DNA of 64,000 bases, taken from positions 1,850,698 to 1,914,697 of the forward strand of contig JAAVVV010000001.1 in the NCBI GenBank assembly GCA_023910605.1. Reading direction: 5' to 3'. The DNA is from Bosea sp. (in: a-proteobacteria). GTDB lineage: Bacteria; Pseudomonadota; Alphaproteobacteria; Rhizobiales; Beijerinckiaceae. Positions 1-64,000 of the stretch are shown here, piece by piece; position 1 is the stretch's first letter, and every line of letters starts with the position of its first letter. A program made the position numbers and the translations under genes. The notes under the pieces are model-generated. The model made no database searches, was not told where the DNA came from, and saw nothing but the letters and a program-made list of their open reading frames with translations.

Positions 1-18
1 GGACGCTTCCTGCCTCGA

Positions 19-528
19 TCAGAGACGGAACCGGATCTGGTCGGTCCAGAAGCGCTCCAGCCGGCTGAGCGCATTGTTCAGGCGCTCGAAATCATCGCTC
101 GAAACGCCGCCGATCTTTTCGACCGTGTTGATGTGCTTGGTGTAGACGCTCTTGACGATATCGTGGACCTCGCGGCCCTTGGGCGTCAGGCTGATGCGTA
201 CTGCGCGGCGGTCGACGCGGCTGCGGGCATGATGAAGATAGCCCATCTCCACCAGCTTCTTGACATTGTAGGACACATTCGAGCCGAGATAGTAGCCCCG
301 CGTGCGCAGTTCGCTGGCGGTAAGCTCCTTGTCGCCGATGTTGTGGAGCAGCAGCGCCTGCACGCTATTCACATCGTCGCGGCCGTGCCGATCGAATTCG
401 TCCTTGATGATATCGAGCAGACGGCGGTGAAGCCTTTCGATCAGGTTGAGCGACTCGATATAGAGAGGAGCAACAGGCCCGAGATCTTGCGATGGTTTGT
501 GCGTAACTGCAGAATTAAACTTAATCAT
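19..528 (-). CDS. ldtR: MarR-family transcriptional regulator, LdtR type
   Basis: A 169-residue MarR-family winged-helix regulator. The winged helix lies at about residues 55-125, with the recognition helix around GYYLGSNVSYNVKKLVEMGY and the wing around SRVDRRAVRISLTPKGR. These blocks are what I recall of LdtR of Liberibacter and Sinorhizobium, which controls L,D-transpeptidase genes and osmotic stress tolerance; that role is family knowledge. The start is the ATG at 526-528. No L,D-transpeptidase gene is visible nearby, and the adjacent DUF6163 gene is a plausible target or partner. The roughly 215 bp upstream should hold its promoter. The family call is firm; the LdtR subtype is by sequence memory only. 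Confidence 0.85.
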   Translation of the reverse strand: MIKFNSAVTHKPSQDLGPVAPLYIESLNLIERLHRRLLDIIKDEFDRHGRDDVNSVQALLLHNIGDKELTASELRTRGYYLGSNVSYNVKKLVEMGYLHHARSRVDRRAVRISLTPKGREVHDIVKSVYTKHINTVEKIGGVSSDDFERLNNALSRLERFWTDQIRFRL

Positions 529-745
529 GACAATAACCCCACTCTGTTTGACGCCAGCCGACGGTTGTTGTGTCGGTCTGCAAGTGTGGTTGAGCCTAGC
601 TGCTGCGGATGAAAACGAGTTTAAATATCAGCCTGAATCAGAGATTTACAGCATTGCATGAATCGAATCTGAATTGACGGACCAGTAATCTAAAGCAATT
701 GTGACGATGCGTTCGGCGTTTCAAGGCGCGGTGGCAAGGTTTGAT

Positions 746-1186
746 TCACCGCGACGCGCTGCGCCCCGCCATCCAGTTGAGCCCCATGAAGGCCAGGATG
801 CAGCCCGCGAAGGCCGCAGCTCCCGCCAGGCCCAGATCGTTCGCGGCCGGGAAGACGAAGCCCAGCACGAGTTTGCTCCCCACAGCCAGCAACCAGACCA
901 CGCCGCCCCAGGGCGCCAGAAGCCAGAGCCCCACCGCCGCCAGAATGTCAGTAACGGCGAAATACACCGTCGCCGCCTGCGCGGTCATTGGCCTTGCGTC
1001 GAAGGGCTGCGCGGCGACCAGATCGACCCCCAGTATGCTGGCCCAGGCTTGAAGGCCCTGCGCGATCCAGGCCATGGCGAGCGCACGCAGGAACCAGACG
1101 TTGGCCCGTTCCCAATCGATCGGGCCGCGCGGCTTTGCGCCGTCCTTGCGGTCTGGCTGGGAGCCTGGAAGGCGCGGCACGCTCAT
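746..1186 (-). CDS. DUF6163 family integral membrane protein
   Basis: A 146-residue protein with about four hydrophobic segments (roughly residues 32-52, 68-92, 93-112 and 118-138) after a short charged N-terminus. This matches the small DUF6163 membrane family common in Hyphomicrobiales, for which I know no established biochemical function. The start codon lies 4 nt after the stop of the upstream CoA hydrolase gene, preceded by GAGG, so the two genes are probably transcribed together. It lies next to the ldtR-type regulator gene, an association I recall from other Hyphomicrobiales. No enzymatic motif is visible. Confidence 0.75.
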   Translation of the reverse strand: MSVPRLPGSQPDRKDGAKPRGPIDWERANVWFLRALAMAWIAQGLQAWASILGVDLVAAQPFDARPMTAQAATVYFAVTDILAAVGLWLLAPWGGVVWLLAVGSKLVLGFVFPAANDLGLAGAAAFAGCILAFMGLNWMAGRSASR

Positions 1187-1190
1187 CGCC

Positions 1191-2267
1191 TCAGACCGGC
1201 AGTTCGTTGGAGAGTGGCGCGAGATAGGCCATGATCGTCGCGGCGTCGACGGCCTCCAGCCGGTCGGGACGCCAGGCGGGCTTCTGATCCTTGTCGATGA
1301 TCAGGGCGCGCACGCCCTCATAGAAATCATGGCCAAGGACGACGCGGCTGACAATCCGGTATTCGAGGCGCACCGCATCCTCGAAGCTCAGCGTTGCGCC
1401 GGCCTGCATCTGCGCCAGTGCCAGCTTCATGCTGGTGGGGGACTTCGCCGCCATGGCGGCGATCAGGCTGGCCGCATAGGGATCATCCGAAGCGGCGAGG
1501 CGGGCCACGATTTCCTCGACCGTGGCGGCCGAGAACGCATGGTCGATCAGCGCCCGGCGCTCGTGGACAGGCGCAGGGCCGGGGTTTTGCCCAAGCCGCG
1601 CCAGCGTCGCATCGACATCCTCTCCGGCGATCAGGGCTTCGAGGCAGGGCGCGAAGGCCGAGGAGGGCAGGGAGTGCGTCACCAGGCCCAGCGCCAGCGC
1701 ATCGGACTGGCCCACCCGCTCGCCGCTGACGGCAAGCCAGCTTCCGGTGGCGCCCGGCAGGCGAGGCAGGGCATGGGTGGCGCCGACATCGGGAAAGAAG
1801 CCGATGCCGACTTCCGGCATCGCGAAGCGGTAGCGCTCGCCTGCGACGCGGTGCGAGCCGTGCAGAGACACACCCACGCCCCCGCCCATCACGATGCCAT
1901 CGATCAGCGCGACATAGGGCTTGGGATAGGTCTTGATCCGCAGATTGAGGAGATACTCCTCCTGCCAGAAAGCCCGCGCTTCCGCGATGCGGCCCGCCTT
2001 GCCCCAGTCATGCAGCAGCCGGATGTCGCCGCCGGCGCAGAAGGCCTTTTCGCCAGCGCCCATCACCACCACGTGCTTCACGCCGGGGTCGCATTCCCAG
2101 GCGTCGAGCGCGGCGGCGAGCCCGCGCACCATGCCGGGCGTCAGGGCATTGAGGGCCCGCGGCCGGTTGAGCACGATGACGCCGGCCTGTCCGCGCCGCT
2201 CGCACAGGATCTCCGGCGCCTGCTCCGCATCGGCGGCCGCTTCCGTGCCCGATTTCGTCTCGCTCAC
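1191..2267 (-). CDS. Enoyl-CoA hydratase/isomerase family protein, probable 3-hydroxyisobutyryl-CoA hydrolase
   Basis: A crotonase-fold protein of about 358 residues. It has the oxyanion-hole blocks AFCAGGDIRLL and GIVMGGGVGVSLHG, followed by the long C-terminal region (FFPDVGATHALPRLPG onward) typical of 3-hydroxyisobutyryl-CoA hydrolases, which are longer than simple enoyl-CoA hydratases. By family, it frees 3-hydroxyisobutyrate from its CoA ester in valine degradation. The frame is open upstream to 2396, but the GTG at 2265-2267 has a GGAG ribosome site 5 nt ahead and begins just before the family's conserved N-terminus, so I chose it. The next gene follows after 4 nt. A propionyl/branched-chain role fits; exact substrate is not provable here. 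Confidence 0.85.
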   Translation of the reverse strand: MSETKSGTEAAADAEQAPEILCERRGQAGVIVLNRPRALNALTPGMVRGLAAALDAWECDPGVKHVVVMGAGEKAFCAGGDIRLLHDWGKAGRIAEARAFWQEEYLLNLRIKTYPKPYVALIDGIVMGGGVGVSLHGSHRVAGERYRFAMPEVGIGFFPDVGATHALPRLPGATGSWLAVSGERVGQSDALALGLVTHSLPSSAFAPCLEALIAGEDVDATLARLGQNPGPAPVHERRALIDHAFSAATVEEIVARLAASDDPYAASLIAAMAAKSPTSMKLALAQMQAGATLSFEDAVRLEYRIVSRVVLGHDFYEGVRALIIDKDQKPAWRPDRLEAVDAATIMAYLAPLSNELPV

Positions 2268-2458
2268 ATCCGCTCCGCAGCAAAGCTTCAGGGGAAGTCC
2301 CGTTTCGCGTCTGCGGTCGCCCGAGTCAATGCCGCGCCACGCCCGCGCCCTCACGTCGCCAGCCGGCGGAAGGCGCGTCCGCACGCCCCATGTCATGGCG
2401 CCACATGCGACATCCCCGTCTTCTTACCGACTTGGTTGGAACGGTTCGAATGTGCTAG

Positions 2459-3556
<1,098 letters not shown>

Positions 3557-3754
3557 GCCGCGATCGTCACCACTGGCGCTGAGGCCGGGAATCCTGTTCG
3601 GTGAAGTGGTCGCCATGTCGCGACCCTGCGGCCTGGAAGGGCATGAATGGCGCTGATGCCAGACCCAGGAACCGAGAAGCAAAAGCGCCGCATTGTCAGA
3701 GCCTTGCCGCGATATCTGGAATCATGTTCCGAGGTCTGGTGCAGGTGGTGGGCC

Positions 3755-4156
3755 ATGCTCCGCATGGGGGCAGCGCGCGCCGCCATGGCCTTCATTGTGC
3801 TGGCCATCGCCGCATGCGCCGATGGCATCGAGCCTGACGAGGCGCGGCTGTGCCGCCTTGCTGTGCCTGCGCTCAATGATGGCGCTGCGCTGGCGCTCGA
3901 TCTGGCCCGTAAAGGCCCGTTCCCCCTGTCGATCCGCATCGACTACCGGGTGATCGCTGATGGCCGGCCCGATCAGGCCCGCTTCGTGATCTGCCGCTTC
4001 GCCGCCGCGCGCAACGCGCAGGGGCGGCGTGACCTCGTGGGGCTGGCGACCGAGCATGGCCCCATGGCCGATGCCTCCTTCTATTTTCTGCGCCGCTTCT
4101 ATCTGCAGGCGACTGGCGCAGCGCCGGTCGATCCTGCGCCGCCGGCGCGCTACTGA
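3755..4156 (+). CDS. Small predicted lipoprotein, function unknown
   Basis: A 133-residue protein whose N-terminus is a lipoprotein signal: basic MLRMGAAR, a hydrophobic stretch, then LAIAAC with the lipidation cysteine at residue 21. The remainder has ordered segments (SIRIDYRVI, ARFVICRF, ASFYFLRRFYL) but no domain I can name. The frame opens at 3647, but the ATG at 3755 has AGGTGG about 7 nt upstream and gives a clean signal peptide. I recall genes of this type just ahead of LivH-type permease genes in related bacteria, and a decayed permease-like sequence follows here. It may therefore be a leftover of a transport operon. Confidence 0.6.
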   Translation: MLRMGAARAAMAFIVLAIAACADGIEPDEARLCRLAVPALNDGAALALDLARKGPFPLSIRIDYRVIADGRPDQARFVICRFAAARNAQGRRDLVGLATEHGPMADASFYFLRRFYLQATGAAPVDPAPPARY

Positions 4157-4207
4157 CTGGCCTTGGCGCGACCGTGGCGCTCATAATCCGGATGCGGCGC
4201 CCGGCCT

Positions 4208-4505
4208 ATGGCCGCCATGCTGGGCGTTGATGGGCGCAGGGTGCATGAAAGGGCGCTGATCCTGGCCTGCGCGCTCGCTGGACTGGCGGGCATCATCCTC
4301 ACCGTGCTGTATGCGGGGCATGGGGTTCGCCGCCGGCTTCGCCATCGGGCTCAAGGCGCTGGTGGCGCTGTTCGAGGCCACCTGTTCCTCGACCATGCCG
4401 ATCGAGTGGCGGCACCTTGTGATTTATGGCGCGTTCGTGCTTCTGCTGGCCTTCCTGCCGGGCGGATTCTTCGGCTATGGCGCTCTGGGCGCGCGCCGCG
4501 TCTGA
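4208..4505 (+). pseudogene. Remnant of a branched-chain amino acid ABC transporter permease (LivH-like)
   Basis: Two adjoining frames together resemble the C-terminal half of LivH permeases. One frame (from 4208) carries AAMLGVDGRRVHERALIL and ACALAGLAGIILTVLYAG, like the cytoplasmic loop and next helix of LivH. After a frame change near 4311 the other reads GFAAGFAIGLKALVALFEA, then a PIEWRHL-type loop, a hydrophobic helix and FLPGGFFG, like the LivH C-terminus. The glycine-rich loop expected between is missing and no N-terminal half precedes it. Frameshift plus deletion points to decay. No good ribosome site precedes either piece. A small expressed membrane protein from the second frame (64 residues) cannot be excluded. 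This accounts for most of the 367-bp gap at 4157-4523. Confidence 0.5.
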
Positions 4506-4523
4506 AACGGGAGGGCGAGGAGA

Positions 4524-5753
4524 TTGGAAAACCCCGCGATCGCGCTCAGCGATGTCGAGGCTGCGGCCCGCGCCATCGAGGGCCACGTCATCCGCACCCC
4601 GCTCGTGCCGGCGCCCCGCCTGTCCGAACTCACCGGCGCGGAGGTCTTCGTCAAATACGAGAACATGCAGGCCACGGCCTCGTTCAAGGAAAGGGGCGCG
4701 GTGAATCGCCTGCTCCGGCTCACGCCCGAGGAGCGGATGCGCGGCGTCATCGCCATGTCGGCGGGCAACCACGCCCAGGGCCTCGCCTATCATGCGCGCA
4801 GGCTCGGCGTGCCGGCCACCATCGTCATGCCCGAGCCCACCCCGATCGTGAAGATCGAGAACACCCGCGCCCATGGCGCGCGCGTCGTGCTGCATGGCGA
4901 GACGCTGGCCGAGTCGGAGGATGAGGTCAGCCGCATCGCGGCGGCGGACGGTCTCGTTCTCGTCCATCCTTACGATGATGCTGCGGTGATGGCGGGGCAG
5001 GGCACCGTCGCGCTCGAAATGCTGGCGGACAGGCCCGACCTCGACATTCTGGTCGTGCCCATGGGCGGCGGCGGACTGATCGCAGGCATGGCCACGGCCG
5101 CGAAGGCGCTGAAGCCAGGGATCGTGGTGGTTGGCGCCGAGGCGAGGCTCTATCCCTCCTTCCACAATGCGCTGTATGGCGCGGACCTGCCCATCGGCGG
5201 GCCCACCATCGCCGAAGGCATCGCGGTGAAGAATGTCGGCACGCTGACGCTGCCGATCATCCGAGCCTTGGTCGAAGGGCCTGTGCTGCTGTCGGAGGCT
5301 CTGCTGGAGAGCGCCATCAATGCCTTCGCCACCCTGCAGCACACCATGGCGGAAGGGGCGGGCGCTGCCGGCCTCGCTGCCCTGCTGGCCGAGCCCGCCC
5401 GCTTCACCGGGCGCAAGGTCGGCATTGTCCTGTGCGGCGGCAACATCGATGCCCGCCTGCTGGCCTCGATCATGGTGCGGGAACTCGAGCGGGCCGACCG
5501 CATTCTCTCGCTGCGCATCACCACCGCCGACCGTCCCGGCATACTTGGGCAGATCGCCAGCCGCCTCGGGCAGCTCAAGGCAAACATCCTCGAAGTCTCC
5601 CATGGCCGCCTTTTGCTTGACGTACCGGCAAAGGGCGTCACCATCGACATCACGGTGGAGACGCGCGGCCCCGATCATGCCGGCGAGATCCTGTCGGCGC
5701 TGGCCGCGGACGGGTTGATGCCGCTGCGGCAGGACAGAAGAGGCGCGCGCTGA
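4524..5753 (+). CDS. ilvA: Threonine ammonia-lyase with C-terminal ACT domain
   Basis: A 409-residue fold-type II PLP enzyme that deaminates threonine to 2-oxobutyrate, feeding isoleucine synthesis or threonine breakdown. The PLP lysine is K55 in SFKERGA and the phosphate-binding loop is GGGG at 181-184. A single ACT domain (about 330-405, beginning LRITTADRPGILGQIA) is fused at the C-terminus, which corresponds to the medium-length single-ACT threonine ammonia-lyases. The start is a TTG at 4524 with GGGAGG about 9 nt upstream. The RDD-protein gene follows 21 bp downstream. Whether it is biosynthetic or catabolic is not decidable from sequence. Confidence 0.9.
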   Translation: MENPAIALSDVEAAARAIEGHVIRTPLVPAPRLSELTGAEVFVKYENMQATASFKERGAVNRLLRLTPEERMRGVIAMSAGNHAQGLAYHARRLGVPATIVMPEPTPIVKIENTRAHGARVVLHGETLAESEDEVSRIAAADGLVLVHPYDDAAVMAGQGTVALEMLADRPDLDILVVPMGGGGLIAGMATAAKALKPGIVVVGAEARLYPSFHNALYGADLPIGGPTIAEGIAVKNVGTLTLPIIRALVEGPVLLSEALLESAINAFATLQHTMAEGAGAAGLAALLAEPARFTGRKVGIVLCGGNIDARLLASIMVRELERADRILSLRITTADRPGILGQIASRLGQLKANILEVSHGRLLLDVPAKGVTIDITVETRGPDHAGEILSALAADGLMPLRQDRRGAR

Positions 5754-5774
5754 GGCGCCCCAAAGGAGCGGACG

Positions 5775-6278
5775 ATGACGGATGATACGCCCGATGACCG
5801 CCGCATCATCCGCTCCGGCGATGTCACGCCCGTCTACGACACGGCCGGCATCATGCTGCCGCGGCTGGTGGCGTATGTGGTTGACCTGTGCCTGGTCTCT
5901 GTCCTGGGACTGCTCGTGCTGATCGTGGTCTCGCTCCTGGGCCTGATCACCTTCGGCCTCTCCTGGCTTCTCTTCCCCATCGTGGGCATCGGCACGGCCA
6001 TGGCCTACGCGGCAATGACGATCGGCGGGCGCAATCAGGCCACGATCGGCATGCGCGTGACCGGTTTGCATGTCGAGCGTTACAATGGCGGGGCGCCCGA
6101 CGGCATCACCGCCGCCGCGCGCTGCCTGCTCTTCTATGCGGCGACATTCACGGTGGCGCTTCTGGCTCTGACCATCGGAATCGGCATCCTGCGCAGCGAT
6201 GGCCGGATGGGCCATGACCTGCTCACCGGCCTCATCGTGATGAGGAACGGACAGGGCGCGCAGCGGCTCACGCCTTAG
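5775..6278 (+). CDS. RDD family membrane protein
   Basis: A 167-residue membrane protein with the RDD-family signature: the conserved Arg and Asp of helix one (PRLVAYVVDL, about 29-38) and the final Asp in DGRMGHDLLTG (about 142-152). Three to four hydrophobic segments lie between about 30 and 135. RDD proteins are poorly defined; some have been linked to ion transport, so I give no function. It lies 21 bp after the threonine ammonia-lyase gene with a GGAG just upstream of the ATG, so it is probably co-transcribed. It converges on thiL with only 14 bp between stops. Confidence 0.85.
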   Translation: MTDDTPDDRRIIRSGDVTPVYDTAGIMLPRLVAYVVDLCLVSVLGLLVLIVVSLLGLITFGLSWLLFPIVGIGTAMAYAAMTIGGRNQATIGMRVTGLHVERYNGGAPDGITAAARCLLFYAATFTVALLALTIGIGILRSDGRMGHDLLTGLIVMRNGQGAQRLTP

Positions 6279-6292
6279 CATGAGCCTGCGAT

Positions 6293-7288
6293 TCAGCTCC
6301 AGCCGTGCTCGAAGCGCAGCGCGCCGAAGCTGGCAGGCCGGCCGTCCAGCCCGGTGAAGGCTGGCGCTGCGGAGTCGGTCAGTTCGCCGATCTCGGCTGC
6401 GGGGCAGCCCAGTGCAGCGCAGGCGGCCAGCAAGTCCTCGACCTTCTCAGGCTCGAGCGCCATCAGCACCTCGTAATCGTCGCCGCCCGCCACGATAGGC
6501 TCGATCAGCGCCGGCTCTGCCATGAGCGCAGCGCGCGCGGCGCCTGAAAGCGGCACCCGGGCGAGGTCGATCCATGGCGCGCAGGCCCCGTGCGAAGCGG
6601 CGGCGCCGAGCTTCACCGCATCGCCCAGCAGTCCGTCCGAGACATCCATGGCTGCGGCGGCATGCTCGCGGATCGCCAGGGCGAGCCTGTTGCGCGGCTT
6701 GGGATGCAGGTAGCGATCGGCCAGCCAGCCGCGTTCCTCATCATTCAGAACCTCTGCCCATCGCGCGGCCTTGTCCTGCCGCAGGCGAAGGCCGAGCGCC
6801 GCGTCTCCGATCGTGCCCGTCACCACGAGCCGCTGGCCGACCCGCCCGCCCGTACGGGGCACCATGGCGCCAGCGGGGCAGGAGCCGATGGCCGTCACGG
6901 AAACGGTGAGCCCGCCTGCCGCCCGCACGGTATCGCCGCCCAGCAGCGGGCAGCGATAGGCGCGGGCATCCTCGCCAAGCGCTGCGGCGAAATCCGCCAT
7001 CCAACGCTCCTCCGTGCCGGCCGGAAGCGCCAGCCCGAGCAGGAAGCCCAGCGGCTCGGCGCCCTTGGCGGCAAGATCTGAAAGATTCACGCGCAGGGCC
7101 TTGCGCGCGATGGAGCCGGCCGGATCGTCGGGGAAGAAGTGGATGCCGGCCGCCAGCATGTCCTTGGTCAGGACCAGCTCATGGCCAGGCGGAGGCGCCA
7201 GCAGCGCGGCGTCGTCGAGAAGGCCCAGTGAGCCCGGCCCGGCGATCGGGGCCAGATGGCGTGCGATCAGGCCGTCCTCGGAGATCAT
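6293..7288 (-). CDS. thiL: Thiamine-monophosphate kinase
   Basis: A 331-residue kinase of the PurM-like ATP-binding superfamily that phosphorylates thiamine monophosphate to thiamine diphosphate, the last step of thiamine synthesis. Visible family blocks are LLDDAALL (Asp pair near residue 25), LVLTKDML, RKALRVNLSDLAAKGA, LLGGDTVRA, AAAMDVSDGLLGD and IVAGGDDYEVL. The frame is open well upstream, but the ATG at 7286-7288 is the only start before the conserved N-terminus, lying 43 bp after the nusB stop. It is the last gene of the nrdR-ribD-ribE-ribH-nusB-thiL run, an arrangement common in alphaproteobacteria. Confidence 0.95.
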   Translation of the reverse strand: MISEDGLIARHLAPIAGPGSLGLLDDAALLAPPPGHELVLTKDMLAAGIHFFPDDPAGSIARKALRVNLSDLAAKGAEPLGFLLGLALPAGTEERWMADFAAALGEDARAYRCPLLGGDTVRAAGGLTVSVTAIGSCPAGAMVPRTGGRVGQRLVVTGTIGDAALGLRLRQDKAARWAEVLNDEERGWLADRYLHPKPRNRLALAIREHAAAAMDVSDGLLGDAVKLGAAASHGACAPWIDLARVPLSGAARAALMAEPALIEPIVAGGDDYEVLMALEPEKVEDLLAACAALGCPAAEIGELTDSAAPAFTGLDGRPASFGALRFEHGWS

Positions 7289-7331
7289 GCCGAGCCGGCG
7301 TGGCGGCCACGCCCGGGTGACGGCCGCGCGC

Positions 7332-7802
7332 TCACGCCATGTCCTCCGGCCGCCGCTCACGGGCGATGCGGTCGAGCACGGCATTGGCGATGCCCGGCTC
7401 ATCGCCTTCGTAGAAGGCGCGGGCCACGGTGACATATTCGTTGATGACCGCCTTGGGCGGGACATCCTTGCGGAACATCAGCTCATAGGCGCCAGCCCGC
7501 AGCACGGAGCGCAGCACCGTCTCGATGCGCTTGAGCGGCCAGCCATCGGTGAGCGCGGTGTCCACCACCCGGTCGATCGGCCTTTGCTCGCGCACCACGC
7601 CGCTGAGCACGTCGCGGAAGAAATTGGCCTCGGCGGCCGGCAAACAGATGCCGTCGACCTCCTTGCCCATCCAGAAGGTCTCGAATTCGGCCATGGCCTC
7701 GATGAGGCCCTTGCCGGCCACGTCCATCTGATAGAGGGCCTGCACGGCGGCAAGACGGGCCGCGCGCCGCTTCTCCATGCGCTGGTCCTGGCGCGAATTC
7801 AC
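7332..7802 (-). CDS. nusB: Transcription antitermination factor NusB
   Basis: A 156-residue all-helical RNA-binding protein of usual length. It binds boxA RNA with NusE (S10) and promotes antitermination on rRNA operons. Family blocks include [17 protein letters not shown] near the N-terminus and [26 protein letters not shown] toward the C-terminus, including the conserved NEYV segment. Its start overlaps the ribH stop by 4 bp, so translation is probably coupled. thiL follows after 43 bp. Confidence 0.96.
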
Positions 7803-8290
7803 GATGCGGCCTCGAAGCGCCGCTTGAGCCTGAGCACGCTGAGCGCCGCTTCCGCCGCGCCGCCACCCTTGTCCATCTCGCTGATGCGGGCGCGCGCCCA
7901 GGCCTGAGCCTCGTTCTCGACCGTAAGGATGCCGTTGCCGATGGCCCAGCGGTTCTGCACGGCGAGGTCCATCAAGGCGCGGCAGCTCTCGCCGGCCACG
8001 ATGTCGTAGTGGGTCGTTTCGCCGCGGATCACGCAGCCGAGCGCCACGGCGGCATCATAGGGCCGGCCCGCAGCCGCAGCGCCGGCAAAGGCGATGGCGA
8101 TGGCAGCCGGGATCTCGAGCGCGCCCGGAACCGTGACGACCTCGGCATCGGCCCCGGCGCGCCTGACTGCCGCCAGCGCGCCTTCGAGAAGCGCATCGGC
8201 CATGTCGTCGTAGAAACGGGCCTCGACGATGAGGATGCGCGCACCTGTCAGGAGCGTATTGTCGCGTTGGGCCTTGCTGGCGCCAGCCAT
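7799..8290 (-). CDS. ribH: 6,7-dimethyl-8-ribityllumazine synthase
   Basis: A 163-residue enzyme of riboflavin synthesis. It joins 5-amino-6-ribitylaminouracil and dihydroxybutanone phosphate to give lumazine, and forms large oligomers. Diagnostic blocks are VPGALEIP (54-61) and [12 protein letters not shown] (85-96), with the catalytic His at 94. The frame is open to 8422, but the ATG at 8288-8290 starts the family-length protein, with GAAGAG upstream. It sits between ribE (32 bp away) and nusB (4-bp overlap). Confidence 0.96.
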
Positions 8291-8322
8291 GGGGTGACTC
8301 TTCGGTGGGTGATTGAGCCGCG

Positions 8323-8973
8323 TCAGTAGCCCTGCGCGCGCGCCTCGGCAAGCCTTGCTGCATAACGCGCCATCAGATCGACCTCGATGTGCAGCCCGTC
8401 GCCCGCCTTGCGCTCTCGCCATGTCGTGACGCTGAGCGAATGGGGGATGAGCAGCACCGTGAAGATATCGCCATCCACGCTGTTCACCGTCAGCGAGGTT
8501 CCATCGAGGCAGACGGAGCCTTTCGCGGCGATGAAGCCGGCCAGCGGCTTTGGCGTGCGGATGTGGAAACGGGCCGTGGCGCCCCAGGGATCGGCTGGAT
8601 CGGGCGCGATCGGCTCATGCTTCACGATCTCGGCGACGCCATCGACATGGCCCGTGACCAGATGGCCGCCCAGCTCGTCGCCAACCTTCAGCGAGCGTTC
8701 CAGATTGATGCGCTCGCCGGCCTGCCAGCGGCCCGCCAGGGTCTTCGCCAGCGTCTCCGCCGCCGCCTCGACATGGAAGATGCAGCCCGCCTCGCCATCG
8801 CTGCGCGCCGAGAGCGCCGTTACCGTGAGGCACACGCCCGCGCAGGCGATCGAGGCGCCGATGTCGATGCCGGCCGCGTCAAAAGGGCAGGCGATCGCCA
8901 GCCGGCGCAGGTTTTCGCCGGCCTGCCGGGCCTCTGTGACCACGCCGACGGCTTTGACGATGCCTGTGAACAT
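8323..8973 (-). CDS. ribE: Riboflavin synthase, alpha subunit
   Basis: A 216-residue protein built of two homologous lumazine-binding barrels, starting [10 protein letters not shown], the invariant N-terminus of the family. It dismutates two lumazine molecules to riboflavin and the pyrimidine precursor. The second barrel begins around [14 protein letters not shown]. There are tandem ATGs (8974-8976 and 8971-8973); the second fits the family N-terminus and sits about 7 nt from GAGAGGA. The ribD stop overlaps this start region (ATGATG), so translation is coupled. Confidence 0.96.
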
Positions 8974-10124
8974 CATGCAATCCTCTCATGAAACGCGAAG
9001 CTGTCGTGGCCGATCAGGGCGTTGCGCGCAAGCCGGTAACGTGCTCCGGCTCCGCCCGCGAGCAACGCCGCGAGGCGGGGCCGCACGGCCGTCACGCCCT
9101 CGGCGCCAAGCCTGTGCGGCGCGGTCGAGATGACGATCTCGTCGGCGAGGCCCTGAAGCGCAAGCTGCTCGCCCACCGTGGGTCCGCCCTCCGAGAACAC
9201 GCGCGTGATGCCGCGCGTGGCCAGAAGCGCGAGCGCTTCCCTTAGGTCGATATGGCCGTCTGCGCCGCGGCCGACCCGCATCACGTCGACGCCCGCCGCC
9301 ACAAGCTGGCGCTCGGGATCGAGCGGCGCATCCTCGGCCGTGATGACCCAGGTGGGAACCGTGCCGGAGGTTGCGACAAGCTGAAGCCCTGCGTGCATCC
9401 TGAGGCGCGTGTCGAGCACGACCCGCACGGGCGAGCGATGGGCGAGCCCCGGCAGGCGCACGGTCAGCAGCGGATCATCGGCCAGCACCGTCTCGACGCC
9501 GAGCATGATCGCATCGAAATGCGTGCGCTGGAGCTGCACCCAGGCCGTCGCCTCCGGGCACGAGATGGGCAGGCGTGACCGGCCCGGCCCGCCCGCGTAT
9601 CCGTCCGCCGTGCGCGCGATCTTGAAGGTCACGGTCGGCAGCCCCTCGCGCACGCGCCGGAAATGCCCGCGATGGTTCGCCCCGGCCTCGGTGGCCAGGG
9701 TTCCGACATCAACCTTGACACCGGCGGCGCGCAGCAGAGCGTGGCCAAGCCCGGCGATGCGGGGGTTGGGATCGGCGATGGCGGAGACGACGCGCCTCAC
9801 GCCGGCCGACAATATGCGCTCGACGCAAGGAATGCCGCCGCGCACCGAGCGATAGGCGCAAGGCTCAAGCGTGACATATAGCGTGGCGCCGGCTGCGGCT
9901 TCCCCTGCCTGCTCCAGCGCCTGCGCTTCGCCATGCGGCCTGCCGCCCGCTTGCGTGGCGCCCCGGCCAACGATCACCGGCGCCCCCTCGACCATGCGCA
10001 CCAGCACCGCGCCCACCGACGGGTTCGGCCAGCTCTCGCCCAGGCCCCTGCGGCCCAGCGCCAGCGCATGGGCCATGAAGCGGGAATCCAGCTCCGGCAG
10101 GGCCGGTGGAGCGCCCTCAGTCAT
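8973..10124 (-). CDS. ribD: Bifunctional riboflavin biosynthesis deaminase/reductase
   Basis: A 383-residue two-domain enzyme. The N-terminal cytidine-deaminase-type zinc domain has H64 in RPHGEAQAL, with C89 and C100 in [14 protein letters not shown]. The C-terminal dihydrofolate-reductase-like domain runs from about 165 ([16 protein letters not shown]) with [10 protein letters not shown] and [10 protein letters not shown]. It performs the second and third steps from GTP to the lumazine precursor. The zinc motif reads H-G-E instead of the usual H-A-E, and the second and third ligands are 11 residues apart, slightly wider than in E. coli RibD. It overlaps nrdR by 8 bp and ribE by a few bases. 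Confidence 0.95.
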
Positions 10125-10608
10125 CGTCGCCGCTTGCCGATGGCAGCGTCACGGCCTCGTCATGCGAGAGCTCGCCCAGGATTTCCTCGAAATCCTTGGC
10201 GTCACGGAAATCCTTGTAGACCGAGGCGAAGCGGACATAGGCCACGCCGTCGAGGTTCTTGAGCCCCGCCATGATCAGCGCGCCGATGGTGGAGGAGGGC
10301 ACTTCCTGTTCGCCCGAGCTTTCGAGCTGGCGCACGATGCCGCTGACCATGCGCTCCACCCGCTCCGGCTCCACGGGCCGCTTGCGCAAGGCGATCTCCA
10401 CCGAGCGCTGCAGCTTGTCGCGATCGAAGGGCGAGCGCTTGCCCGAGCGCTTGACGACCAGCAGTTCCCGGAGCTGCACCCGCTCGAAGGTGGTGAAGCG
10501 GCCGCCGCAATCATGGCAGACTCGCCGGCGCCGGATCGAGCTGTGATCGTCAGAGGGACGAGAATCCTTCACTTGCGTATCGAGCGATCCGCAATAAGGG
10601 CAGCGCAT
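10117..10608 (-). CDS. nrdR: Transcriptional repressor NrdR
   Basis: A 163-residue protein of family length with an N-terminal zinc ribbon (C3, C6, C31, C34) followed by [10 protein letters not shown] and an ATP-cone domain (about 50-140, with [16 protein letters not shown]). NrdR senses ATP/dATP and represses ribonucleotide reductase genes by binding NrdR boxes. The C-terminus is acidic. It is the first gene of the riboflavin-nusB-thiL run; 177 bp separate it from glyA upstream, in which I saw no clear terminator. No nrd genes are in the window. Confidence 0.97.
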
Positions 10609-10785
10609 GTGAAACCCCGTCTGGATGGCGCGGCATCATGCCGGCCCCTGTGGTGAACCTCTGGCCGTCATTCACCGGAAGGCGAACACGGCAAATGCGC
10701 AATGCCCGGCGTCGCGCATCCAAATTGCGGCGCCGGCGCTATCCGCATCGGGAGGAATGCGGACCATCAGGCCCGCCTGGCATCG

Positions 10786-12090
10786 TCAGCCATAGATGGG
10801 GAAGCGGCGGCAGATCTCGGTGGCGCGCTCCTTGACGCTCGCTTCGACCGCGCCGTTCCCCGCTTCGCCATTGGCGGCGAGGCCGTCGAGCACTTCAGCG
10901 ATCAGCTCGCCGACCTTCTTGAACTCGGCGACGCCAAAGCCGCGCGATGTTGCGGCCGGGGTGCCCAGCCGGATGCCCGAGGTGATGGTGGGCTTTTCGG
11001 TGTCGAAGGGCACGCCATTCTTGTTGCAGGTGATGTGCGCGCGGCCAAGAGCGGCCTCCGCGATCTTGCCGTTGAGCTTCTTGGAGCGCAGGTCCACCAG
11101 CATCAGGTGATTGTCCGTGCCCCCTGTGGTCAGTTCGAAGCCTTTGGAGCGCAGCGTCTCGGCCAGCGCCTTGGCGTTTTCCACCACGGCGCGCGCATAA
11201 ACCTTGAACTCCGGCTGCAGCGCCTCATGGAAGGCGACCGCCTTGGCGGCGATCACATGCATCAGCGGGCCGCCCTGAAGGCCTGGGAAGATGGCCGAAT
11301 TGAACTTCTTGGCCAGCACCTCGTCATTGGTCAGGATCATGCCGCCGCGTGGGCCCCGCAGCGTCTTGTGCGTGGTCGTGGTGGCGACATGGGCGTGCGG
11401 GAAGGGCGAGGGGTGCGCGCCGCCGGCCACGAGCCCCGCGAAATGCGCCATGTCGACGAAGAAGATCGCGCCGACCTTGTCCGCAATCTCGCGGAAGCGC
11501 GCGAAATCCCAGTGGCGCGGATAGGCCGACCCGCCGGCCACGATCACCTTGGGCTGGCTCTCGATGGCAAGGCGCTCCACGGCGTCCATGTCCAGCCGTT
11601 GATCGACGACGCACACGCCGTAATGCACCGGCTTGAACCACTTGCCGCTCATGTTGGGCGGCGCGCCGTGGGTGAGATGGCCGCCCGCAGCGAGGTCGAG
11701 GCCCATGAACGTGTCGCCCGGCTGCATCAGCGCCATGAAGACAGCCTGATTCGCCTGGCTGCCCGAGTTGGGCTGCACATTGGCGAACTGGCAGTCGAAA
11801 AGCCGGCAGGCGCGCTCGATCGCCAGCTTCTCGGCGATGTCCACAAATTGGCAGCCGCCATAATAGCGCCGGCCGGGATAGCCCTCGGCATATTTGTTGG
11901 TCATCACCGAGCCCTGCGCCTCAAGCACGGCGCGGCTCACGATGTTTTCGGAGGCGATCAGCTCGATCTCGTCGCGCTGGCGGCCAAGCTCAAGATCGAT
12001 GGCGCGCGCGATCTCCGGGTCCTGCGCCGAAAGCGGCGCCGAAAAGAACGAGTTGGACAGATGTCCTGCGGTCGCGGTGTCGCGGCTCAT
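10786..12090 (-). CDS. glyA: Serine hydroxymethyltransferase
   Basis: A 434-residue PLP enzyme of fold type I that converts serine and tetrahydrofolate to glycine and methylene-tetrahydrofolate, the main source of one-carbon units. The PLP lysine is K242 in [14 protein letters not shown]. Other family blocks are [27 protein letters not shown] and [14 protein letters not shown]. Length is normal. Its upstream region carries a perfect 9-bp-arm palindrome at 12134-12153 that closely matches one upstream of metY, which suggests common control of one-carbon and methionine genes. Confidence 0.97.
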
Positions 12091-12133
12091 GGCAGTTTCC
12101 CGGTTGCGCGCCCAGCCTGCGCTGGCGATCGAT

Positions 12134-12153
12134 GCGTTCGTTACAACGAACGC
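12134..12153. promoter_or_regulatory. Palindrome upstream of glyA (candidate operator)
   Basis: A perfect inverted repeat, GCGTTCGTT-AC-AACGAACGC, about 44 bp upstream of the glyA start codon. Its central 18 bp (CGTTC-N8-GAACG with AACGAACG as the right half) match a site upstream of metY (32859-32876) at 15 of 18 positions with identical spacing. Position and symmetry fit a dimeric repressor site. Methionine/SAH-responsive regulators of proteobacteria such as SahR are candidates by function, but I cannot assign the motif to one. Confidence 0.5.
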
Positions 12154-12276
12154 GCTTTAGCACGCACCGCAGCATGGAGTCACGGGGGGAGGTTTCCGTG
12201 TCCAGGGCGGCCGCATAGCCGATCTGCCCGTCCGGGCAGATGATGGGGTGGGGGGCGCCGCCGGAGGGGCTGGCGC

Positions 12277-12780
12277 TCATCCACCCAGCGGATTGAAGCG
12301 CGTCACGCCGCGGAACAGGTTGCGCAGGAAGCTCTGCTCATCGCCGCCTGTCGGGGTCGAGCGGCTGATGAAGTCGAAGATCACGCCGTCCTGGAGGCCC
12401 CAGTTGGCGATGCGTTCGACCTTGAAGCCCTTGTTGAAATAGACCGCGATCACGTTCTGGTCGACAACCTGCGGGTTCTGGAACTGGAACATGCGCCGCG
12501 TCTTCTGGCTGACATAGTAGAAGGTGCGGTTGCCGACCGTCGAGGTGGTCGAGGGCGTGCCCAGTGTCTGCAGCACCTGCTGCACGTCCATGCCGGGCCT
12601 GACCTTGGCGATGAGCTCTTCGTCCATCACGAAGCCGCGGTTGATCTCCTCGTTGAGGCCCGCCGAGGTGGGCAGGGTGAAGCCGAAATTGTCGGCGCCG
12701 CCGGAGCCGCAGCCGGCAAGCGCGACCGAGGCAAGGGCGGAGGTGAGGAACATGCGACGCGAACGGGCCGTGGTTGGCAT
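12277..12780 (-). CDS. bamE: Outer membrane protein assembly factor BamE
   Basis: A 167-residue lipoprotein with a signal ending in VALAGC (lipidated Cys24). The SmpA/OmlA (BamE) domain spans about 55-130: KVRPGMDVQQVLQTLGTPST, TFYYVSQK and VIAVYFNKGFKVERIANWG. BamE is a small periplasmic-side lipoprotein of the beta-barrel assembly machinery. The C-terminal extension (FISRSTPTGGDEQSFLRNLF) is typical of alphaproteobacterial members. It is transcribed divergently from the cytochrome bc1 chaperone gene, the usual neighbour arrangement in this order. Confidence 0.93.
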   Translation of the reverse strand: MPTTARSRRMFLTSALASVALAGCGSGGADNFGFTLPTSAGLNEEINRGFVMDEELIAKVRPGMDVQQVLQTLGTPSTTSTVGNRTFYYVSQKTRRMFQFQNPQVVDQNVIAVYFNKGFKVERIANWGLQDGVIFDFISRSTPTGGDEQSFLRNLFRGVTRFNPLGG

Positions 12781-12906
12781 GAGGAGTTCCGGTCCAGCAA
12801 GTGGCGCGGCGGCGCTTATGTCGCGCTTGCCCGCAGATCAGCAATTGGCGTAACGCCAGCGGCATGCATTTGCAAGGCGCTCGGAACGCGCCGGAGAGGC
12901 TCGGCA

Positions 12907-13431
12907 ATGTTCGGCTGGTTCAGGAAAGACCCGCGGCGCGATCTTGTGCTCTCCCTTTACGCCCGCACGGCAGACGCCTCGCGCGCTCCGTGGTTCTACC
13001 TCTGTGCAGGCGTGCCGGACACGGTGGAGGGGCGGATCGAGTCGCTGACCCTGCACGCGCTGCTGGTGATGCGCCGCCTCAAGGCCCTGCCGGACCCCGC
13101 GCCCGATGTGGCGCAGGAATTCGTGGACACGCTGTTCCTGCATGTCGACCACGGCTTGAGGGAACTGGGCGTGGGCGATCAGGCTGTGCCCAAGCGCATG
13201 AAGAAGATCGCGCAGAACTTCTATGGCCGGGTTCAGGCCTATGCCGGCCCTCTCGACGCCGGCGACCGCGAGGATTTGGCCCGCGCCCTTGAACGGAACA
13301 TCCCCGGCGTCGCCAGCGCCGTGCTGATTCCGTATCTGCTTGCGGCCGAGAGCCGGCTGGGCCAGATGTCGCTCGATGATCTGTTCGCCCGGCCGGACCT
13401 GTTCGATACGCCCGCTCCGGCAAAGCCCTGA
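12907..13431 (+). CDS. Ubiquinol-cytochrome c chaperone family protein
   Basis: A 174-residue protein of the Cbp3/UQCC family. The core is recognisable as ARTADASRAPWFYLCAGVPDTVEGRIESLTLHALLVMRRL near the N-terminus and KRMKKIAQNFYGRVQAY near residue 100. The mitochondrial relatives assist assembly of cytochrome bc1 (cytochrome b maturation); the bacterial role is inferred. A ribosome site (GGAGAGG, about 12893-12899) precedes the ATG. The DUF177 gene follows after 15 bp, so the two form a unit leading into plsX-fabH. Confidence 0.9.
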   Translation: MFGWFRKDPRRDLVLSLYARTADASRAPWFYLCAGVPDTVEGRIESLTLHALLVMRRLKALPDPAPDVAQEFVDTLFLHVDHGLRELGVGDQAVPKRMKKIAQNFYGRVQAYAGPLDAGDREDLARALERNIPGVASAVLIPYLLAAESRLGQMSLDDLFARPDLFDTPAPAKP

Positions 13432-13446
13432 CATTCGGAGGCCGAC

Positions 13447-14040
13447 ATGGCTGCGTTGCCCGAACTGCCCTTGTCCCACCCGCTCCGGGTTGACTCCATT
13501 GCGCCCAGGGGCATCAGCGTTGTGCTGGAGGCCACGGCTGAGCAGCGCAAGGCCATAGCGCGGGTGATGCGCATACTCGAAGTCGAGAACCTGCGCGCCG
13601 ATCTGTTCGCCATCCGCGAGGAGGACCGCGTGCGGGTCACGGGCTCCGTCACGGCGCGCGCCGTTCAGGCCTGCGTGGTCACGCTCGATCCCGTGCCGCA
13701 GGACGTGTCCGCTGATGTCGAGGTGGTGTTCGCGCCCAGGGAAGAGGCCGAAGCCCTGATGCGCAAGGCCGGCCTGCCCGATGAGGCCGACATGGACGAA
13801 CTCGACCTCGACGACATCGATTTCGCCGCGATCGACCTCGAAATGCTCAACGACCCTGATGCCTTGCCGGAGCCGATCATCGACGGCGCCATCGACCTTG
13901 GCCAGATCGCCTATGACACGCTGGCGGTGGAGCTCGATCCTTATCCGCGCAGGGAGGGCGCGGTGTTCGAGCCGCCCGCCGAGCCCGAGGATTTCGGCAA
14001 CCCGTTCGCCCAGTTGCGCGGCTTGAAGCAGAGGCAGTGA
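13447..14040 (+). CDS. DUF177 (YceD-like) protein
   Basis: A 197-residue DUF177-family protein. The family block VTGSVTARAVQACVVTLDPV lies at about 64-83 and the acidic stretch DEADMDELDLDDIDF at about 115-130. Bacterial YceD proteins are linked to 23S rRNA metabolism and often precede rpmF and the fatty-acid genes. In this alphaproteobacterial arrangement plsX follows directly, without rpmF. The ATG lies 15 bp after the chaperone gene, preceded by GGAGG. Confidence 0.88.
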   Translation: MAALPELPLSHPLRVDSIAPRGISVVLEATAEQRKAIARVMRILEVENLRADLFAIREEDRVRVTGSVTARAVQACVVTLDPVPQDVSADVEVVFAPREEAEALMRKAGLPDEADMDELDLDDIDFAAIDLEMLNDPDALPEPIIDGAIDLGQIAYDTLAVELDPYPRREGAVFEPPAEPEDFGNPFAQLRGLKQRQ

Positions 14041-14214
14041 AAGGGCGGCGGTTGCGCAAGCCTGCGCAGGGATGGCCCTGGCCAGCGCCGTCTGCTGCAC
14101 AGGAATCAATCCTTCCCGCCTTGCGGTCTGCCGATCGCGGAGTATTGTCCGGCGCTGATTGCAATCTGGGCCGCATCACGGTAGCGCTCAGCCGCTGAAT
14201 GGACGGGTTCCGGC

Positions 14215-15273
14215 ATGTCGTCGCACATCACGATTTCCCTTGACGCCATGGGCGGCGACTATGGGCCGTCGATCGTCATTCCGGGAGCGGCGGTGGCTCT
14301 GGAGCGCCGGCCCGATACGCGCTTCGTGATCTTTGGCGACGGGAAGCTCGTGCTGCCCTTGCTCGAGCAGCACCCGGCTCTGGAGGCCGTCACCACCTTC
14401 CATCACACGGATGTGTCGGTGAAGATGGACGACAAGCCCAGCCAGGCGCTGCGTTCGGGGCGCTACAAATCCTCGATGTGGCAGTCCATCGCCGCCTGCA
14501 AGACGGGCGACGCCAATGTCTGCGTCTCCGCCGGCAACACCGGCGCGCTGATGGCCATGTCCAAGTTCTGCCTGAAGTCGATGGCGCGGATCGAGCGCCC
14601 GGCCATCGCGGCGATCTGGCCCACGGTCCGCGGCGAGAGCGTGGTGCTCGATGTCGGCGCCACGATCGGCGCGGACGCGGCCCATCTGTTCGATCTGGCG
14701 ATCATGGGCGCCGCCATGGCCCGCATCGTCTTCGACATCGACCGGCCCACGGTGGGTCTGCTCAATGTCGGCGTCGAGGAGATCAAGGGCGTCGAGGCGG
14801 TGAAGGATGCGGGCAAGATGCTGCGCGAGGCCGGCCTGCCGCATCTCGACTATCGAGGCTTCGTGGAGGGAGACGATCTCGGCAAGGGCACGGTCGATGT
14901 CGTGGTGACCGAGGGCTTCACAGGGAACATTGCCTTGAAAACGGCTGAAGGTACTGCCAAGCAGATCGCTGAATATCTGCGCGCGGCCATGGGGCGCTCG
15001 CTGATGTCCAGGATCGGGTATCTCTTCGCCAGAGGCGCCTTCGCCGCGCTCAAGGACAAGATGGACCCGCGCAAGGTCAATGGCGGCGTTTTCCTGGGGC
15101 TGGATGGCGTCGTCATCAAGAGCCATGGCGGCACCGATGCGATCGGCTTCGCCAGCGCCGTGGAGCTTGGCTATGAGATGGCGCGCCACGACCTTCTGGC
15201 AAAGGTGCGCGAGATGATTGACGCCTGTCCGGCGCCGGCTGCCCTGCTAGCAAGCCCGGTCACGGCCAGCTAA
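14215..15273 (+). CDS. plsX: Phosphate acyltransferase PlsX
   Basis: A 352-residue protein beginning [17 protein letters not shown], the hallmark N-terminus. It converts acyl-ACP to acyl-phosphate for phospholipid synthesis at the cytoplasmic membrane face. Other family blocks are [32 protein letters not shown] and [21 protein letters not shown]. It is preceded by a 174-bp gap after DUF177 and followed by fabH after 19 bp, the standard order. Confidence 0.97.
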
Positions 15274-15292
15274 CCTGAGGACGACGCCGCAC

Positions 15293-16270
15293 GTGTCCCG
15301 TTTAAGGTCTGTCGTTCGAGGCTGCGGGATGTCCCTGCCTGCCCGCGTGATGAGCAATGACGAGTTGGCCGGCATGGTCGACACGTCCGACGAGTGGATC
15401 CGCCAGCGTTCAGGCATCGAGCGCCGGCACATCGCCAATGAGTCCGAGACGACCTCCGTGCTGGGCGCGGAAGCGGCGCGCAAGGCGCTGGCGTCTGCGG
15501 GGATGACGGCCGATCAGGTCGATCTCATCGTCTGCGCCACCTCCACGCCTGACTACACTTTTCCCGCAACGGGCACGCAGATCCAGGAGGCGTTGGGCAT
15601 GCGCCATGGCGCGGCCTTCGACGTGCAGGCTGTGTGCTCGGGCTTTGTCTATGCGCTCAGCATCGCCGACAAGTTTCTCGTCTCCGGCTCTCATCGCTCG
15701 GCGCTGGTCATCGGGGCCGAAACCTTCTCGCGCATCCTCGACTGGACCGACCGCACAACCTGCGTGCTCTTCGCCGACGGCGCGGCAGCCGTGGCCCTGA
15801 CGGCGGAGCCCGGCGCGGGCGCCAATGCCGATCGCGGCATCCTGCACACCCATATCCGTTCCGATGGCCGGCACCGCGACAAGCTCTATGTCGATGGCGG
15901 CGCAGGCTCCAACGGCAAGGTGGGCCACCTGCGCATGGAAGGGCGCGAGGTGTTCAAACATGCTGTGGTCAACCTCGCCGACACTGTCGAGCACACGCTG
16001 GCTGCCACCGGCCTAACCGGCGCGGATATCGACTGGTTCGTGCCTCATCAGGCCAACAAGCGCATCATCGACGCCACCGCCCACAAGCTGGGCGTGCCCG
16101 AGAGCCGCGTGGTCTACACCGTGCAGGATCATGGCAACACCTCTGCCGCCTCGATCCCGCTGGCGCTGGCCACCGCTGTTGCGGATGGGCGCATACAGCG
16201 CGGACAACTCGTCCTTGTCGAGGCCATGGGCGGCGGCTTTACCTGGGGCTCGGCCCTGATCCGCTGGTGA
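15293..16270 (+). CDS. fabH: 3-oxoacyl-[acyl-carrier-protein] synthase III
   Basis: A 325-residue condensing enzyme that starts fatty acid synthesis by joining acetyl-CoA and malonyl-ACP. The catalytic triad is visible: C115 ([10 protein letters not shown]), H251 (VPHQANKRI) and N281 (DHGNTSAAS). The start is a GTG at 15293, 19 bp after plsX; I see no better internal ATG before the conserved [13 protein letters not shown]. The product feeds the same lipid pathway as PlsX. Confidence 0.97.
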
Positions 16271-16325
16271 GCCGGGGTCCTTGCGGCCCGCAACGGTCCC
16301 CGACGATTCGCATCAGAAAAAACAT

Positions 16326-16370
16326 AATGCCATCAAGGGCATTGACCATAACGCCTCATCCATTTTAGGT
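16326..16370 (+). promoter_or_regulatory. Possible promoter and small inverted repeat upstream of ihfA
   Basis: In the 224-bp gap between fabH and ihfA there is a hairpin AATGCC-N6-GGCATT (16326-16343). Directly after it comes TTGACC (16342-16347) with a weak -10-like TTAGGT 17 bp downstream (16365-16370). This is the only AT-richer, promoter-like stretch in the gap. The -10 match is poor, so I hold it only as a possibility. Confidence 0.25.
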
Positions 16371-16494
16371 TTGGGAACGCTTGGATTCTGGTCTGTGTCC
16401 GGGCGCGAGCCAGCCCTGCCTCCAGGATTAGCGGCATGGGCGGCCTTCGCGGCCCGTGCCGCCGGACGAAGCGAGACAGAAGCGGATTGATCCA

Positions 16495-16809
16495 ATGGCA
16501 GACGAAACCATCACCCGGGCCGATCTGAGCGAGGCCGTCTACCAGAAGATCGGCCTGTCGCGCACCGAATCTGCGGCGCTTGTCGAGACGGTGCTCACCG
16601 AGATTTCCGACTGCATCCTGCGCGGCGAGAACGTGAAGCTGTCCTCTTTCGGCTCCTTCATCGTGCGCAAGAAGGGCCTGCGCGTGGGCCGCAACCCGAA
16701 AACAGGCGTCGAAGTCCCGATCCAGCCTCGCCTGGTCATGGTGTTCAAGCCGTCCAACGTGATGAAGGCCCGCGTCAACGGACTGGCCTATGAGGGCGAA
16801 GATGACTGA
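16495..16809 (+). CDS. ihfA: Integration host factor subunit alpha
   Basis: A 104-residue HU/IHF-family DNA-bending protein. The block [33 protein letters not shown] (about 46-78) includes the Pro-tipped beta arm, and [28 protein letters not shown] is the N-terminal helix pair. The frame opens at 16456, but the ATG at 16495 ([11 protein letters not shown]) matches family length. It works as a heterodimer with IhfB in replication, recombination and transcription. The following merR gene is the normal neighbour in alphaproteobacteria. Confidence 0.96.
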
Positions 16810-16956
16810 GCGTCGCCCCGCGCGACATGACGACTGCTGACCGCTGATGCTGGTGTTTTGCCAGAGACGTGCTGTCCACAAGCGGCTGCGCCCTCTGTTA
16901 GTCGGCGCTGGGTCAGCCTGATGGGCCGTGACCCGGCCAGGACCGAGGATGAGCAG

Positions 16957-17532
16957 ATGGTCGACAAGAGCCCGGATGCCTTCCGCACCATTTCGGAGGT
17001 CGCGGAGGATCTCGATCTTCCGCAGCACGTGCTGCGCTTCTGGGAAACGCGGTTCCCCCAGATCAAGCCGCTCAAGCGCGGCGGCGGCCGGCGCTATTAC
17101 CGGCCCGACGACGTGGCGCTCATCACCGGGCTCAAGACCCTGCTCTATGGGCAGGGCTACACCATCAAGGGCGTCCAGCGCATCCTCAAGGAACAGGGCG
17201 CAAGGACCGTTCAGGCCGTGGGCCGGGGCGGGCCGCTGCCGGTCTCGTTGCCGGCGATGGAGGCACCCGCATCAGATGGCGCTGCCCGGACCGTGGCCGA
17301 GCACCAGGCCCGCTTCGATTCTCATGGGGAGGCTGGCGCGCTGTCGCTGGCTTCGGGCGGCGCTGGCGGCGCGCTGGCGGAGGCGGCCGGCTATTCCCGG
17401 GCCGATTCCGCCGCTGTGGAGCCGCCCCCGCTCCATGCCGATGCCGAGACGGTGCTGCGCATGGCGCTGGCGGAACTCCAGCATGCGCGCAAGGAACTGA
17501 CCCGCACGCTCGCACGCCGGGATGACAGCTGA
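16957..17532 (+). CDS. MerR family transcriptional regulator
   Basis: A 191-residue regulator. The N-terminal MerR helix-turn-helix and wing are clear: [25 protein letters not shown], then [21 protein letters not shown] and [15 protein letters not shown] (about 8-82). The C-terminal half is low-complexity Ala/Gly-rich and ends in a short helix ([20 protein letters not shown]) with no ligand-binding motif. Upstream in-frame ATGs exist (16921), but the ATG at 16957 has GAGG 8 nt upstream and matches the family N-terminus. It is the conserved neighbour of ihfA; its target is unknown. Confidence 0.85.
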
Positions 17533-17612
17533 CGCAGCCCCTGCACGACCGACGGAGGTGGTCCCGAATCCCGTCCACGATACATGAACGCGGCAGGGCG
17601 GCCCTGTAATGC

Positions 17613-17640
17613 AAAAAAGCCCTTTCCGGCAGGAAAGAGC
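17613..17640 (-). terminator. Intrinsic terminator of tRNA-Pro
   Basis: On the minus strand, a 9-bp stem GCTCTTTCC/GGAAAGGGC with a TGCC loop is followed directly by six T residues, 12 nt beyond the tRNA-Pro CCA end. A textbook rho-independent terminator. Confidence 0.85.
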
Positions 17641-17650
17641 CTGGTGCAGA

Positions 17651-17729
<79 letters not shown>

Positions 17730-17738
17730 ACAGCGGCG

Positions 17739-17767
17739 CTTATAGAGAGCGATGACGCGGCGCGCAA
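17739..17767 (-). promoter_or_regulatory. Promoter of tRNA-Pro
   Basis: On the minus strand TTGCGC (17762-17767) and TATAAG (17739-17744) are separated by exactly 17 bp, about 10 bp upstream of the tRNA 5' end. This fits a sigma-70-type stable-RNA promoter. The rest of the 252-bp gap up to 17981 shows nothing else I can name. Confidence 0.6.
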
Positions 17768-17981
17768 CGTTGGATGAGCCCCTGCGCCAGGTTTTTGCAA
17801 GGCGGCGTCCGGGGGGGCTCGCCCATGCATGCCGGCTGGGCCGGAGCGCTTGCATCGGGGGGCGAGGCCCTGTACGCCGCTTGTCCCCGACGGCCCGCCT
17901 GGTCATGAGGGGGGGCTTCGCCAGGCGGCGGACTGATCCGCCGCGCGCGCCTTCCACTTATCGCCAGCGCGGAGCCTGCCC

Positions 17982-19301
17982 ATGCCTGATCGGCTCACAT
18001 CGGACATCTCGATCGGCGTCGACTTCGGCACCACCAACACGGTGGTGGCGATCGCCAGCCGCGAAGCAGGCGTGCGCCTGATCACTTACCCGCATGCAGG
18101 CGGCCTCGCCGATGTCTATCGCTCGGTGCTGTGCTTCGAGCGCGATGATTCGAGCCGCCTGCTCAGCGTCGACATCACGGGCGGGCCCTACGCCATCGAC
18201 CGCTACCTCGCCTCGGTGGGCGAGACCCGCTTCATCCAGTCGTTCAAGAGCCATGTGGCGAGCGCGGTGTTCCGTGACACGCGCATCTTTTCCACGCGCT
18301 ATCTGTTCGAGGATCTGTTGGCCACTTTCTTCGGCCGGATCCTGGACGATGCGCAGGGGCAGATCCCGCAGCGGGCCGCCATCGTGTCGGGCCGGCCCGT
18401 CGCCTTCGCTGGCGGCAATCCGGATGAGGCGCTGGCGCACAGGCGCTATGATGCAGCCTATGCCAGGGCGGGGTTCGCCAGCCCGGCCTATGTCTACGAG
18501 CCGGTCGGCGCGGCCTTCTATTATGCGCAGCGGCTCGAGCGCGACGCCACGATACTTGTCTGCGATTTCGGCGGCGGCACCTCGGACTTCTCGATCATGC
18601 GCTTCGAGCGCCGCAATGGTTCGCTGCGTGCGGTGCCCATCGGCCATGCCGGCGTGGGCATCGCGGGCGACAGCTTCGACTACCGCATCATCAATGCCGT
18701 GGTTGCGCCAAGGCTGGGCAAGGGCAGCCAGTATCGCTCCATGGGCAAGGTCATGGACGTGCCGGCGCATTACTATGCGAACTTCGCGCGCTGGCATCAG
18801 CTCGCCATGCTGAAATCCTCCGACAACCGGCGCGAGCTGGAGAAGCTGAAGAAGATTGCGCTGCGTCCGGACCTGATCGCCGATCTGATGGACGTGATCG
18901 AGAATGACTGGGGCTTTTCCATATATCGGTCCGTCTCGGCAGCGAAGGTCGCGTTGTCGTCGGCGCCGAGCGCGCTGTTCAGCTTCCGCAAGGGCGGCAT
19001 CGAGATCGAGCGCACGATCACGGTCGGCGAGTTCGAGGGCTGGATCGCGGATGATCTTGCCCGGATCGGAACTGCAGTGGACGGCCTGTTCGAGCGGCAG
19101 GGGTTGAAGCCGGACGACATCGACAAGGTGTTCCTCACCGGCGGCACCTCCTTCATTCCGGCGGTGCGACGACTGTTCAGCCAGCGCTTCGGGGTGGACA
19201 AGCTCGATTCCGGCGGGCAGTTCGAATCGATCGCCCACGGTCTGGCGCTGATCGGTCTCGAGCCCGACAGCGCGGCCTGGGCGGTGAGCGGCGTGGCCTG
19301 A
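17982..19301 (+). CDS. Hsp70-family ATPase lacking the substrate-binding domain (YegD-like)
   Basis: A 439-residue protein with the actin/Hsp70 ATPase fold. Phosphate-1 motif is GVDFGTTNTVVAI (about 12-24), phosphate-2 is ILVCDFGGGTSDFS (about 187-200), and the adenosine motif is VFLTGGTSFIPAV near the C-terminus. It ends after the nucleotide-binding domain, so it has no DnaK-type peptide-binding domain. This is the YegD class, whose role is not settled. It stands alone between tRNA-Pro and the exopolysaccharide genes, and converges on the polymerase gene with 12 bp between stops. Confidence 0.88.
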   Translation: MPDRLTSDISIGVDFGTTNTVVAIASREAGVRLITYPHAGGLADVYRSVLCFERDDSSRLLSVDITGGPYAIDRYLASVGETRFIQSFKSHVASAVFRDTRIFSTRYLFEDLLATFFGRILDDAQGQIPQRAAIVSGRPVAFAGGNPDEALAHRRYDAAYARAGFASPAYVYEPVGAAFYYAQRLERDATILVCDFGGGTSDFSIMRFERRNGSLRAVPIGHAGVGIAGDSFDYRIINAVVAPRLGKGSQYRSMGKVMDVPAHYYANFARWHQLAMLKSSDNRRELEKLKKIALRPDLIADLMDVIENDWGFSIYRSVSAAKVALSSAPSALFSFRKGGIEIERTITVGEFEGWIADDLARIGTAVDGLFERQGLKPDDIDKVFLTGGTSFIPAVRRLFSQRFGVDKLDSGGQFESIAHGLALIGLEPDSAAWAVSGVA

Positions 19302-19313
19302 CCGACGATGAAC

Positions 19314-20552
19314 CTAGCGCGGCGCAGGCTCCGGCGCGATGGCTCTAAGGCCCCACACCAGCCCCAGCATCAGATAGACATGCCGCCAGTGGTCGATGTC
19401 GATCTGCAGGCCCTGGAGCAGGGTGACAAACAGGACCGACCAGATGGCGATGGATGCGTTCTGCAGGCGCCAGCGGCGCAGCGCGATGGTCCAGCCCGCG
19501 ATCATGGTCGTGACGAACAGCGCCGCATAGGAAAAGCCGCCGAGCCAGCCATAGGAGGCGAAGGCGTTGATGAAGGTGTTGTGCGGATCTTCCGGGAAAT
19601 AGAGGCGGAAGCGCAGAGGCCCCATCCCGTTGGGCATTTCCAGCAGCATGGCGATGGAACGCAGCTGGTTGCCGAAACGGCCCTGCACGCCAAGGTCATA
19701 GGACTGGTTGAGGCTGGCGCGCTGGTTGAAGACCTCGCGGATGGGCTCGAATGAGATGGCGACCAGGAGGCCCGCCACCGCCGCCGCCACGATCAGCAGC
19801 GAGAAGCCAGCCACCCTGGCGCGCTGGGCCGCGTTCGGCGCGCTGATGAAGGTCAGTGCGAACAGCAGCAGGGTCGAGCCGACGAAGTTGCCCCAGGCCC
19901 CGCGCGAAAAGCTGAGGAAAAGCCCCAGCAGCGGCACGCTCATCAGCAGCAGCCCCGCCACCAGTCCGATGCGCCGCAGCAGGATGGCCTGAATGATGAA
20001 GATGAGCGGCAGCACGAGATAAGGCCCGAGCACGTTCGGATCCTTGAAGGTCCCGGAGGCGCGGTCATTGACACTGAACAGGCTGCCGAGCCCGGCAATG
20101 TCGAAGTAACCGAGCAGGCCCGCCGTGGTGGCGAGCCAGGCCGAGGCGATCAGCCCCCGCCGCATCGTCTCGAGCCGCCCCGCCGCGTCGTCGGACATCA
20201 AGGCCGCGAACAGGAAGGCGGTGAACATGAGATAAACGCCCACCGCGATGAAGCGCACCGATGCCGGCTCGTCCATGAAGGGGATCAGCGAGAAGATGCC
20301 GCCGATGTTGAACACGATCAGGATGACGACGAGCGGAATCACCTTGGCGTTGACGCGCAGTCCCGTGACCATGAACACGAAGACGGTGACGAGGAACATC
20401 ACCTCGTAGGGCGAGGGCTCGATCAGCGCGAAGCAGCCGCAGAAGACGAAGAACCACAGCACGCCCCGCTGCAGCCGGGCGATCGACAGGCTGTATTGCC
20501 GCGGCCCTGCGGCCGTCGCCATGCCGTAGCCGGGTTCGACCGCCGCGCTCAA
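19314..20552 (-). CDS. O-antigen ligase/polymerase family membrane protein
   Basis: A 412-residue polytopic protein with about ten hydrophobic helices and a long periplasmic loop late in the chain (about 290-345, with a LNQSYDLGVQGR segment and a RLYFPEDPHNTFINAFASYGWLG segment). The latter, with PHNTFIN, is the Wzy_C signature of O-antigen ligases and exopolysaccharide polymerases. In this locus it most likely polymerises lipid-linked repeat units. The start is a TTG at 20552 overlapping the stop of the priming transferase gene (ATTGA); an internal ATG at 20522 is the alternative. Translation is probably coupled. Confidence 0.85.
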   Translation of the reverse strand: MSAAVEPGYGMATAAGPRQYSLSIARLQRGVLWFFVFCGCFALIEPSPYEVMFLVTVFVFMVTGLRVNAKVIPLVVILIVFNIGGIFSLIPFMDEPASVRFIAVGVYLMFTAFLFAALMSDDAAGRLETMRRGLIASAWLATTAGLLGYFDIAGLGSLFSVNDRASGTFKDPNVLGPYLVLPLIFIIQAILLRRIGLVAGLLLMSVPLLGLFLSFSRGAWGNFVGSTLLLFALTFISAPNAAQRARVAGFSLLIVAAAVAGLLVAISFEPIREVFNQRASLNQSYDLGVQGRFGNQLRSIAMLLEMPNGMGPLRFRLYFPEDPHNTFINAFASYGWLGGFSYAALFVTTMIAGWTIALRRWRLQNASIAIWSVLFVTLLQGLQIDIDHWRHVYLMLGLVWGLRAIAPEPAPR

Positions 20553-22096
20553 TACGCGTTTTCCGTGTTGAAAAGCGAGATCGGCGTCATCACGAGGATG
20601 TAGAGGTCGAAGAGCACCGACCAGTTCTCGATATAGTAGAGGTCATGCTCGACGCGCCGCTGGATCTTGTCCTCGGTGTCCGTCTCGCCACGCCAGCCAT
20701 TGATCTGGGCCCAGCCGGTGATGCCGGGCTTGACCTTGTGGCGCGCGAAATAGCCATCGACCACCTGATCGTAGAGCCTGTCCTCGGCCTTGGCGTGGGC
20801 CACATGGGGGCGCGGCCCGACTAGGCTGAGATTGCCCTTGAACACCACGTTGAGCAGCTGCGGCAGCTCGTCTAGCGAGGTCTTGCGGATGAAGCGGCCG
20901 ACGCGCGTTACACGTGGATCGCCCTTCGTGACCTGCCGCGAGGCGGTCGCGTCCGCATGCTCGACATACAGGGAGCGGAACTTGAACACCTCGATCATCT
21001 CGTTATTGAAGCCGTAGCGCTTCTGCCGGAAGAAGACCGGGCCCCTGGAATCGAGTTTCACCGCCAGCGCCGTCAGCAGCATCACAGGCGAGAGCACGAT
21101 CAGCGCCAGCGCCCCCACGACGCGGTCGAAGACCATCTTCACGACCATGTCCCAGTCAGCGATGGGCTTGTCGAAGACATCAAGCACGGGCACCGCGCCG
21201 ATGTAGGAATAGGAATGGGGCCTGAATCGCAGCTTCGACATGTGCGCTGACAGGCGGATGTCGATCGGCAGCACCCAGAGCTTGCGCAGCATGTGCAGCA
21301 GCCGCTGCTCCGCAGAAATCGGCAGCGTGAAGATCACGAGGTCCAGATGGGTGCGGCGCGCGAACTCGACGAGGTCCTCGACCGTGCCGAGTTTGGGGTA
21401 GCCGCCCACCGTGTCGGGGGAGCGGTCGTCACTGCGGTCGTCGAAAACGCCGACGATGCGCACGCCTGAATCGCGCTGCGCCTCGAGCGCCTCGATCAGC
21501 CCGATGCCGGCCTCGCCCCCGCCGACGATGGCGGTGCGGCGCTCAAGCCGGCCGCTGCGGGTGAGCCTGCGCAACACCACCGACAGCGCCGCGCGCGAGG
21601 CCAGGAGCGAGGCGAGCCCACCCACATACCAGCTCACCAGCCAGACGCGGGAAACGGTGTCGCCCATCTTCAGCATGAAGAAGCAGAGCACGGCGACGAT
21701 GAACAGGGCGCTCCAGCCTGCAAAGATGCGCAAGCTCTGGGGCGCGAAGGCGCGCATGGCGCCGACATGATAAAGCTGGAGCGCCTGGAACAGCGCCACG
21801 CTTGCCACCGACATCAGCGGGATGATGATCGCGTAGGACTGCGTTAACTCCACCGCAGGGAACAGATAGAAGGCGAACACCGCCAACCCCACGAGCGCGA
21901 CCGCCAGCAGGTCGAACAGGCGCGTCAGCCCCTCGACCATGACCGGCGACATGCTCTTCTGGAACGGCAGCGCGGCGATGCGCTCGGCAAGCGGGGGCAG
22001 GGAGCCCTCGCCGCGCCGAATGGCCTGCGGTCCCGGCTCGACCGGCTCGGCGCCATGGGTCGCCTTGAGGATATCGCGGACATCGAATTGTGACAT
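20549..22096 (-). CDS. Undecaprenyl-phosphate sugar phosphotransferase, WcaJ/ExoY type
   Basis: A 515-residue polyisoprenyl-phosphate hexose-1-phosphate transferase that starts repeat-unit assembly on undecaprenyl phosphate. Order: four or five N-terminal membrane helices (about 40-190), a Rossmann-like middle ([19 protein letters not shown]), a further helix, then the catalytic sugar-transferase domain. The last has [45 protein letters not shown]-type sequence, [11 protein letters not shown] and [19 protein letters not shown]. The ATG at 22096 ([10 protein letters not shown]) is preferred over an upstream TTG at 22138. Confidence 0.93.
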
Positions 22097-22182
22097 GGGT
22101 TGCGGTCCGGAGCCGTTCACTTTGCAGCGTGGAAGCAAAAGATGTTTAGCATTGAAACCTAGACGAACGCTTAAGGGTCCGC

Positions 22183-23373
22183 TCAGGGCGCCGGGCGCGC
22201 CCGGCGCTCCAGGGCCGAGCGATAGCCTTCGATCGCGCCGGTGATCATCTGGTCGAGCGTGAAGTGCCGTCGCACGAAGCCAGCGAGATCCGCGGCCTCC
22301 GCCTTGAGCTCGGTGTCGGATTTGGCCAGCGCGGTCCTGAGCGCGAGGCGCAGCGCTTCGGGATCGTTGGGGGGGATCAGCCGCTGGCGATGGTCCGGGC
22401 CGTAGATCTCCGGGATGCCGCCCACATTGGTGGAGACAAGCGGCTGCGCCGCCGCCGCCGCCTCAAGGATCACGTAAGGCAGCGATTCCGCCCGCGATGG
22501 CACGACCATGAAACGGGCGCGGGCCAGCGCCGCCCTGATCGGGCCGGGCGGAGCCCAGGTGATCTGCTCGGCCACGCCAAGCGCCGACGCCATCTGCTTC
22601 AACAGCGCGTCATCGGGGCCGGAGCCGACCATCAGCAGGCTGGGCGTCAGCCTGTCGGCGCTCTTGAGCCGGCGAAGTGCGTCGATAAGCGTATCGATGC
22701 CCTTCGCGGAGCGCAGCTCGCCCAGATACACCATGTCGAAGCTGGCCCCGCTGTTGTCGATCGGCACGAACTCGTCCTCGGCGACGCCATTGAGCACGAT
22801 GCGGTGCCCGTTGCGCGGCTTGCGCCCGACATAGGCCTCGAAGCGTCCGAGGATGAAGCGGCTCTCGAAGGTGAACAGGTCGGTGGCCGGCTCCAGCAGG
22901 CGCTCCACGCCCATGTAGAAGCGATGCACCATGGTTCCGGGCTTGTAGTTGAAGCTGCCACCATGGGGCGTGTAGGCGGTTGCGTAGGCGCGGCGGCTGT
23001 CGAGGCGGGCAGGCAGGCGGCCATAGACGCCGCCCTTCGAGCCATGGGTATGGATGATGTCGGGGTTCACGGCCCGCCGCGTCTCGACGAAGCTACGAAG
23101 GGCCTTGAGGTCGGACATGCCAGGGTAGCGCGTCATGGGCACCCGCGTCAGCCCCAGCGCAAGCCTGGGCGCCAGTTCGGCCAGCACGTCGGCGGCCCTG
23201 GTTCCCCCCGTGCTCGAATCGCAGAAAATTCCCACTTCATGGCCGAGCGCGATCTGCCCCTGGGTCAGGTCGATGACATTGCGAAAAAGCCCGCCAAGCG
23301 GCGCGCGGAACACATGCAGGATGCGCAGCCGCTCCGGTGCGGCAGGCGCAGGCATGGGGTCCTTGCCGGTCAT
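22183..23373 (-). CDS. Glycosyltransferase family 4 protein
   Basis: A 396-residue GT-B glycosyltransferase. The N-terminal domain begins RILHVFRAPLGGLFRNVIDL. The C-terminal donor-binding domain shows FDMVYLGELRSAKGIDTLIDAL, LLMVGSGPDD and the GT4 E-x7-E region in PSRAESLPYVILEAAAAAQPLVSTNVGGIPEI. It should add a sugar to the lipid-linked intermediate made by the downstream priming transferase. It lies 8 bp after the Wza-type gene and ends 86 bp before the WcaJ-type gene. Donor and linkage cannot be read from sequence. Confidence 0.9.
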   Translation of the reverse strand: MTGKDPMPAPAAPERLRILHVFRAPLGGLFRNVIDLTQGQIALGHEVGIFCDSSTGGTRAADVLAELAPRLALGLTRVPMTRYPGMSDLKALRSFVETRRAVNPDIIHTHGSKGGVYGRLPARLDSRRAYATAYTPHGGSFNYKPGTMVHRFYMGVERLLEPATDLFTFESRFILGRFEAYVGRKPRNGHRIVLNGVAEDEFVPIDNSGASFDMVYLGELRSAKGIDTLIDALRRLKSADRLTPSLLMVGSGPDDALLKQMASALGVAEQITWAPPGPIRAALARARFMVVPSRAESLPYVILEAAAAAQPLVSTNVGGIPEIYGPDHRQRLIPPNDPEALRLALRTALAKSDTELKAEAADLAGFVRRHFTLDQMITGAIEGYRSALERRARPAP

Positions 23374-23381
23374 GAAGGATC

Positions 23382-23948
23382 TCAGAACCAGCGTTCGCGG
23401 ATGGTGATGGTGTCGCCCGGCAGCACAGGCTGGCTCAGGGGCACATGGCCCGTCACGATCTCGCCGTTCACTTCGCGCGTGATGACCGCCACCTGCCGGT
23501 CGCCGCGCGGCGTGAAACCGCCGGCTATCGCCACCGCCGTCTGCACGGTCATGCCGTTGACATAGGGAAACTGGCCCGAACTGGTGACTTCCCCGAGGAT
23601 GAAAAATGGACGGTAGGAATCCACCTCCACCGAAACCTTGGGCTCGCGCAGGAAACCGCCGCGCAAGCGGGCCTCGATCTGGCGCTCGAGCTGGCCGGTG
23701 GTCCGTCCCGTGGCCTCCACGGCCCCGATCAGGGGCATCGAGATGCGGCCCTGGCTGTCCACCGCATAGACATTGGAAAGATTGTCCTGCCCGAACACGA
23801 TGATGCGCAGGCGGTCGCCGGTGGCGAGCTGGTAGGGCGCGCGCGGCTCATGAGCACTGGCGAACTCGGCGACGAATTCATGGCGCGACGCGCAGCCGCC
23901 CGCGAGCAGGCCGCAGACGACAAGTGCCAGGATGAAGGGCCGGGACAT
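23382..23948 (-). CDS. Polysaccharide export lipoprotein, Wza/ExoF type
   Basis: A 188-residue lipoprotein: signal peptide ending LLAGGC (Cys19), then the polysaccharide export domain (YQLATGDRLRIIVFGQDNLSNVYAVDSQGRISMPLIGAVEATG) and a SLBB segment (SGQFPYVNGMTVQTAVAIAGGFTPRGDR). Such proteins form the outer-membrane channel for capsule or exopolysaccharide. It is first in the minus-strand run and divergent from the chain-length protein gene, with a 180-bp shared control region. Confidence 0.92.
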   Translation of the reverse strand: MSRPFILALVVCGLLAGGCASRHEFVAEFASAHEPRAPYQLATGDRLRIIVFGQDNLSNVYAVDSQGRISMPLIGAVEATGRTTGQLERQIEARLRGGFLREPKVSVEVDSYRPFFILGEVTSSGQFPYVNGMTVQTAVAIAGGFTPRGDRQVAVITREVNGEIVTGHVPLSQPVLPGDTITIRERWF

Positions 23949-24128
23949 GGGCTACACCGTGGGAAACGCTGAACAGGAGGGTGCTCGACAGGTAGCCTGA
24001 TAATAGTTCGGTAGGGTTAACAAATGCCTCACCACAGCAATGCTGATCTTGAATGATGCAGCGAGCCGGTGCTCTTAACGCAACATCAACCTTAATCAGC
24101 CGTAATCGACCCCAGTGATAGGGTCAGT

Positions 24129-26393
24129 ATGAATGAGTCCGCCATGACAACGGTCGATGCGTCGGCGCAGCACAACCACGGCATCGCGCAGCCCAGCCGG
24201 CAGCAGGCGGGCGATGGCATGCTTGACCTCAATGCCCTCTGGCGCGCCATCGGCGCTCACAAGGCCTGGATCATCATTCCGACCCTGCTCGTGCTGGTGG
24301 CGTCGGTTGTCGTCGTCCACCTCGTCACGCCCCGCTACACGGGCGAGGCGCGCATTCTTCTGGAGAGCCGCGACGGCTTCTACACCCGTCCCGCCGGCGA
24401 TCGCGACGGCGGCGGCGATCGCATCGACGCAGAGGCCGTCCTCAGCCAGGTTCAGGTCGTGATGTCGCGCGACCTGGCGCGGGAGTCCATCCGCCGGCTC
24501 AAGCTCGTCGGCAATCCCGAATTCGACTCCGGAGCAGGCCTGTTCGGCAGCATCGAGCAACTGATGGTGCAGATCGGGCTTGCACGCAATCCGGCCGACC
24601 GCACGCCCGAAGATCGCGTGCTCGAGAAATTCTACGACGCGCTGCTGGTGTTCCCGGTGGCGCGCTCGCGCATTGTCGCCATCGAGTTCCAGTCCCGCGA
24701 TGCCGAGCTGGCCGCCAAGGCTGCGAACACCATCGCCGCCGTCTATCTTGAATCCCAGGAGACGGCAAAGAAAGACAATGCCCGTGGCGCCTCCAGCTGG
24801 CTTGGCGGGGCCATCACGCCCCTGCGCCAGAAGGTCCAGGAAGCCGAGGCCCGCGTCGAGGAGTTCCGCGCCCGCTCCGGCCTGCTGATGGGCGCCAACA
24901 ACACCACGATCACCCAGCAGCAGCTCGCCGACCTCTCCCAGCAATTGTCCGCCGCGCGGGCGGTGCAGTCGGATTCGCAAGCCAGGGCCCGCATCCTGCG
25001 CGATGCCATCCGCGCCGGACGGACCTTCGAGGTGCCGGATGTCGCGAACAACGAGCTGGTGCGCCGCCTGGTCGAACAGCGCGTCAACCTGCGCGCCCAG
25101 ATCGCGCTGGAGAGCCGCACCCTCCTGCCCGAGCATCCGCGCATCAAGGAGCTCACGGCCCAGATCACGGATCTGGAAAGCCAGATCAGGGCCGTTGCCG
25201 AGCGCACCGTGAGGACGCTTGAGAACGAGGCGCGCATCGCCGGCTCGCGTGTCGAGACGGTCGCAGCGACGATCGAGGCCCAGAAGCGCACTGTCGGCGA
25301 GGCCAATGAGAGCGATGTCCAGCTCCGTGCCCTGGAGCGCGAGGCGCGGACCCAGCGCGAACAGCTCGAGCAGTTCCTGGCCCGCCAGCGCGACGCTCTG
25401 GCGCGGGATGCCGACAACGCCAATCCGGCCGATGCGCGCATCATCTCCCGCGCCATCACGCCGATGACGCCGAGCTTCCCCAAGAAGGCGCCGACTGTCG
25501 CCGTGACCACGCTGGCGACCTTCTTCCTCGCGCTGTCGGTGGTGGTTTCGCGCGAACTTCTCTCCGGTCGCGTGGTGCAGCCCGCCCAACCCGCCGGCCC
25601 CGTGCCGCAGCCCGAAGCCGTGCGCCATGGCACTGCGCGCTTTTCCGCCCGCCGCAGGGCCGAGCCGGGCCTCGATCGTGATGGCGCCGGCGCTGACCCT
25701 TCCGCGGAGCCTGCTCCCGCCGCCCGCGACATGCGCAGGGCGCGCGTCGCCGGCCTCATCGCCCATGCTGGCCGGCTCAGCCACCTGCGCCTCATGACGG
25801 ATGACGCCGCCGGCTGGGCCGATCAGGTGGCCGCTTGCGTCGGTCCCGTGCCGGAGGGCAAGGGCTCGCGGCTGATGGTCCTCGATGCCGGCACGCAGGC
25901 CGGCGCAGCCCAGCTTCTGGGGGCGGAACTCGCCGAGGATGCGCCGACCGTGCTGATCGATCTGACCGCCGGCGAGCGCTCGCGCCGCGAGGGCATGTCC
26001 GAACTGCTCTCGGGCGATGCCAGCTTCGCCTCCATCATCGATCGCGATCCGCAGAGCCGGCTGCACATCATCACGGCCGGGCGCGCGGGCCGCGAGGCCG
26101 TGATCGGCGCCGACGAAGTGCTGGATCTCGCCCTCGATGCCCTGGCCGACGCCTATCGCCATGTGCTGATCGAGGTTTCGACCCGCGACATCCATCGCTT
26201 CCATGGCAAGCTGATGCCGTTGGTGGACGGCGCGCTGGTGCTGGCCGATCAATTCTCCAACGGCCACGCGGTGGAAACCGCCTATCGCCTCAGCGAAGGC
26301 AACGAACTGCCCGTGACCATCGCTGTGTTCGAGGACAGGGCCATGGCGGCCCCGAATTTCAGGCCTGGCTCGCGCCAGCCGCTCGAGGTGTGA
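24129..26393 (+). CDS. Wzz/GumC-type exopolysaccharide chain-length protein with degenerate kinase-like domain
   Basis: A 754-residue inner-membrane protein. Helix one is at about 46-66 (WIIIPTLLVLVASVVVVHLV) with the Wzz motif PRYTGEARILLES after it. A long periplasmic coiled coil (about 235-440) follows, then a second helix at about 456-476. The C-terminal 250 residues resemble the cytoplasmic tyrosine-kinase domain of Wzc/ExoP in layout (LMVLDAGTQAGAAQLLGAEL, APTVLIDLTAGE). No Walker A GxxGxGKT is present and there is no C-terminal tyrosine cluster, so it is probably not an active kinase. Its 3' end overlaps the convergent acetyltransferase gene by 35 bp. Confidence 0.88.
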   Translation: MNESAMTTVDASAQHNHGIAQPSRQQAGDGMLDLNALWRAIGAHKAWIIIPTLLVLVASVVVVHLVTPRYTGEARILLESRDGFYTRPAGDRDGGGDRIDAEAVLSQVQVVMSRDLARESIRRLKLVGNPEFDSGAGLFGSIEQLMVQIGLARNPADRTPEDRVLEKFYDALLVFPVARSRIVAIEFQSRDAELAAKAANTIAAVYLESQETAKKDNARGASSWLGGAITPLRQKVQEAEARVEEFRARSGLLMGANNTTITQQQLADLSQQLSAARAVQSDSQARARILRDAIRAGRTFEVPDVANNELVRRLVEQRVNLRAQIALESRTLLPEHPRIKELTAQITDLESQIRAVAERTVRTLENEARIAGSRVETVAATIEAQKRTVGEANESDVQLRALEREARTQREQLEQFLARQRDALARDADNANPADARIISRAITPMTPSFPKKAPTVAVTTLATFFLALSVVVSRELLSGRVVQPAQPAGPVPQPEAVRHGTARFSARRRAEPGLDRDGAGADPSAEPAPAARDMRRARVAGLIAHAGRLSHLRLMTDDAAGWADQVAACVGPVPEGKGSRLMVLDAGTQAGAAQLLGAELAEDAPTVLIDLTAGERSRREGMSELLSGDASFASIIDRDPQSRLHIITAGRAGREAVIGADEVLDLALDALADAYRHVLIEVSTRDIHRFHGKLMPLVDGALVLADQFSNGHAVETAYRLSEGNELPVTIAVFEDRAMAAPNFRPGSRQPLEV

Positions 26394-27579
26394 AGAGCCG
26401 GCGCAGCTGGCTCACCCGCATTGCGAGCGCATGCAGCCGGGGCGAGCGCTTGACCGCGCCTTTCGCCTGCTGCGCCAGCCGCAGCACGGCCGCCACGATC
26501 TGCCCGCGTCCGCTCATGGCGACGAAGCTGTCGACGAGTTCCTCGGTCTGTTCGCAGATTGTGGTCTTGTAGCGCGCCTCCCCGACGCCAAGATCAAAGC
26601 AGCTGCGACCGGCCGCGCATTGCTGGCGGATCAGGTCCACCAGCAGCAATTCTCCCGGACTGACCTTTATCACGCCCGGATCAGGCTCGAAGGATGTGGC
26701 CATCCCGCTGAAGCGGCCCTGCGACACCGCTCCGACATAGGTGGCGATGAGGACGCCGTTCAGCTCCAGCGCCGCCAGCTCCAGCGCTTCCGCCTGACCA
26801 TCGAGGCCGCTGGCGCAGCGCAGGAAAGCGCGGATGCCCGGATGCTGGAACGGGTCGTGTACGCCCATGGCGCTGAAGCGTTGCGACTTCTGCCTCAGGA
26901 ACGCCTCGAGGATGCGCTCCTTGTCAGCATCGCTCCGTGCGATGAAATGGCGCGACGGTCCCATCTCCAGAAACCGGGCGCGCTTGGTCTTGTGCTTCTT
27001 GCGCGCATGTCTGCTCATGGCCTTCCGGATCGTGGCGTCCCCATCGCCGCTAAGGGCCAGCTTGAAGGCCTGGCTCGGGCTTGGCCTGGCCTCCAGCAGC
27101 GCCAGCGGATTTCGCCCGCCATCCCAGGCTACAGGCTGGTTGGTGAGCATGAAGGCATCGACCCCGCCCAGCGCCCTGGCGCAGGCCTCCAGCATCGCGC
27201 GGGCATCCGCGGCTGTGAGGCCGGCCATCGCGCCTTTCGCATAGACGCCCATGTGAAAGTTTGCATGCTTGCCGCCGACGAAGGCCGCAAGCGTGATGCC
27301 GCGCCAGCGCCAGAGCGCGAAGGGCAGGACCGCCATCGGCCGGCCGCAGGATGCGCGGAATGTGACGACCCGCAGCGCCGCACCGTCCATGGCATGGCGG
27401 GCAAAGGCGCTGACCCAGTCGAAGCGCTGGTAGGGCGTCACATGGCCATGCTCCTCGAGCGCGCGCCACGCCGCCTCGGCTGCATCGAGCCCGGTCGCCT
27501 GCGCGGTCCAGTCGAGCGCCGCTGGGCCACTCCGCGCCGGCGTCGCGGCCGCGTGGTCACGGAAGGCGAACGCACTCAT
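26359..27579 (-). CDS. GNAT-family acetyltransferase (BioF2-like/CelD class)
   Basis: A 406-residue protein of the FemAB/GNAT-like class found in exopolysaccharide and cellulose loci. Recognisable segments are VLPFALWRWRGITLAAFVGGKHANFHMGVY in the N-terminal half. In the C-terminal half (about 215-335) the GNAT-like fold has FLRCASGLDGQAEALELAALELNGVLIATYVG and CFDLGVGEARYKTTICEQTEELVDSF. By context it may acylate a sugar of the exopolymer; the acyl donor and target are unknown. It runs against the chain-length gene with a 35-bp 3' overlap. Confidence 0.85.
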   Translation of the reverse strand: MSAFAFRDHAAATPARSGPAALDWTAQATGLDAAEAAWRALEEHGHVTPYQRFDWVSAFARHAMDGAALRVVTFRASCGRPMAVLPFALWRWRGITLAAFVGGKHANFHMGVYAKGAMAGLTAADARAMLEACARALGGVDAFMLTNQPVAWDGGRNPLALLEARPSPSQAFKLALSGDGDATIRKAMSRHARKKHKTKRARFLEMGPSRHFIARSDADKERILEAFLRQKSQRFSAMGVHDPFQHPGIRAFLRCASGLDGQAEALELAALELNGVLIATYVGAVSQGRFSGMATSFEPDPGVIKVSPGELLLVDLIRQQCAAGRSCFDLGVGEARYKTTICEQTEELVDSFVAMSGRGQIVAAVLRLAQQAKGAVKRSPRLHALAMRVSQLRRLFTPRAAGASQA

Positions 27580-27695
27580 GTCCCGTCCCTTGTCGCGGGC
27601 CTCTTAACCCGGCCTTGAACGGAACAGTGCAAACTGCGCCGAGGTCAAACAATTCGCGCCATCACACTGAACGTTTTGACAATGCGAGCCTGCGG

Positions 27696-28748
27696 ATGAA
27701 CCTGCGCCATACAGCCTTCGCCGGCGTGTTCAGGGCGATCACTCTCAGCGGCGCCCATCGCTGGGGCAGGGGGCTTGCGCAGGGCGTCGGCGCGATCCTG
27801 ATGATGCACCATGTGCGGCCCTGGCGCTGCGATGGCTTCGCACCGAACCGGCTGCTCGAAATCACGCCCGAATGGCTGGATGAGGCGCTGTCTGTGATCC
27901 GCGCGGAAGGCTTCGACATCGTGGACATGGACGAGATGGCGTCGCTGCCGGCCGCGCCGCGCCGCGATCGCTTCGCCGTGGCGCTGACCTTCGATGATGG
28001 CTACCGCGACAATGTCGACCATGCGCTGCCTGTTCTGTGTCGCCATGGCGCGCCGTGGACAGCCTATGTCACGACCGGGTTCGCGGATGGAACGGCCTCG
28101 CTCTGGTGGCTGGAGCTGGAGGAGGCGATCCGCGCGCTGCCCAGGGTGCAGCTGGTCATCGGCGGCGCCATCCACGATCACCTCACGGCCACCCCCATGC
28201 AGAAGCAAGCCGCCTTCGCGGAGATCTACTGGGCTTTGCGCGCCCGGCCCGAGGCCGAGCTGCGGGCCGGCGTCGCGCGTCTTGCGGCGGAGGCGGGCGT
28301 GGATGGCCCAGCCCTCACCCGCGCGCTTTGCCTCGATTGGGACGGCCTGCGTGAGCTTGCCCGCGAGCCTTCCGTCACCATCGGCGCGCACACCATGACT
28401 CATCCGATGCTGGCGCGGCACCCGCTCCACGTGGCCCAGCCGGAAATCGTGGGGGCCAGATACCGGATCGAGTTCGAGCTTGGCCAGCCCGTGCATCACC
28501 TGGCCTATCCGGTCGGCGACCGCAGTTCGGCCGGCCCGCGCGAGTTCGACATCGCGCGCCTGTCAGGCTTCCGCACCGCGGTGACGACGCGGCCCGGCCA
28601 TGTCTTCACCGGGCATTCCGAGCATGGCCATGCCTTGCCGCGCGTGTCGCTCAACGGCTTCCACCAGAATGCCCCTTCCTTGAAGGCGATGCTTTCGGGG
28701 CTGCCCTTCGCTCTGCTGAACCGGGGGCGGCGGCTTGATGTGGCGTGA
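27696..28748 (+). CDS. Polysaccharide deacetylase family protein (NodB homology)
   Basis: About 350 residues with a carbohydrate esterase 4 NodB domain. The catalytic metal Asp pair is in ALTFDDGYRDNVDHALPVL; metal-binding histidines follow as TIGAHTMTHPML. LAYPVG and the LSGFRTAVTTRPGH segment complete the barrel. It would remove N-acetyl groups from the exopolymer or its precursors. No signal peptide is obvious. The frame is open from a TTG at 27615; I chose the ATG at 27696 because the residues before it look non-conserved, but the start is uncertain. Confidence 0.88.
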   Translation: MNLRHTAFAGVFRAITLSGAHRWGRGLAQGVGAILMMHHVRPWRCDGFAPNRLLEITPEWLDEALSVIRAEGFDIVDMDEMASLPAAPRRDRFAVALTFDDGYRDNVDHALPVLCRHGAPWTAYVTTGFADGTASLWWLELEEAIRALPRVQLVIGGAIHDHLTATPMQKQAAFAEIYWALRARPEAELRAGVARLAAEAGVDGPALTRALCLDWDGLRELAREPSVTIGAHTMTHPMLARHPLHVAQPEIVGARYRIEFELGQPVHHLAYPVGDRSSAGPREFDIARLSGFRTAVTTRPGHVFTGHSEHGHALPRVSLNGFHQNAPSLKAMLSGLPFALLNRGRRLDVA

Positions 28749-28756
28749 TCGCCGCC

Positions 28757-28993
28757 TCAGCGCGGCAGAACCTGCGGCGGCTCCTCGCCCGGATCGGGCT
28801 TTTCCATCCACTTGATCAGCGGCATCAGGGGCACGACCCAGAACAGGCCCAGCAAGCAGTACCAGAGCGTCTGCCAGAAGGTGGAGGCTTCCGTGATGCG
28901 CCCCTGCGCCAGCGCCATGGCCATCAGCGCGTAGACGCAGACGAACACGACCATGACGACCGCTCCGACCAGCTTGCGTTGTCTCTTGCGCAT
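28757..28993 (-). CDS. DUF2842 family small membrane protein
   Basis: A 78-residue protein with two hydrophobic helices (about 8-30 and 41-63) flanked by basic MRKRQRK and acidic MEKPDPGEEP ends, matching DUF2842. The ATG at 28991-28993 has a strong GAGGAG 6 nt upstream, which decides the start over a longer open frame. In Hyphomicrobiales this small gene often lies beside cox15, as here (divergent). Function unknown. Confidence 0.8.
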   Translation of the reverse strand: MRKRQRKLVGAVVMVVFVCVYALMAMALAQGRITEASTFWQTLWYCLLGLFWVVPLMPLIKWMEKPDPGEEPPQVLPR

Positions 28994-29114
28994 GGGTGCT
29001 CCTCGCCTTGCCTGGCGGCCTGATAGAACACTTGGCGCTCTGCGCCAGAGCGCGCAAGGACGCAGGCGATGGTTTCTGCCCGGCTTGCGCCGCGCCCCTG
29101 CGCCGAAACGCGCC

Positions 29115-29143
29115 TTGAGCTTGCCGTGCGCGGGGTCTAAACC
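29115..29143 (+). promoter_or_regulatory. Possible promoter of ctaA/cox15, perhaps leaderless
   Basis: TTGAGC (29115-29120) is followed after 17 bp by TAAACC (29138-29143), and the start codon lies only 7 bp beyond. If used, the transcript would begin at or next to the ATG. There is no purine-rich ribosome site before the ATG at 29151, which agrees with a leaderless mRNA. The -10 match is weak. Confidence 0.3.
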
Positions 29144-29150
29144 GCCGCGC

Positions 29151-30227
29151 ATGAGCACAGCGCTTTATCATGACCCCGCAGCCCGCGCCGAGGGCTCCGC
29201 CAGCCTCGCCGCCGTTCGGGTCTGGCTGGCCGTGATGGCGGGGCTGGTCTTCACCATGGTGCTGGTCGGCGGCGCCACCCGCCTGACCGATTCAGGCCTG
29301 TCGATCACGGAATGGCGGCCCTTCATGGGCGCGGTCCCGCCATTGACCGAGTCAGGCTGGATCAGCGAATTCGAGAAGTATCGCCAGATCCCGCAATACC
29401 AGCTCGTCAACAAGGGCATGAGCCTCGCCGAGTTCAAGTTCATCTACTGGTGGGAGTGGGGTCACCGCCAGTTCGGCCGCTTCATCGGTTTTGCATGGTT
29501 TTTGCCGCTGTTCTGGTTCGCCTGGAAGGGTGTGGTGCGCGGCGGCCTGTTGTGGCGGCTCGCCTTCATCGGCGCGCTGGGCGGGCTGCAGGGCGCAATC
29601 GGCTGGATCATGGTCAATTCCGGGCTCCAGCCGGGCATGGTCGCCGTCGCGCCGATCAAGCTGACGCTGCACCTCACGCTGGCCTCAGTCATCTTCACCA
29701 TGATTGTCTGGATGTGGGCGCGGCTGGGTGAGGGCCTGCGGGACGCTGCGCATCCGCGCGCGCGGCTCGGCGCTCGCCTGCTGCTCGCCGGCCTGTTCGC
29801 GCAGATCGCCCTGGGCGGCCTGGTCGCCGGGCTCGACGCGGGCCTCAGCTACAACACATGGCCGATGATGGATGGCCGGCTGGCTCCATCGATGGACAGC
29901 CTGTTCGTGCAGTCGCCGCTGCTCCAGAATCTCGTCGCCAATGTCGCTCTGGTGCAGTTCAATCACCGCATCGGCGCCTATGCGCTGCTGGCTCTGGCCT
30001 TGTGGCATGTCTGGAGCGCCAGCCGCCTCATGCCCGGCTCCAACGCGGCCTTCCGCGCACATCTGCTCGCGGGCCTCATCCTGTGCCAGGCCGCGCTTGG
30101 CGTGGTGACGCTCCTGCTCGCGGTGCCGCTCTGGGCCGGGCTCGCGCATCAGGGCTTCGCCATCGTGCTGCTGGGCGTGGCTGCATGGCACGCCGAGCGC
30201 TCTGGCGGGCTGTCCGCCGGGGCCTGA
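29151..30227 (+). CDS. ctaA: Haem A synthase (COX15/CtaA)
   Basis: A 358-residue, eight-helix membrane enzyme that oxidises the C8 methyl of haem O to give haem A for cytochrome oxidase. Family blocks are VGGATRLTDSGLSITEWRP, the first His pair region in FIYWWEWGHRQFGRFIGF, LGGLVAGLDAGLSYNTWPMMDG and VQFNHRIGAYALL with the second-half histidine, then LAHQGFAIVLL. The ATG at 29151 gives the standard N-terminus for alphaproteobacterial Cox15. Its stop abuts the stop of the convergent sulfhydrylase gene. Confidence 0.95.
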   Translation: MSTALYHDPAARAEGSASLAAVRVWLAVMAGLVFTMVLVGGATRLTDSGLSITEWRPFMGAVPPLTESGWISEFEKYRQIPQYQLVNKGMSLAEFKFIYWWEWGHRQFGRFIGFAWFLPLFWFAWKGVVRGGLLWRLAFIGALGGLQGAIGWIMVNSGLQPGMVAVAPIKLTLHLTLASVIFTMIVWMWARLGEGLRDAAHPRARLGARLLLAGLFAQIALGGLVAGLDAGLSYNTWPMMDGRLAPSMDSLFVQSPLLQNLVANVALVQFNHRIGAYALLALALWHVWSASRLMPGSNAAFRAHLLAGLILCQAALGVVTLLLAVPLWAGLAHQGFAIVLLGVAAWHAERSGGLSAGA

Positions 30228-31508
30228 TCAGGCCAGCGCCTGGTCCCAGTCGCCGATAAGGTCCTGCACGCCCTCGAGCCCTACGGACAACCGCAGCGTT
30301 CCCGGCGTGACGCCAAGGGCCGCGCGTTCGTGCGGCCGCAGCGAGCGATGCGTCGTCGAGGCCGGATGCGACACGAGCGAGCGGGTCTCGCCGATGTTGA
30401 CCAGATGCGAGAACAGCCTGAGCCGGTCGAGCGCGGCGCGCGCTGCCGCCTCGCCCTGCTTCAGCGTGACGGTGAACACCGAGCCCACGCCATCGGGGCA
30501 GATTCTGTCGGCCAGATCGTGGTTGGGCGAGGAGGCGAGAGCGGGCAGGGAAACCGACACAACCGCAGGATGCGCCGACAGATGGCTGGCCAGCGCCCGC
30601 GCATTCGCGCAGTGCAGCTTCATGCGCAGCGGCAACGTCTCGCACCCCATCAGGATCAGGAATGCCGTGGTCGCGGCCATGCCGGGCCCGAATTCGCGGA
30701 GCCCGATCAGACGGCACGCGGTCATGAAGGCCGTATGCGGATAGGCGTCCGGAATGACGAGATCGTCATACTCGGCCCAGGGCTCGCTGATGAGATTGAA
30801 GCGCGCGTCGCCGGCGAAGTCGAAGCTGCCGCCATCCACGATCACGCCGCCGATCGCCTGCCCAGATCCGGCGAGAAACTTCGAGGCCGAATGCCAGACG
30901 ATGTCGGCTCCGTGTTCGATTGGCCGCAGCAGCGCCGGCGTGGCCAGCGTGTTGTCGACCACCAGCGGCAGGCGGTGGCGCTTCGCCACGGCTGCGATGC
31001 CGGCCACGTCGACCACCTCTCCGGTGGGATTGATGACGCTCTCGATGAAGACGCCGCGCGTCAACGGCCCGATCGCGGCCTCGATCGCCTCAGGCGTGGG
31101 ATCAGCCCAGTCCACGCCGATGCCAAAGCGGGTTTCGAGCCGGCGCGCCAGCGAGAGCGAGCCGCCGAACAGGCGGTTGGCGCTGACATAGCGCTCGCCC
31201 GTGGCGCACAGCGTGATCACGATCAGCAGCAGCGCCGATTGCCCCGACGCCACCGCGATGGCGCCCGAACCACCTTCGAGCGCCGCCACCCGCCGCTCCA
31301 GCGCCGCGGTGGTCGGGTTCGCGCCGCGCGAATAGGAGAAACCGGCGCGCTTGAGGTTGAAGATGTCCGCCCCGTGGTCGAGATCCTCGAACACGAAGCC
31401 GTTGGTCTGGTAGATCGGCGTGATCCGTGCGCCCGTGGCCGGGCAGGGCGTCGCCCCGGCATGAACGGCGCGCGTGGCAAGGCCCCAACGGGATGGGTCG
31501 CTGTTCAT
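30228..31508 (-). CDS. Cystathionine gamma-synthase/O-acetylhomoserine sulfhydrylase family PLP enzyme (paralog 2)
   Basis: A 426-residue Cys/Met-metabolism PLP enzyme, with the PLP lysine at K210 in HSASKFLAGSGQAIGG and the substrate blocks [24 protein letters not shown] and RSLVSHPASTTH. By family it forms homocysteine from O-acetyl- or O-succinyl-homoserine and sulfide, or a related reaction. It differs from the upstream paralog by a shorter middle and FSYSR instead of IYTRI. An ATG at 31508 is chosen over a GTG at 31514. It follows the first paralog by 39 bp, so they form a tandem, probably co-transcribed pair. Confidence 0.88.
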   Translation of the reverse strand: MNSDPSRWGLATRAVHAGATPCPATGARITPIYQTNGFVFEDLDHGADIFNLKRAGFSYSRGANPTTAALERRVAALEGGSGAIAVASGQSALLLIVITLCATGERYVSANRLFGGSLSLARRLETRFGIGVDWADPTPEAIEAAIGPLTRGVFIESVINPTGEVVDVAGIAAVAKRHRLPLVVDNTLATPALLRPIEHGADIVWHSASKFLAGSGQAIGGVIVDGGSFDFAGDARFNLISEPWAEYDDLVIPDAYPHTAFMTACRLIGLREFGPGMAATTAFLILMGCETLPLRMKLHCANARALASHLSAHPAVVSVSLPALASSPNHDLADRICPDGVGSVFTVTLKQGEAAARAALDRLRLFSHLVNIGETRSLVSHPASTTHRSLRPHERAALGVTPGTLRLSVGLEGVQDLIGDWDQALA

Positions 31509-31547
31509 GGCCACGCTCGCCGCGCCAGGCTCGGGTCCGGCCTCGCC

Positions 31548-32828
31548 TCAGGCCTCCAGCGCCTGATCGAGATCCGCGATGATGTCGGCTGCGTCCTCGA
31601 TGCCGATCGACAGGCGCACAACCTCGGGCCCCGCGCCGGCGGCGGTCTGCTGGGCTGCGGTGAGCTGCTTGTGCGTCGTCGAGGCAGGGTGGATCACCAG
31701 CGAGCGCGTGTCGCCGATGTTCGCCAGATGGCTGAACAGCTTGAGGTTCGACACCAGCTTTACGCCCGCCTGATAGCCGCCCTTGAGCCCGATGGTGAAG
31801 ACAGCGCCGGCGCCCTTTGGCGAATAACGCTTGGCGAGGTCATGGTACCGATCGCCCGGCAGGCCGGGATAGTTCACCCAGTCGATGGCGGCATGCGTGC
31901 TCAGATGCGTGGCGACGGCCAACGCATTGTCGCAATGGCGCTGCATCCTGAGCGGCAGCGTCTCGATGCCGGTCAGCAGGAGGAAGGCGTTGAACGGCGA
32001 GAGCGCCGGCCCCAGATCGCGCAGGCTGAGCACGCGCGCGGCGATGGCGAAGGCGAAGTTGCCGAATGTTTCGCCCAGCACCATGCTATTGTATTCAGGG
32101 CGCGGCGCCGAGAGCATGGGGTAGCGCTTGTCTCCCGTCCAGTTGAACGAGCCGCCATCGACCAGCAGTCCGCCGATCGAATTGCCGTGCCCGCCGAGGA
32201 ACTTGGTGGCCGAGTGGACGACGATGTCCGCGCCATGCTCGAACGGGCGGATCAGGTATGGCGAGGCCATGGTGTTGTCCACGATGAGCGGGATGTTGGC
32301 CTTCTTCGCGATGGCCGCGATCGCGGCGATGTCCACGATCACCCCGCCTGGATTGGCGATGGATTCGATGAAGATCGCCTTGGTGCGCTCCGTCAGCGCC
32401 GCCTCGAAGCTCGACGGCTCGTCGGAATCCGCCCAGACCACGTTCCAGCCGAAATTCTTGTAGGCGTTGTTGAACTGGTTGATCGAGCCGCCATAGAGCT
32501 TCCTTGCGGCGATGAACTCGTCCCCGGGCTGCAGCAGGCAGTGGAAGGTCAGGAACTCCGCCGCGTGGCCTGAAGCTACGGCGAGAGCGGCCGTGCCGCC
32601 CTCCAGCGCCGCGACGCGCTCTTCCAGCACGGCGTTGGTGGGGTTGCCGATGCGGGTGTAGATGTTCCCGAAGGCCTGCAGCCCGAACAGCGAGGCGGCA
32701 TGGTCGACATCGTCGAAGACGAAGGACGAGGTCTGGTAGATCGGCGTGGCGCGAGCCCCTGTCGCCGCATCGGGCGCTGCCCCGGCATGGATGGCGAGTG
32801 TCGAGAAACCGGGATGCTGTGCGGACAT
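31548..32828 (-). CDS. metY: O-acetylhomoserine aminocarboxypropyltransferase (sulfhydrylase)
   Basis: A 426-residue PLP enzyme that makes homocysteine from O-acetylhomoserine and sulfide in methionine synthesis. PLP lysine is K209 in [18 protein letters not shown]. Other blocks are [24 protein letters not shown] and [20 protein letters not shown]. The ATG at 32826-32828 has AGGAG upstream; the longer open frame to 32891 is rejected. A palindrome at 32859-32876, close to the start, matches one upstream of glyA. I looked for a SAM-II riboswitch, frequent upstream of such genes in alphaproteobacteria, and did not recognise one. Confidence 0.92.
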
Positions 32829-32858
32829 GGGAGGCTCCTGATAGAACGGCGAACAATT

Positions 32859-32876
32859 CGTTCTTTTTAACGAACG
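32859..32876. promoter_or_regulatory. Palindrome upstream of metY (candidate operator)
   Basis: CGTTC-N8-GAACG, 31 bp upstream of the metY ATG, with right half AACGAACG identical to the glyA site (12135-12152). The two 18-bp sites share 15 positions. A nested TTCGTT-N6-AACGAA symmetry is also present. Location fits a repressor site near the promoter of the sulfhydrylase pair. Confidence 0.5.
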
Positions 32877-32949
32877 TACATGTGGCGTCAAGGGCCTCAG
32901 GCGTCCCTCGATGCTGCGCCGGCGCTTATCCCGTTCCTCGCGGAGCCTT

Positions 32950-33471
32950 TCAGCGCGAGATCGTCAGCTTCTGGAAATGCTTGCCGGACAGCGTCGGCTT
33001 CTTCGATGAGAGCAGGCGCGAATTGATCCCCTGCCAGCCGATCTCACCCGAGAAACGGCCATATTCGATCTTGGGGCAGCGGTTCATCACCACCTTCACG
33101 CCAAGCGCCTCCGCCCTTGCCGCCGCCTCGTCATTGCGCACCGAAAGCTGCATCCAGATCACCTTGGGCCGGGGAACGAGCGCCAGCGCCTCGTCGGTGA
33201 TGGGTCCCGCCGCCTCGGAGTTGCGGAAGATCTCGACCATGTCGACCGCGCCGGGAATGTCCTTGAGCGCGCCATGGACCACGCGCCCCAGCAGCATCTG
33301 CCCGGCAAGGCCAGGGTTCACCGGCACGACATCATAGCCGCGCTCGATGAGATATTTCGTCACGATGAAGCTCGGACGCGCCTCGTTGGCCGAGGCGCCG
33401 ACGAGCGCGATGCGCTTCGTGCCCTTGAGGACATCGCGGATGAAGGCATCGTCGTAAGCGTCGTGGTTCAT
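32950..33471 (-). CDS. CoA-binding protein (YccU-like)
   Basis: A 173-residue single Rossmann-type CoA-binding domain: IALVGASANEARPSFIVTKYLIERGYDVVPVNPG at about 19-52, with DMVEIFRNSEAAGPI and KVIWMQLSVRNDEAAARAEALGVKVVMNRCPKIEY later. The ATG at 33469-33471 matches the family start; the longer frame is not conserved-looking. Proteins of this kind bind CoA or acyl-CoA but their function is unsettled. In several bacteria they lie next to O-acetylhomoserine sulfhydrylase genes, as here. Confidence 0.88.
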   Translation of the reverse strand: MNHDAYDDAFIRDVLKGTKRIALVGASANEARPSFIVTKYLIERGYDVVPVNPGLAGQMLLGRVVHGALKDIPGAVDMVEIFRNSEAAGPITDEALALVPRPKVIWMQLSVRNDEAAARAEALGVKVVMNRCPKIEYGRFSGEIGWQGINSRLLSSKKPTLSGKHFQKLTISR

Positions 33472-33551
33472 GCCCCACTCGTGCCAAGTTGCGCAGCGCC
33501 AGGCAAGAGCGCGGCATGCAGCCCCGCCGTGCGCCAACGCGGCGCAACAGC

Positions 33552-34355
33552 TCAGGGCTCCCAGCGCGGCGAGCGCTTCTCCATGAACGCTTCGATGCCT
33601 TCTTCGGCGTCGCGCGCCAGCATGTTCTCGACCATGACAGCGGTGGCATGGGCATAAGCCTCGTCAAGCCGCATTTCGTGTTGCTCGTAGAAGGCCCGTT
33701 TGCCGATCTTGACGGTCGAGGCCGCTTTCGACGCGATCGTCACGGCCATGCGCTGCGCTTCGGCGAAGGCTGCGCCCGGTTCGACCACGCGGTTGACGAG
33801 GCCCATGCGTGCGGCATCGCTCGCGCTCACCATCTCGCCGAGCAGCAGCATCTCCATGGCGTGCTTGGCCGAAAGATTGCGCGACAGCGGCACCATCGGC
33901 GTGGAGCAGAACAGGCCGATGTGGACGCCAGGCGTGCAGAAGCGGGCTTGCGCCCCGGCAACGGCCAGGTCGCAGCTGGCGACGAGCTGCGCGCCGGCGG
34001 CGGTCGCCACGCCCTCTACCGCCGCGATTACAGGCTGCGGCAGGCGCACGATGGTCTGCATCATGGCGGCGCAGCGGCCCAGAACCTCTGCGAAATAGGC
34101 GCGCCCCCGGTCGGCATCGGCACGGCGCGCGCTCATCTGCTTGAGGTCGTGGCCGGCGCTGAACACCGGCCCGGTGGCGCACATGATGACGGCGCGCACG
34201 GAACGATCCGCGCCGATGCGGTCCAGCGCGCTCTGCAAGGCGGCGATCATGCCTTCGGAAAGCGGGTTGCGCTGGTCGGGGCGGTTGAGGGTCAGCGTCG
34301 CGATCCCGTCGGCCTGCTCGGCCAGCAGCAAGGGCTGTTCGTGCCTGTCATTCAT
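33552..34355 (-). CDS. Enoyl-CoA hydratase/isomerase family protein (ECHDC3-like)
   Basis: A 267-residue crotonase-fold protein with oxyanion-hole blocks VFSAGHDLKQMSA and GVATAAGAQLVASCDLAVAG, and FCTPGVHIGLFCSTPMVPLSR, which is typical of the ECHDC3-like subgroup. The usual hydratase Glu pair is not evident, so hydratase activity itself is not assured. The ATG at 34353-34355 has GGAG 7 nt upstream. It follows a divergent thioesterase gene and precedes the CoA-binding gene by 80 bp, all consistent with acyl-CoA metabolism. Confidence 0.85.
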   Translation of the reverse strand: MNDRHEQPLLLAEQADGIATLTLNRPDQRNPLSEGMIAALQSALDRIGADRSVRAVIMCATGPVFSAGHDLKQMSARRADADRGRAYFAEVLGRCAAMMQTIVRLPQPVIAAVEGVATAAGAQLVASCDLAVAGAQARFCTPGVHIGLFCSTPMVPLSRNLSAKHAMEMLLLGEMVSASDAARMGLVNRVVEPGAAFAEAQRMAVTIASKAASTVKIGKRAFYEQHEMRLDEAYAHATAVMVENMLARDAEEGIEAFMEKRSPRWEP

Positions 34356-34551
34356 GTCCTGGCTCCATTCCCGCGCCGCGTGCATCGTGCCGCTGGCGGC
34401 GAGGCGGGCCTGGCCCCGCCGCCCACGGGCGAGGCAGGGTTGACCAGACCTGCCTGTGACGCGACAGATGGCTGCGGCGCAAACTGCCTGCCGACGTGCC
34501 GATGGCGGGAAACGTCATGCGCCCGATGCCTCCAGCAGAGCTTCACCTGTC

Positions 34552-34974
34552 ATGACCCTGATGACCGCCGCCGAGATCGACGCCTTCCTCGACAAAGAAT
34601 TCCCGCAGATCCATCACGGCGGCAAGTCCTATCATGTCGAGGCTGTAGGGCCGATGACCGCGCGCCTGCGCTGCGCGTATCACGAGCGGCACATCCGCCC
34701 CGGCGGCACCATCTCCGGCCCCACCATGATGGCCCTGGCCGATCTGGCGCTCTATGTCGCCATCCTGGCGCAGATCGGGCCTGTCGGCCTCGCCGTCACC
34801 ACCAACCTGGCCTTCAATTTCCTGCGCAAGCCCGGCCAGGCGGCGCTGATCGCCGACTGCCGTCTCCTCAAGCTCGGCAAGCGGCTCGCGGTTGGCGAGG
34901 TGTCGATCATCTCGGAAGGCGCCAGCGATCTCGTCTGCCATGCCACCGGCACCTATTCGATCCCGGGGCGCTGA
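34552..34974 (+). CDS. PaaI-family hotdog thioesterase
   Basis: A 140-residue hotdog-fold protein. The family core HIRPGGTISGPTMMALADLALYVAIL (about 46-71) contains the PaaI-type helix with Asp, followed by AVTTNLAFNFLRKPGQAALIADCRLLKLGKRLAVGEVSI. It should hydrolyse a small acyl- or aryl-CoA thioester. Starts at 34552 or 34561 are both possible and neither has a strong ribosome site. The gene is divergent from the enoyl-CoA hydratase gene. Confidence 0.85.
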   Translation: MTLMTAAEIDAFLDKEFPQIHHGGKSYHVEAVGPMTARLRCAYHERHIRPGGTISGPTMMALADLALYVAILAQIGPVGLAVTTNLAFNFLRKPGQAALIADCRLLKLGKRLAVGEVSIISEGASDLVCHATGTYSIPGR

Positions 34975-35175
34975 TTGCCCCGCGCGGGGTGGCTGCCCAT
35001 GAGGGCGCAATCTGCACAGGCTGAGCCTTCGGACATCGAAGCCGGATGGCTCTTGCCGCCACATGGGGCCGCCCGGGGCCGCCCGGCTCTGGAACCGGAT
35101 GCGGTAAAATGATACCGTTCTTGATGTATCCATGTTTTTCAATGGTTTGATCTGGATTTCCTGTCGCTGGCGTGC

Positions 35176-35204
35176 TTGACAGCATTCCGTGCTTGCCGCA
35201 TAGA
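35176..35204 (+). promoter_or_regulatory. Promoter of rplM-rpsI
   Basis: TTGACA (35176-35181) and CATAGA (35199-35204) are separated by 17 bp, leaving a leader of roughly 70 nt before rplM. This sits in the 307-bp gap 34975-35281, which shows nothing else I can name. Confidence 0.6.
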
Positions 35205-35281
35205 CCGCGCACACCGCCGCCGTGGCAGCCATGCCGTGGCGGCATTCATTTCCAACGTCCTCAAACGGGTAGGGGTCTGTC

Positions 35282-35758
35282 ATGACAGCGCTCACCACGG
35301 CGACACGCTCGCTGAAGCCCGCCGAAGTCGAGAAGAAGTGGGTTGTGATCGACGGTTCCGGCCTTGTGGTCGGTCGTCTGGCCTCGCTCGTTGCCATGCG
35401 TCTGCGCGGCAAGAACAAGGCCTCGTTCACGCCCCACGTCGATTGCGGCGACAACGTCATCGTCATCAACGCCGAGAAGGTGCTGCTGACCGGCCGCAAG
35501 AAGGAGCAGAAGGTGTATTATCACCACACGGGCTTCATCGGCGGCATCAAGGAACGCTCCGCCAAGTTCATCCTCGAAGGCCGCTTCCCCGAGCGCATCG
35601 TGGAGAAGGCCGTGCAGCGCATGCTGCCGCGCGGCCCGCTTGGCCGCGCCCAGCTCGGCAACCTGCGCGTCTACAAGGGCACCGAGCATCCGCACGCAGC
35701 CCAGCAGCCCGAGGCTGTGGACCTCGCTGCACTCAACCGCAAGAATGCGAGGGCTTGA
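35282..35758 (+). CDS. rplM: 50S ribosomal protein L13
   Basis: A 158-residue L13 of alphaproteobacterial length. Core blocks are [48 protein letters not shown] and [64 protein letters not shown] as consecutive segments. It is an early-assembly large-subunit protein. rpsI begins 2 bp after its stop, so the two are translationally coupled. Confidence 0.98.
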
Positions 35759-35760
35759 GC

Positions 35761-36237
35761 ATGGCCGAAATCCTCCAGTCCCTTGACCAGCTCAAGGGTT
35801 CCGCCGCGGCCCAGCCCGAAGCCCCCCGCCATGTGCAGAAGCTCGACAAGCAGGGCCGCGCCTATGCCACTGGCAAGCGCAAGAACGCCGTGGCCCGTGT
35901 CTGGATCAAGCCCGGCAAGGGCAAGATCATGATCAACGGCCGCGACCTGCCGGTGTATTTCGCCCGCCCTGTGCTGCGCCTGATCCTCAACCAGGCCCTC
36001 CAGATCGCCAACCGTGAAGAGCAGTATGACGTCACGGTCTCGGTCAAGGGCGGCGGCCTCTCCGGCCAGGCCGGCGCTGTGCGCCATGGCCTGTCCAAGG
36101 CGCTGACCTATTACGAGCCCGAGCTGCGCGGCCCCCTCAAGAAGGCCGGCTTCCTGACCCGCGACAGCCGCGTGGTCGAGCGCAAGAAGTACGGCAAGGC
36201 CAAGGCCCGCCGCAGCTTCCAGTTCTCGAAGCGCTGA
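35761..36237 (+). CDS. rpsI: 30S ribosomal protein S9
   Basis: A 158-residue S9 with an alphaproteobacterial N-terminal extension ([13 protein letters not shown]) before the conserved [15 protein letters not shown]. The C-terminus ends [18 protein letters not shown], the tail that reaches the P-site tRNA. The ATG at 35761 directly follows rplM. An open frame extending upstream through rplM is a shadow. A strong terminator follows at 36271. Confidence 0.98.
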
Positions 36238-36270
36238 TCGTTCGGGAACACGCTCTGTTTGGATCGAACC

Positions 36271-36297
36271 AAGGGCGGCCTTCGTGGCCGCCCTTTT
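36271..36297 (+). terminator. Rho-independent terminator after rpsI
   Basis: GGGCGGCC/GGCCGCCC stem with a TTCGT loop, flanked by AA and TTTT, 34 bp after the rpsI stop. Confidence 0.9.
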
Positions 36298-36508
36298 CGT
36301 TCTGGACGATGGGGAGCCATCCCGGCCTTTGAGACTACGTATTCATACCACCCGGAGTGCTCCGGATTTCGCATCATGCGCTTTTGGGGCTTGCTATCCT
36401 CCTGATCGTTCGGGGGAGCGATCAGTATGCGTGACCTTGGCCGGTATACGGCCTGGACATGAAGCGTCTGGCGGCGTGATCGCCGCCGGCGCACCCCCCC
36501 TTCGGCCT

Positions 36509-36583
36509 GCGACCTGCGACCCCGCGACCCCGCGACCTGCGACCCCGCGACCTGCGACCCCGCGACCTGCGACCTGCGACCCT
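36509..36583. repeat. Short tandem repeat of GCGACCT / GCGACCCC units
   Basis: About ten head-to-tail units, mixing 7-bp GCGACCT and 8-bp GCGACCCC (plus one GCGACCCT), fill 75 bp of the 437-bp gap 36238-36674. On the other strand the units read AGGTCGC and GGGGTCGC. Apart from the rpsI terminator the gap shows no gene I can support. Confidence 0.8.
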
Positions 36584-36674
36584 GCGGCGCGCCGCTCTTT
36601 GCCTTCCCAGTCACGCTGGTTCAGATAGTCTTGCAGGCGGGACGATGGGTTCCGTTTCGGCTCGGGAGCCTTTG

Positions 36675-36962
36675 ATGTTGCGTCTTGTCGCAGCGGTGGT
36701 TGCGGTCGCCTTGCTGGCACTGCCCGCGATCCTGATCGCTGCGCGCTCGCCGCTGCCTGCCGGCGCCCGGCTGCTGCTGTCAGCCTTCGCCTTTCTTTCG
36801 CCGCTGTTGATGATCTGGGCGATCCATCTGGTGCCGGCCCTCAACGGCGAGGCGCCGGATCACTCCGCCTTCTGGCGCGGCGTCGGCATCCTGCTCTCGG
36901 TCGCAACCCTGATCGTGCCCTGGCTGATCTATGCCGTTGCGCGCGATCGCGGCGCGCGTTGA
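36675..36962 (+). CDS. Small hypothetical membrane protein
   Basis: A 95-residue protein with three hydrophobic helices (about 3-22, 29-52 and 65-87) and a short polar loop LNGEAPDHSAF. The ATG at 36675 has GGGAG 7 nt upstream, preferred over an in-frame ATG at 36645. I recognise no family. It lies between the ribosomal operon and the argC leader, in the same direction as both. Confidence 0.6.
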   Translation: MLRLVAAVVAVALLALPAILIAARSPLPAGARLLLSAFAFLSPLLMIWAIHLVPALNGEAPDHSAFWRGVGILLSVATLIVPWLIYAVARDRGAR

Positions 36963-37088
36963 TCCTGCACGCTAGGATCGCATGAATCAGGATGGCAGGG
37001 GCCTGAATCACTTGCTGAGCCTGCCGGCGCAAGCTGTTGCAATGACTCGAAGACCCGGCGCCAGCTATCGGTCCGTGGCACCGGCGGA

Positions 37089-37118
37089 TTGACAAGGCCG
37101 CCGATCCGGTCCCATAAC
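37089..37118 (+). promoter_or_regulatory. Promoter of the argC leader transcript
   Basis: TTGACA (37089-37094) and CATAAC (37113-37118) with 18 bp between. The expected start of transcription, 6-8 bp past the -10, falls at 37124-37126, on the start codon of the leader peptide at 37125. There is no ribosome site before that ATG, so the leader peptide is probably translated from a leaderless RNA, as known for trpL of Sinorhizobium meliloti. Confidence 0.6.
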
Positions 37119-37124
37119 CGCCGC

Positions 37125-37181
37125 ATGATCCTGAGCCTCGCCCGTCGCCGACGCAGCTGCCGCCTTTCGCTGGCGCGCTGA
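37125..37181 (+). CDS. Arginine-rich leader peptide of argC
   Basis: An 18-codon open frame, [18 protein letters not shown], ending in TGA. Six of 18 codons are Arg and four are consecutive (37143-37154). It is followed by overlapping stems and a terminator, then by argC, an arginine biosynthesis gene. This is the design of a ribosome-mediated attenuator: when charged tRNA-Arg is short, the ribosome stalls on the Arg run and lets the antiterminator form. It is too short for ordinary gene finding. The biological reading is inference, but the codon bias, position and RNA layout agree. Confidence 0.75.
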
Positions 37182-37216
37182 CGCTCGTTCCCGGGCCGAA
37201 CGCACCCAGCCGCGCC
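37154..37216 (+). promoter_or_regulatory. Attenuator stems 1:2 and 2:3 of the argC leader
   Basis: Segment 1 (37154-37164, CAGCTGCCGCC, just after the Arg codons) can pair with segment 2 (37172-37180, GGCGCGCTG) through nine pairs with two bulges. Segment 2 can alternatively pair with segment 3 (37207-37216, CAGCCGCGCC) through GGCGCG/CGCGCC and CTG/CAG with one bulged C. Segment 3 is the 5' arm of the terminator, so 2:3 pairing prevents termination. Pairings were found by eye; energies were not computed. Confidence 0.65.
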
Positions 37217-37231
37217 TCTGCGCGGCTTTTT
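37208..37231 (+). terminator. Intrinsic terminator in the argC leader (attenuator)
   Basis: AGCCGCGC-CTCT-GCGCGGCT followed by TTTT, located between the leader peptide and argC, 38 bp before the argC start. It lies ahead of a gene rather than after one, which supports an attenuation role. Confidence 0.85.
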
Positions 37232-37269
37232 CATGTCCTGAACGCAGCCATCGGGCAAAGAGGACCATC

Positions 37270-38202
37270 ATGACCACCAGGGCGACCATCTTCATAGACG
37301 GGGAAAGCGGCACCACCGGCCTCGGCATCCGCGAGCGTCTGGCAGCCATGCCGGAGATCGCCATCGCCAGCATCGATCCCGCCCTGCGCAAGGACCCGGC
37401 GGCCAAGCGCGATCTTTTCGGCCGCGTCGATCTCGTCGTGCTCTGCCTGCCTGACGATGCCGCCAAGGACGCCGCCGCGATGGCGGACGGCCTGCCGGGC
37501 GGCGGGCCCCGCATTGTCGACGCCTCCACCGCGCATCGCATCGCGCCTGGCTGGACCTATGGCTTCCCCGAATTATCCGCCGAGCAGGGCAGGGCGGTCG
37601 CTGCATCGCGCCGGGTCGCAAATCCGGGCTGCTATCCCACTGGCGGCATCGCGTTGATCCGCCCTCTGGTCGAGGCAGGGCTGATGGATGCCGACCATCC
37701 GGTGACGGTCAATGCGGTGTCCGGTTACTCGGGCGGCGGCAAGGCCATGATCGAGGCCTACACGGCCGGCGCCGCGCCCTCCTTCGAGCTTTATGGCCTT
37801 GGCCTTGAGCACAAGCATGTGCCGGAGTTGCAGCTTTATTCCGGCCTCAGCCGCCGGCCTCTCTTCGTGCCATCGGTCGGCAACTTCCGGCAGGGGATGC
37901 TGGTCTGCGTGCCGCTGCATCTTGACCTCATGAAGGGCAAGCCCACGCCCGCCGACCTGCAGGCCGCGCTGGCAAAGGCCTATGCCGGGTCCGAATGGGT
38001 GTCGGTCGCATCCGCCGAGGCGGTGGCCTCGCTGGGCGGCAAGATCGAGGCTGAGGCGCTCAATGACACCAACAAGCTCGAACTGCGCGTCTTCGGCAAC
38101 GCCGCGCGCGGGCAGGCCGTGCTGGTGGCCCGGCTCGACAATCTCGGCAAGGGCGCGTCGGGCGCGGCCGTGCAGAACATCAGGCTGATGCTGGGCCTTT
38201 GA
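37270..38202 (+). CDS. argC: N-acetyl-gamma-glutamyl-phosphate reductase
   Basis: A 310-residue NADPH-dependent reductase of the short alphaproteobacterial ArgC class, third step of arginine synthesis. The dinucleotide-binding motif is [14 protein letters not shown] (7-20) and the catalytic Cys is C121 in [11 protein letters not shown]. The family blocks [16 protein letters not shown] and [11 protein letters not shown] follow. The ATG at 37270 has GAGGA 5 nt upstream. Expression is probably controlled by the leader peptide and terminator immediately upstream. Confidence 0.96.
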
Positions 38203-38213
38203 GGGAGGGATCG

Positions 38214-38597
38214 ATGAGCCAGATCGACGAGGACATCGCCGCGATCGCGGCGGCGACGCAGGTCTATTTCGACGCGCTGCATGATGGCGATGCGGACGGC
38301 TTGGCCAGGGTCTTCCTGCCCAGTTCCTCCCTGACCCAGAGCGTGGACGGCGAGATCGTCATCACGCCGCGCGACGCCTGGCTTGATGCGGTGCGCAAAC
38401 GGCCCTCGCCGCGTGCGAGCGGGCTGGCGCGCCATGACCGCATCCTTGCCATCGACCGCATCAGCGGCACGCTGGCGCATGTGAAGGTGGCCTGCGCGAT
38501 GCCGCCCCGGCACTTCATCGACATCCTGTCCTTCCTGAAGTCCAGGGATGGCTGGAAGATCGCCCAGAAGGTGTTCACCACGGAGACCCGGGCCTGA
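38214..38597 (+). CDS. Nuclear transport factor 2-like (lumazine-binding-type) protein
   Basis: A 127-residue cone-shaped NTF2-like fold: an N-terminal helix (DIAAIAAATQVYFDALHDGDADGLARVF), then strands including LTQSVDGEIVIT, HVKVACAMPPRHFIDILSFLKSRDGWKIAQKVFT. This matches the putative lumazine-binding NTF2 subfamily, mostly of unknown function. The ATG at 38214 has GAGGGAGG upstream and follows argC by 11 bp, so it probably shares the argC transcript. A hairpin spans its stop codon. Confidence 0.8.
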   Translation: MSQIDEDIAAIAAATQVYFDALHDGDADGLARVFLPSSSLTQSVDGEIVITPRDAWLDAVRKRPSPRASGLARHDRILAIDRISGTLAHVKVACAMPPRHFIDILSFLKSRDGWKIAQKVFTTETRA

Positions 38598-38621
38598 AGC
38601 CCGGGCCTTGCAGGCCCCGGC

Positions 38622-39470
38622 TCAGCCGGGATAGGCGACGAAGCGCTGTTGCTGGACGCCGAGCCCCTCGATGCCGAGGCGCACGGTCTCGCCGCCATGC
38701 AGATAGCGCGGCGGCTTCATCCCCATGCCCACGCCGGGCGGCGTTCCGGTGGTGATCACGTCGCCGGGCATCAGGCGCATGAAGCGGCTGGTGTAGCTCA
38801 CGATGGTCCTGACATCGAAGATCATGGTGCGGGTCGAGCCGTTCTGCACGCGCTGGCCGTCGATCTCGAGCCACATGCCGAGGTTCTGCACATCCGCGAT
38901 CTCGTCCCTCGTGACGAGCCAGGGCCCGATCGGCCCGAAGGTGGGGCAACCCTTGCCCTTGGTCCATGTGCCGCCGCGCTCGATCTGGAATTCGCGCTCG
39001 GATACGTCGTTGCACACGCAGTAGCCGGCCACGGCATCCAGCGCGTCCTTCTCGTCGATGTAGGAGCCGCCGTCCCCGATCACGATGGCGAGTTCGACCT
39101 CCCAATCGGTTTTCCTGGAGCCGCGCGGGATGATGACGTCGTCATTGGGCCCCACGATGCAGGAGGGCGCCTTGTTGAAGATGATGGGCTCGGCCGGAAT
39201 GGCCGCGCCGGTCTCGGCGGCATGGTCGGCATAGTTGAGGCCGATGGCGATGAAGTTGCCGACCCCGCCAACGCAGGCGCCCAGTCTCGCGCCGGCCGGC
39301 GCCAAAGGCAGGCTTGCCGGATCGATGGCCCGCAGCCTTGCGAGGCCATCCTTGCGAATCGCGGCGCCCGTGATGTCAGGCACGATCCCCGAAAGGTCAC
39401 GAACTGCGCCCTGCGCATCGATCAGGCCCGGCTTTTCAGCCCCTTCGGCCCCGAATCTCACCAGCTTCAC
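38622..39470 (-). CDS. Fumarylacetoacetate hydrolase family protein
   Basis: A 282-residue FAH-fold enzyme. Family blocks are GLNYADHAAETG, PSCIVGPNDDVIIPRGSRKTDWEVELAIVIG with the metal-ligand Glu residues, CNDVSEREFQ, GPIGPWLVT and MPGDVITTGTPPGVGMG. The class includes ureidoglycolate lyase and 2-hydroxyhepta-2,4-diene-1,7-dioate isomerase types; the substrate is not predictable. A GTG at 39468-39470 with GGGGAGG about 8 nt upstream is the start; the frame open to 39833 is non-coding. A strong inverted repeat lies about 110 bp upstream. Confidence 0.9.
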   Translation of the reverse strand: MKLVRFGAEGAEKPGLIDAQGAVRDLSGIVPDITGAAIRKDGLARLRAIDPASLPLAPAGARLGACVGGVGNFIAIGLNYADHAAETGAAIPAEPIIFNKAPSCIVGPNDDVIIPRGSRKTDWEVELAIVIGDGGSYIDEKDALDAVAGYCVCNDVSEREFQIERGGTWTKGKGCPTFGPIGPWLVTRDEIADVQNLGMWLEIDGQRVQNGSTRTMIFDVRTIVSYTSRFMRLMPGDVITTGTPPGVGMGMKPPRYLHGGETVRLGIEGLGVQQQRFVAYPG

Positions 39471-39579
39471 CGCGCAGCCTCCCCTTGAATGGCCCTTGTT
39501 GTTTCTGCATGAGCGCAAAAACACGGCCTTTCGGCAAGGGGAGTCGGGCTCGCCAGGGGCCAGCCATGTGAATACCTCA

Positions 39580-39602
39580 TTGCAAATGTTGCTGATTTGC
39601 AA
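39580..39602. promoter_or_regulatory. Inverted repeat TTGCAAAT-N7-ATTTGCAA (candidate operator)
   Basis: A perfect 8-bp-arm inverted repeat in the 419-bp divergent region (39471-39889) between the FAH-family gene and the FadL-type gene, with a nested GTTGC-N6-GCAAC. It lies about 110 bp upstream of the FAH start and 290 bp upstream of the FadL start. It resembles a dimeric regulator site. The rest of the gap is AT-richer and shows no gene I can support. Confidence 0.4.
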
Positions 39603-39889
39603 CGATGACGGGCAAATGCACAGGCCATGCGCGATTGCGGGGGCTTGAGTGGCGCACGCCCGCCTGCCGGATGCAGGCAAAACTGCGGAGAAAGCAGGGC
39701 TGTTTTGGCTCAATGCCGCCCTACAGCGCGCATTTTGCCCAAAACGACGATTTTGCAGGAGTGGCTGGCCGGTTACGGCATGACCCGACCGTGGTTTCGC
39801 TGCTCTTGTAAGAAACAGAACGACTTGGCACAAACATTTCCAGAAAAGGCGACGACAGGCCTATTGAAAAAACATCCAGGGTGGATTCA

Positions 39890-41197
39890 ATGATCACGGT
39901 TCGCAACGCGCTTGGTTTGACGGCTTCGGCAGCCGTTATGGTCCTTGCGGCATCGGCTGCGCAGGCGAGTTCATTCGCCATCCGTTCCGGCCAGTCGGCC
40001 GAGGGCCTCGGCATGGCCTATGCAGGCGCGGCCTCCGGCGGCATCGGCTTGGGCGCAATGGCGTGGAACCCGGCGACGATCACGATGTTCCCCGGCCGCA
40101 CCAGCCAGTGGAACGCGACCTATCTCAGCGCGACGGCCACTTATCGCCTGATGCCGGGAACTTCCGGCGTCATCTCGCCGCTCGGCGATTCCAGCCAGAT
40201 CGGCCTGAACGGCGCCTTCATACCTGCGTCTTATAACGTCTGGCAGCTTACAGACCGCCTGTTCTTCGGCCTCACCAACACCGCACCATTCGGCCTTCGC
40301 TCCAAGCCAGGCGGCCGGGATGGCGTCTGGGCCGGCCAGACCTATGGTCGTTCGGCCACCATTCGCACGGTGAACATTGCTCCGACCGTAGGCTTTGCGG
40401 TCAATGACTGGATCTCGATCGGCGCCGCGCTTCAGATCCAGTATGGCCAGGTTGACCTCAAGCAGGCCCTAGGCGTTGCCGCAGCCTCACCAAGCGGGCA
40501 GCTCCGTGGCGACTCCTATGACTTCGGCTACCGGGTCGGCGTGACGCTGACGCCGTGGAATGGCACGAATATCGGTCTTGCCTATCGTTCCGGCATCGAT
40601 CAGCGCATCAGGGGCCGTTTCTCTACGCCTCTGGGCTCCACCCCCGTCTCCGCCAACCTGCCGCTTCCCGGCTCGGTGGTGTTCGGCCTCTCGCAGGTCA
40701 TCAACGAGCAGTGGCAGGCGCATCTCGGCGTCGAGTGGACCAACTGGGGCCGCTTCGGCACCATTCCGGTCACCAACCGGCTGACCGGCGCGAACGTCAC
40801 GAACCTCCGCTTCGAATACAAGGACAGCTGGTACTTCTCCGGCGGCGTCGAGTACAAGTGGAACCAGGCGCTCACGCTCCGCGCCGGCGTCGGCTACGAG
40901 CTGTCAGCCGTCGATGAGTCGAGCCGCAGCGTCTTCGTTTCGGACAATGACCGTCTTTGGCTGTCGGCCGGCTTGAGCTACCAGATCACCAACAAGCTGA
41001 ACTTCGACCTTGGCTACACCTTCATCACGGTCAACAAGGCTCGCATCGCCTATGGCCCGGGCACGTCGCAGGGTGGTCCTCTGCCGCTGCGCGCCGAGGC
41101 TTCCCCGAAGATCCATATCTTCGCGGCCGGCCTGACCTATCGCTGGGATGACCCGGCGGTGGCGATCCCTGCCGCTGCCGCGGTGCGCAAGTACTGA
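39890..41197 (+). CDS. OmpP1/FadL-family outer membrane transporter
   Basis: A 435-residue outer-membrane beta-barrel of the FadL long-chain fatty acid/aromatic hydrocarbon transporter family. The signal peptide ends around ASAAQA before SSFAIRSGQSAEGLGMAYAGAASGG, the N-terminal hatch signature. Alternating beta strands run to the end, with FDLGYTFITVNKARI and HIFAAGLTYRWDD near the C-terminus. The ATG at 39890 has AGGGTGG upstream, preferred over a GTG at 39881. A terminator follows at 41241. Confidence 0.92.
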   Translation: MITVRNALGLTASAAVMVLAASAAQASSFAIRSGQSAEGLGMAYAGAASGGIGLGAMAWNPATITMFPGRTSQWNATYLSATATYRLMPGTSGVISPLGDSSQIGLNGAFIPASYNVWQLTDRLFFGLTNTAPFGLRSKPGGRDGVWAGQTYGRSATIRTVNIAPTVGFAVNDWISIGAALQIQYGQVDLKQALGVAAASPSGQLRGDSYDFGYRVGVTLTPWNGTNIGLAYRSGIDQRIRGRFSTPLGSTPVSANLPLPGSVVFGLSQVINEQWQAHLGVEWTNWGRFGTIPVTNRLTGANVTNLRFEYKDSWYFSGGVEYKWNQALTLRAGVGYELSAVDESSRSVFVSDNDRLWLSAGLSYQITNKLNFDLGYTFITVNKARIAYGPGTSQGGPLPLRAEASPKIHIFAAGLTYRWDDPAVAIPAAAAVRKY

Positions 41198-41240
41198 TCG
41201 CGGCCACCCGTTCTCGGGGAGCCTGAGGGCTACCTGACGG

Positions 41241-41265
41241 AAAGCCGGCCTCCGGGCCGGCTTTT
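41241..41265 (+). terminator. Rho-independent terminator after the FadL-type gene
   Basis: AAAGCCGGCC-TCCG-GGCCGGCTTTT stem-loop with T-run, 43 bp past the stop codon. Confidence 0.9.
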
Positions 41266-41314
41266 CCTTGTCCGATGCGGGCTCGCGCGGCATCGATCCG
41301 CAATCAGGCCCAGG

Positions 41315-41369
41315 CCAGGATGAGGCCAGGATGAGGCCGCGAGGATGCCGCGAGGAGGCCGCGATGAGA
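41315..41369 (+). repeat. Five 11-bp repeats covering the start of the DUF3088 gene
   Basis: Consecutive 11-bp units: CCAGGATGAGG twice, then CCGCGAGGATG, CCGCGAGGAGG and CCGCGATGAGA. The fourth unit supplies the GAGGAGG ribosome site and the fifth contains the start codon at 41364. Units differ at a few positions. Confidence 0.65.
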
Positions 41370-41726
41370 AAACCGATCCTGTTCCTGATCCGGCCCAATT
41401 CCCGGCCTGACCATACGGAGGGCTGGTATTGCCCCGACTGCGCGCTCATCGAGGGCGTGCTGCACTATTACCCGCAACTGCGCGAGGTGATCGATGTGCG
41501 GATGGTCGATTTCCCGCGCCCGCGCCAGGCCATCATCGACCTTGCGGGAGAAGGTGCCCAGGACTGTCCGTGCCTGCTCCTCGATCCCGTCATGGGCCCC
41601 GCCGAAGCCCCCGTCGTCAAAGGATGGCGCGTCATCACCGAGGACACCCGGCTGATGCTCGATGTCCTTGCCGGGCTTGCGCCGGGAGTCGGCCGTTCCG
41701 GAACAGGTTCGCTGTTTACGGCCTGA
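41364..41726 (+). CDS. DUF3088 family protein
   Basis: A 120-residue protein matching DUF3088: KPILFLIRPNSRPDHTEGWYCPDCALIEGVLHYYP with a CPDC motif near residue 27, then VIDVRMVDFPRPRQAIIDLAGEGAQDCPCLLL and RVITEDTRLMLDVLA. The layout is thioredoxin-like with a CxxC, so a redox role is conceivable but unproven. The start is decided by GAGGAGG 6 nt upstream. It converges on phaC. Confidence 0.85.
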   Translation: MRKPILFLIRPNSRPDHTEGWYCPDCALIEGVLHYYPQLREVIDVRMVDFPRPRQAIIDLAGEGAQDCPCLLLDPVMGPAEAPVVKGWRVITEDTRLMLDVLAGLAPGVGRSGTGSLFTA

Positions 41727-41745
41727 TCTGCGAGGCGGCCCCGCC

Positions 41746-43575
41746 TCAGGCCCTGATCTTCACATAGGTTCCCGGCGCGTCGCAGAGCGGCTTGTGCTTG
41801 CGGCTGCCGAGCTTTGTGCGGGCCGCGACCGTGGCCGGCGCCTGCGCGCGGATCCACTCGAACCAGTAGGGCCACCATGAACCGGGCGTTTCCTGAGCTT
41901 TGGCTACCCAGCTCTCGAATGTGCCTTCCGGCTTGCCGCCCGTCCAGAACTGGTATTTCGGCTTGGCCGGCGGGTTCACGACGCCGGCAATGTGCCCTGA
42001 TCCCGACATGACATAGCTCACTGGCCCGCCAAAGCAGGCGGAGCCGTTGAACACCGACTTCGCGGGCGCGATGTGATCTTCCTTGGTCGCAAGGTTGAAG
42101 ATGGGAATGGTCACCTTGCCAAGATCAAGCCGCACATCCCCGACCTTCATCTCGCCCTTTGAAAGCCTGTTCTCAAGATAGCAGTTGCGCAGGTAAAAGG
42201 AGTGGTTGGCCTCCGGCATCCGCGTGGAATCAGAATTCCAGTACAGCAGGTCGAACGGGTAGGGCGACTGGCCCTTGAGATAGACATTCACGACATTTGC
42301 CCAGATCAGGTCATTGGGCCTGAGCATGTTGAAGGCGTTGGCCATGCGTGCGCCGTCAAGATAGCCGCGCAGCTTCATCTGCTCCTCGATCGACCGGATC
42401 TGCTCCTCGTCGACGAACACCTTGAGTTCGCCCGGATCGGTGAAGTCCACCTGCGTGGTGAAAAGCGTGGCGCTGGAAATGCGCGTGTCGCCCTTGGCGG
42501 CCATATAGGCCAGCGTCACGGCCATCATCGTGCCGCCCACGCAGTAGCCGATGCCCGTGACGTCGGGCTGGCCGGTGATTTCGCAGGCCGCGCCGACGGC
42601 GGCCAGCACGCCATCCTCCATGTACTCCCTGAAGCCCATCTGGCGGTGCCGTTCATCGGGATTGACCCAGGACACGCAGAACACCGTGAGCCCCTGCGCG
42701 ACGCACCAGCGGATGAACGATTTGTCGGGGTTGAGATCGAGGATGTAGAATTTGTTGATCCAGGGCGGCACGATCACCAGTGGCCGGGCCAGCACCGTCC
42801 CGGTGGTGGGCGCATACTGGATCAGCTCGATCAGATCGTTGCGGAACACCACCTTGCCGGGCGTGATCGCCATGTTGACCCCGACCTCGAAGCGCTCCGT
42901 GTCGGTCATCCTGACCTTGAGCTCGCCGTGTCCGGCGGCGACATCTTCGGCCAGCATCCTCATGCCGCGCACCAGGTTATCGCCGTTCTGGCGGAAGGTT
43001 TCGCGGATCAGCTCGGGGTTGGTCGCAAGGAAGTTGGACGGCGCCAGCGCGCTCGACAACTGCTTGACGTAGAACCTTGCCTTGTCGCGCGTGTGCTCGT
43101 CCACGCCATCGGCCCTGTCCACCACGGTCTCTGCCCAGCGCGAGGTGATAAGGTAGGCCTGCTTGATGAAGTCGAACACCGGGTTGGCCTGCCATTCGGC
43201 GTCGGCGAAGCGACCATCCTTCGGGTCAGGCTGAGCCACCGGCGTCGAGGGCTCGCCTTGCATCTTCTTCAGCGTCTCGGACCACAGCGACAGGAAATTG
43301 GTGGCGATCGCGGCCTGAACCTCCACGGCCTTCTGCGGATCGGACAGCACCTTCTCTGCCACCTGGCCAAGGGTCTTGACCAATTCGCCCGCCTCGTCGG
43401 CCAGCCCGCCCTTGGCCTCGCCCCGTTCGAGCGGCTTCATCATGGCGGCGGTCGCCTTGCCGGCCTGCTCCACGAAGCGGGCCACATTGCGAGACAGCGC
43501 CTCGAAATCGGGCGGAGTCAGGGCGTCCGATGCGGCCGGAGCGGCAGGGCCGGCATCCTGCGGAGTCTTGGCCAT
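41746..43575 (-). CDS. phaC: Class I poly(R)-hydroxyalkanoate synthase
   Basis: A 609-residue class I PHA synthase that polymerises 3-hydroxyacyl-CoA into storage polyester. The lipase-like box is GIGYCVGG with catalytic Cys345; the catalytic Asp is in NLATKEDHIAP and the His in MSGSGHIAGVVNPP. The N-terminal region (about 90-250) has the PHBC_N blocks NPVFDFIKQAYLITSRW and PELIRETFRQNGDNLVRGMRML. No phaR, phasin or depolymerase gene is next to it. Confidence 0.97.
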   Translation of the reverse strand: MAKTPQDAGPAAPAASDALTPPDFEALSRNVARFVEQAGKATAAMMKPLERGEAKGGLADEAGELVKTLGQVAEKVLSDPQKAVEVQAAIATNFLSLWSETLKKMQGEPSTPVAQPDPKDGRFADAEWQANPVFDFIKQAYLITSRWAETVVDRADGVDEHTRDKARFYVKQLSSALAPSNFLATNPELIRETFRQNGDNLVRGMRMLAEDVAAGHGELKVRMTDTERFEVGVNMAITPGKVVFRNDLIELIQYAPTTGTVLARPLVIVPPWINKFYILDLNPDKSFIRWCVAQGLTVFCVSWVNPDERHRQMGFREYMEDGVLAAVGAACEITGQPDVTGIGYCVGGTMMAVTLAYMAAKGDTRISSATLFTTQVDFTDPGELKVFVDEEQIRSIEEQMKLRGYLDGARMANAFNMLRPNDLIWANVVNVYLKGQSPYPFDLLYWNSDSTRMPEANHSFYLRNCYLENRLSKGEMKVGDVRLDLGKVTIPIFNLATKEDHIAPAKSVFNGSACFGGPVSYVMSGSGHIAGVVNPPAKPKYQFWTGGKPEGTFESWVAKAQETPGSWWPYWFEWIRAQAPATVAARTKLGSRKHKPLCDAPGTYVKIRA

Positions 43576-43683
43576 GGCGTTTCATCTCCCCATCTGCAGT
43601 GTTTATCGGTCCGTGCCACCGATGCACCGCAATTGCAGGACTATTAACACTGGCCGAACCATGTTTGACAGTCGGGAAAACGG

Positions 43684-44055
43684 ATGAGCCGCATGATCCA
43701 GCTTTCAGGACAGTACTTGCCGCGCGGCGCCGCGCTTTTTCTTCTCCTGGCCGCGCTCGGCGGATGCGGCGACGCCAACCTCGTGCGCGACGCAGCGCAA
43801 GGCGTCGGCCTTGCGGGCCGCCCGAGCGAGACGGCGGATTTCGTGCGCTCCAGCCGAGCCGATGCGCCCTCCGGATTCATGGCGGTTGGCGTCAGCGCCC
43901 CGCCCCGGGCCGGGCCGCGGCGCAGCGCCGCCGAATTCCGCGCGCTTGAGGCCGGGCTTGAGGCCGATAAGGCGCGGCTTGAGGCCGAGGGCGCCGCAGC
44001 GCGCCAGGCTGGCGCAACGCCTCCGGCGAAACCTCCCGTGCCTGTGCAAGAGTGA
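43684..44055 (+). CDS. Predicted small lipoprotein
   Basis: A 123-residue protein: basic N-terminus, hydrophobic stretch and LAALGGC (Cys28) lipobox, then a probably helical Ala/Glu-rich tail (SAAEFRALEAGLEADKARLEAEG, Pro-rich end). No family recognised beyond a short alphaproteobacterial lipoprotein. It lies between divergent phaC and the AlaC-type gene. The likely site is the outer or inner membrane, periplasmic face. Confidence 0.65.
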   Translation: MSRMIQLSGQYLPRGAALFLLLAALGGCGDANLVRDAAQGVGLAGRPSETADFVRSSRADAPSGFMAVGVSAPPRAGPRRSAAEFRALEAGLEADKARLEAEGAAARQAGATPPAKPPVPVQE

Positions 44056-44119
44056 CCGATTAAATCGGATGATTTCCGTATATAATTGCGTTCGCAGGCT
44101 GCTTTGCCAATGGTAAAGC
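44056..44119 (+). promoter_or_regulatory. Promoter region of the AlaC-type gene with two palindromes
   Basis: A perfect TATAAT at 44081-44086 is preceded by the palindrome CCGATT-A-AATCGG (44056-44068), which overlies the expected -35 position where no good TTGACA match is seen. Downstream, in the presumed 5' leader, GCTTTGCC-AAT-GGTAAAGC (44101-44119) is a near-perfect inverted repeat. A weak -35 under an operator-like palindrome suggests regulated transcription. Confidence 0.45.
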
Positions 44120-44182
44120 AATTTCATGCAAATTAACGGGGCTGGCGCCATGGGGCGCGAGCGACCCAAGGAGCACCACCCC

Positions 44183-45400
44183 ATGGACTTCCACCGGATC
44201 AAGCGTCTGCCGCCATACGTGTTCGAGCAGGTCAACAAGATCAAGGCTGCCGAACGCGCCAAGGGAGTCGACATCATCGATCTGGGCATGGGCAATCCTG
44301 ACCTTCCCGCTCCGAAGCATGTGCTGGACAAGCTGGTCGAGACGGTCGGCAAACCGCGCACCGATCGCTACTCCTCGTCCAAGGGCATAGCCGGGCTGCG
44401 CCGCGCCCAGGCCAATTATTACGAGCGCCGCTTTGGCGTGAAGCTCAACCCCGACACGCAGGTCGTGGCCACACTGGGCTCCAAGGAAGGCTTCGCCAAC
44501 ATGGCGCAGGCCATCACGGGTCCGGGCGATGTCGTGCTCGTGCCGAACCCGAGCTACCCGATCCATGCCTTCGGCTTCCTGATGGCGGGCGGCGTCATCC
44601 GCTCCGTGCCGGCGGAGCCGACGCCGGCCTTCTTCCCCGCGGCCGAGCGCGCCATCATGCACTCGGTGCCCAAGCCGATCGCGCTGGTGGTCTGCTACCC
44701 GTCGAACCCCACTGCCTATGTCGCCAGCCTCGATTTCTATCGCGATCTCGTGGCCTTCGCGAAGAAGCACGACATCATCCTGCTCTCGGACCTGGCCTAT
44801 GCGGAGGTCTATTTCGACGATGCCAATCCGCCGCCCTCGATGCTGGAGGTGCCGGGCGCCGTCGATGTGGCCGTGGAGTTCACCTCAATGTCGAAGACCT
44901 TCTCCATGGCCGGCTGGCGCATGGGCTTCGCGGTCGGCAATGAGCGGCTGCTCGCGGCGCTGACGCGCGTGAAGTCCTATCTCGATTACGGCGCCTACAC
45001 GCCCATCCAGGTTGCGGCTGCGGCGGCGCTCAATGGCCCGGATGACTGCATCCGCGAGATGCGCGCGATCTACAAGACCCGCCGCGACGCGCTGGTGGAG
45101 AGCTTCGGCAAGGCCGGCATCGAGATCCCGGTGCCGCAGGCCTCGATGTTCGCCTGGGTGCCGATCCCGGAGAAGTTCCGCCATCTCGGCAGCCTGGAAT
45201 TCTCCAAGCTGCTCATCGAAAAGGCGGAGGTGGCCGTAGCGCCGGGCATCGGCTTCGGCGAGCATGGCGATGATTACGTCCGCATCGCCATTGTCGAGAA
45301 CGAGCAGCGCATCCGCCAGGCGGCCCGCAACATCGGCAAGTTCCTCAAGACGGCCGACGCCACGCTGCACAACGTCATCGGCATCAAGAAGGCCGGCTGA
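44183..45400 (+). CDS. AlaC-type PLP aminotransferase (often annotated LL-diaminopimelate aminotransferase)
   Basis: A 405-residue fold-type I class I/II aminotransferase. PLP lysine is K238 in FTSMSKTFSMAGWRMGF. FHRIKRLPPYVFEQVN, DLGMGNPD, SSSKGIAGLRRA, VPNPSYPIHAFGF and GIGFGEHGDDYVRIA match E. coli AlaC closely. The usual activity is glutamate-pyruvate transamination; some annotations call it LL-DAP aminotransferase. The ATG at 44183 has AAGGAG 9 nt upstream. It precedes hom in the order often seen in this group, with two genes between. Confidence 0.9.
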   Translation: MDFHRIKRLPPYVFEQVNKIKAAERAKGVDIIDLGMGNPDLPAPKHVLDKLVETVGKPRTDRYSSSKGIAGLRRAQANYYERRFGVKLNPDTQVVATLGSKEGFANMAQAITGPGDVVLVPNPSYPIHAFGFLMAGGVIRSVPAEPTPAFFPAAERAIMHSVPKPIALVVCYPSNPTAYVASLDFYRDLVAFAKKHDIILLSDLAYAEVYFDDANPPPSMLEVPGAVDVAVEFTSMSKTFSMAGWRMGFAVGNERLLAALTRVKSYLDYGAYTPIQVAAAAALNGPDDCIREMRAIYKTRRDALVESFGKAGIEIPVPQASMFAWVPIPEKFRHLGSLEFSKLLIEKAEVAVAPGIGFGEHGDDYVRIAIVENEQRIRQAARNIGKFLKTADATLHNVIGIKKAG

Positions 45401-45442
45401 ACGCCGGGGAGGGCGCGGGACCGCTGGCCCCGCGCCGCACTC

Positions 45443-45949
45443 TCAGGCGCTGCCGAGATAGTCGCGCTTGCCGATGGGCAGCCCGTTGTGGCGGAGCAGC
45501 GCATAGGACGTGGTCAGGTGGAAGAAGAAGTTGGGGTTCACCCAGCGCACCAGATAATCCGCGCCGGTGAAGCTCATCTCGTTGCCCGCCACCTTGATGG
45601 TCACGATCCGGTCCTCGCCGCCGTCGATGGCGGAAGCGGGGATGCCTTTCAGCAGATCGATCACCTTCTGCACGCGCGCCTGCAATTCGGGGAAGGTGGT
45701 TTCCGTGTCGGGATGGCTGGGCACCTCCATCTGCGCGAGGCGGCTGGCGCCCGCCTTCGCCATGTCGCAGGTGATCTGAACCTGCCGCACCAGGGGGAGC
45801 ATGTCGGGGTAGAGCCGCGCCTGGAGCAGGGCGTTGGGGTCGATCCGCTGCGCCGTCGCGTGAGCCTCGGCCTTGGTGAGGATAGCAGCCAGCGCGGTGA
45901 GGCTGTGGATGAGGACGGGAACCGAAGCGGCGTGAAGCGACAGGGACAT
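45443..45949 (-). CDS. DUF1993 family protein
   Basis: A 168-residue helical protein matching DUF1993, a DinB-like four-helix family: VLIHSLTALAAILTKAEAHA, LYPDMLPLVRQVQITCDMAKAGASRLAQME, MSFTGADYLVRWVNPNFFFHLTTSYALLRHNGLPIGKRDYLG. Function unknown; DinB-like bundles often bind a metal, but clear metal ligands are not evident. The intergenic stretch before the convergent AlaC-type stop contains a GC-rich hairpin without a T-run (45412-45436). Confidence 0.88.
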   Translation of the reverse strand: MSLSLHAASVPVLIHSLTALAAILTKAEAHATAQRIDPNALLQARLYPDMLPLVRQVQITCDMAKAGASRLAQMEVPSHPDTETTFPELQARVQKVIDLLKGIPASAIDGGEDRIVTIKVAGNEMSFTGADYLVRWVNPNFFFHLTTSYALLRHNGLPIGKRDYLGSA

Positions 45950-46094
45950 GGGAAATCCTGAACGGGAGGGTGTGGGTCAGCGCGCGGAGCAAGAGCGATC
46001 GCGCGGCAAAGGTCAAGCCTCAAGCGCCGCCAGCGCCGCGCCTTGCGTCCCTGCCTCGCCTTGACGCGCTCCGGCCGGCATGCGACCGGGCGCC

Positions 46095-46583
46095 ATGACC
46101 AGCCTCAAGCCTTCCCCTTCGAAAGAGCCTTCCCCTTCGAAAGAGCCTGCCCCGCGCCTGCTCCCGCGCCTCGTGGCGGCCGCGTTCGCCATCACGATCG
46201 TCGCGCTCGGGCTCGCCTCGTGGGACATTGCGCGGGGCAGGGCGCCCGAAACCGGCTCGCCGATGATCGTGGCGCTGCTTCAGGAGCCGGACAACAGGCT
46301 GTGCAGCCGCGATGTGGCGCGCACCATCGCGCCCTTCCTGCGCCCTGGCATGGCGCGCGACCAGGCGCTCGCCGTGCTCGCCGCCGCGACCGTGACCCCG
46401 CCGCGCCCCTGGTTCTGGCGTCCCCGCATCGAGGATGCGGTGACGGCGGGGGAGGGCGCGATCGGCTTTGTCCGCACCATCCGCTACACCGCCTTCGGCA
46501 ACCAGACCCTGCGCGGCGAGGTGAGCCTCGCTGAGGGGCGCGTCGCGGTCGTCACGGCCCGCCTTGTCTGCGCGCTGGGCTGA
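46095..46583 (+). CDS. Hypothetical single-pass membrane protein
   Basis: A 162-residue protein: an N-terminal SPSKEP repeat caused by a perfect 18-bp tandem duplication (46111-46128 and 46129-46146), one hydrophobic helix (LVAAAFAITIVALGLASWDI), then a globular part with CSRDVARTIAPFLRPGMARDQALAVLAAA and a terminal Cys. No family recognised. The ATG at 46095 is preferred over an in-frame ATG at 46080. The sequence just before it resembles that before hom (see findings). Confidence 0.55.
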   Translation: MTSLKPSPSKEPSPSKEPAPRLLPRLVAAAFAITIVALGLASWDIARGRAPETGSPMIVALLQEPDNRLCSRDVARTIAPFLRPGMARDQALAVLAAATVTPPRPWFWRPRIEDAVTAGEGAIGFVRTIRYTAFGNQTLRGEVSLAEGRVAVVTARLVCALG

Positions 46584-46628
46584 GCCGGCGGGTTGACTTC
46601 TGCCCGCTCCGCATGCGACCGGGCAGGC

Positions 46629-47951
46629 ATGAGCACGCCCCTTCGTCTGGGCGTCGCGGGCCTCGGCACCGTCGGCGCTTCCGTCATCGAGATCATCAAG
46701 CGGCAGGAGAATGCGCTGGCCTCGCGCTGCGGACGAACCGTGCGCGTGGTGGCCGTCTCTGCCCGTGACCGGAGCCGCGATCGCGGCATCGACCTGTCGG
46801 GCTATCGCTGGTTCGATGATCCGGTCGAGATGGCGCGCGATGCCGGCATCGACTGCTTGGTGGAGCTGATGGGCGGCGCCGATGGCCCGGCCAGGGCGGC
46901 CGTGGACGCCGCCATCGCCGCCGGCAAGCATGTGGTCACCGCCAACAAGGCGATGCTCGCCAGCCACGGCCTCGCCCAGGCCAGGGCGGCCGAGAAGGCC
47001 GGCGTCGCGCTCGGCTTCGAGGCGTCCTCGGCAGGCGGCATTCCCGTGGTGAAGACGCTGCGCGAGGCTCTGGCGGGCAACACGGTCACGCAGATCGCCG
47101 GCATCCTCAATGGCACCTGCAACTACATCCTCACCCGCATGGAGCTTGAGGGCCTGACCTTCGCCGATTGCCTCAAGGACGCGCAGGCTCTGGGTTATGC
47201 CGAGGCTGACCCGACCTTCGACGTCGAGGGCTTCGACACCGCGCACAAGCTGGCCCTGCTCACGGCCCTCGCCTTCGGCACCGAGATCGATGCCGACGCC
47301 ATCCATGTCGAGGGCATTTCCAAGATCACGCCGCTTGACCTCAGGATGGCGGATGAGCTGGGCTACCGCATCAAGCTGCTCGGCGTGGCGGAGCGCACCG
47401 CCGCCGGCCTCGAGCAGCGTGTGAGCCCCACCATGGTTCCGAAATCCTCCGCCATCGCGCAGGTGATGGGCGTCACCAACGCCGTGACCATCGACGGCGA
47501 CGCCGTGCGCCAGCTCACGCTGGTAGGCCCCGGCGCGGGCGGCGGCCCCACAGCCTCCGCCGTGGTGGCCGACATCGCCGATATCGCGCGCGGGCTCATC
47601 GGCGCGCCCTTCGGCCTGCCGGTCGAGCGGCTCGAAAAGCCGGTCCGCGCCCCCTCCCAGCGCCATGAGGGCGGCTATTACATCCGCCTCTCCGTGCTCG
47701 ACCGGCCCGGCGCCGCCGCCGGCATCGCCACCCGCATGGCCCAGTCCGACATCAGCCTCGAAAGCATCGTGCAGAAGCGCTCGGATGAAGCCGCAAGGCA
47801 GGACCCCAAGGGCCGCTCGGGCCAGCCCGTGCCCGTGGTGCTGATCACCTACGCCACCACGGAGGCCGCCATCAGCCAGGCCATCGCCCAGATCATGGCC
47901 GACGGCCACATCTCCGAGCCCCCGCAGGTGATCCGGATCGAGCGGGATTGA
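46629..47951 (+). CDS. hom: Homoserine dehydrogenase
   Basis: A 440-residue enzyme reducing aspartate semialdehyde to homoserine, the branch point to threonine, methionine and isoleucine. NAD(P)-binding motif LGVAGLGTVGASVI (7-20), the core KHVVTANKAMLA, EASSAGGIPVVKTLREAL and LNGTCNYILTRME, and a C-terminal ACT domain (YIRLSVLDRPGAAAGIATRMAQSDISLESIVQKR) for feedback control. The ATG at 46629 gives the family N-terminus. In related genomes glpX follows closely; here a three-gene cassette intervenes. Confidence 0.97.
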   Translation: MSTPLRLGVAGLGTVGASVIEIIKRQENALASRCGRTVRVVAVSARDRSRDRGIDLSGYRWFDDPVEMARDAGIDCLVELMGGADGPARAAVDAAIAAGKHVVTANKAMLASHGLAQARAAEKAGVALGFEASSAGGIPVVKTLREALAGNTVTQIAGILNGTCNYILTRMELEGLTFADCLKDAQALGYAEADPTFDVEGFDTAHKLALLTALAFGTEIDADAIHVEGISKITPLDLRMADELGYRIKLLGVAERTAAGLEQRVSPTMVPKSSAIAQVMGVTNAVTIDGDAVRQLTLVGPGAGGGPTASAVVADIADIARGLIGAPFGLPVERLEKPVRAPSQRHEGGYYIRLSVLDRPGAAAGIATRMAQSDISLESIVQKRSDEAARQDPKGRSGQPVPVVLITYATTEAAISQAIAQIMADGHISEPPQVIRIERD

Positions 47952-48087
47952 GGGGGTAGCGGCAGCGTTGGGGCCGGTTACAGACTGGCAGATCTTGGTC
48001 GCGCGAGTGCGAAAGCAGACATCGCTCCGGTAAATCCTCTTGCAGCGTAGACTTCCCACACTAAGCTAATGTTAAGGGGGCAGTAGC

Positions 48088-48999
48088 ATGGGCTTTAGGC
48101 GCGCGTGGAAAGGCGATGAGTGGCAGTCGTTCGCGCTGCAACTGGTCCAGCGCCGCCATGGCCCGGAGAATGTCCAGATTGTCCCGGATTCCGTCCGTGG
48201 CGACGCCGGCTTGGAATTTTTCACCACGAACGGCTGCCTATACCAATGCTATGCACCGGAGGAGGTTGCGGACGTCAAGAAAGCCGCCAGCGCGATGAAG
48301 GCGAAGGCGGGTCGCGACCTTCCCAAGCTCTCGAAGAACAAGGACAAGATCGAGGCGATCCTGTCGGGCATTGCGGTTAATCGATGGATTCTGCTGTGCC
48401 CGTTCCTCGACAACAAGGAGGTGGTCGCCGACGTGCGCAATCGCGGAATTGCCATAAAGGGCCAGAGCCTTAGCTTCCTGGCCGACGACTTCGAAGCTCT
48501 GTGCCATTCGCAAGAGGATTTTGCCGGCGAGATCGAACAGCTCAAAGCACTATCTCTTGGCCCGCCCTTGAGTGTCGATATGCCGTCGCCGGCGGACGTC
48601 TCTGCCGTCGGTGAGTCCTCGATCGGAACGCGGATCGACGAGAAGCTCGGACGAGCTTATGGTTCCGTCGCCACAGCGCGGCATATCGCCGTGCGGCGGG
48701 ATGCCTATGTTAAGGCACATCTTTACCGCGAGAATGCGCTCGACCAACTGCGTCAGAACCATGCGATGCTTTGGGAGCGCGCCTATCAATCGGTCGAGGC
48801 GGAAGAGACCCGGCTGATTGCCGTTGGCGGTAGTTCGACCCTCCCCGCCGAACAATTGCAGAGCAGCACCCGGGCGATCGAGGAATCGCTTACGAAGGCG
48901 CTACCTACGCTTCAAGCTGGCGTCGTCACTCAGATCGCTTTGGGGACCGTTAGCGACTGGCTGATCCGCTGCCCGCTCGATTTTCCGGAAGCGGGCTGA
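48088..48999 (+). CDS. Restriction-endonuclease-like protein, first component of an ABC-3C-type cassette
   Basis: A 303-residue protein. The first 60 residues look like a PD-(D/E)xK nuclease core: E11 in the opening helix (GDEWQSFALQLVQRRHG), then D39 in VRGDAGLEFF and a strand CLYQCYA where Q53 stands where E/Q-x-K is expected. The usual Lys is Tyr55, so activity is uncertain. The middle (about 95-150) could be a continuation of an alpha/beta fold; the C-terminal half is helical. AAGGGG lies 8 nt before the ATG. The next gene starts 2 nt after its stop. I infer the effector or sensor of the cassette. Function unproven. Confidence 0.6.
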   Translation: MGFRRAWKGDEWQSFALQLVQRRHGPENVQIVPDSVRGDAGLEFFTTNGCLYQCYAPEEVADVKKAASAMKAKAGRDLPKLSKNKDKIEAILSGIAVNRWILLCPFLDNKEVVADVRNRGIAIKGQSLSFLADDFEALCHSQEDFAGEIEQLKALSLGPPLSVDMPSPADVSAVGESSIGTRIDEKLGRAYGSVATARHIAVRRDAYVKAHLYRENALDQLRQNHAMLWERAYQSVEAEETRLIAVGGSSTLPAEQLQSSTRAIEESLTKALPTLQAGVVTQIALGTVSDWLIRCPLDFPEAG

Positions 49000-49001
49000 T
49001 C

Positions 49002-49481
49002 GTGGCTGAGATAGATATTGCCAATCGTCGTTTCTCATTTCGACGCCGTCCGGTCCCGGTTCCTGGCGATCTGCGCATTGCATGGCGCGTCGCCCTCATT
49101 ATGGCGATGCTGGGAAGCTCGCGCGCTAATCGCGCATCCCTGGCCAAACTCCACATCATCAACGACGCCATTCGTTCGAGTCAGCATGACAGGTTGAAGA
49201 CGATCCTGTCCGGCACCCACGCCGCAGTGCCGTGGAATCTCAGGGTTGAGCCGGCATTCGCCCGCGCAGTTGATTTTGTCGTTGGCGAGAAAATGGCCAC
49301 CTGGACCAAGGCAAGCGGCCGGGCGGCACTTCAACTCACCAAGACCGGCATCGATGCAGCAGCAGCCGTGATGGGTGTCGAGGATGCGCTGGTCGAGGAA
49401 CGAGTTGCCGTTGCCGAACTGGCCAAGCTAATAACCGAGACTAGGGTGGGCGCGCTCCTGGGCGAGAAGGTGCGGGCATGA
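49002..49481 (+). CDS. Small middle component of an ABC-3C-type cassette, probable winged-helix
   Basis: A 159-residue protein starting with GTG, 2 nt after the upstream stop and overlapping the ATPase gene by 4 bp (ATGA). RIAWRVALIMAMLGSSRANRASLAKLHIINDAIRS (about 25-59) reads as a helix-turn-helix, with a possible wing near VPWNLRVEPAFARAVDFVVG and a second helical part (TKTGIDAAAAVMG) after it. Size, winged-helix character and place between an effector and an ABC ATPase fit the 'middle component' of three-component ABC systems. No closer family was recognised. Confidence 0.6.
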   Translation: MAEIDIANRRFSFRRRPVPVPGDLRIAWRVALIMAMLGSSRANRASLAKLHIINDAIRSSQHDRLKTILSGTHAAVPWNLRVEPAFARAVDFVVGEKMATWTKASGRAALQLTKTGIDAAAAVMGVEDALVEERVAVAELAKLITETRVGALLGEKVRA

Positions 49482-51535
49482 TCCAGCTAAGGCATCTGCG
49501 CCTGCGTTCTTTTACGGCGACGCGTGCCTTCGGCGCCGACATACCATTCGAAGTCGGCCTCAATGTCGTCCAAGCGCCGAATACATCTGGGAAGTCGACC
49601 TGCTTGCAGGCCATAATTTATGCGCTCGGTCTGGAGCGGTCGCTTGGCCCGCAGCTTACTGTTCCGCTTCCCTATGCGATGCGCGAGCAAATCCACCAGT
49701 TTAAGGAAGACCCCTATGATCTTGTCCTGCAATCCTATGTCGAGCTTGAGATCGCAAACGCGCAAGGCGAGATCGTCGTGCTCCACCGCGATGTCGTCGG
49801 CGACAAGAGCACGAAGCTGATCCAAACTTGGAACGGTCCGTCGCTGAGCTCAGAAATTCCGCGCGGCAAACAACGCGATTACTTTGTTCTGGATGGCGGA
49901 TCAGCGACAAACGAAAGCGGCTTTCACGCATTTCTCGCGCAGTTCCTCGGCTGGGATTTGCCAATTGTCGCCCGCTATGACGGAACGGAATGCCCGCTTT
50001 ATCTCGAGGCAATTTTCCCGATGCTCTTCGTCGAGCAGAAGCGAGGATGGTCCGCGATCCAAGGTCCGTTCCCAACCTTTTTGCGCATTCAGGATGTTGC
50101 AAGGCGGGTCATGGAATTTCTGCTTGATCTGGAGACTGCGAAAAACCGAAGGCGGCGTGCGGAATTGAGGGCGGCCATCTCAGATCTGCTGGGGCGATGG
50201 TCGGATCGTCGCAAGAGCCTGGAAGAAGCAGCAGCCCGAGTAGGCAGAATTAGGGGGCTTGCCGTTCAACCGAGTGCAGAGTTTGCAGCGGCGCCGACGC
50301 TTGACCTACAGCTTTACTATCAGGGCGAATGGATCCGGCTTGCCGATGTTCTGCAGATCGCCTCTGGCAGAGTGGCCGAGCTTGAGGCCAGTCAAGTCGA
50401 ATCCGTCGAGCAGGCCGCGCCGGACGTCCAAGCACGCCTAACAGACATTCGGTCACAATTCGACGTGCTGTCGGCAGTCCTAGAGGCGGTCCGGGGCGAA
50501 CACAGCGCCGAAACGCAGGACAATGCGGCGCTCGAAGAGAGGGTTGCCGCGCTTGAGACGGATTTGAAGCGCAATCAAGATGCACAAAAACTGCAGCGCC
50601 TTGGGTCTGAACTTGGACGCGCAGCGTCGGAGCATGTTTGCCCGACGTGCCATCAGGATGTCTCGAACGAACTGTTGCCGACCGTCGACAGCGTGGGAAT
50701 GGCGCTCGATGAGAATATCGTGTTCGTCAAATCTCAACTCGAACTCTATCGCTCCGCTTTGCTCAATTCGCGCGAGCGGTTGCAGGAGATCGCCGCGCGC
50801 TATCGGGGGTCCGAACGGGATCTGCAGGACAAGCAGCAGCAATTGCGGGTGCTTCGTCAGGAACTGATGCGGCCCAGTGCCTCGCCGTCGCGCGCAGCGA
50901 TCGAGGAGATTGTCCGGCTTCAGGCCTTCATCGACCGTTTAGAGAGCATCGACGAGCTTGCGAACTCGCTGTTGGACGAACTCAGAGAGATCGCGTCCGA
51001 GTGGGCACTAGCAACGAGCAATTTGAGGCAGCATCCGGTTGACGAACTAACCGTGGCCGACAAACGCAAGATCGAGCATCTGCAAACCGCTATCCGCCGT
51101 CATCTTGACATCTATGGCTTCCGGTCGTTTCAACCCGGCGAGATCTCTCTGTCACTCGACAATTTTCGCCCTCTCGTGCTCCGCGACGATAACGGTGAAA
51201 CGATGGAGAAGGAAATCTATTTCGAGATGTCGGCGAGCGACGCAATTAGGCTCAAATGGGCCTATTACCTAGCCTGCATGGAATTGATGCGGGATTACAG
51301 CGTGAATCATCCTGGCTTGACGATCTTCGATGAACCCGGCCAGCAGGAAGTGGAGTCGTCCAGCCTTTTCGAGTTTCTGCGTTCCGCATCGCAGTCGGCT
51401 CAGAATGGACAGCAGGTCCTTGTCTCTACATCGGAGACCTATGAAACTGTGAACTCGCTATTGGGCGACAGAGCTAACATTGTGAGCTTTGCCGGGTTCA
51501 TCTTGCAACCGATCGAGACCGGCTCCGCCAACTGA
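49478..51535 (+). CDS. Rad50/SMC-like ABC ATPase with zinc hook (AAA family ATPase)
   Basis: A 685-residue ABC ATPase of the Rad50/RecN class. The N-terminal half-domain has Walker A APNTSGKST (33-41, K39; the first Gly of GxxxxGK is Ala). A coiled coil follows (about 220-380), a zinc-hook CPTC (C388, C391), a second coiled coil (about 405-545), then the C-terminal half. There FEMSASDAIRLKWAYYLAC (582-600) stands in the signature position and LTIFDEP (614-620; D618, E619) is Walker B. It overlaps the middle gene by 4 bp. It should dimerise through the hook and act on DNA or RNA ends or on the partner protein. Lower GC than hom and glpX. Confidence 0.8.
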   Translation: MIQLRHLRLRSFTATRAFGADIPFEVGLNVVQAPNTSGKSTCLQAIIYALGLERSLGPQLTVPLPYAMREQIHQFKEDPYDLVLQSYVELEIANAQGEIVVLHRDVVGDKSTKLIQTWNGPSLSSEIPRGKQRDYFVLDGGSATNESGFHAFLAQFLGWDLPIVARYDGTECPLYLEAIFPMLFVEQKRGWSAIQGPFPTFLRIQDVARRVMEFLLDLETAKNRRRRAELRAAISDLLGRWSDRRKSLEEAAARVGRIRGLAVQPSAEFAAAPTLDLQLYYQGEWIRLADVLQIASGRVAELEASQVESVEQAAPDVQARLTDIRSQFDVLSAVLEAVRGEHSAETQDNAALEERVAALETDLKRNQDAQKLQRLGSELGRAASEHVCPTCHQDVSNELLPTVDSVGMALDENIVFVKSQLELYRSALLNSRERLQEIAARYRGSERDLQDKQQQLRVLRQELMRPSASPSRAAIEEIVRLQAFIDRLESIDELANSLLDELREIASEWALATSNLRQHPVDELTVADKRKIEHLQTAIRRHLDIYGFRSFQPGEISLSLDNFRPLVLRDDNGETMEKEIYFEMSASDAIRLKWAYYLACMELMRDYSVNHPGLTIFDEPGQQEVESSSLFEFLRSASQSAQNGQQVLVSTSETYETVNSLLGDRANIVSFAGFILQPIETGSAN

Positions 51536-51787
51536 TGTCGAATCTCGGGCGCGCGAACCAGTCAGGTCAGGAGGTTGAATAACTAGCGAAAATGGAACGG
51601 CGAATGCTGATCACTGCACCGATCAATCGGCAGCTTTCGCGAGCACCGCCAGACTTGCCGAAGCTCCGGAATGAGGGCGCGAAGCCGCCCCCGTGCTTGA
51701 CGCAAACCTTCACCCCCTTCCCCTCGGCACCCCCCTCCGCTATGGGCTTTCCCCAAACAAACCACATTGCCCTGCGAGGAACGGCCC

Positions 51788-52783
51788 ATGACTGACCTAA
51801 CGATTCAATCCGGCCAGGTGATCGAGCGCGTTCTCTCGATGGAATTGGTGCGCGTCACCGAGCGGGCGGCCGTGGCCTCCGCCATGCTGCGCGGCCGCGG
51901 CAACGAGAAGGCCGCCGACCAGGCCGCCGTGGACGCCATGCGCCGCGAACTGAACAAGCTGCCCATCGATGGCGAGATCGTCATCGGCGAGGGCGAGCGC
52001 GACGAGGCGCCGATGCTGTTCATCGGCGAGAAGGTCGGCAACAGACGCGGCCCCAGGGTCGACATCGCCGTGGACCCTCTGGAAGGCACGACGCTGTGCG
52101 CCAAGGACATGCCAGGCGCCATCGCCGTGATGGCCATGGCCAATGCCGGCACGCTGCTCTACGCGCCGGATGTCTACATGAACAAGATCGCCGTGGGGCC
52201 GGGCTATGCGCGCGGCGTGGTCGATCTTGACGCCTCGCCGGAAGACAACATCCATGCCATCGCGCGCGCCAAGGGCTGCAAGCCCCATGAGGTGACGGCG
52301 CTGATCATGGACCGGCCCCGCCACGAGGCGCTGATCGCCGCCGTGCGCAAGACCGGCGCCTCGATCCGCCTCATCACCGATGGCGACGTGGCCGGCGTGA
52401 TCTTCACAACCATGCCCGAGAAGACCGGCATCGACATCTATCTCGGCATAGGCGGCGCGCCCGAGGGCGTGCTGGCCGCAGCCGCGCTGCGCTGCGTCGG
52501 CGGCCAGATGCAGGGCCGCCTCATCCTCGACACGCCCGAGAAGGCCGAACGCGCCTACAAGATGGGCGTGCTCGACCCCCACAAGAAATACGACATGTCC
52601 GAGATGGCCTCCGGCGACGTCATCGTCTCCGCCACCGGCGTCACCGACGGAGCCCTGCTCGCCGGCGTGCGCATGGGCAAGGACGTGATCGAGACCGAAA
52701 CCATCGTCTATCGCTCCATCACCGGCACGGTGCGCAAGATCCATGGCGAGCACCGCCAGTTCGACAAGTTCAAGCTGGATTGA
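51788..52783 (+). CDS. glpX: Class II fructose-1,6-bisphosphatase
   Basis: A 331-residue metal-dependent phosphatase of gluconeogenesis/Calvin-type carbon metabolism. The metal motif is VDIAVDPLEGTT (91-102) and EIVIGEGERDEAPML (63-77) supplies acidic ligands; ITDGDVAGVI and GIGGAPEGVLAAAALRC are further family blocks. The ATG at 51788 has GAGGAA 8 nt upstream. The 252-bp gap before it (51536-51787) holds no gene I can support and is AT-richer at its left side, presumably part of the inserted cassette. Confidence 0.96.
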   Translation: MTDLTIQSGQVIERVLSMELVRVTERAAVASAMLRGRGNEKAADQAAVDAMRRELNKLPIDGEIVIGEGERDEAPMLFIGEKVGNRRGPRVDIAVDPLEGTTLCAKDMPGAIAVMAMANAGTLLYAPDVYMNKIAVGPGYARGVVDLDASPEDNIHAIARAKGCKPHEVTALIMDRPRHEALIAAVRKTGASIRLITDGDVAGVIFTTMPEKTGIDIYLGIGGAPEGVLAAAALRCVGGQMQGRLILDTPEKAERAYKMGVLDPHKKYDMSEMASGDVIVSATGVTDGALLAGVRMGKDVIETETIVYRSITGTVRKIHGEHRQFDKFKLD

Positions 52784-52864
52784 TCGCCGTCCGGGCGCCG
52801 GCAAGCTCCGGGGCGGAACCAGAATGCGCCTGCGCGTCTTCTGTCAGCAAAGGCGGGCCGGATC

Positions 52865-53197
52865 ATGGAGGCGAGGGTGCGGATTCTGACGGCAGCGCGG
52901 GCCATGGCGCTGATCGCCGCTGGCCTCGCCACCGCTGCGCCCGTGAAGGCGCAGGTCATCCCCACCATGCCGCCATCCCCGCTCCCGGCCTATCCGCCGC
53001 CGCGCACCGGCGTCATCGCGCCAGTGTCGCCGGTCGCGCCGCAGGTGCAGCCCACGGCGCCCGATCCGTCGCCGCCGATTTCGCCGCAGATCAGGCCGGG
53101 CGGTGGCTCGGCGCGCTACAATTCGCCGATCTGCCAGCTCCCGCCCGCCAGCCAGAGCCCGGATTTGCGCACCTATTGCCGCACGCTCGGCCCCTGA
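52865..53197 (+). CDS. Secreted proline-rich hypothetical protein
   Basis: A 110-residue protein with a Sec signal peptide (ARAMALIAAGLATAAPVKAQ, cleavage near residue 29). It continues as a Pro-rich, low-complexity stretch and ends with two cysteines (SPICQLPPASQSPDLRTYCRTLG) that could form a disulfide. Likely periplasmic. No family recognised. It converges on the FrhB-family gene with 7 bp between stops. Confidence 0.55.
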   Translation: MEARVRILTAARAMALIAAGLATAAPVKAQVIPTMPPSPLPAYPPPRTGVIAPVSPVAPQVQPTAPDPSPPISPQIRPGGGSARYNSPICQLPPASQSPDLRTYCRTLGP

Positions 53198-53204
53198 GCG
53201 GCCC

Positions 53205-54431
53205 TCACGGCCTGAGCCCGTAGCGCCTCACCAGCGCCCAGACATGGGACGGGATCATGTAGCGCGCACGCGCAGGTTGCTCGCGCTGGAGATGCACCAC
53301 CGTCTCGACGGCCTTCATCTCGACCCGCGTGCGTGCGAACTCCAGCCCGCGCGGGCCGAACCTTGGCATCAGCCAGCCCACGATGGGCCGCAGCCAGTCC
53401 GGCATGCTGCGCAGGGGCAGCCCGCCGGCCGCGCGCTGGACATTGGCGAGGAAGCCCTTCACCGCGCCTTCGCGCTTGCCGGCGCTGCCGGGGCTGGACA
53501 GCGCCACCTCATCGCCGAGCAGATCGAGAAGCGCCTGTCCGCGCTCGTTGCGCACGATGAGCCACTGCTGGCCTTCCCCGCCCATGTAGCCCACCGTGAT
53601 GTCGGCCAGCACATTGGTGTAGTCGACGCAGGTGCGGCAGGTGAGCGGAACGAAATCCCGCGGCAGCTTCGAGATCGGCAGTTGCAGGAAGGGCACCTCA
53701 CGGGTCCGCCCATCGCTGAAGCGCAGCTCGACATGATAGTCCGCGCGGAATTCGAGATAGGTGATCGTCTCGGGCGCGGCGTCGAGCAGTTGCAGGAAGA
53801 CATGGAAATTCTCGGTCGTCGTGTTGTCCGAGCAGGGCGTGCCGATGACGTAGAGCCGCTCGAAGCCCAGCTCCGCCTCCAGCGCGCGCAGCGCATAGAC
53901 CTGGCAGGGTATGCCGATGATGGCGAGGCGCTTGTGGCCTCGCGCCCGCGCAGGCTCGAGCAGCGCGAGCAGCGGGGCATAGCCCATGCGCATGCCCCGG
54001 CATGAGGCGAGGTCCGCCGCCTTCGTCACGAGCACGGGGACAGGCCGCCAGGAATCCTCGCTGTCCGGCGCCATGGTCAGCACTGCGTCCACCGCCCCGC
54101 TCTCGAGCAGCCGCTCGGCGATGCGCGTGGTGATGCCGGTCCATTGCGCGCCATGCGCAGGGCGCCGCAGCGCAGCCCTGTGCATCCGCGTGAAGGGTCC
54201 GAAATGCAGCTCGTCCGGACGCGCCGGATCCCGCGCGCGCCCATGCACGGCGGCTTCCAGCGCCGGATAGTCGGGCCGGATGAACTGGCAGGCCCGCCCG
54301 CAGCGCTTGGCGTCGACCATGCGCGAGACCCCGCAATCCGTGCACAGAGAACGTGGCTCCGGCTCCGCCAGAGGCGGGGTCCATGGACCGGCGGGCGAGT
54401 GCAGGGAGGGCGGGGCTTCGATGGGCTGCAT
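53205..54431 (-). CDS. Coenzyme F420 hydrogenase/dehydrogenase beta-subunit (FrhB) family protein
   Basis: A 408-residue FrhB-family iron-sulfur flavoprotein. N-terminal Cys cluster CTDCGVSRMVDAKRCGRAC (C30, C33, C44, C48), the central domain with IIGIPCQVYALRALE and VIGTPCSDNTTTENF, and a second cluster TCRTCVDYTNVLADITVGYMGG. Relatives include F420-reducing hydrogenase beta subunits and BciB-type divinyl-chlorophyllide reductases. No other F420 or chlorophyll gene is visible, so the substrate is unknown. The frame is open to 54824, but AAGGAG 9 nt before the ATG at 54431 decides the start. It is divergent from recJ. Confidence 0.85.
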   Translation of the reverse strand: MQPIEAPPSLHSPAGPWTPPLAEPEPRSLCTDCGVSRMVDAKRCGRACQFIRPDYPALEAAVHGRARDPARPDELHFGPFTRMHRAALRRPAHGAQWTGITTRIAERLLESGAVDAVLTMAPDSEDSWRPVPVLVTKAADLASCRGMRMGYAPLLALLEPARARGHKRLAIIGIPCQVYALRALEAELGFERLYVIGTPCSDNTTTENFHVFLQLLDAAPETITYLEFRADYHVELRFSDGRTREVPFLQLPISKLPRDFVPLTCRTCVDYTNVLADITVGYMGGEGQQWLIVRNERGQALLDLLGDEVALSSPGSAGKREGAVKGFLANVQRAAGGLPLRSMPDWLRPIVGWLMPRFGPRGLEFARTRVEMKAVETVVHLQREQPARARYMIPSHVWALVRRYGLRP

Positions 54432-54552
54432 GGGGGGCAGCTCCTTCAGCTGCGACCGCACCATGGCCCGATCAGCCGTCCCCGTCACCTTGGGATGTTC
54501 CGCAATGGACATGCGCCCGCCCGGACCCTCGCGAATCGCGTATGGCAGGGCC

Positions 54553-56343
54553 ATGTCATCCCACCCGTTCATCCTCGGCGTGAGCCGCTCGGCCCTGGGC
54601 CGGCCCTGGCGCCAGCGCCTTGACGGGCCGGGCCTGGCGCTGGCCGAGCGGCTCGTGCAGGTCGAGGGTCTCGGCGATACGCTGGCGCGGGTGCTTGCGG
54701 CGCGCGGCGTCGATGGCCCGTCAGTTCCCGCCTTTCTCGAGCCGCGCCTGCGCGACCTCATGCCTGACGCCTCGACGCTGACCGGAATGGATGCGTGCGT
54801 GGCGCGGCTGGCGAAGGCTGTCACAGCGGGCGAGCGCGTGGCGATCTTCGGCGACTATGACGTGGACGGCGCCTGTTCGAGCGCGCTGCTGTCGCGCTAT
54901 CTCGCGGCCGCCGGAGCCCGGCCCCGCATCCACATCCCCGATCGCCTGATCGAGGGTTACGGCCCCAATGTCGAGGCGGTGCGGATGCTGGCCGATGAGG
55001 GCGCGACGCTGCTGGTTGCGGTGGATTGCGGCACCACGAGCCATGAACCCTTCGCCGAGGCGCATCGGCTGGGGCTCGATGTGCTCGTCCTCGACCATCA
55101 TCAGGCGCCAGTGGAGCTGCCGCCGGTGGAAGCGCTGGTCAACCCCAACCGCCAGGATGACCTGTCCGGCCTGGGGCATCTTTGCGCCGCGGGCGTCGTC
55201 TTCATGGCTCTGGCCGGGCTGGCGCGCAGCCTGCGCGGCCTGGGGCGACAGCCGCCGCTGGACCTGATGGGCGAGCTGGATCTCGTGGCGCTCGCCACCG
55301 TGGCCGATGTGGCCGCGCTGACGGGGCTGAACCGCGCCTTCGTGCGGCAGGGACTTGCCGTGGCGCGCCGGCGTTCGCGCCCGGGGCTCGCGGCGCTGAT
55401 GGACGTGGCCGGCCTTGGCGGCCCGCTGGAAGCCTGGCATTTCGGGTTCCTGCTCGGCCCGCGCATCAATGCCGGGGGGCGCATCGGCGATGCCTCCCTC
55501 GGCGCGCGCCTGCTGACGCTGGACGACGAAATCGCGGCGCGGGACATCGCGGTGCAACTCAACGACCTCAACCGCGACCGGCAGGAGATCGAACGCGCCT
55601 CCGTCGAGGAGGCTCTGGCGCAGACCGAACGGGATTTCGCTGCCGCCGGCGAGCAGGCCGTGATCGTGGCGGCCTCGCCCGACTGGCATCCCGGCATCGT
55701 CGGCCTCGTCGCCTCCCGGCTGAAGGAGCGCTTCCGCCGCCCGGCCTTCGCCTTCGCGCTGGACGGGCAAGGCGGAGGTGCCGGCTCGGGCCGCTCCGTT
55801 TCCGGCGTCGATATTGGTCGCGCCGTGCGCGCCGCGGCCGAGGCCGGAATCGTCGTCAAGGGCGGCGGCCACGCCATGGCGGCCGGAGCCACGCTGCAGC
55901 CTGGCGGGCTGGATGGTTTCGCCGCCTTCATCCGCGCGGCGCTGCTGGCGCAGGTCGTCGCGGCCGAGGCGGGCGACGCGCTTTTCGTGGACGCGAGCCT
56001 CGCGGCAGGGGCTGCCACGCCGCGCCTTGTCGAGGAACTGGCTCAGGCAGGGCCTTTCGGCGCTGGTTCTCCAGAGCCCACCTTCGTCTTCGCGGCGCAC
56101 CGCATCGTGGATGCCCAGGTGCTCGGCGCGGCCGGCCATGTGCGCCTCAGGCTGCGCGCAGGCGATGGCGCGACCGTGGGCGGCGTCGCCTTTCGTGCGG
56201 CGGAGCAGCCGCTGGGGCAGGCGCTGCTGGCTGCACGCGGCCAGCCTCTCCATGTGGCGGCCACCTTGTCAGTGGATCGCTGGGGTGGCGGCGAGCGCGC
56301 CGAGCTGCGCATTCTGGATGTCGCGCCGCCGCTTCCAGCGTGA
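54553..56343 (+). CDS. recJ: Single-stranded-DNA-specific exonuclease RecJ
   Basis: A 596-residue 5'-3' exonuclease of the DHH superfamily. Motifs: DYDVDG (101-106), VDCGTT (157-162), DHH (181-183), and the DHHA1 region with RINAGGRIGDASLGARLL, ASPDWHPGIVGLVASRL and VVKGGGHAMAAGATL. It works in RecF-pathway recombination and mismatch repair. The ATG at 54553 gives the standard N-terminus; longer upstream frame rejected. It is the third member of the hom-glpX-recJ group, with the small secreted-protein and FrhB genes between it and glpX. Confidence 0.96.
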   Translation: MSSHPFILGVSRSALGRPWRQRLDGPGLALAERLVQVEGLGDTLARVLAARGVDGPSVPAFLEPRLRDLMPDASTLTGMDACVARLAKAVTAGERVAIFGDYDVDGACSSALLSRYLAAAGARPRIHIPDRLIEGYGPNVEAVRMLADEGATLLVAVDCGTTSHEPFAEAHRLGLDVLVLDHHQAPVELPPVEALVNPNRQDDLSGLGHLCAAGVVFMALAGLARSLRGLGRQPPLDLMGELDLVALATVADVAALTGLNRAFVRQGLAVARRRSRPGLAALMDVAGLGGPLEAWHFGFLLGPRINAGGRIGDASLGARLLTLDDEIAARDIAVQLNDLNRDRQEIERASVEEALAQTERDFAAAGEQAVIVAASPDWHPGIVGLVASRLKERFRRPAFAFALDGQGGGAGSGRSVSGVDIGRAVRAAAEAGIVVKGGGHAMAAGATLQPGGLDGFAAFIRAALLAQVVAAEAGDALFVDASLAAGAATPRLVEELAQAGPFGAGSPEPTFVFAAHRIVDAQVLGAAGHVRLRLRAGDGATVGGVAFRAAEQPLGQALLAARGQPLHVAATLSVDRWGGGERAELRILDVAPPLPA

Positions 56344-56423
56344 CGGCGGGCATGGCCGGGCCAAAGCCTGCGGCGAAAAATCCCGAGTTGGCAAAAAACC
56401 GGGGCGGGAGCCGGATTTCGGGC

Positions 56424-56452
56424 TTGCCCCCGTCACGAGCCGCTACTATACC
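56424..56452 (+). promoter_or_regulatory. Promoter of tRNA-Glu
   Basis: TTGCCC (56424-56429) and TATACC (56447-56452) with 17 bp between, about 40 bp upstream of the tRNA. An overlapping TACTAT is also present. Confidence 0.5.
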
Positions 56453-56492
56453 CACGCTGCTTCGCAGGGGCGCCTCGCTCCTTCCCAAGCCC

Positions 56493-56567
56493 GCGCCCAT
56501 CGTCTAGCGGTCAGGACACGTCCCTTTCACGGATGAGACCGGGGTTCGATTCCCCGTGGGCGCGCCA
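56493..56567 (+). tRNA. tRNA-Glu (anticodon UUC); likely integration site
   Basis: A 75-nt tRNA with encoded CCA. Acceptor GCGCCCA pairs with TGGGCGC; anticodon stem CGTCC/GGATG with loop CTTTCAC gives TTC; T arm CGGGG-TTCGATT-CCCCG; discriminator G. A tyrosine-recombinase gene begins 76 bp downstream in the same direction, the normal layout for an element integrated into the 3' end of a tRNA gene. The matching distal repeat was not found and is presumably beyond the window. Confidence 0.95.
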
Positions 56568-56642
56568 TTTCTGCTTTCCAGCGGAAAAACCTCAAATCTT
56601 TCAATGTTTGCAGCCTCTTGAGCCGTATTGAACTTCTGTTCA

Positions 56643-58433
56643 ATGCATAACATGATGCATAACATGACCGATGATGAGATGATTGCAAACCACATCGTGA
56701 TGCGCCGGGGCGTCTGCCAATATGTCAGGCGCGTGCCGGAAGATCTGCGTGCCGAGTTTCCATTTGCCCGTATTCAGAGGAGCCTCGGGACGCAAGATAA
56801 ACGCAAAGCGCGGGAGGCTGCACTCGAGCTGGACCGCAATTGGGAGCGCCGTTTTGCCGAAGCGCGCATCAGAAAAGGCGTCGGCAGCGATGACATCGGC
56901 GGTATTGCCCGCATCGATACGGCGCAGTGGACGTGGTCGGATTGGGAGGCACTGGCGCTTTGGCTTAAACTGACGCTTGCGAATGACGACTGGCAAGTCC
57001 GCTTGACCGGCGCTCCGGGCCGATTGCTTGGTGCCAACGCCGATATAAAGTCCTTGCCATGGCGCGATGACGAAACGGTCAAGCAGCACATTGCGCGTGG
57101 ACGTGTTCTCGCCAAAATGACGGTTGGAGCCTACACCTCGGACTGCGTTGGCGATGTCCAAGCCCATATCCGCAGGCTTGGCGTGATCATCTCGCGAACA
57201 GACCCTCATTTCGACCGTTTCATGGCAGCCTGCATGGCTGCTGAATTGGCCTATCTCGACATCTTCAAACAACGAGAGGGGCGGATTGGAGGCCTTGATC
57301 AGCCTCACCCTGAAACGGTTCCAGGCCCATGGCGGCAGGCTCGTGCCGAGCCAGCAACAGCAGTGCCGCCAAGCCCAGTCGTGCGGCACGCCAAACAAAC
57401 AGCAGACACAGAAATAACACTGGCTGGGAAGACCCTGGCAGATTGTCGCGCGAAATGGGTTGAGAACCGTAACAAGGTCAAGAAGAAGGTCCGCCCGTCT
57501 CATCTGCGCGAAATGGATTCGGTTATCGCTGCATTTGAGGTCCAGGCGAAAGTGCGTGACATTGGAGCCATTCGCCGCCGCCATCTGCTCGCGTTCCGCG
57601 ATCATCTGTCCTCGACGACAGATTATGCTGCTGGAACGATCAACAAGAAGATCGGTTTCATTTCCAGCTTGCTCGGCACCGCACTGAATGCAGGTTGGAC
57701 CGAGACATCACTTGGCGGAAGCCTCTTTCTCGAGGTCCCGCAGGATGAAGGAGGTCGGGAGCCCTACAGCAATGATGAACTCGCAACCATCTTCGCGTCC
57801 CCGACATTCACCACCGGATATCGTAACAAGCAGGTGAAAGCCTGCGGTGAGGTGCAGTTCTGGTTGCCCCTGATCTCTTGCGTGCATGGCATGATCTCGT
57901 CCGAGATTCTGCAGTTGGGGCCGGATAGCTTCAAACCACATCCGGATGCGCCACAGATTTGGTGTATGATAGTGACCAACGCAGGTGATCGGCGGATCAA
58001 GACATTAGCGCGGCAGCGCTGGGTCCCAATCCGAAAAGAACTGCTCGACCTGGGCTTGCTCAAGCTTGTGGAAGCCGCGCGCTCTCAACAAAAGCGCTTT
58101 ATCTGGCAGGTTCTCAGCGAGCATGGCGACGATGTCGAGAAGGTCTCGGGATATTTTTCATCCTACTGGTCGAGGTTCAGTGATCGGAAATTGATGATCC
58201 AGACTGAAGGAACAAGCCTGTATTCTTTCAGGCACGCTTTTCAGGATGCGCTCGCCGCCGCTGGCTGGCCTGAAGAGGTCAAGAAAGCTCTGATGGGCCA
58301 TGCCGAAAGTGGGATGACCGGGCGCTATGGCACCAAGAAAAAGCCAAGAGTTGTCGACATCATCGAGATGAACGAAGCTATCCAGAGCCTGAAATGGGCA
58401 TTTATCGGTAACGTCAAAAATCTGCATGGGTGA
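56643..58433 (+). CDS. Tyrosine recombinase/integrase with DUF6538-like N-terminus
   Basis: About 596 residues. The N-terminus (RRGVCQYVRRVPEDLRAEFP...RSLGTQDKRKAREAA) resembles the DUF6538 arm-binding domain, the middle is a SAM-like core-binding domain (SHLREMDSVIAAFEVQAKVRDIGAIRRRHLLAFRDHL), and the C-terminus is a phage-integrase catalytic domain. Lys is in RIKTLARQRWVPI, Arg II and His in YSFRHAF, His in MGHAES and the nucleophile Tyr in GRYG. The first catalytic Arg position reads GMISSE, without Arg, and HxxR reads YSFR, so catalysis may be impaired. The start is uncertain (ATGs at 56643, 56652, 56655, 56664, 56679). Adjacent to tRNA-Glu. Confidence 0.85.
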   Translation: MHNMMHNMTDDEMIANHIVMRRGVCQYVRRVPEDLRAEFPFARIQRSLGTQDKRKAREAALELDRNWERRFAEARIRKGVGSDDIGGIARIDTAQWTWSDWEALALWLKLTLANDDWQVRLTGAPGRLLGANADIKSLPWRDDETVKQHIARGRVLAKMTVGAYTSDCVGDVQAHIRRLGVIISRTDPHFDRFMAACMAAELAYLDIFKQREGRIGGLDQPHPETVPGPWRQARAEPATAVPPSPVVRHAKQTADTEITLAGKTLADCRAKWVENRNKVKKKVRPSHLREMDSVIAAFEVQAKVRDIGAIRRRHLLAFRDHLSSTTDYAAGTINKKIGFISSLLGTALNAGWTETSLGGSLFLEVPQDEGGREPYSNDELATIFASPTFTTGYRNKQVKACGEVQFWLPLISCVHGMISSEILQLGPDSFKPHPDAPQIWCMIVTNAGDRRIKTLARQRWVPIRKELLDLGLLKLVEAARSQQKRFIWQVLSEHGDDVEKVSGYFSSYWSRFSDRKLMIQTEGTSLYSFRHAFQDALAAAGWPEEVKKALMGHAESGMTGRYGTKKKPRVVDIIEMNEAIQSLKWAFIGNVKNLHG

Positions 58434-58450
58434 GTATAACGAGATGCTGG

Positions 58451-59305
58451 ATGGCTGACGCTGATTGGACAGATGCCGAGAACGACCTGATCGTCGCGGA
58501 TTATTTTGCGATGCTCGGTGCTGATCTTGCCGGGCGTCCATATGTCAAAGCGGAGCATCGCCGGCGTCTGCAGCTTTTGTTGAACAAGCGCTCCGAAGGC
58601 TCGGTCGAGTTCAAGCATCAGAACATCAGTGCGGTGCTGCTGGGGCTCGGGCAACCGTGGATCGAGGGCTACAAGCCCGCCTCCCGTTTTCAGGGCTCGC
58701 TGGTCGAAGCGGTGCTGCGTTGGCTTGAGGCGCGGCCCGACTGGCTTTTGCCTGCCAGGAAATCGTCAGAACAATCGCGGATTCATCGGCCTGGATTTGC
58801 AGAGGATGCGCCAGCTCTGTGGATTGGTCCGGCGCCCACCTTCTCCAACCAGCCGGCACCGATTGATCCTGCGATGGTGGCGCTGATTGCGCGGAAGTAC
58901 GATGTGGCCGAGCGTGACGCCCGCAATCGCGCGCTTGGTCAGGCGGGTGAAGAAGTGATACTCGCCCACGAGCAGCGGACCTTGCGCGCCGGCGGTCGCC
59001 GCGATCTGGCAGACAAGGTTCGTTGGGTCTCACGCGACGATGGCGACGGTGCTGGCTATGACATTGCCAGCTTCGAGCCAGAGGGTTCAGCCCGACTGAT
59101 CGAGGTCAAAACGACGAATGGCTGGGAGCGCACGCCGTTCCACATCACGCGCAACGAATTGGCCGCTGCCGACCAGCACCGCGACCACTGGCGGCTTCTG
59201 CGCGTCTGGAATTTTGCCCGTGAACCATCAGCATTCGAAATCAGGCCACCGCTCGATGCACATGTGAGCCTCACACCAACCAGCTTTCTGGCGGCACTGC
59301 GATAA
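58451..59305 (+). CDS. DUF3883 domain protein (PD-(D/E)xK nuclease-like)
   Basis: A 284-residue protein. The C-terminal DUF3883 domain (about 160-265) has the conserved opening NRALGQAGEEVILAHEQ (E167/E168), then GAGYDIASFEPEGSARLIEVKTTNG with D204, E218 and K220 in D-x13-E-x-K spacing. It ends with FHITRNELAAADQHRDHWRLLRVWNF. The N-terminal part (about 1-105) has the WTDAENDLIVADYFAML repeat-like helical segment seen in front of DUF3883 in other proteins. DUF3883 occurs in restriction and defence-related proteins. It follows the integrase gene by 17 bp. The role is inferred to be nucleic-acid binding or cutting. Confidence 0.85.
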   Translation: MADADWTDAENDLIVADYFAMLGADLAGRPYVKAEHRRRLQLLLNKRSEGSVEFKHQNISAVLLGLGQPWIEGYKPASRFQGSLVEAVLRWLEARPDWLLPARKSSEQSRIHRPGFAEDAPALWIGPAPTFSNQPAPIDPAMVALIARKYDVAERDARNRALGQAGEEVILAHEQRTLRAGGRRDLADKVRWVSRDDGDGAGYDIASFEPEGSARLIEVKTTNGWERTPFHITRNELAAADQHRDHWRLLRVWNFAREPSAFEIRPPLDAHVSLTPTSFLAALR

Positions 59306-59337
59306 CGGGCAGACCGTCGCCGCTGCGGTATCAGCCG

Positions 59338-59898
59338 CTAAAACTCATCGTCACCGCTGAGCGCAGTGTAGAACGCCAGCATCACACGCCTGGGCGCATT
59401 GAGCTTTTGCTGGACGATGGCCAGTTCGGTGATGCGGTCGAACCTGAAGTTCCGGAAGTCCTGGCGCTTTTCGCAGAATGCGAGCATCGCACCGTTTGGC
59501 CCGTAGTCCTCGACATCGAGCGGCCAGACCGTGCGCTGCGTAGCGCGGCCCTTCGCGTCCGTGTAGGCAATACCGAGCTTCCACTCGTGGATCAGGGCCT
59601 CGCGCAGCGCGTGGATGTCGAGCCGATGCGCAAGGGTCTTTTGGCCAGACTTGTTCCCATCATCCGGGGTGATCACCACGACATCGCTGTCGATGGTGCT
59701 GGCGCGGATGTGCTCCAGCGCTGCGATGATGGCGCGGGCTGCTTTGGCATGTGCATCATCGACCAGCCGTGCCGTGAGCAGCGCGCCGAGCCAGACCGTT
59801 TCCATCATCGCTGGCGGCAACTGCGTCAGTGCCGCTATCAGGATAGGGTCTGCAGCCTGCGTGCGTCTGACCTTCAACTGCCTCGCTTTATTCATCAT
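59338..59898 (-). CDS. Stand-alone WYL-like domain protein
   Basis: A 186-residue protein whose C-terminal half (about 97-160) is WYL-like: ALREALIHEWKLGIAYTDAKGRATQRTVWPLDVEDYG, then GAMLAFCEKRQDFRNFRFDRI, the conserved C-x-x-R-x-D-F-R-x-F-R-x-D-R run. The N-terminal half is helical and shows no clear DNA-binding HTH. WYL domains sense nucleic acids or nucleotides and regulate defence loci. The ATG overlaps the stop of the upstream gene (ATGATG); it is last in a tight minus-strand run and converges on the DUF3883 gene (32 bp). Confidence 0.8.
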   Translation of the reverse strand: MMNKARQLKVRRTQAADPILIAALTQLPPAMMETVWLGALLTARLVDDAHAKAARAIIAALEHIRASTIDSDVVVITPDDGNKSGQKTLAHRLDIHALREALIHEWKLGIAYTDAKGRATQRTVWPLDVEDYGPNGAMLAFCEKRQDFRNFRFDRITELAIVQQKLNAPRRVMLAFYTALSGDDEF

Positions 59899-60128
59899 GC
59901 CTGTCCCTCTGCCGCCATCGTGGGTTCGTGCGGAGCCTGCCGTTTCGCGCTCGCCTCGACAAGCGCGGTCCAATCAACATGGCTGATCATGACCAGTTCC
60001 GGCATACTCCGCCGGGTCATGATGATGATCTCATGCTCGGTGCGGTCGATCAGGGCATCAATGACAGTGCTTCCAATTGCCTTGAAGGCCCAATCAGGCA
60101 GGGTGGTGATGGGTTTTCGAATGGTCAT
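59895..60128 (-). CDS. Small protein, possibly Phd/YefM antitoxin-like
   Basis: A 77-residue protein. VIDALIDRTEHEIIIMTRRSMPELVMISHVDWTALVEAS resembles the Phd/YefM fold pattern (helix, then strand-turn-strand with 'itR.g.p..vmiS...w..L'). No toxin gene partner of known type is adjacent, so the antitoxin label is only a resemblance. It overlaps the WYL gene start by 4 bp and lies 3 bp after the next upstream gene. Confidence 0.5.
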   Translation of the reverse strand: MTIRKPITTLPDWAFKAIGSTVIDALIDRTEHEIIIMTRRSMPELVMISHVDWTALVEASAKRQAPHEPTMAAEGQA

Positions 60129-60131
60129 GGC

Positions 60132-60464
60132 TCAGGCCTCCGCGTGGTCAGCGTCGTCAATCGGAATGCAGGCTTGCGGCAGCTCAAGCCCGAAGATGTC
60201 GAGCTTGCCCGTCGGCAACCGTGTCCAGACCAGCCAGTCCCCGGGGGTGCCGGTTCCTTGCAGGTAGGACCCTGGAGCTATCGCGCCATCGGGCAGCATC
60301 ACAGGATGGTCTGGGCAGTGGCGCTGCTGGAACCCGCCCTCGACCCGGCGGAACAGCGCGATGCCGCCGCAATGCTCGCAGGCGAAGGCTGCCAGAGAAG
60401 CGCAGGGGTCGTGCGGGTGACAGGGTCGATTACCATAGGGCGTGTCTTTGTTGTTGGCGCTCAT
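60132..60464 (-). CDS. Hypothetical Cys/His-rich small protein
   Basis: A 110-residue protein with a possible zinc-binding N-terminal half: CHPHDPC, CEHCGG and QQRHCPDHP (about 15-55). The rest is a short beta-rich part (GDWLVWTRLPTGKLDIFGLELP). Overlaps the upstream gene by 4 bp. No family recognised; a zinc ribbon or knuckle is a reasonable guess. Confidence 0.6.
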   Translation of the reverse strand: MSANNKDTPYGNRPCHPHDPCASLAAFACEHCGGIALFRRVEGGFQQRHCPDHPVMLPDGAIAPGSYLQGTGTPGDWLVWTRLPTGKLDIFGLELPQACIPIDDADHAEA

Positions 60465-61081
60465 CGCTCGTCTCCATCGACGGAGTCGTTGCCATTCGAT
60501 GCCTCGCCATCGGTCGGCCAGCCGTTGGGCCTGCTGCCGGGTTGGCCGCGGTCCAGCCTGTAGAACCGGCTCAAGGTCCTGACCCAGCTGAACCGATCCG
60601 CATCGAACGCCGCGACCGGGCTGGTGATGCGCCGCCTGTCAGGGCCGCCGTCGGGCACGTTCCGGACGTGCCCGACGAGGTTGATGACGCTGATGATGCC
60701 CTGGGGCGTCACGAACACGGTATCCGGCGTGATGACAGGTGCTGTGGACAGATCGACCATCGAGGGCCGCCAGCCTGTCAGCAGGCGCTGTTGGTCACGA
60801 ACCAGCACCATGACCCGCTCACGCAACTCGGGACTGACGGCTTTGAAGTCCCAGTTGCCGAAGGTGTTATCATCCAGCTGACCGTCATCAGGCATGGAGT
60901 GGATCACCTCCGCCAGCCATTCGTTCGATGGCCCGATGACGAACCCTATGTCGGCGGGCCACGGCACCATGTGGGGCTCCAGCCTGCGCTCGTTCATGTC
61001 GGCCTCGAGCAGCGCGGCCTTCAATTCTACGAAGGTCACCTGAAGCCGCCGCATGCGGTGAATGCTGTCATTGGTGGCCAT
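60461..61081 (-). CDS. Hypothetical protein in the island operon
   Basis: A 206-residue protein with no family I recognise. The N-terminal half is helical (RRLQVTFVELKAALLEADMNERRLEPHM), and the middle has a beta-rich part (APVITPDTVFVTPQGIISVINLVGHVRNV) and a basic patch (DRRRITSPVAAF). The tail is polar and disordered-looking. It starts 3 bp after the metallophosphoesterase stop and overlaps the next gene by 4 bp, so it is certainly part of the same transcript unit. Confidence 0.6.
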   Translation of the reverse strand: MATNDSIHRMRRLQVTFVELKAALLEADMNERRLEPHMVPWPADIGFVIGPSNEWLAEVIHSMPDDGQLDDNTFGNWDFKAVSPELRERVMVLVRDQQRLLTGWRPSMVDLSTAPVITPDTVFVTPQGIISVINLVGHVRNVPDGGPDRRRITSPVAAFDADRFSWVRTLSRFYRLDRGQPGSRPNGWPTDGEASNGNDSVDGDER

Positions 61082-61084
61082 GGC

Positions 61085-61978
61085 TCAGACCTCCAGAACC
61101 AGATGAGGGTCGAACCCGGTGGCGTGGTGTTCGTGCCGGTAGCCGCGCGGGTTCGAGATGATGCGTGTGTTCGCGATCGTGTAATCGACAGCCAGATGCG
61201 TGTGGCCGTGGACCCACAGGTTTGGCCCTGCACGTGTGATCAGTTCCGAGAGATCGCTGGCATAGGCCGCCGACAACAGCGCCGCCCTGTGATCCCGGTG
61301 GATGGAATGCAGATGCGGAGCATGGTGCGTCACGACAACTATCGGTCCATCATGGCGCTGGACAAGATGGCTCTCGATGTCGAGCTTCGCCCTTTGGTGC
61401 AGCACGGCAGCTTCGTCCGGCCTGAAGCGTCGCCAGGGCGCCTTGCTCCACGCGATGTGGCGATGATCGTTCAGACCCTGCCGCGCGGCCTGCATGCACG
61501 CCCAGCGATAGGGTTCGCCGAACATCAGATAGTTCGTCCAGAGGGTTGCGCCGATGAACCGGACACCGCCGATGGTGACCGCATCGCCATCCAGCAACTT
61601 GACGTCCGCCAAGGTTGCGGCCTGCTTGCCACGCTGCAGGGCGTGGTCGTGCATCGTGCCGTAGAACTCGTGATTGCCCGGCGTGAAGATGACCGGCATG
61701 TGCGGGCGGATGTGCAGCGCCAGCCACTCGACGGCGGCGACGACGCCTTCGCAAATGTCGCCTGCCACGATGGCGACATCGGCAGCCGGGATCTGACCCG
61801 CGCCCCAGCCTTCACTCTTGCCAATATGCAGGTCCGAGATGGGCCAGATGCGCAGTGGCTTCCGCGCGGGTGCCACTGTTGCGCCGATGGGGCCGGACGC
61901 GGGTTGCATGGCTGCCACGGTCATGGTCGTGGCACCGTGCAGCATCGGATGTGATGGTGTGTCTGTTGTGGTCGTCAT
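61085..61978 (-). CDS. Calcineurin-like metallophosphoesterase
   Basis: A 297-residue phosphoesterase. All five motifs are visible: SDLHIG (D49, H51), AGDIC (D74), GNHEF (101-105), VVTHHAPH (H218/H219) and HGHTH (257-261). About 40 low-complexity residues precede the domain; a later start is possible. Substrates of this fold range from nucleotides and nucleic acids to phosphoproteins. It is the first gene of the tight run ending with the WYL gene, 149 bp downstream of the AAA+ gene. Confidence 0.88.
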   Translation of the reverse strand: MTTTTDTPSHPMLHGATTMTVAAMQPASGPIGATVAPARKPLRIWPISDLHIGKSEGWGAGQIPAADVAIVAGDICEGVVAAVEWLALHIRPHMPVIFTPGNHEFYGTMHDHALQRGKQAATLADVKLLDGDAVTIGGVRFIGATLWTNYLMFGEPYRWACMQAARQGLNDHRHIAWSKAPWRRFRPDEAAVLHQRAKLDIESHLVQRHDGPIVVVTHHAPHLHSIHRDHRAALLSAAYASDLSELITRAGPNLWVHGHTHLAVDYTIANTRIISNPRGYRHEHHATGFDPHLVLEV

Positions 61979-62127
61979 GAACGCATACTCCGGGATGATC
62001 TGGTGGGAAGGTCTGGGCGCAGCCGCACCCGATCCGCGCTGCGGTGGCGCAGGTGGCGAAGTCAGGTGGCGAAAGCTGGTGAGGAACGAAGGTGGGGCAG
62101 GACTGTCCGTCGCTGATCAGCCGCCGG

Positions 62128-64000
62128 TCAGTGTCGCGGCATCTCGCGCTCGCGGGCGTTGATGATGGCCTCGACCAGGCGTGACAGCCGCCGGACCGAA
62201 CCACCCCGCCAGTTACGGCCAAGGAAGGCCTGATCCTCCTCGCTCAACGGCGCGATGAAGCGCGGATCGAGTGAGCGGCTGGCGGCCAGCTCTGCGAGAA
62301 GCGGCGCGATCAGTGCCGGAAGATGATCAGATGTCGGCTCCGGGAACTCGATTATCCTCAGGCGGTCACGAAGCGGCCATGGCAGATTGTCGATCCGGTT
62401 CGCCGTTGCGACATAGTTGATGTGGCTGGCATCGATCGGCACCTGCAGGCACTTGTCCTGAATCTGGCTGTTGCTACCGGGATCAAGGTAGGGCAGCAGG
62501 CTGTCCCACATGCGGCCATGGTCCTGCCTGGTCGGAGCTTTTTCCAGCTCGTCGAGGATCACCAGCGGATTGGCCTGCCGCCCCCGGCTCATCGCCAGGA
62601 ACGGATGGCTTGGCTCTGCTGAAAACCAGCGCCGATCAGTCCCGGCGAAGACCGCGCCGTCCGAACCGGCACAGTCGACCGACCAGACATGCAAGCCAAA
62701 GTGATGGGCGAGGCGGCGCGCGAAGTGGGTCTTGCCCGAGCCGGGCGTGCCGGTGAGCAGCACCGGTCTGATGGTGACGGTTGGCTTCGAGGTCAAATCG
62801 CCCATAACAAAGTCGATCACGTTCTGAGCATACGGAAACTCCGCCAGCAGAGCCTTGCGCCGCCCCGGCAGATTGCCGGTGGGCGCAAGCGGCACCGGTT
62901 GCCCTGGCATGTGCTCATGGCCCTGCACAGCGTCCTTGAGCTTGCTGTTGCCTTTGACCTCGATCATCGGACAGACCACCACCTCGAACGCAGCGTCCGT
63001 CGCGCTGTCGGCATCGCCTTTCGGTTCATGTGCTGCCAGCGGCTTGCCTTCGGGATCGAGACCGAGCTTGTTCAGCGCCGTCTCGGCACGGTCCAGCTTC
63101 TGCTCCAGTTCCTCACAGGCCAGCTTGTAGCTCTTCACCTCATCGGCACGCTTGCGGTTGTTCTCTTCCATCGAGGCGCGGAACGTCTTGCCCCCCGCAT
63201 CGACCGTGCCGGAGATGATCGACTGCGCGTGCTCCAGCGCCGTGCGCAGCATCGAGGTGTCGAGCGAAGCGTGGTGGCGTGTGGCGCCGCTCAGCAACAT
63301 GCCGATGCCGATGATGACCTGCTGCAGCCTTGCCTTCAGTTCCACCGGCACGCCGTGCCATTCGTCGAAGCCATCGCGCAGTGCAGCCGCCACGCGCCGC
63401 GCGGGCTCTGTCAGGGAGATGCGGCGTTCGCCGAGCGGCAAGGGCGCGAGCCCGGCATCGAACAGGCGCAGCACCTGCAGGCCCTCCGGCGAGGTCGGCG
63501 TGTTGGCAGCGATTGCAGGACCGGGGACCGCTGCACGCAGGCCCAGATGACCAATGGCAGCCGTAGCGTCGTCCACCAGATCAGTCATGACCACAGAGCG
63601 CAGCAGCGGTGCCTGCAGGCTCGCCAGCAGCACACCGGTGGCGAGCGATGACAGTGACGGATCGGACGCCTTGAAGGCGCGCCAGTCGAGCAGCGCGGCA
63701 AGCTCCAACCCGAGCCTCTCGGCATCGCTGGCCCGGACGGTCTCCATCCAGGTGGCGCAACGCTCGGCCAAGTCCGGCAGCACGGCAACCACATCGGCGG
63801 CAGCAGCGCGGCGCATCACGGTGTCAACACCTGACAGGCCGAGCCAGCAAAGCTGATGCAAGCGTGGCAAGGTGGCGTACGCCCGCTCGATGGCCACTGC
63901 TGCGCTGTCGGACGCGGCACCCATGTGCCTGATCATGTCGCGGACCATCCGCTCATCGGCGGCTTTGGCGGCGGTGGCCAACTCGGCCGCAACATCGCGC
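62128..64000 (-). CDS. AAA+ ATPase, Lon/MoxR-like (5' end beyond the window)
   Basis: At least 617 residues, open to the window edge. The C-terminal third is an AAA+ module: Walker A GTPGSGKT (411-418 counted from a TTG at 63981), Walker B LVILDELEKA (473-482), sensor-1 VATANRID and an RDR Arg-finger region (538-540), with a lid ending RRLSRLVEAI. The arrangement resembles the AAA+ domain of Lon, but no protease domain follows. The N-terminal 270 residues are helical and unknown, followed by a coiled coil (about 272-305) and a linker. An adaptor-remodelling or conflict-system ATPase is plausible; the true start is not seen. Confidence 0.82.
   Translation of the reverse strand, partial: RDVAAELATAAKAADERMVRDMIRHMGAASDSAAVAIERAYATLPRLHQLCWLGLSGVDTVMRRAAAADVVAVLPDLAERCATWMETVRASDAERLGLELAALLDWRAFKASDPSLSSLATGVLLASLQAPLLRSVVMTDLVDDATAAIGHLGLRAAVPGPAIAANTPTSPEGLQVLRLFDAGLAPLPLGERRISLTEPARRVAAALRDGFDEWHGVPVELKARLQQVIIGIGMLLSGATRHHASLDTSMLRTALEHAQSIISGTVDAGGKTFRASMEENNRKRADEVKSYKLACEELEQKLDRAETALNKLGLDPEGKPLAAHEPKGDADSATDAAFEVVVCPMIEVKGNSKLKDAVQGHEHMPGQPVPLAPTGNLPGRRKALLAEFPYAQNVIDFVMGDLTSKPTVTIRPVLLTGTPGSGKTHFARRLAHHFGLHVWSVDCAGSDGAVFAGTDRRWFSAEPSHPFLAMSRGRQANPLVILDELEKAPTRQDHGRMWDSLLPYLDPGSNSQIQDKCLQVPIDASHINYVATANRIDNLPWPLRDRLRIIEFPEPTSDHLPALIAPLLAELAASRSLDPRFIAPLSEEDQAFLGRNWRGGSVRRLSRLVEAIINAREREMPRH

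Follow-up and report, generated by a model that had tools for sequence, protein, structure and literature searches.

Ribosome-mediated transcription attenuators are classically known from the his, thr, leu, ilv, phe and trp genes of proteobacteria. They combine a leader rich in cognate codons, alternative stems and an intrinsic terminator, all of which recur in the argC leader of Bosea sp. described here. A close likeness is offered by the trpLE(G) attenuator (rnTrpL) of the alphaproteobacterium Sinorhizobium meliloti, in which a short ORF with consecutive cognate codons begins at the first transcribed base and is followed by a terminator/antiterminator switch (PMC7298713). That system carries Trp codons before trpE(G) and its start has been mapped, whereas the present leader carries Arg codons, precedes argC or argD, and has a start predicted from its promoter. 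A second alphaproteobacterial leader, uORFC-8-2 ahead of cysS in Rhodobacterales, also has tandem cognate codons and predicted attenuation, but its codons are for cysteine and its gene encodes an aminoacyl-tRNA synthetase (PMC8632094). Consecutive Arg codons that respond to arginine are found in the leader ORF orf34 of Salmonella speF; however, this gammaproteobacterial leader controls ornithine decarboxylase, not arginine biosynthesis, and does so via Rho, sequestration of the ribosome-binding site and RNase G (PMC6386406). In Staphylococcus aureus, the leader peptide rbfL likewise senses arginine limitation, but through rare AGA/AGG codons and for translational control of a biofilm regulator (PMC13009471). 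The leader peptide before carA of Pseudomonas precedes a gene that serves both arginine and pyrimidine synthesis, but there attenuation is possibly by pyrimidines and arginine control is transcriptional (PMC4997734). A paper of 2005 described histidine, threonine and phenylalanine genes of other species as attenuator-controlled, and tyrosine and arginine genes as T-box-controlled (PMC1262725).

No leader attenuator of argC or of arginine biosynthesis was found in the open full-text literature, in keeping with the first-pass annotation, which knew of no established arginine example for argC; subscription papers lie largely outside this scope and an earlier report is possible. The word argC is absent from the main text of Naville and Gautheret 2010 (PMC2965389) and of Corbino et al. 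2005 on alphaproteobacterial RNA motifs (PMC1273637), and nothing was found in the open literature on arg gene regulation in the family to which this Bosea strain belongs. The mechanism is best read as a known one, with the amino acid class (Arg) and the controlled genes being new, and the element would add an amino acid to the classical attenuators.

The window analysed here is the whole stretch of 64,000 nucleotides from Bosea sp., and all features described below lie on its forward strand. A -35 element, TTGACA, is located at 37089-37094, and a -10-like element, CATAAC, was assigned by spacing to 37113-37118, six bases ahead of the leader ATG. Because these two elements sit so close to the ATG, at the usual promoter spacing, transcription is predicted to start at about 37125, on the A of the ATG or directly beside it, and the transcript is probably leaderless. 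The leader ORF itself (37125-37181) comprises 18 codons from ATG to a TGA stop and is conserved in relatives. Its Arg run, CGT CGC CGA CGC at codons 7-10 (37143-37154), also found in relatives, is the proposed stall site, and further Arg codons at positions 13 and 18 bring the total to six, exactly the frame that had been read from the sequence at first pass. Three alternative stems had also been claimed, and all three fold in silico. Stem 1:2 (37149-37187) pairs 37149-37163 with 37169-37187 in the leader transcript. Folding predicts it for the window and for the Bosea consensus alike, but it was not found as a generally conserved part among relatives. The antiterminator 2:3 (37172-37216), which shows compensatory changes in relatives, pairs GGCGCGCTG (37172-37180) with 37207-37209 and with CGCGCC at 37211-37216, with an inner stem between 37186-37190 and 37198-37202. 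The intrinsic terminator 3:4 (37208-37231) is a GC-rich hairpin, AGCCGCGC-CTCT-GCGCGGCT at 37208-37227, with five T at 37227-37231 rather than the TTTT first recorded, and its stem is conserved across 41 aligned leaders. A gap of 38 nt separates the T-run from argC (37270-38202), whose product, N-acetyl-gamma-glutamyl-phosphate reductase, matches TIGR01851 (argC_other) at 388.6 bits against a cut-off of 229.85; the earlier assignment to arginine biosynthesis is thereby upheld.

Two minor features flank this locus. Upstream, at 36506-36586, a tandem array of a 7/15-bp unit (CCTGCGACCCCGCGA), with about five copies of 15 bp, sits between a frame that by eye is rpsI-like and the small ORF preceding the argC promoter. 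Downstream, a small ORF (38199-38597, TTG start, with an ATG at 38214) overlaps the 3' end of argC and may share its transcript; judged by eye alone, it is NTF2/SnoaL-like.

We interpret the element as a ribosome-mediated transcription attenuator that senses charged Arg-tRNA and controls argC, a reading to which we assign a probability of about 0.88 on the basis of sequence comparison and folding models. RNA polymerase would start at or beside the leader ATG, and a ribosome would translate the 18-codon leader. With ample charged Arg-tRNA, this ribosome would reach the stop codon and cover GGCGCG in the last codons, the terminator would form and transcription would end before argC. With charged Arg-tRNA scarce, it would stall on the Arg run and leave GGCGCG free; this segment would then pair with the terminator's 5' arm, and transcription would continue into argC. 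A leader ORF with cognate codons, a terminator before the gene and an antiterminator exclusive of it are all present, the latter two as judged from sequence and folding. The attenuator proposed at first pass gains support, as the Arg run, the terminator, the antiterminator and the distance from stall site to stop all appear constrained. Conservation of the Arg-rich frame and stems, which had been named beforehand as what would decide against the idea if missing, was found in relatives.

Occurrence was examined in 110 argC loci and 120 further regions from genomes of the same family and order; 227 of these 230 regions had 400 bases upstream, and 216 non-identical windows were scored. To be counted, a window needed TTGAC, a start codon (ATG, GTG or TTG) 28-45 nt further on, an open frame 9-30 residues long in which some stretch of four codons included two or more Arg, and, 5-75 nt past the stop, a GC hairpin followed by a T-run. 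This whole architecture was present in 68 of the 216 argC upstream windows, compared with 1 of 4320 dinucleotide shuffles, none of 216 reverse complements and none of 1890 flanking windows, and is far beyond chance. When windows sharing a 120-mer were merged (mostly one locus fetched twice), the count was 63 of 202 loci, and this set tells the same story. All 68 detected starts are ATG, though GTG and TTG were permitted, and the TTGAC-to-ATG distance is 35-38 nt in every case, though 28-45 nt was permitted; the hairpin follows the leader stop by 21-44 nt. Every one of the 30 loci sampled from the genus, itself represented by 37 genomes with that of the window among them, carries the element. 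So does at least one member of 12 of the 37 other genera sampled in the family, while the same detector did not find it in the remaining 25; in other families of the order it was detected in 2 of 40 regions (L224 and L230). Six further argC loci (L163, L167, L175, L143, L083 and L115) have a TTGAC-spaced, Arg-rich leader in which no intrinsic terminator was detected. Such leaders in other genera perhaps represent another mode of control or decaying copies.

The Arg run belongs specifically to the frame of the leader and appears to be selected as codons. Runs of at least three Arg occur in frame 0 of 55 of the 68 leaders, whereas such runs are seen in only 1 and 2 leaders in frames +1 and +2 and in 2 on the reverse strand. 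The mean Arg fraction (0.272 in frame 0, 0.219 in frame +1, 0.096 in frame +2 and 0.205 on the reverse strand) differs far less between frames than the runs do, a consequence of the GC-rich sequence. In 62 of the 68 leaders the run opens 11-13 codons ahead of the stop, and in the window 12 codons ahead. The opening codon is CGA in 59 of the 68 leaders (54 of 63 merged loci), CGC in 6, CGG in 2 and CGT in 1; later codons of the run are CGC (63), CGT (53) and CGA (17), and never CGG, AGA or AGG. CGA is absent from the 114 Arg codons of five long ORFs in the window, of which only argC was searched against families, and the contrast with the CGA-first run amounts to a prediction at codon level. 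If CGA, CGC and CGU are read by one tRNA with an inosine-modified ACG anticodon, the leader would watch that isoacceptor. A particular choice among synonymous control codons is expected from theory (PMC1183508). The codon bias may also have an RNA-level cause, for example if the run itself takes part in pairing. Apart from its Arg residues, the peptide shows little conservation from genus to genus; its C-terminal ARxR, which is conserved, can be explained at least partly by antiterminator pairing of the codons concerned.

The switch was modelled with a ribosome on the first Arg of the run, RNA assumed free from 15 nt after it, and a transcript extending up to the terminator loop. So stalled, 67 of 68 leaders sequester half or more of the terminator's 5' arm. 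The predicted terminator probability falls below 0.5 in 48 of 68 stalled leaders (median 0.05). A ribosome at the stop brings none of the 68 below this value (median 0.95), and folding with no ribosome does so for 34. Among 45 leaders (Bosea-like and one Microvirga), the stalled terminator probability has a median of 0.01, compared with a mean of 0.75 for shuffled spacers; the corresponding values for the 23 leaders of other genera are 0.57 and 0.84. The energy of the antiterminator is hardly better than that of shuffled spacers (median z -0.62 and -1.29 for the same two sets), and in the model the difference from shuffles lies in competition with the terminator, not in energy. The window's own copy is weak, with a predicted equilibrium terminator probability of 0.72 when stalled against 0.97 at the stop; 12% of its shuffled spacers do as well or better, so that it is not significant alone, and it is thermodynamically weaker than most of its relatives. 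Stalls at later Arg codons free nothing in this copy, the terminator standing at 0.94 and more from codon 9 on. In the same folding test, the predicted switch is absent from the relatives L116, L117 and L179.

In 64 of 68 leaders, the helix that best reaches the terminator arm begins within the last leader codons, 8-26 nt short of where the stop codon ends. Its strand is often GCGCG or GGCGCG, with other solutions in L178 (GCGGCTG with CAGCCGC) and L154 (GCCTCGC with GCGAGGC). RNAalifold applied over all genera recovered almost no antiterminator and was replaced for this helix by folding each sequence separately and by a swap test. In the latter, leader ends and arms of 26 representatives averaged -24.7 kcal/mol as own pairs and -22.5 kcal/mol when swapped; none of 20000 permutations was as low as the own pairs, although the own arm was worse than the mean foreign arm in 6 of the 26. 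In an alignment of 41 sequences, 99.4% of terminator stem cells are paired, with 14 double-change cells, a number reached in none of 500 shuffles. For the antiterminator, 82.0% of cells are paired, compared with 27.8-46.1% when the strands are slid, and there are 29 double-change cells against 11.2 in shuffles (none of 500 as many). The antiterminator does not exceed shuffles in the number of its covarying pairs or of its pair types, which were equalled or surpassed in 123 and 136 of 500 shuffles. Since some of these sequences had also served to define the antiterminator structure, its covariation is support and not proof.

Several other explanations must be weighed against attenuation. The hairpin could be a mere terminator at the 3' end of an upstream transcript, with the Arg frame a by-product of GC-rich sequence. 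The locus is indeed GC-rich, Arg codons are frequent in frame +1 too, and a plain fold of the whole 211-nt stretch is no better than shuffles (z -0.28), so that fold energy alone would have dismissed the element. This reading is nonetheless the least probable of those considered, as the Arg runs are confined to one frame, the architecture arises in a single one of the 4320 shuffles, a promoter-like TTGAC stands 35-38 nt ahead of the ATG in every detected leader, and the element precedes arginine genes of different families; both the chance-ORF and the upstream-terminator versions were rejected on the frame-specific runs, the shuffles and the TTGAC spacing. Control that is mainly Rho-dependent or translational, with the intrinsic terminator secondary, is improbable as well. 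It would suit the six Arg leaders mentioned above in which no intrinsic terminator was detected, but the window has a terminator stem followed by a T-run, and the compensatory changes in that stem among the 41 aligned leaders exceed all shuffles. The 68 scored leaders carry a terminator by the definition of the detector and provide no independent evidence on this point.

The remaining alternatives concern the peptide. An Arg-rich nascent chain might arrest the ribosome together with a small molecule, for example ornithine or a polyamine, and so sense another signal, as suggested by the more complex control exerted through the Arg-containing leader orf34 of speF (PMC6386406). The poor conservation of the peptide outside its Arg residues, and the share of antiterminator pairing in the C-terminal ARxR, speak against such an arrest, for which we see very little likelihood. 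The same lack of conservation weakens the idea that the terminated leader RNA or the Arg-rich peptide also acts in trans, attenuation being one of two functions; with the precedent of the leaderless trpL of S. meliloti, which yields both a trans-acting sRNA and a peptide (rnTrpL and peTrpL, PMC7298713), this second function is unlikely but deserves more credit than the other alternatives. Attenuation in response to charged Arg-tRNA remains the preferred reading.

The regulator ArgR (PF01316) was matched in none of 119 genomes of the family, compared with 9 of 14 control genomes (8 above the cut-off), and control of argC by ArgR in this family was rejected on this ground. The element provides a concrete and testable answer to the regulation of arg genes in a family where ArgR was not detected. 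In the window's genome, no hairpin with a T-run was found in the 450 nt upstream of argD, argG and argJ, and a covariance model built from the leaders finds a single place (E up to 0.01). Given these two results, argC seems to be the only one of the four genes covered (argC, argD, argG and argJ) on which the element acts in this genome. Rfam release 15 gives no match at gathering level at the element, the window matches being two tRNAs elsewhere, and a permissive search of six loci returned six matches, all below gathering, the best at 30.7 of 75 bits.

The covariance model comprised 41 leaders from ATG to T-run, with TTGAC left out, and was run on 397 genomes of the order, 119 of the family and 367 of the class, these samples overlapping. 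At 40 bits or more, 44 distinct places were found, of which 17 (by hand count) belong to the model's own alignment. At 43 of them a TTGAC is followed, 35-39 nt later, by the ATG of a leader in which four codons include two or more Arg; the 44th, a second match in G459, is a chance match. Forty of the 43 precede argC, by position or downstream ORF, and copies extend to further families and orders. In family f20 and genus g159, this argC is of the other subfamily, TIGR01850 (type-1), as tested for L253, L265 and L241 and assigned to the others by sequence likeness. In G310 (L276) the element precedes argD (TIGR00707, 452.9 bits against a cut-off of 410.05), as it does in G543 (L282), a genome outside the order. 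That a single module stands ahead of both argC subfamilies and of argD is more readily explained by an arginine signal than by any feature of one gene, and it offers a natural comparison. It is reasonably likely, if well short of certain, that the element founds an arginine class of leader attenuators: leaderless, tuned to the tRNA for CGA/CGC/CGU, and controlling argC of two subfamilies as well as argD in several alphaproteobacterial families and orders, in the place of ArgR.

Model matches below about 36 bits are mostly false. Of 30 matched loci that were read, 11 (L249-L252 and L254-L260) lack an ATG frame that is correctly spaced from a TTGAC, contains an Arg cluster and ends ahead of the hairpin, though several are Arg-rich in some frame. 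Among 20 further regions, 16 are second-tier or lower matches, and of these only L270-L272 contain a leader.

Some copies show peculiarities of their own. One strong match, in G260 (L238, G260:C2:1444-1562), stands before a Rid-like ORF and no arg gene; it has a full Arg leader (MSPYAINRRRQFENPARARGR), and the downstream ORF is enamine/imine deaminase-like, below the cut-off. At L294 (G459:C1:1195880-1196200), one of the 43 places, an argC leader has lost its stop and its frame enters the terminator hairpin, perhaps as a decaying copy. The argD of L282 (210-1391), from an incomplete genome, is interrupted by an in-frame stop and read as two pieces. Finally, G310 possesses a second Arg leader before argC (L272, 32.1 bits), so that two different Arg-leader attenuators, the one before argD (L276) and the one before argC, are encountered in one genome.
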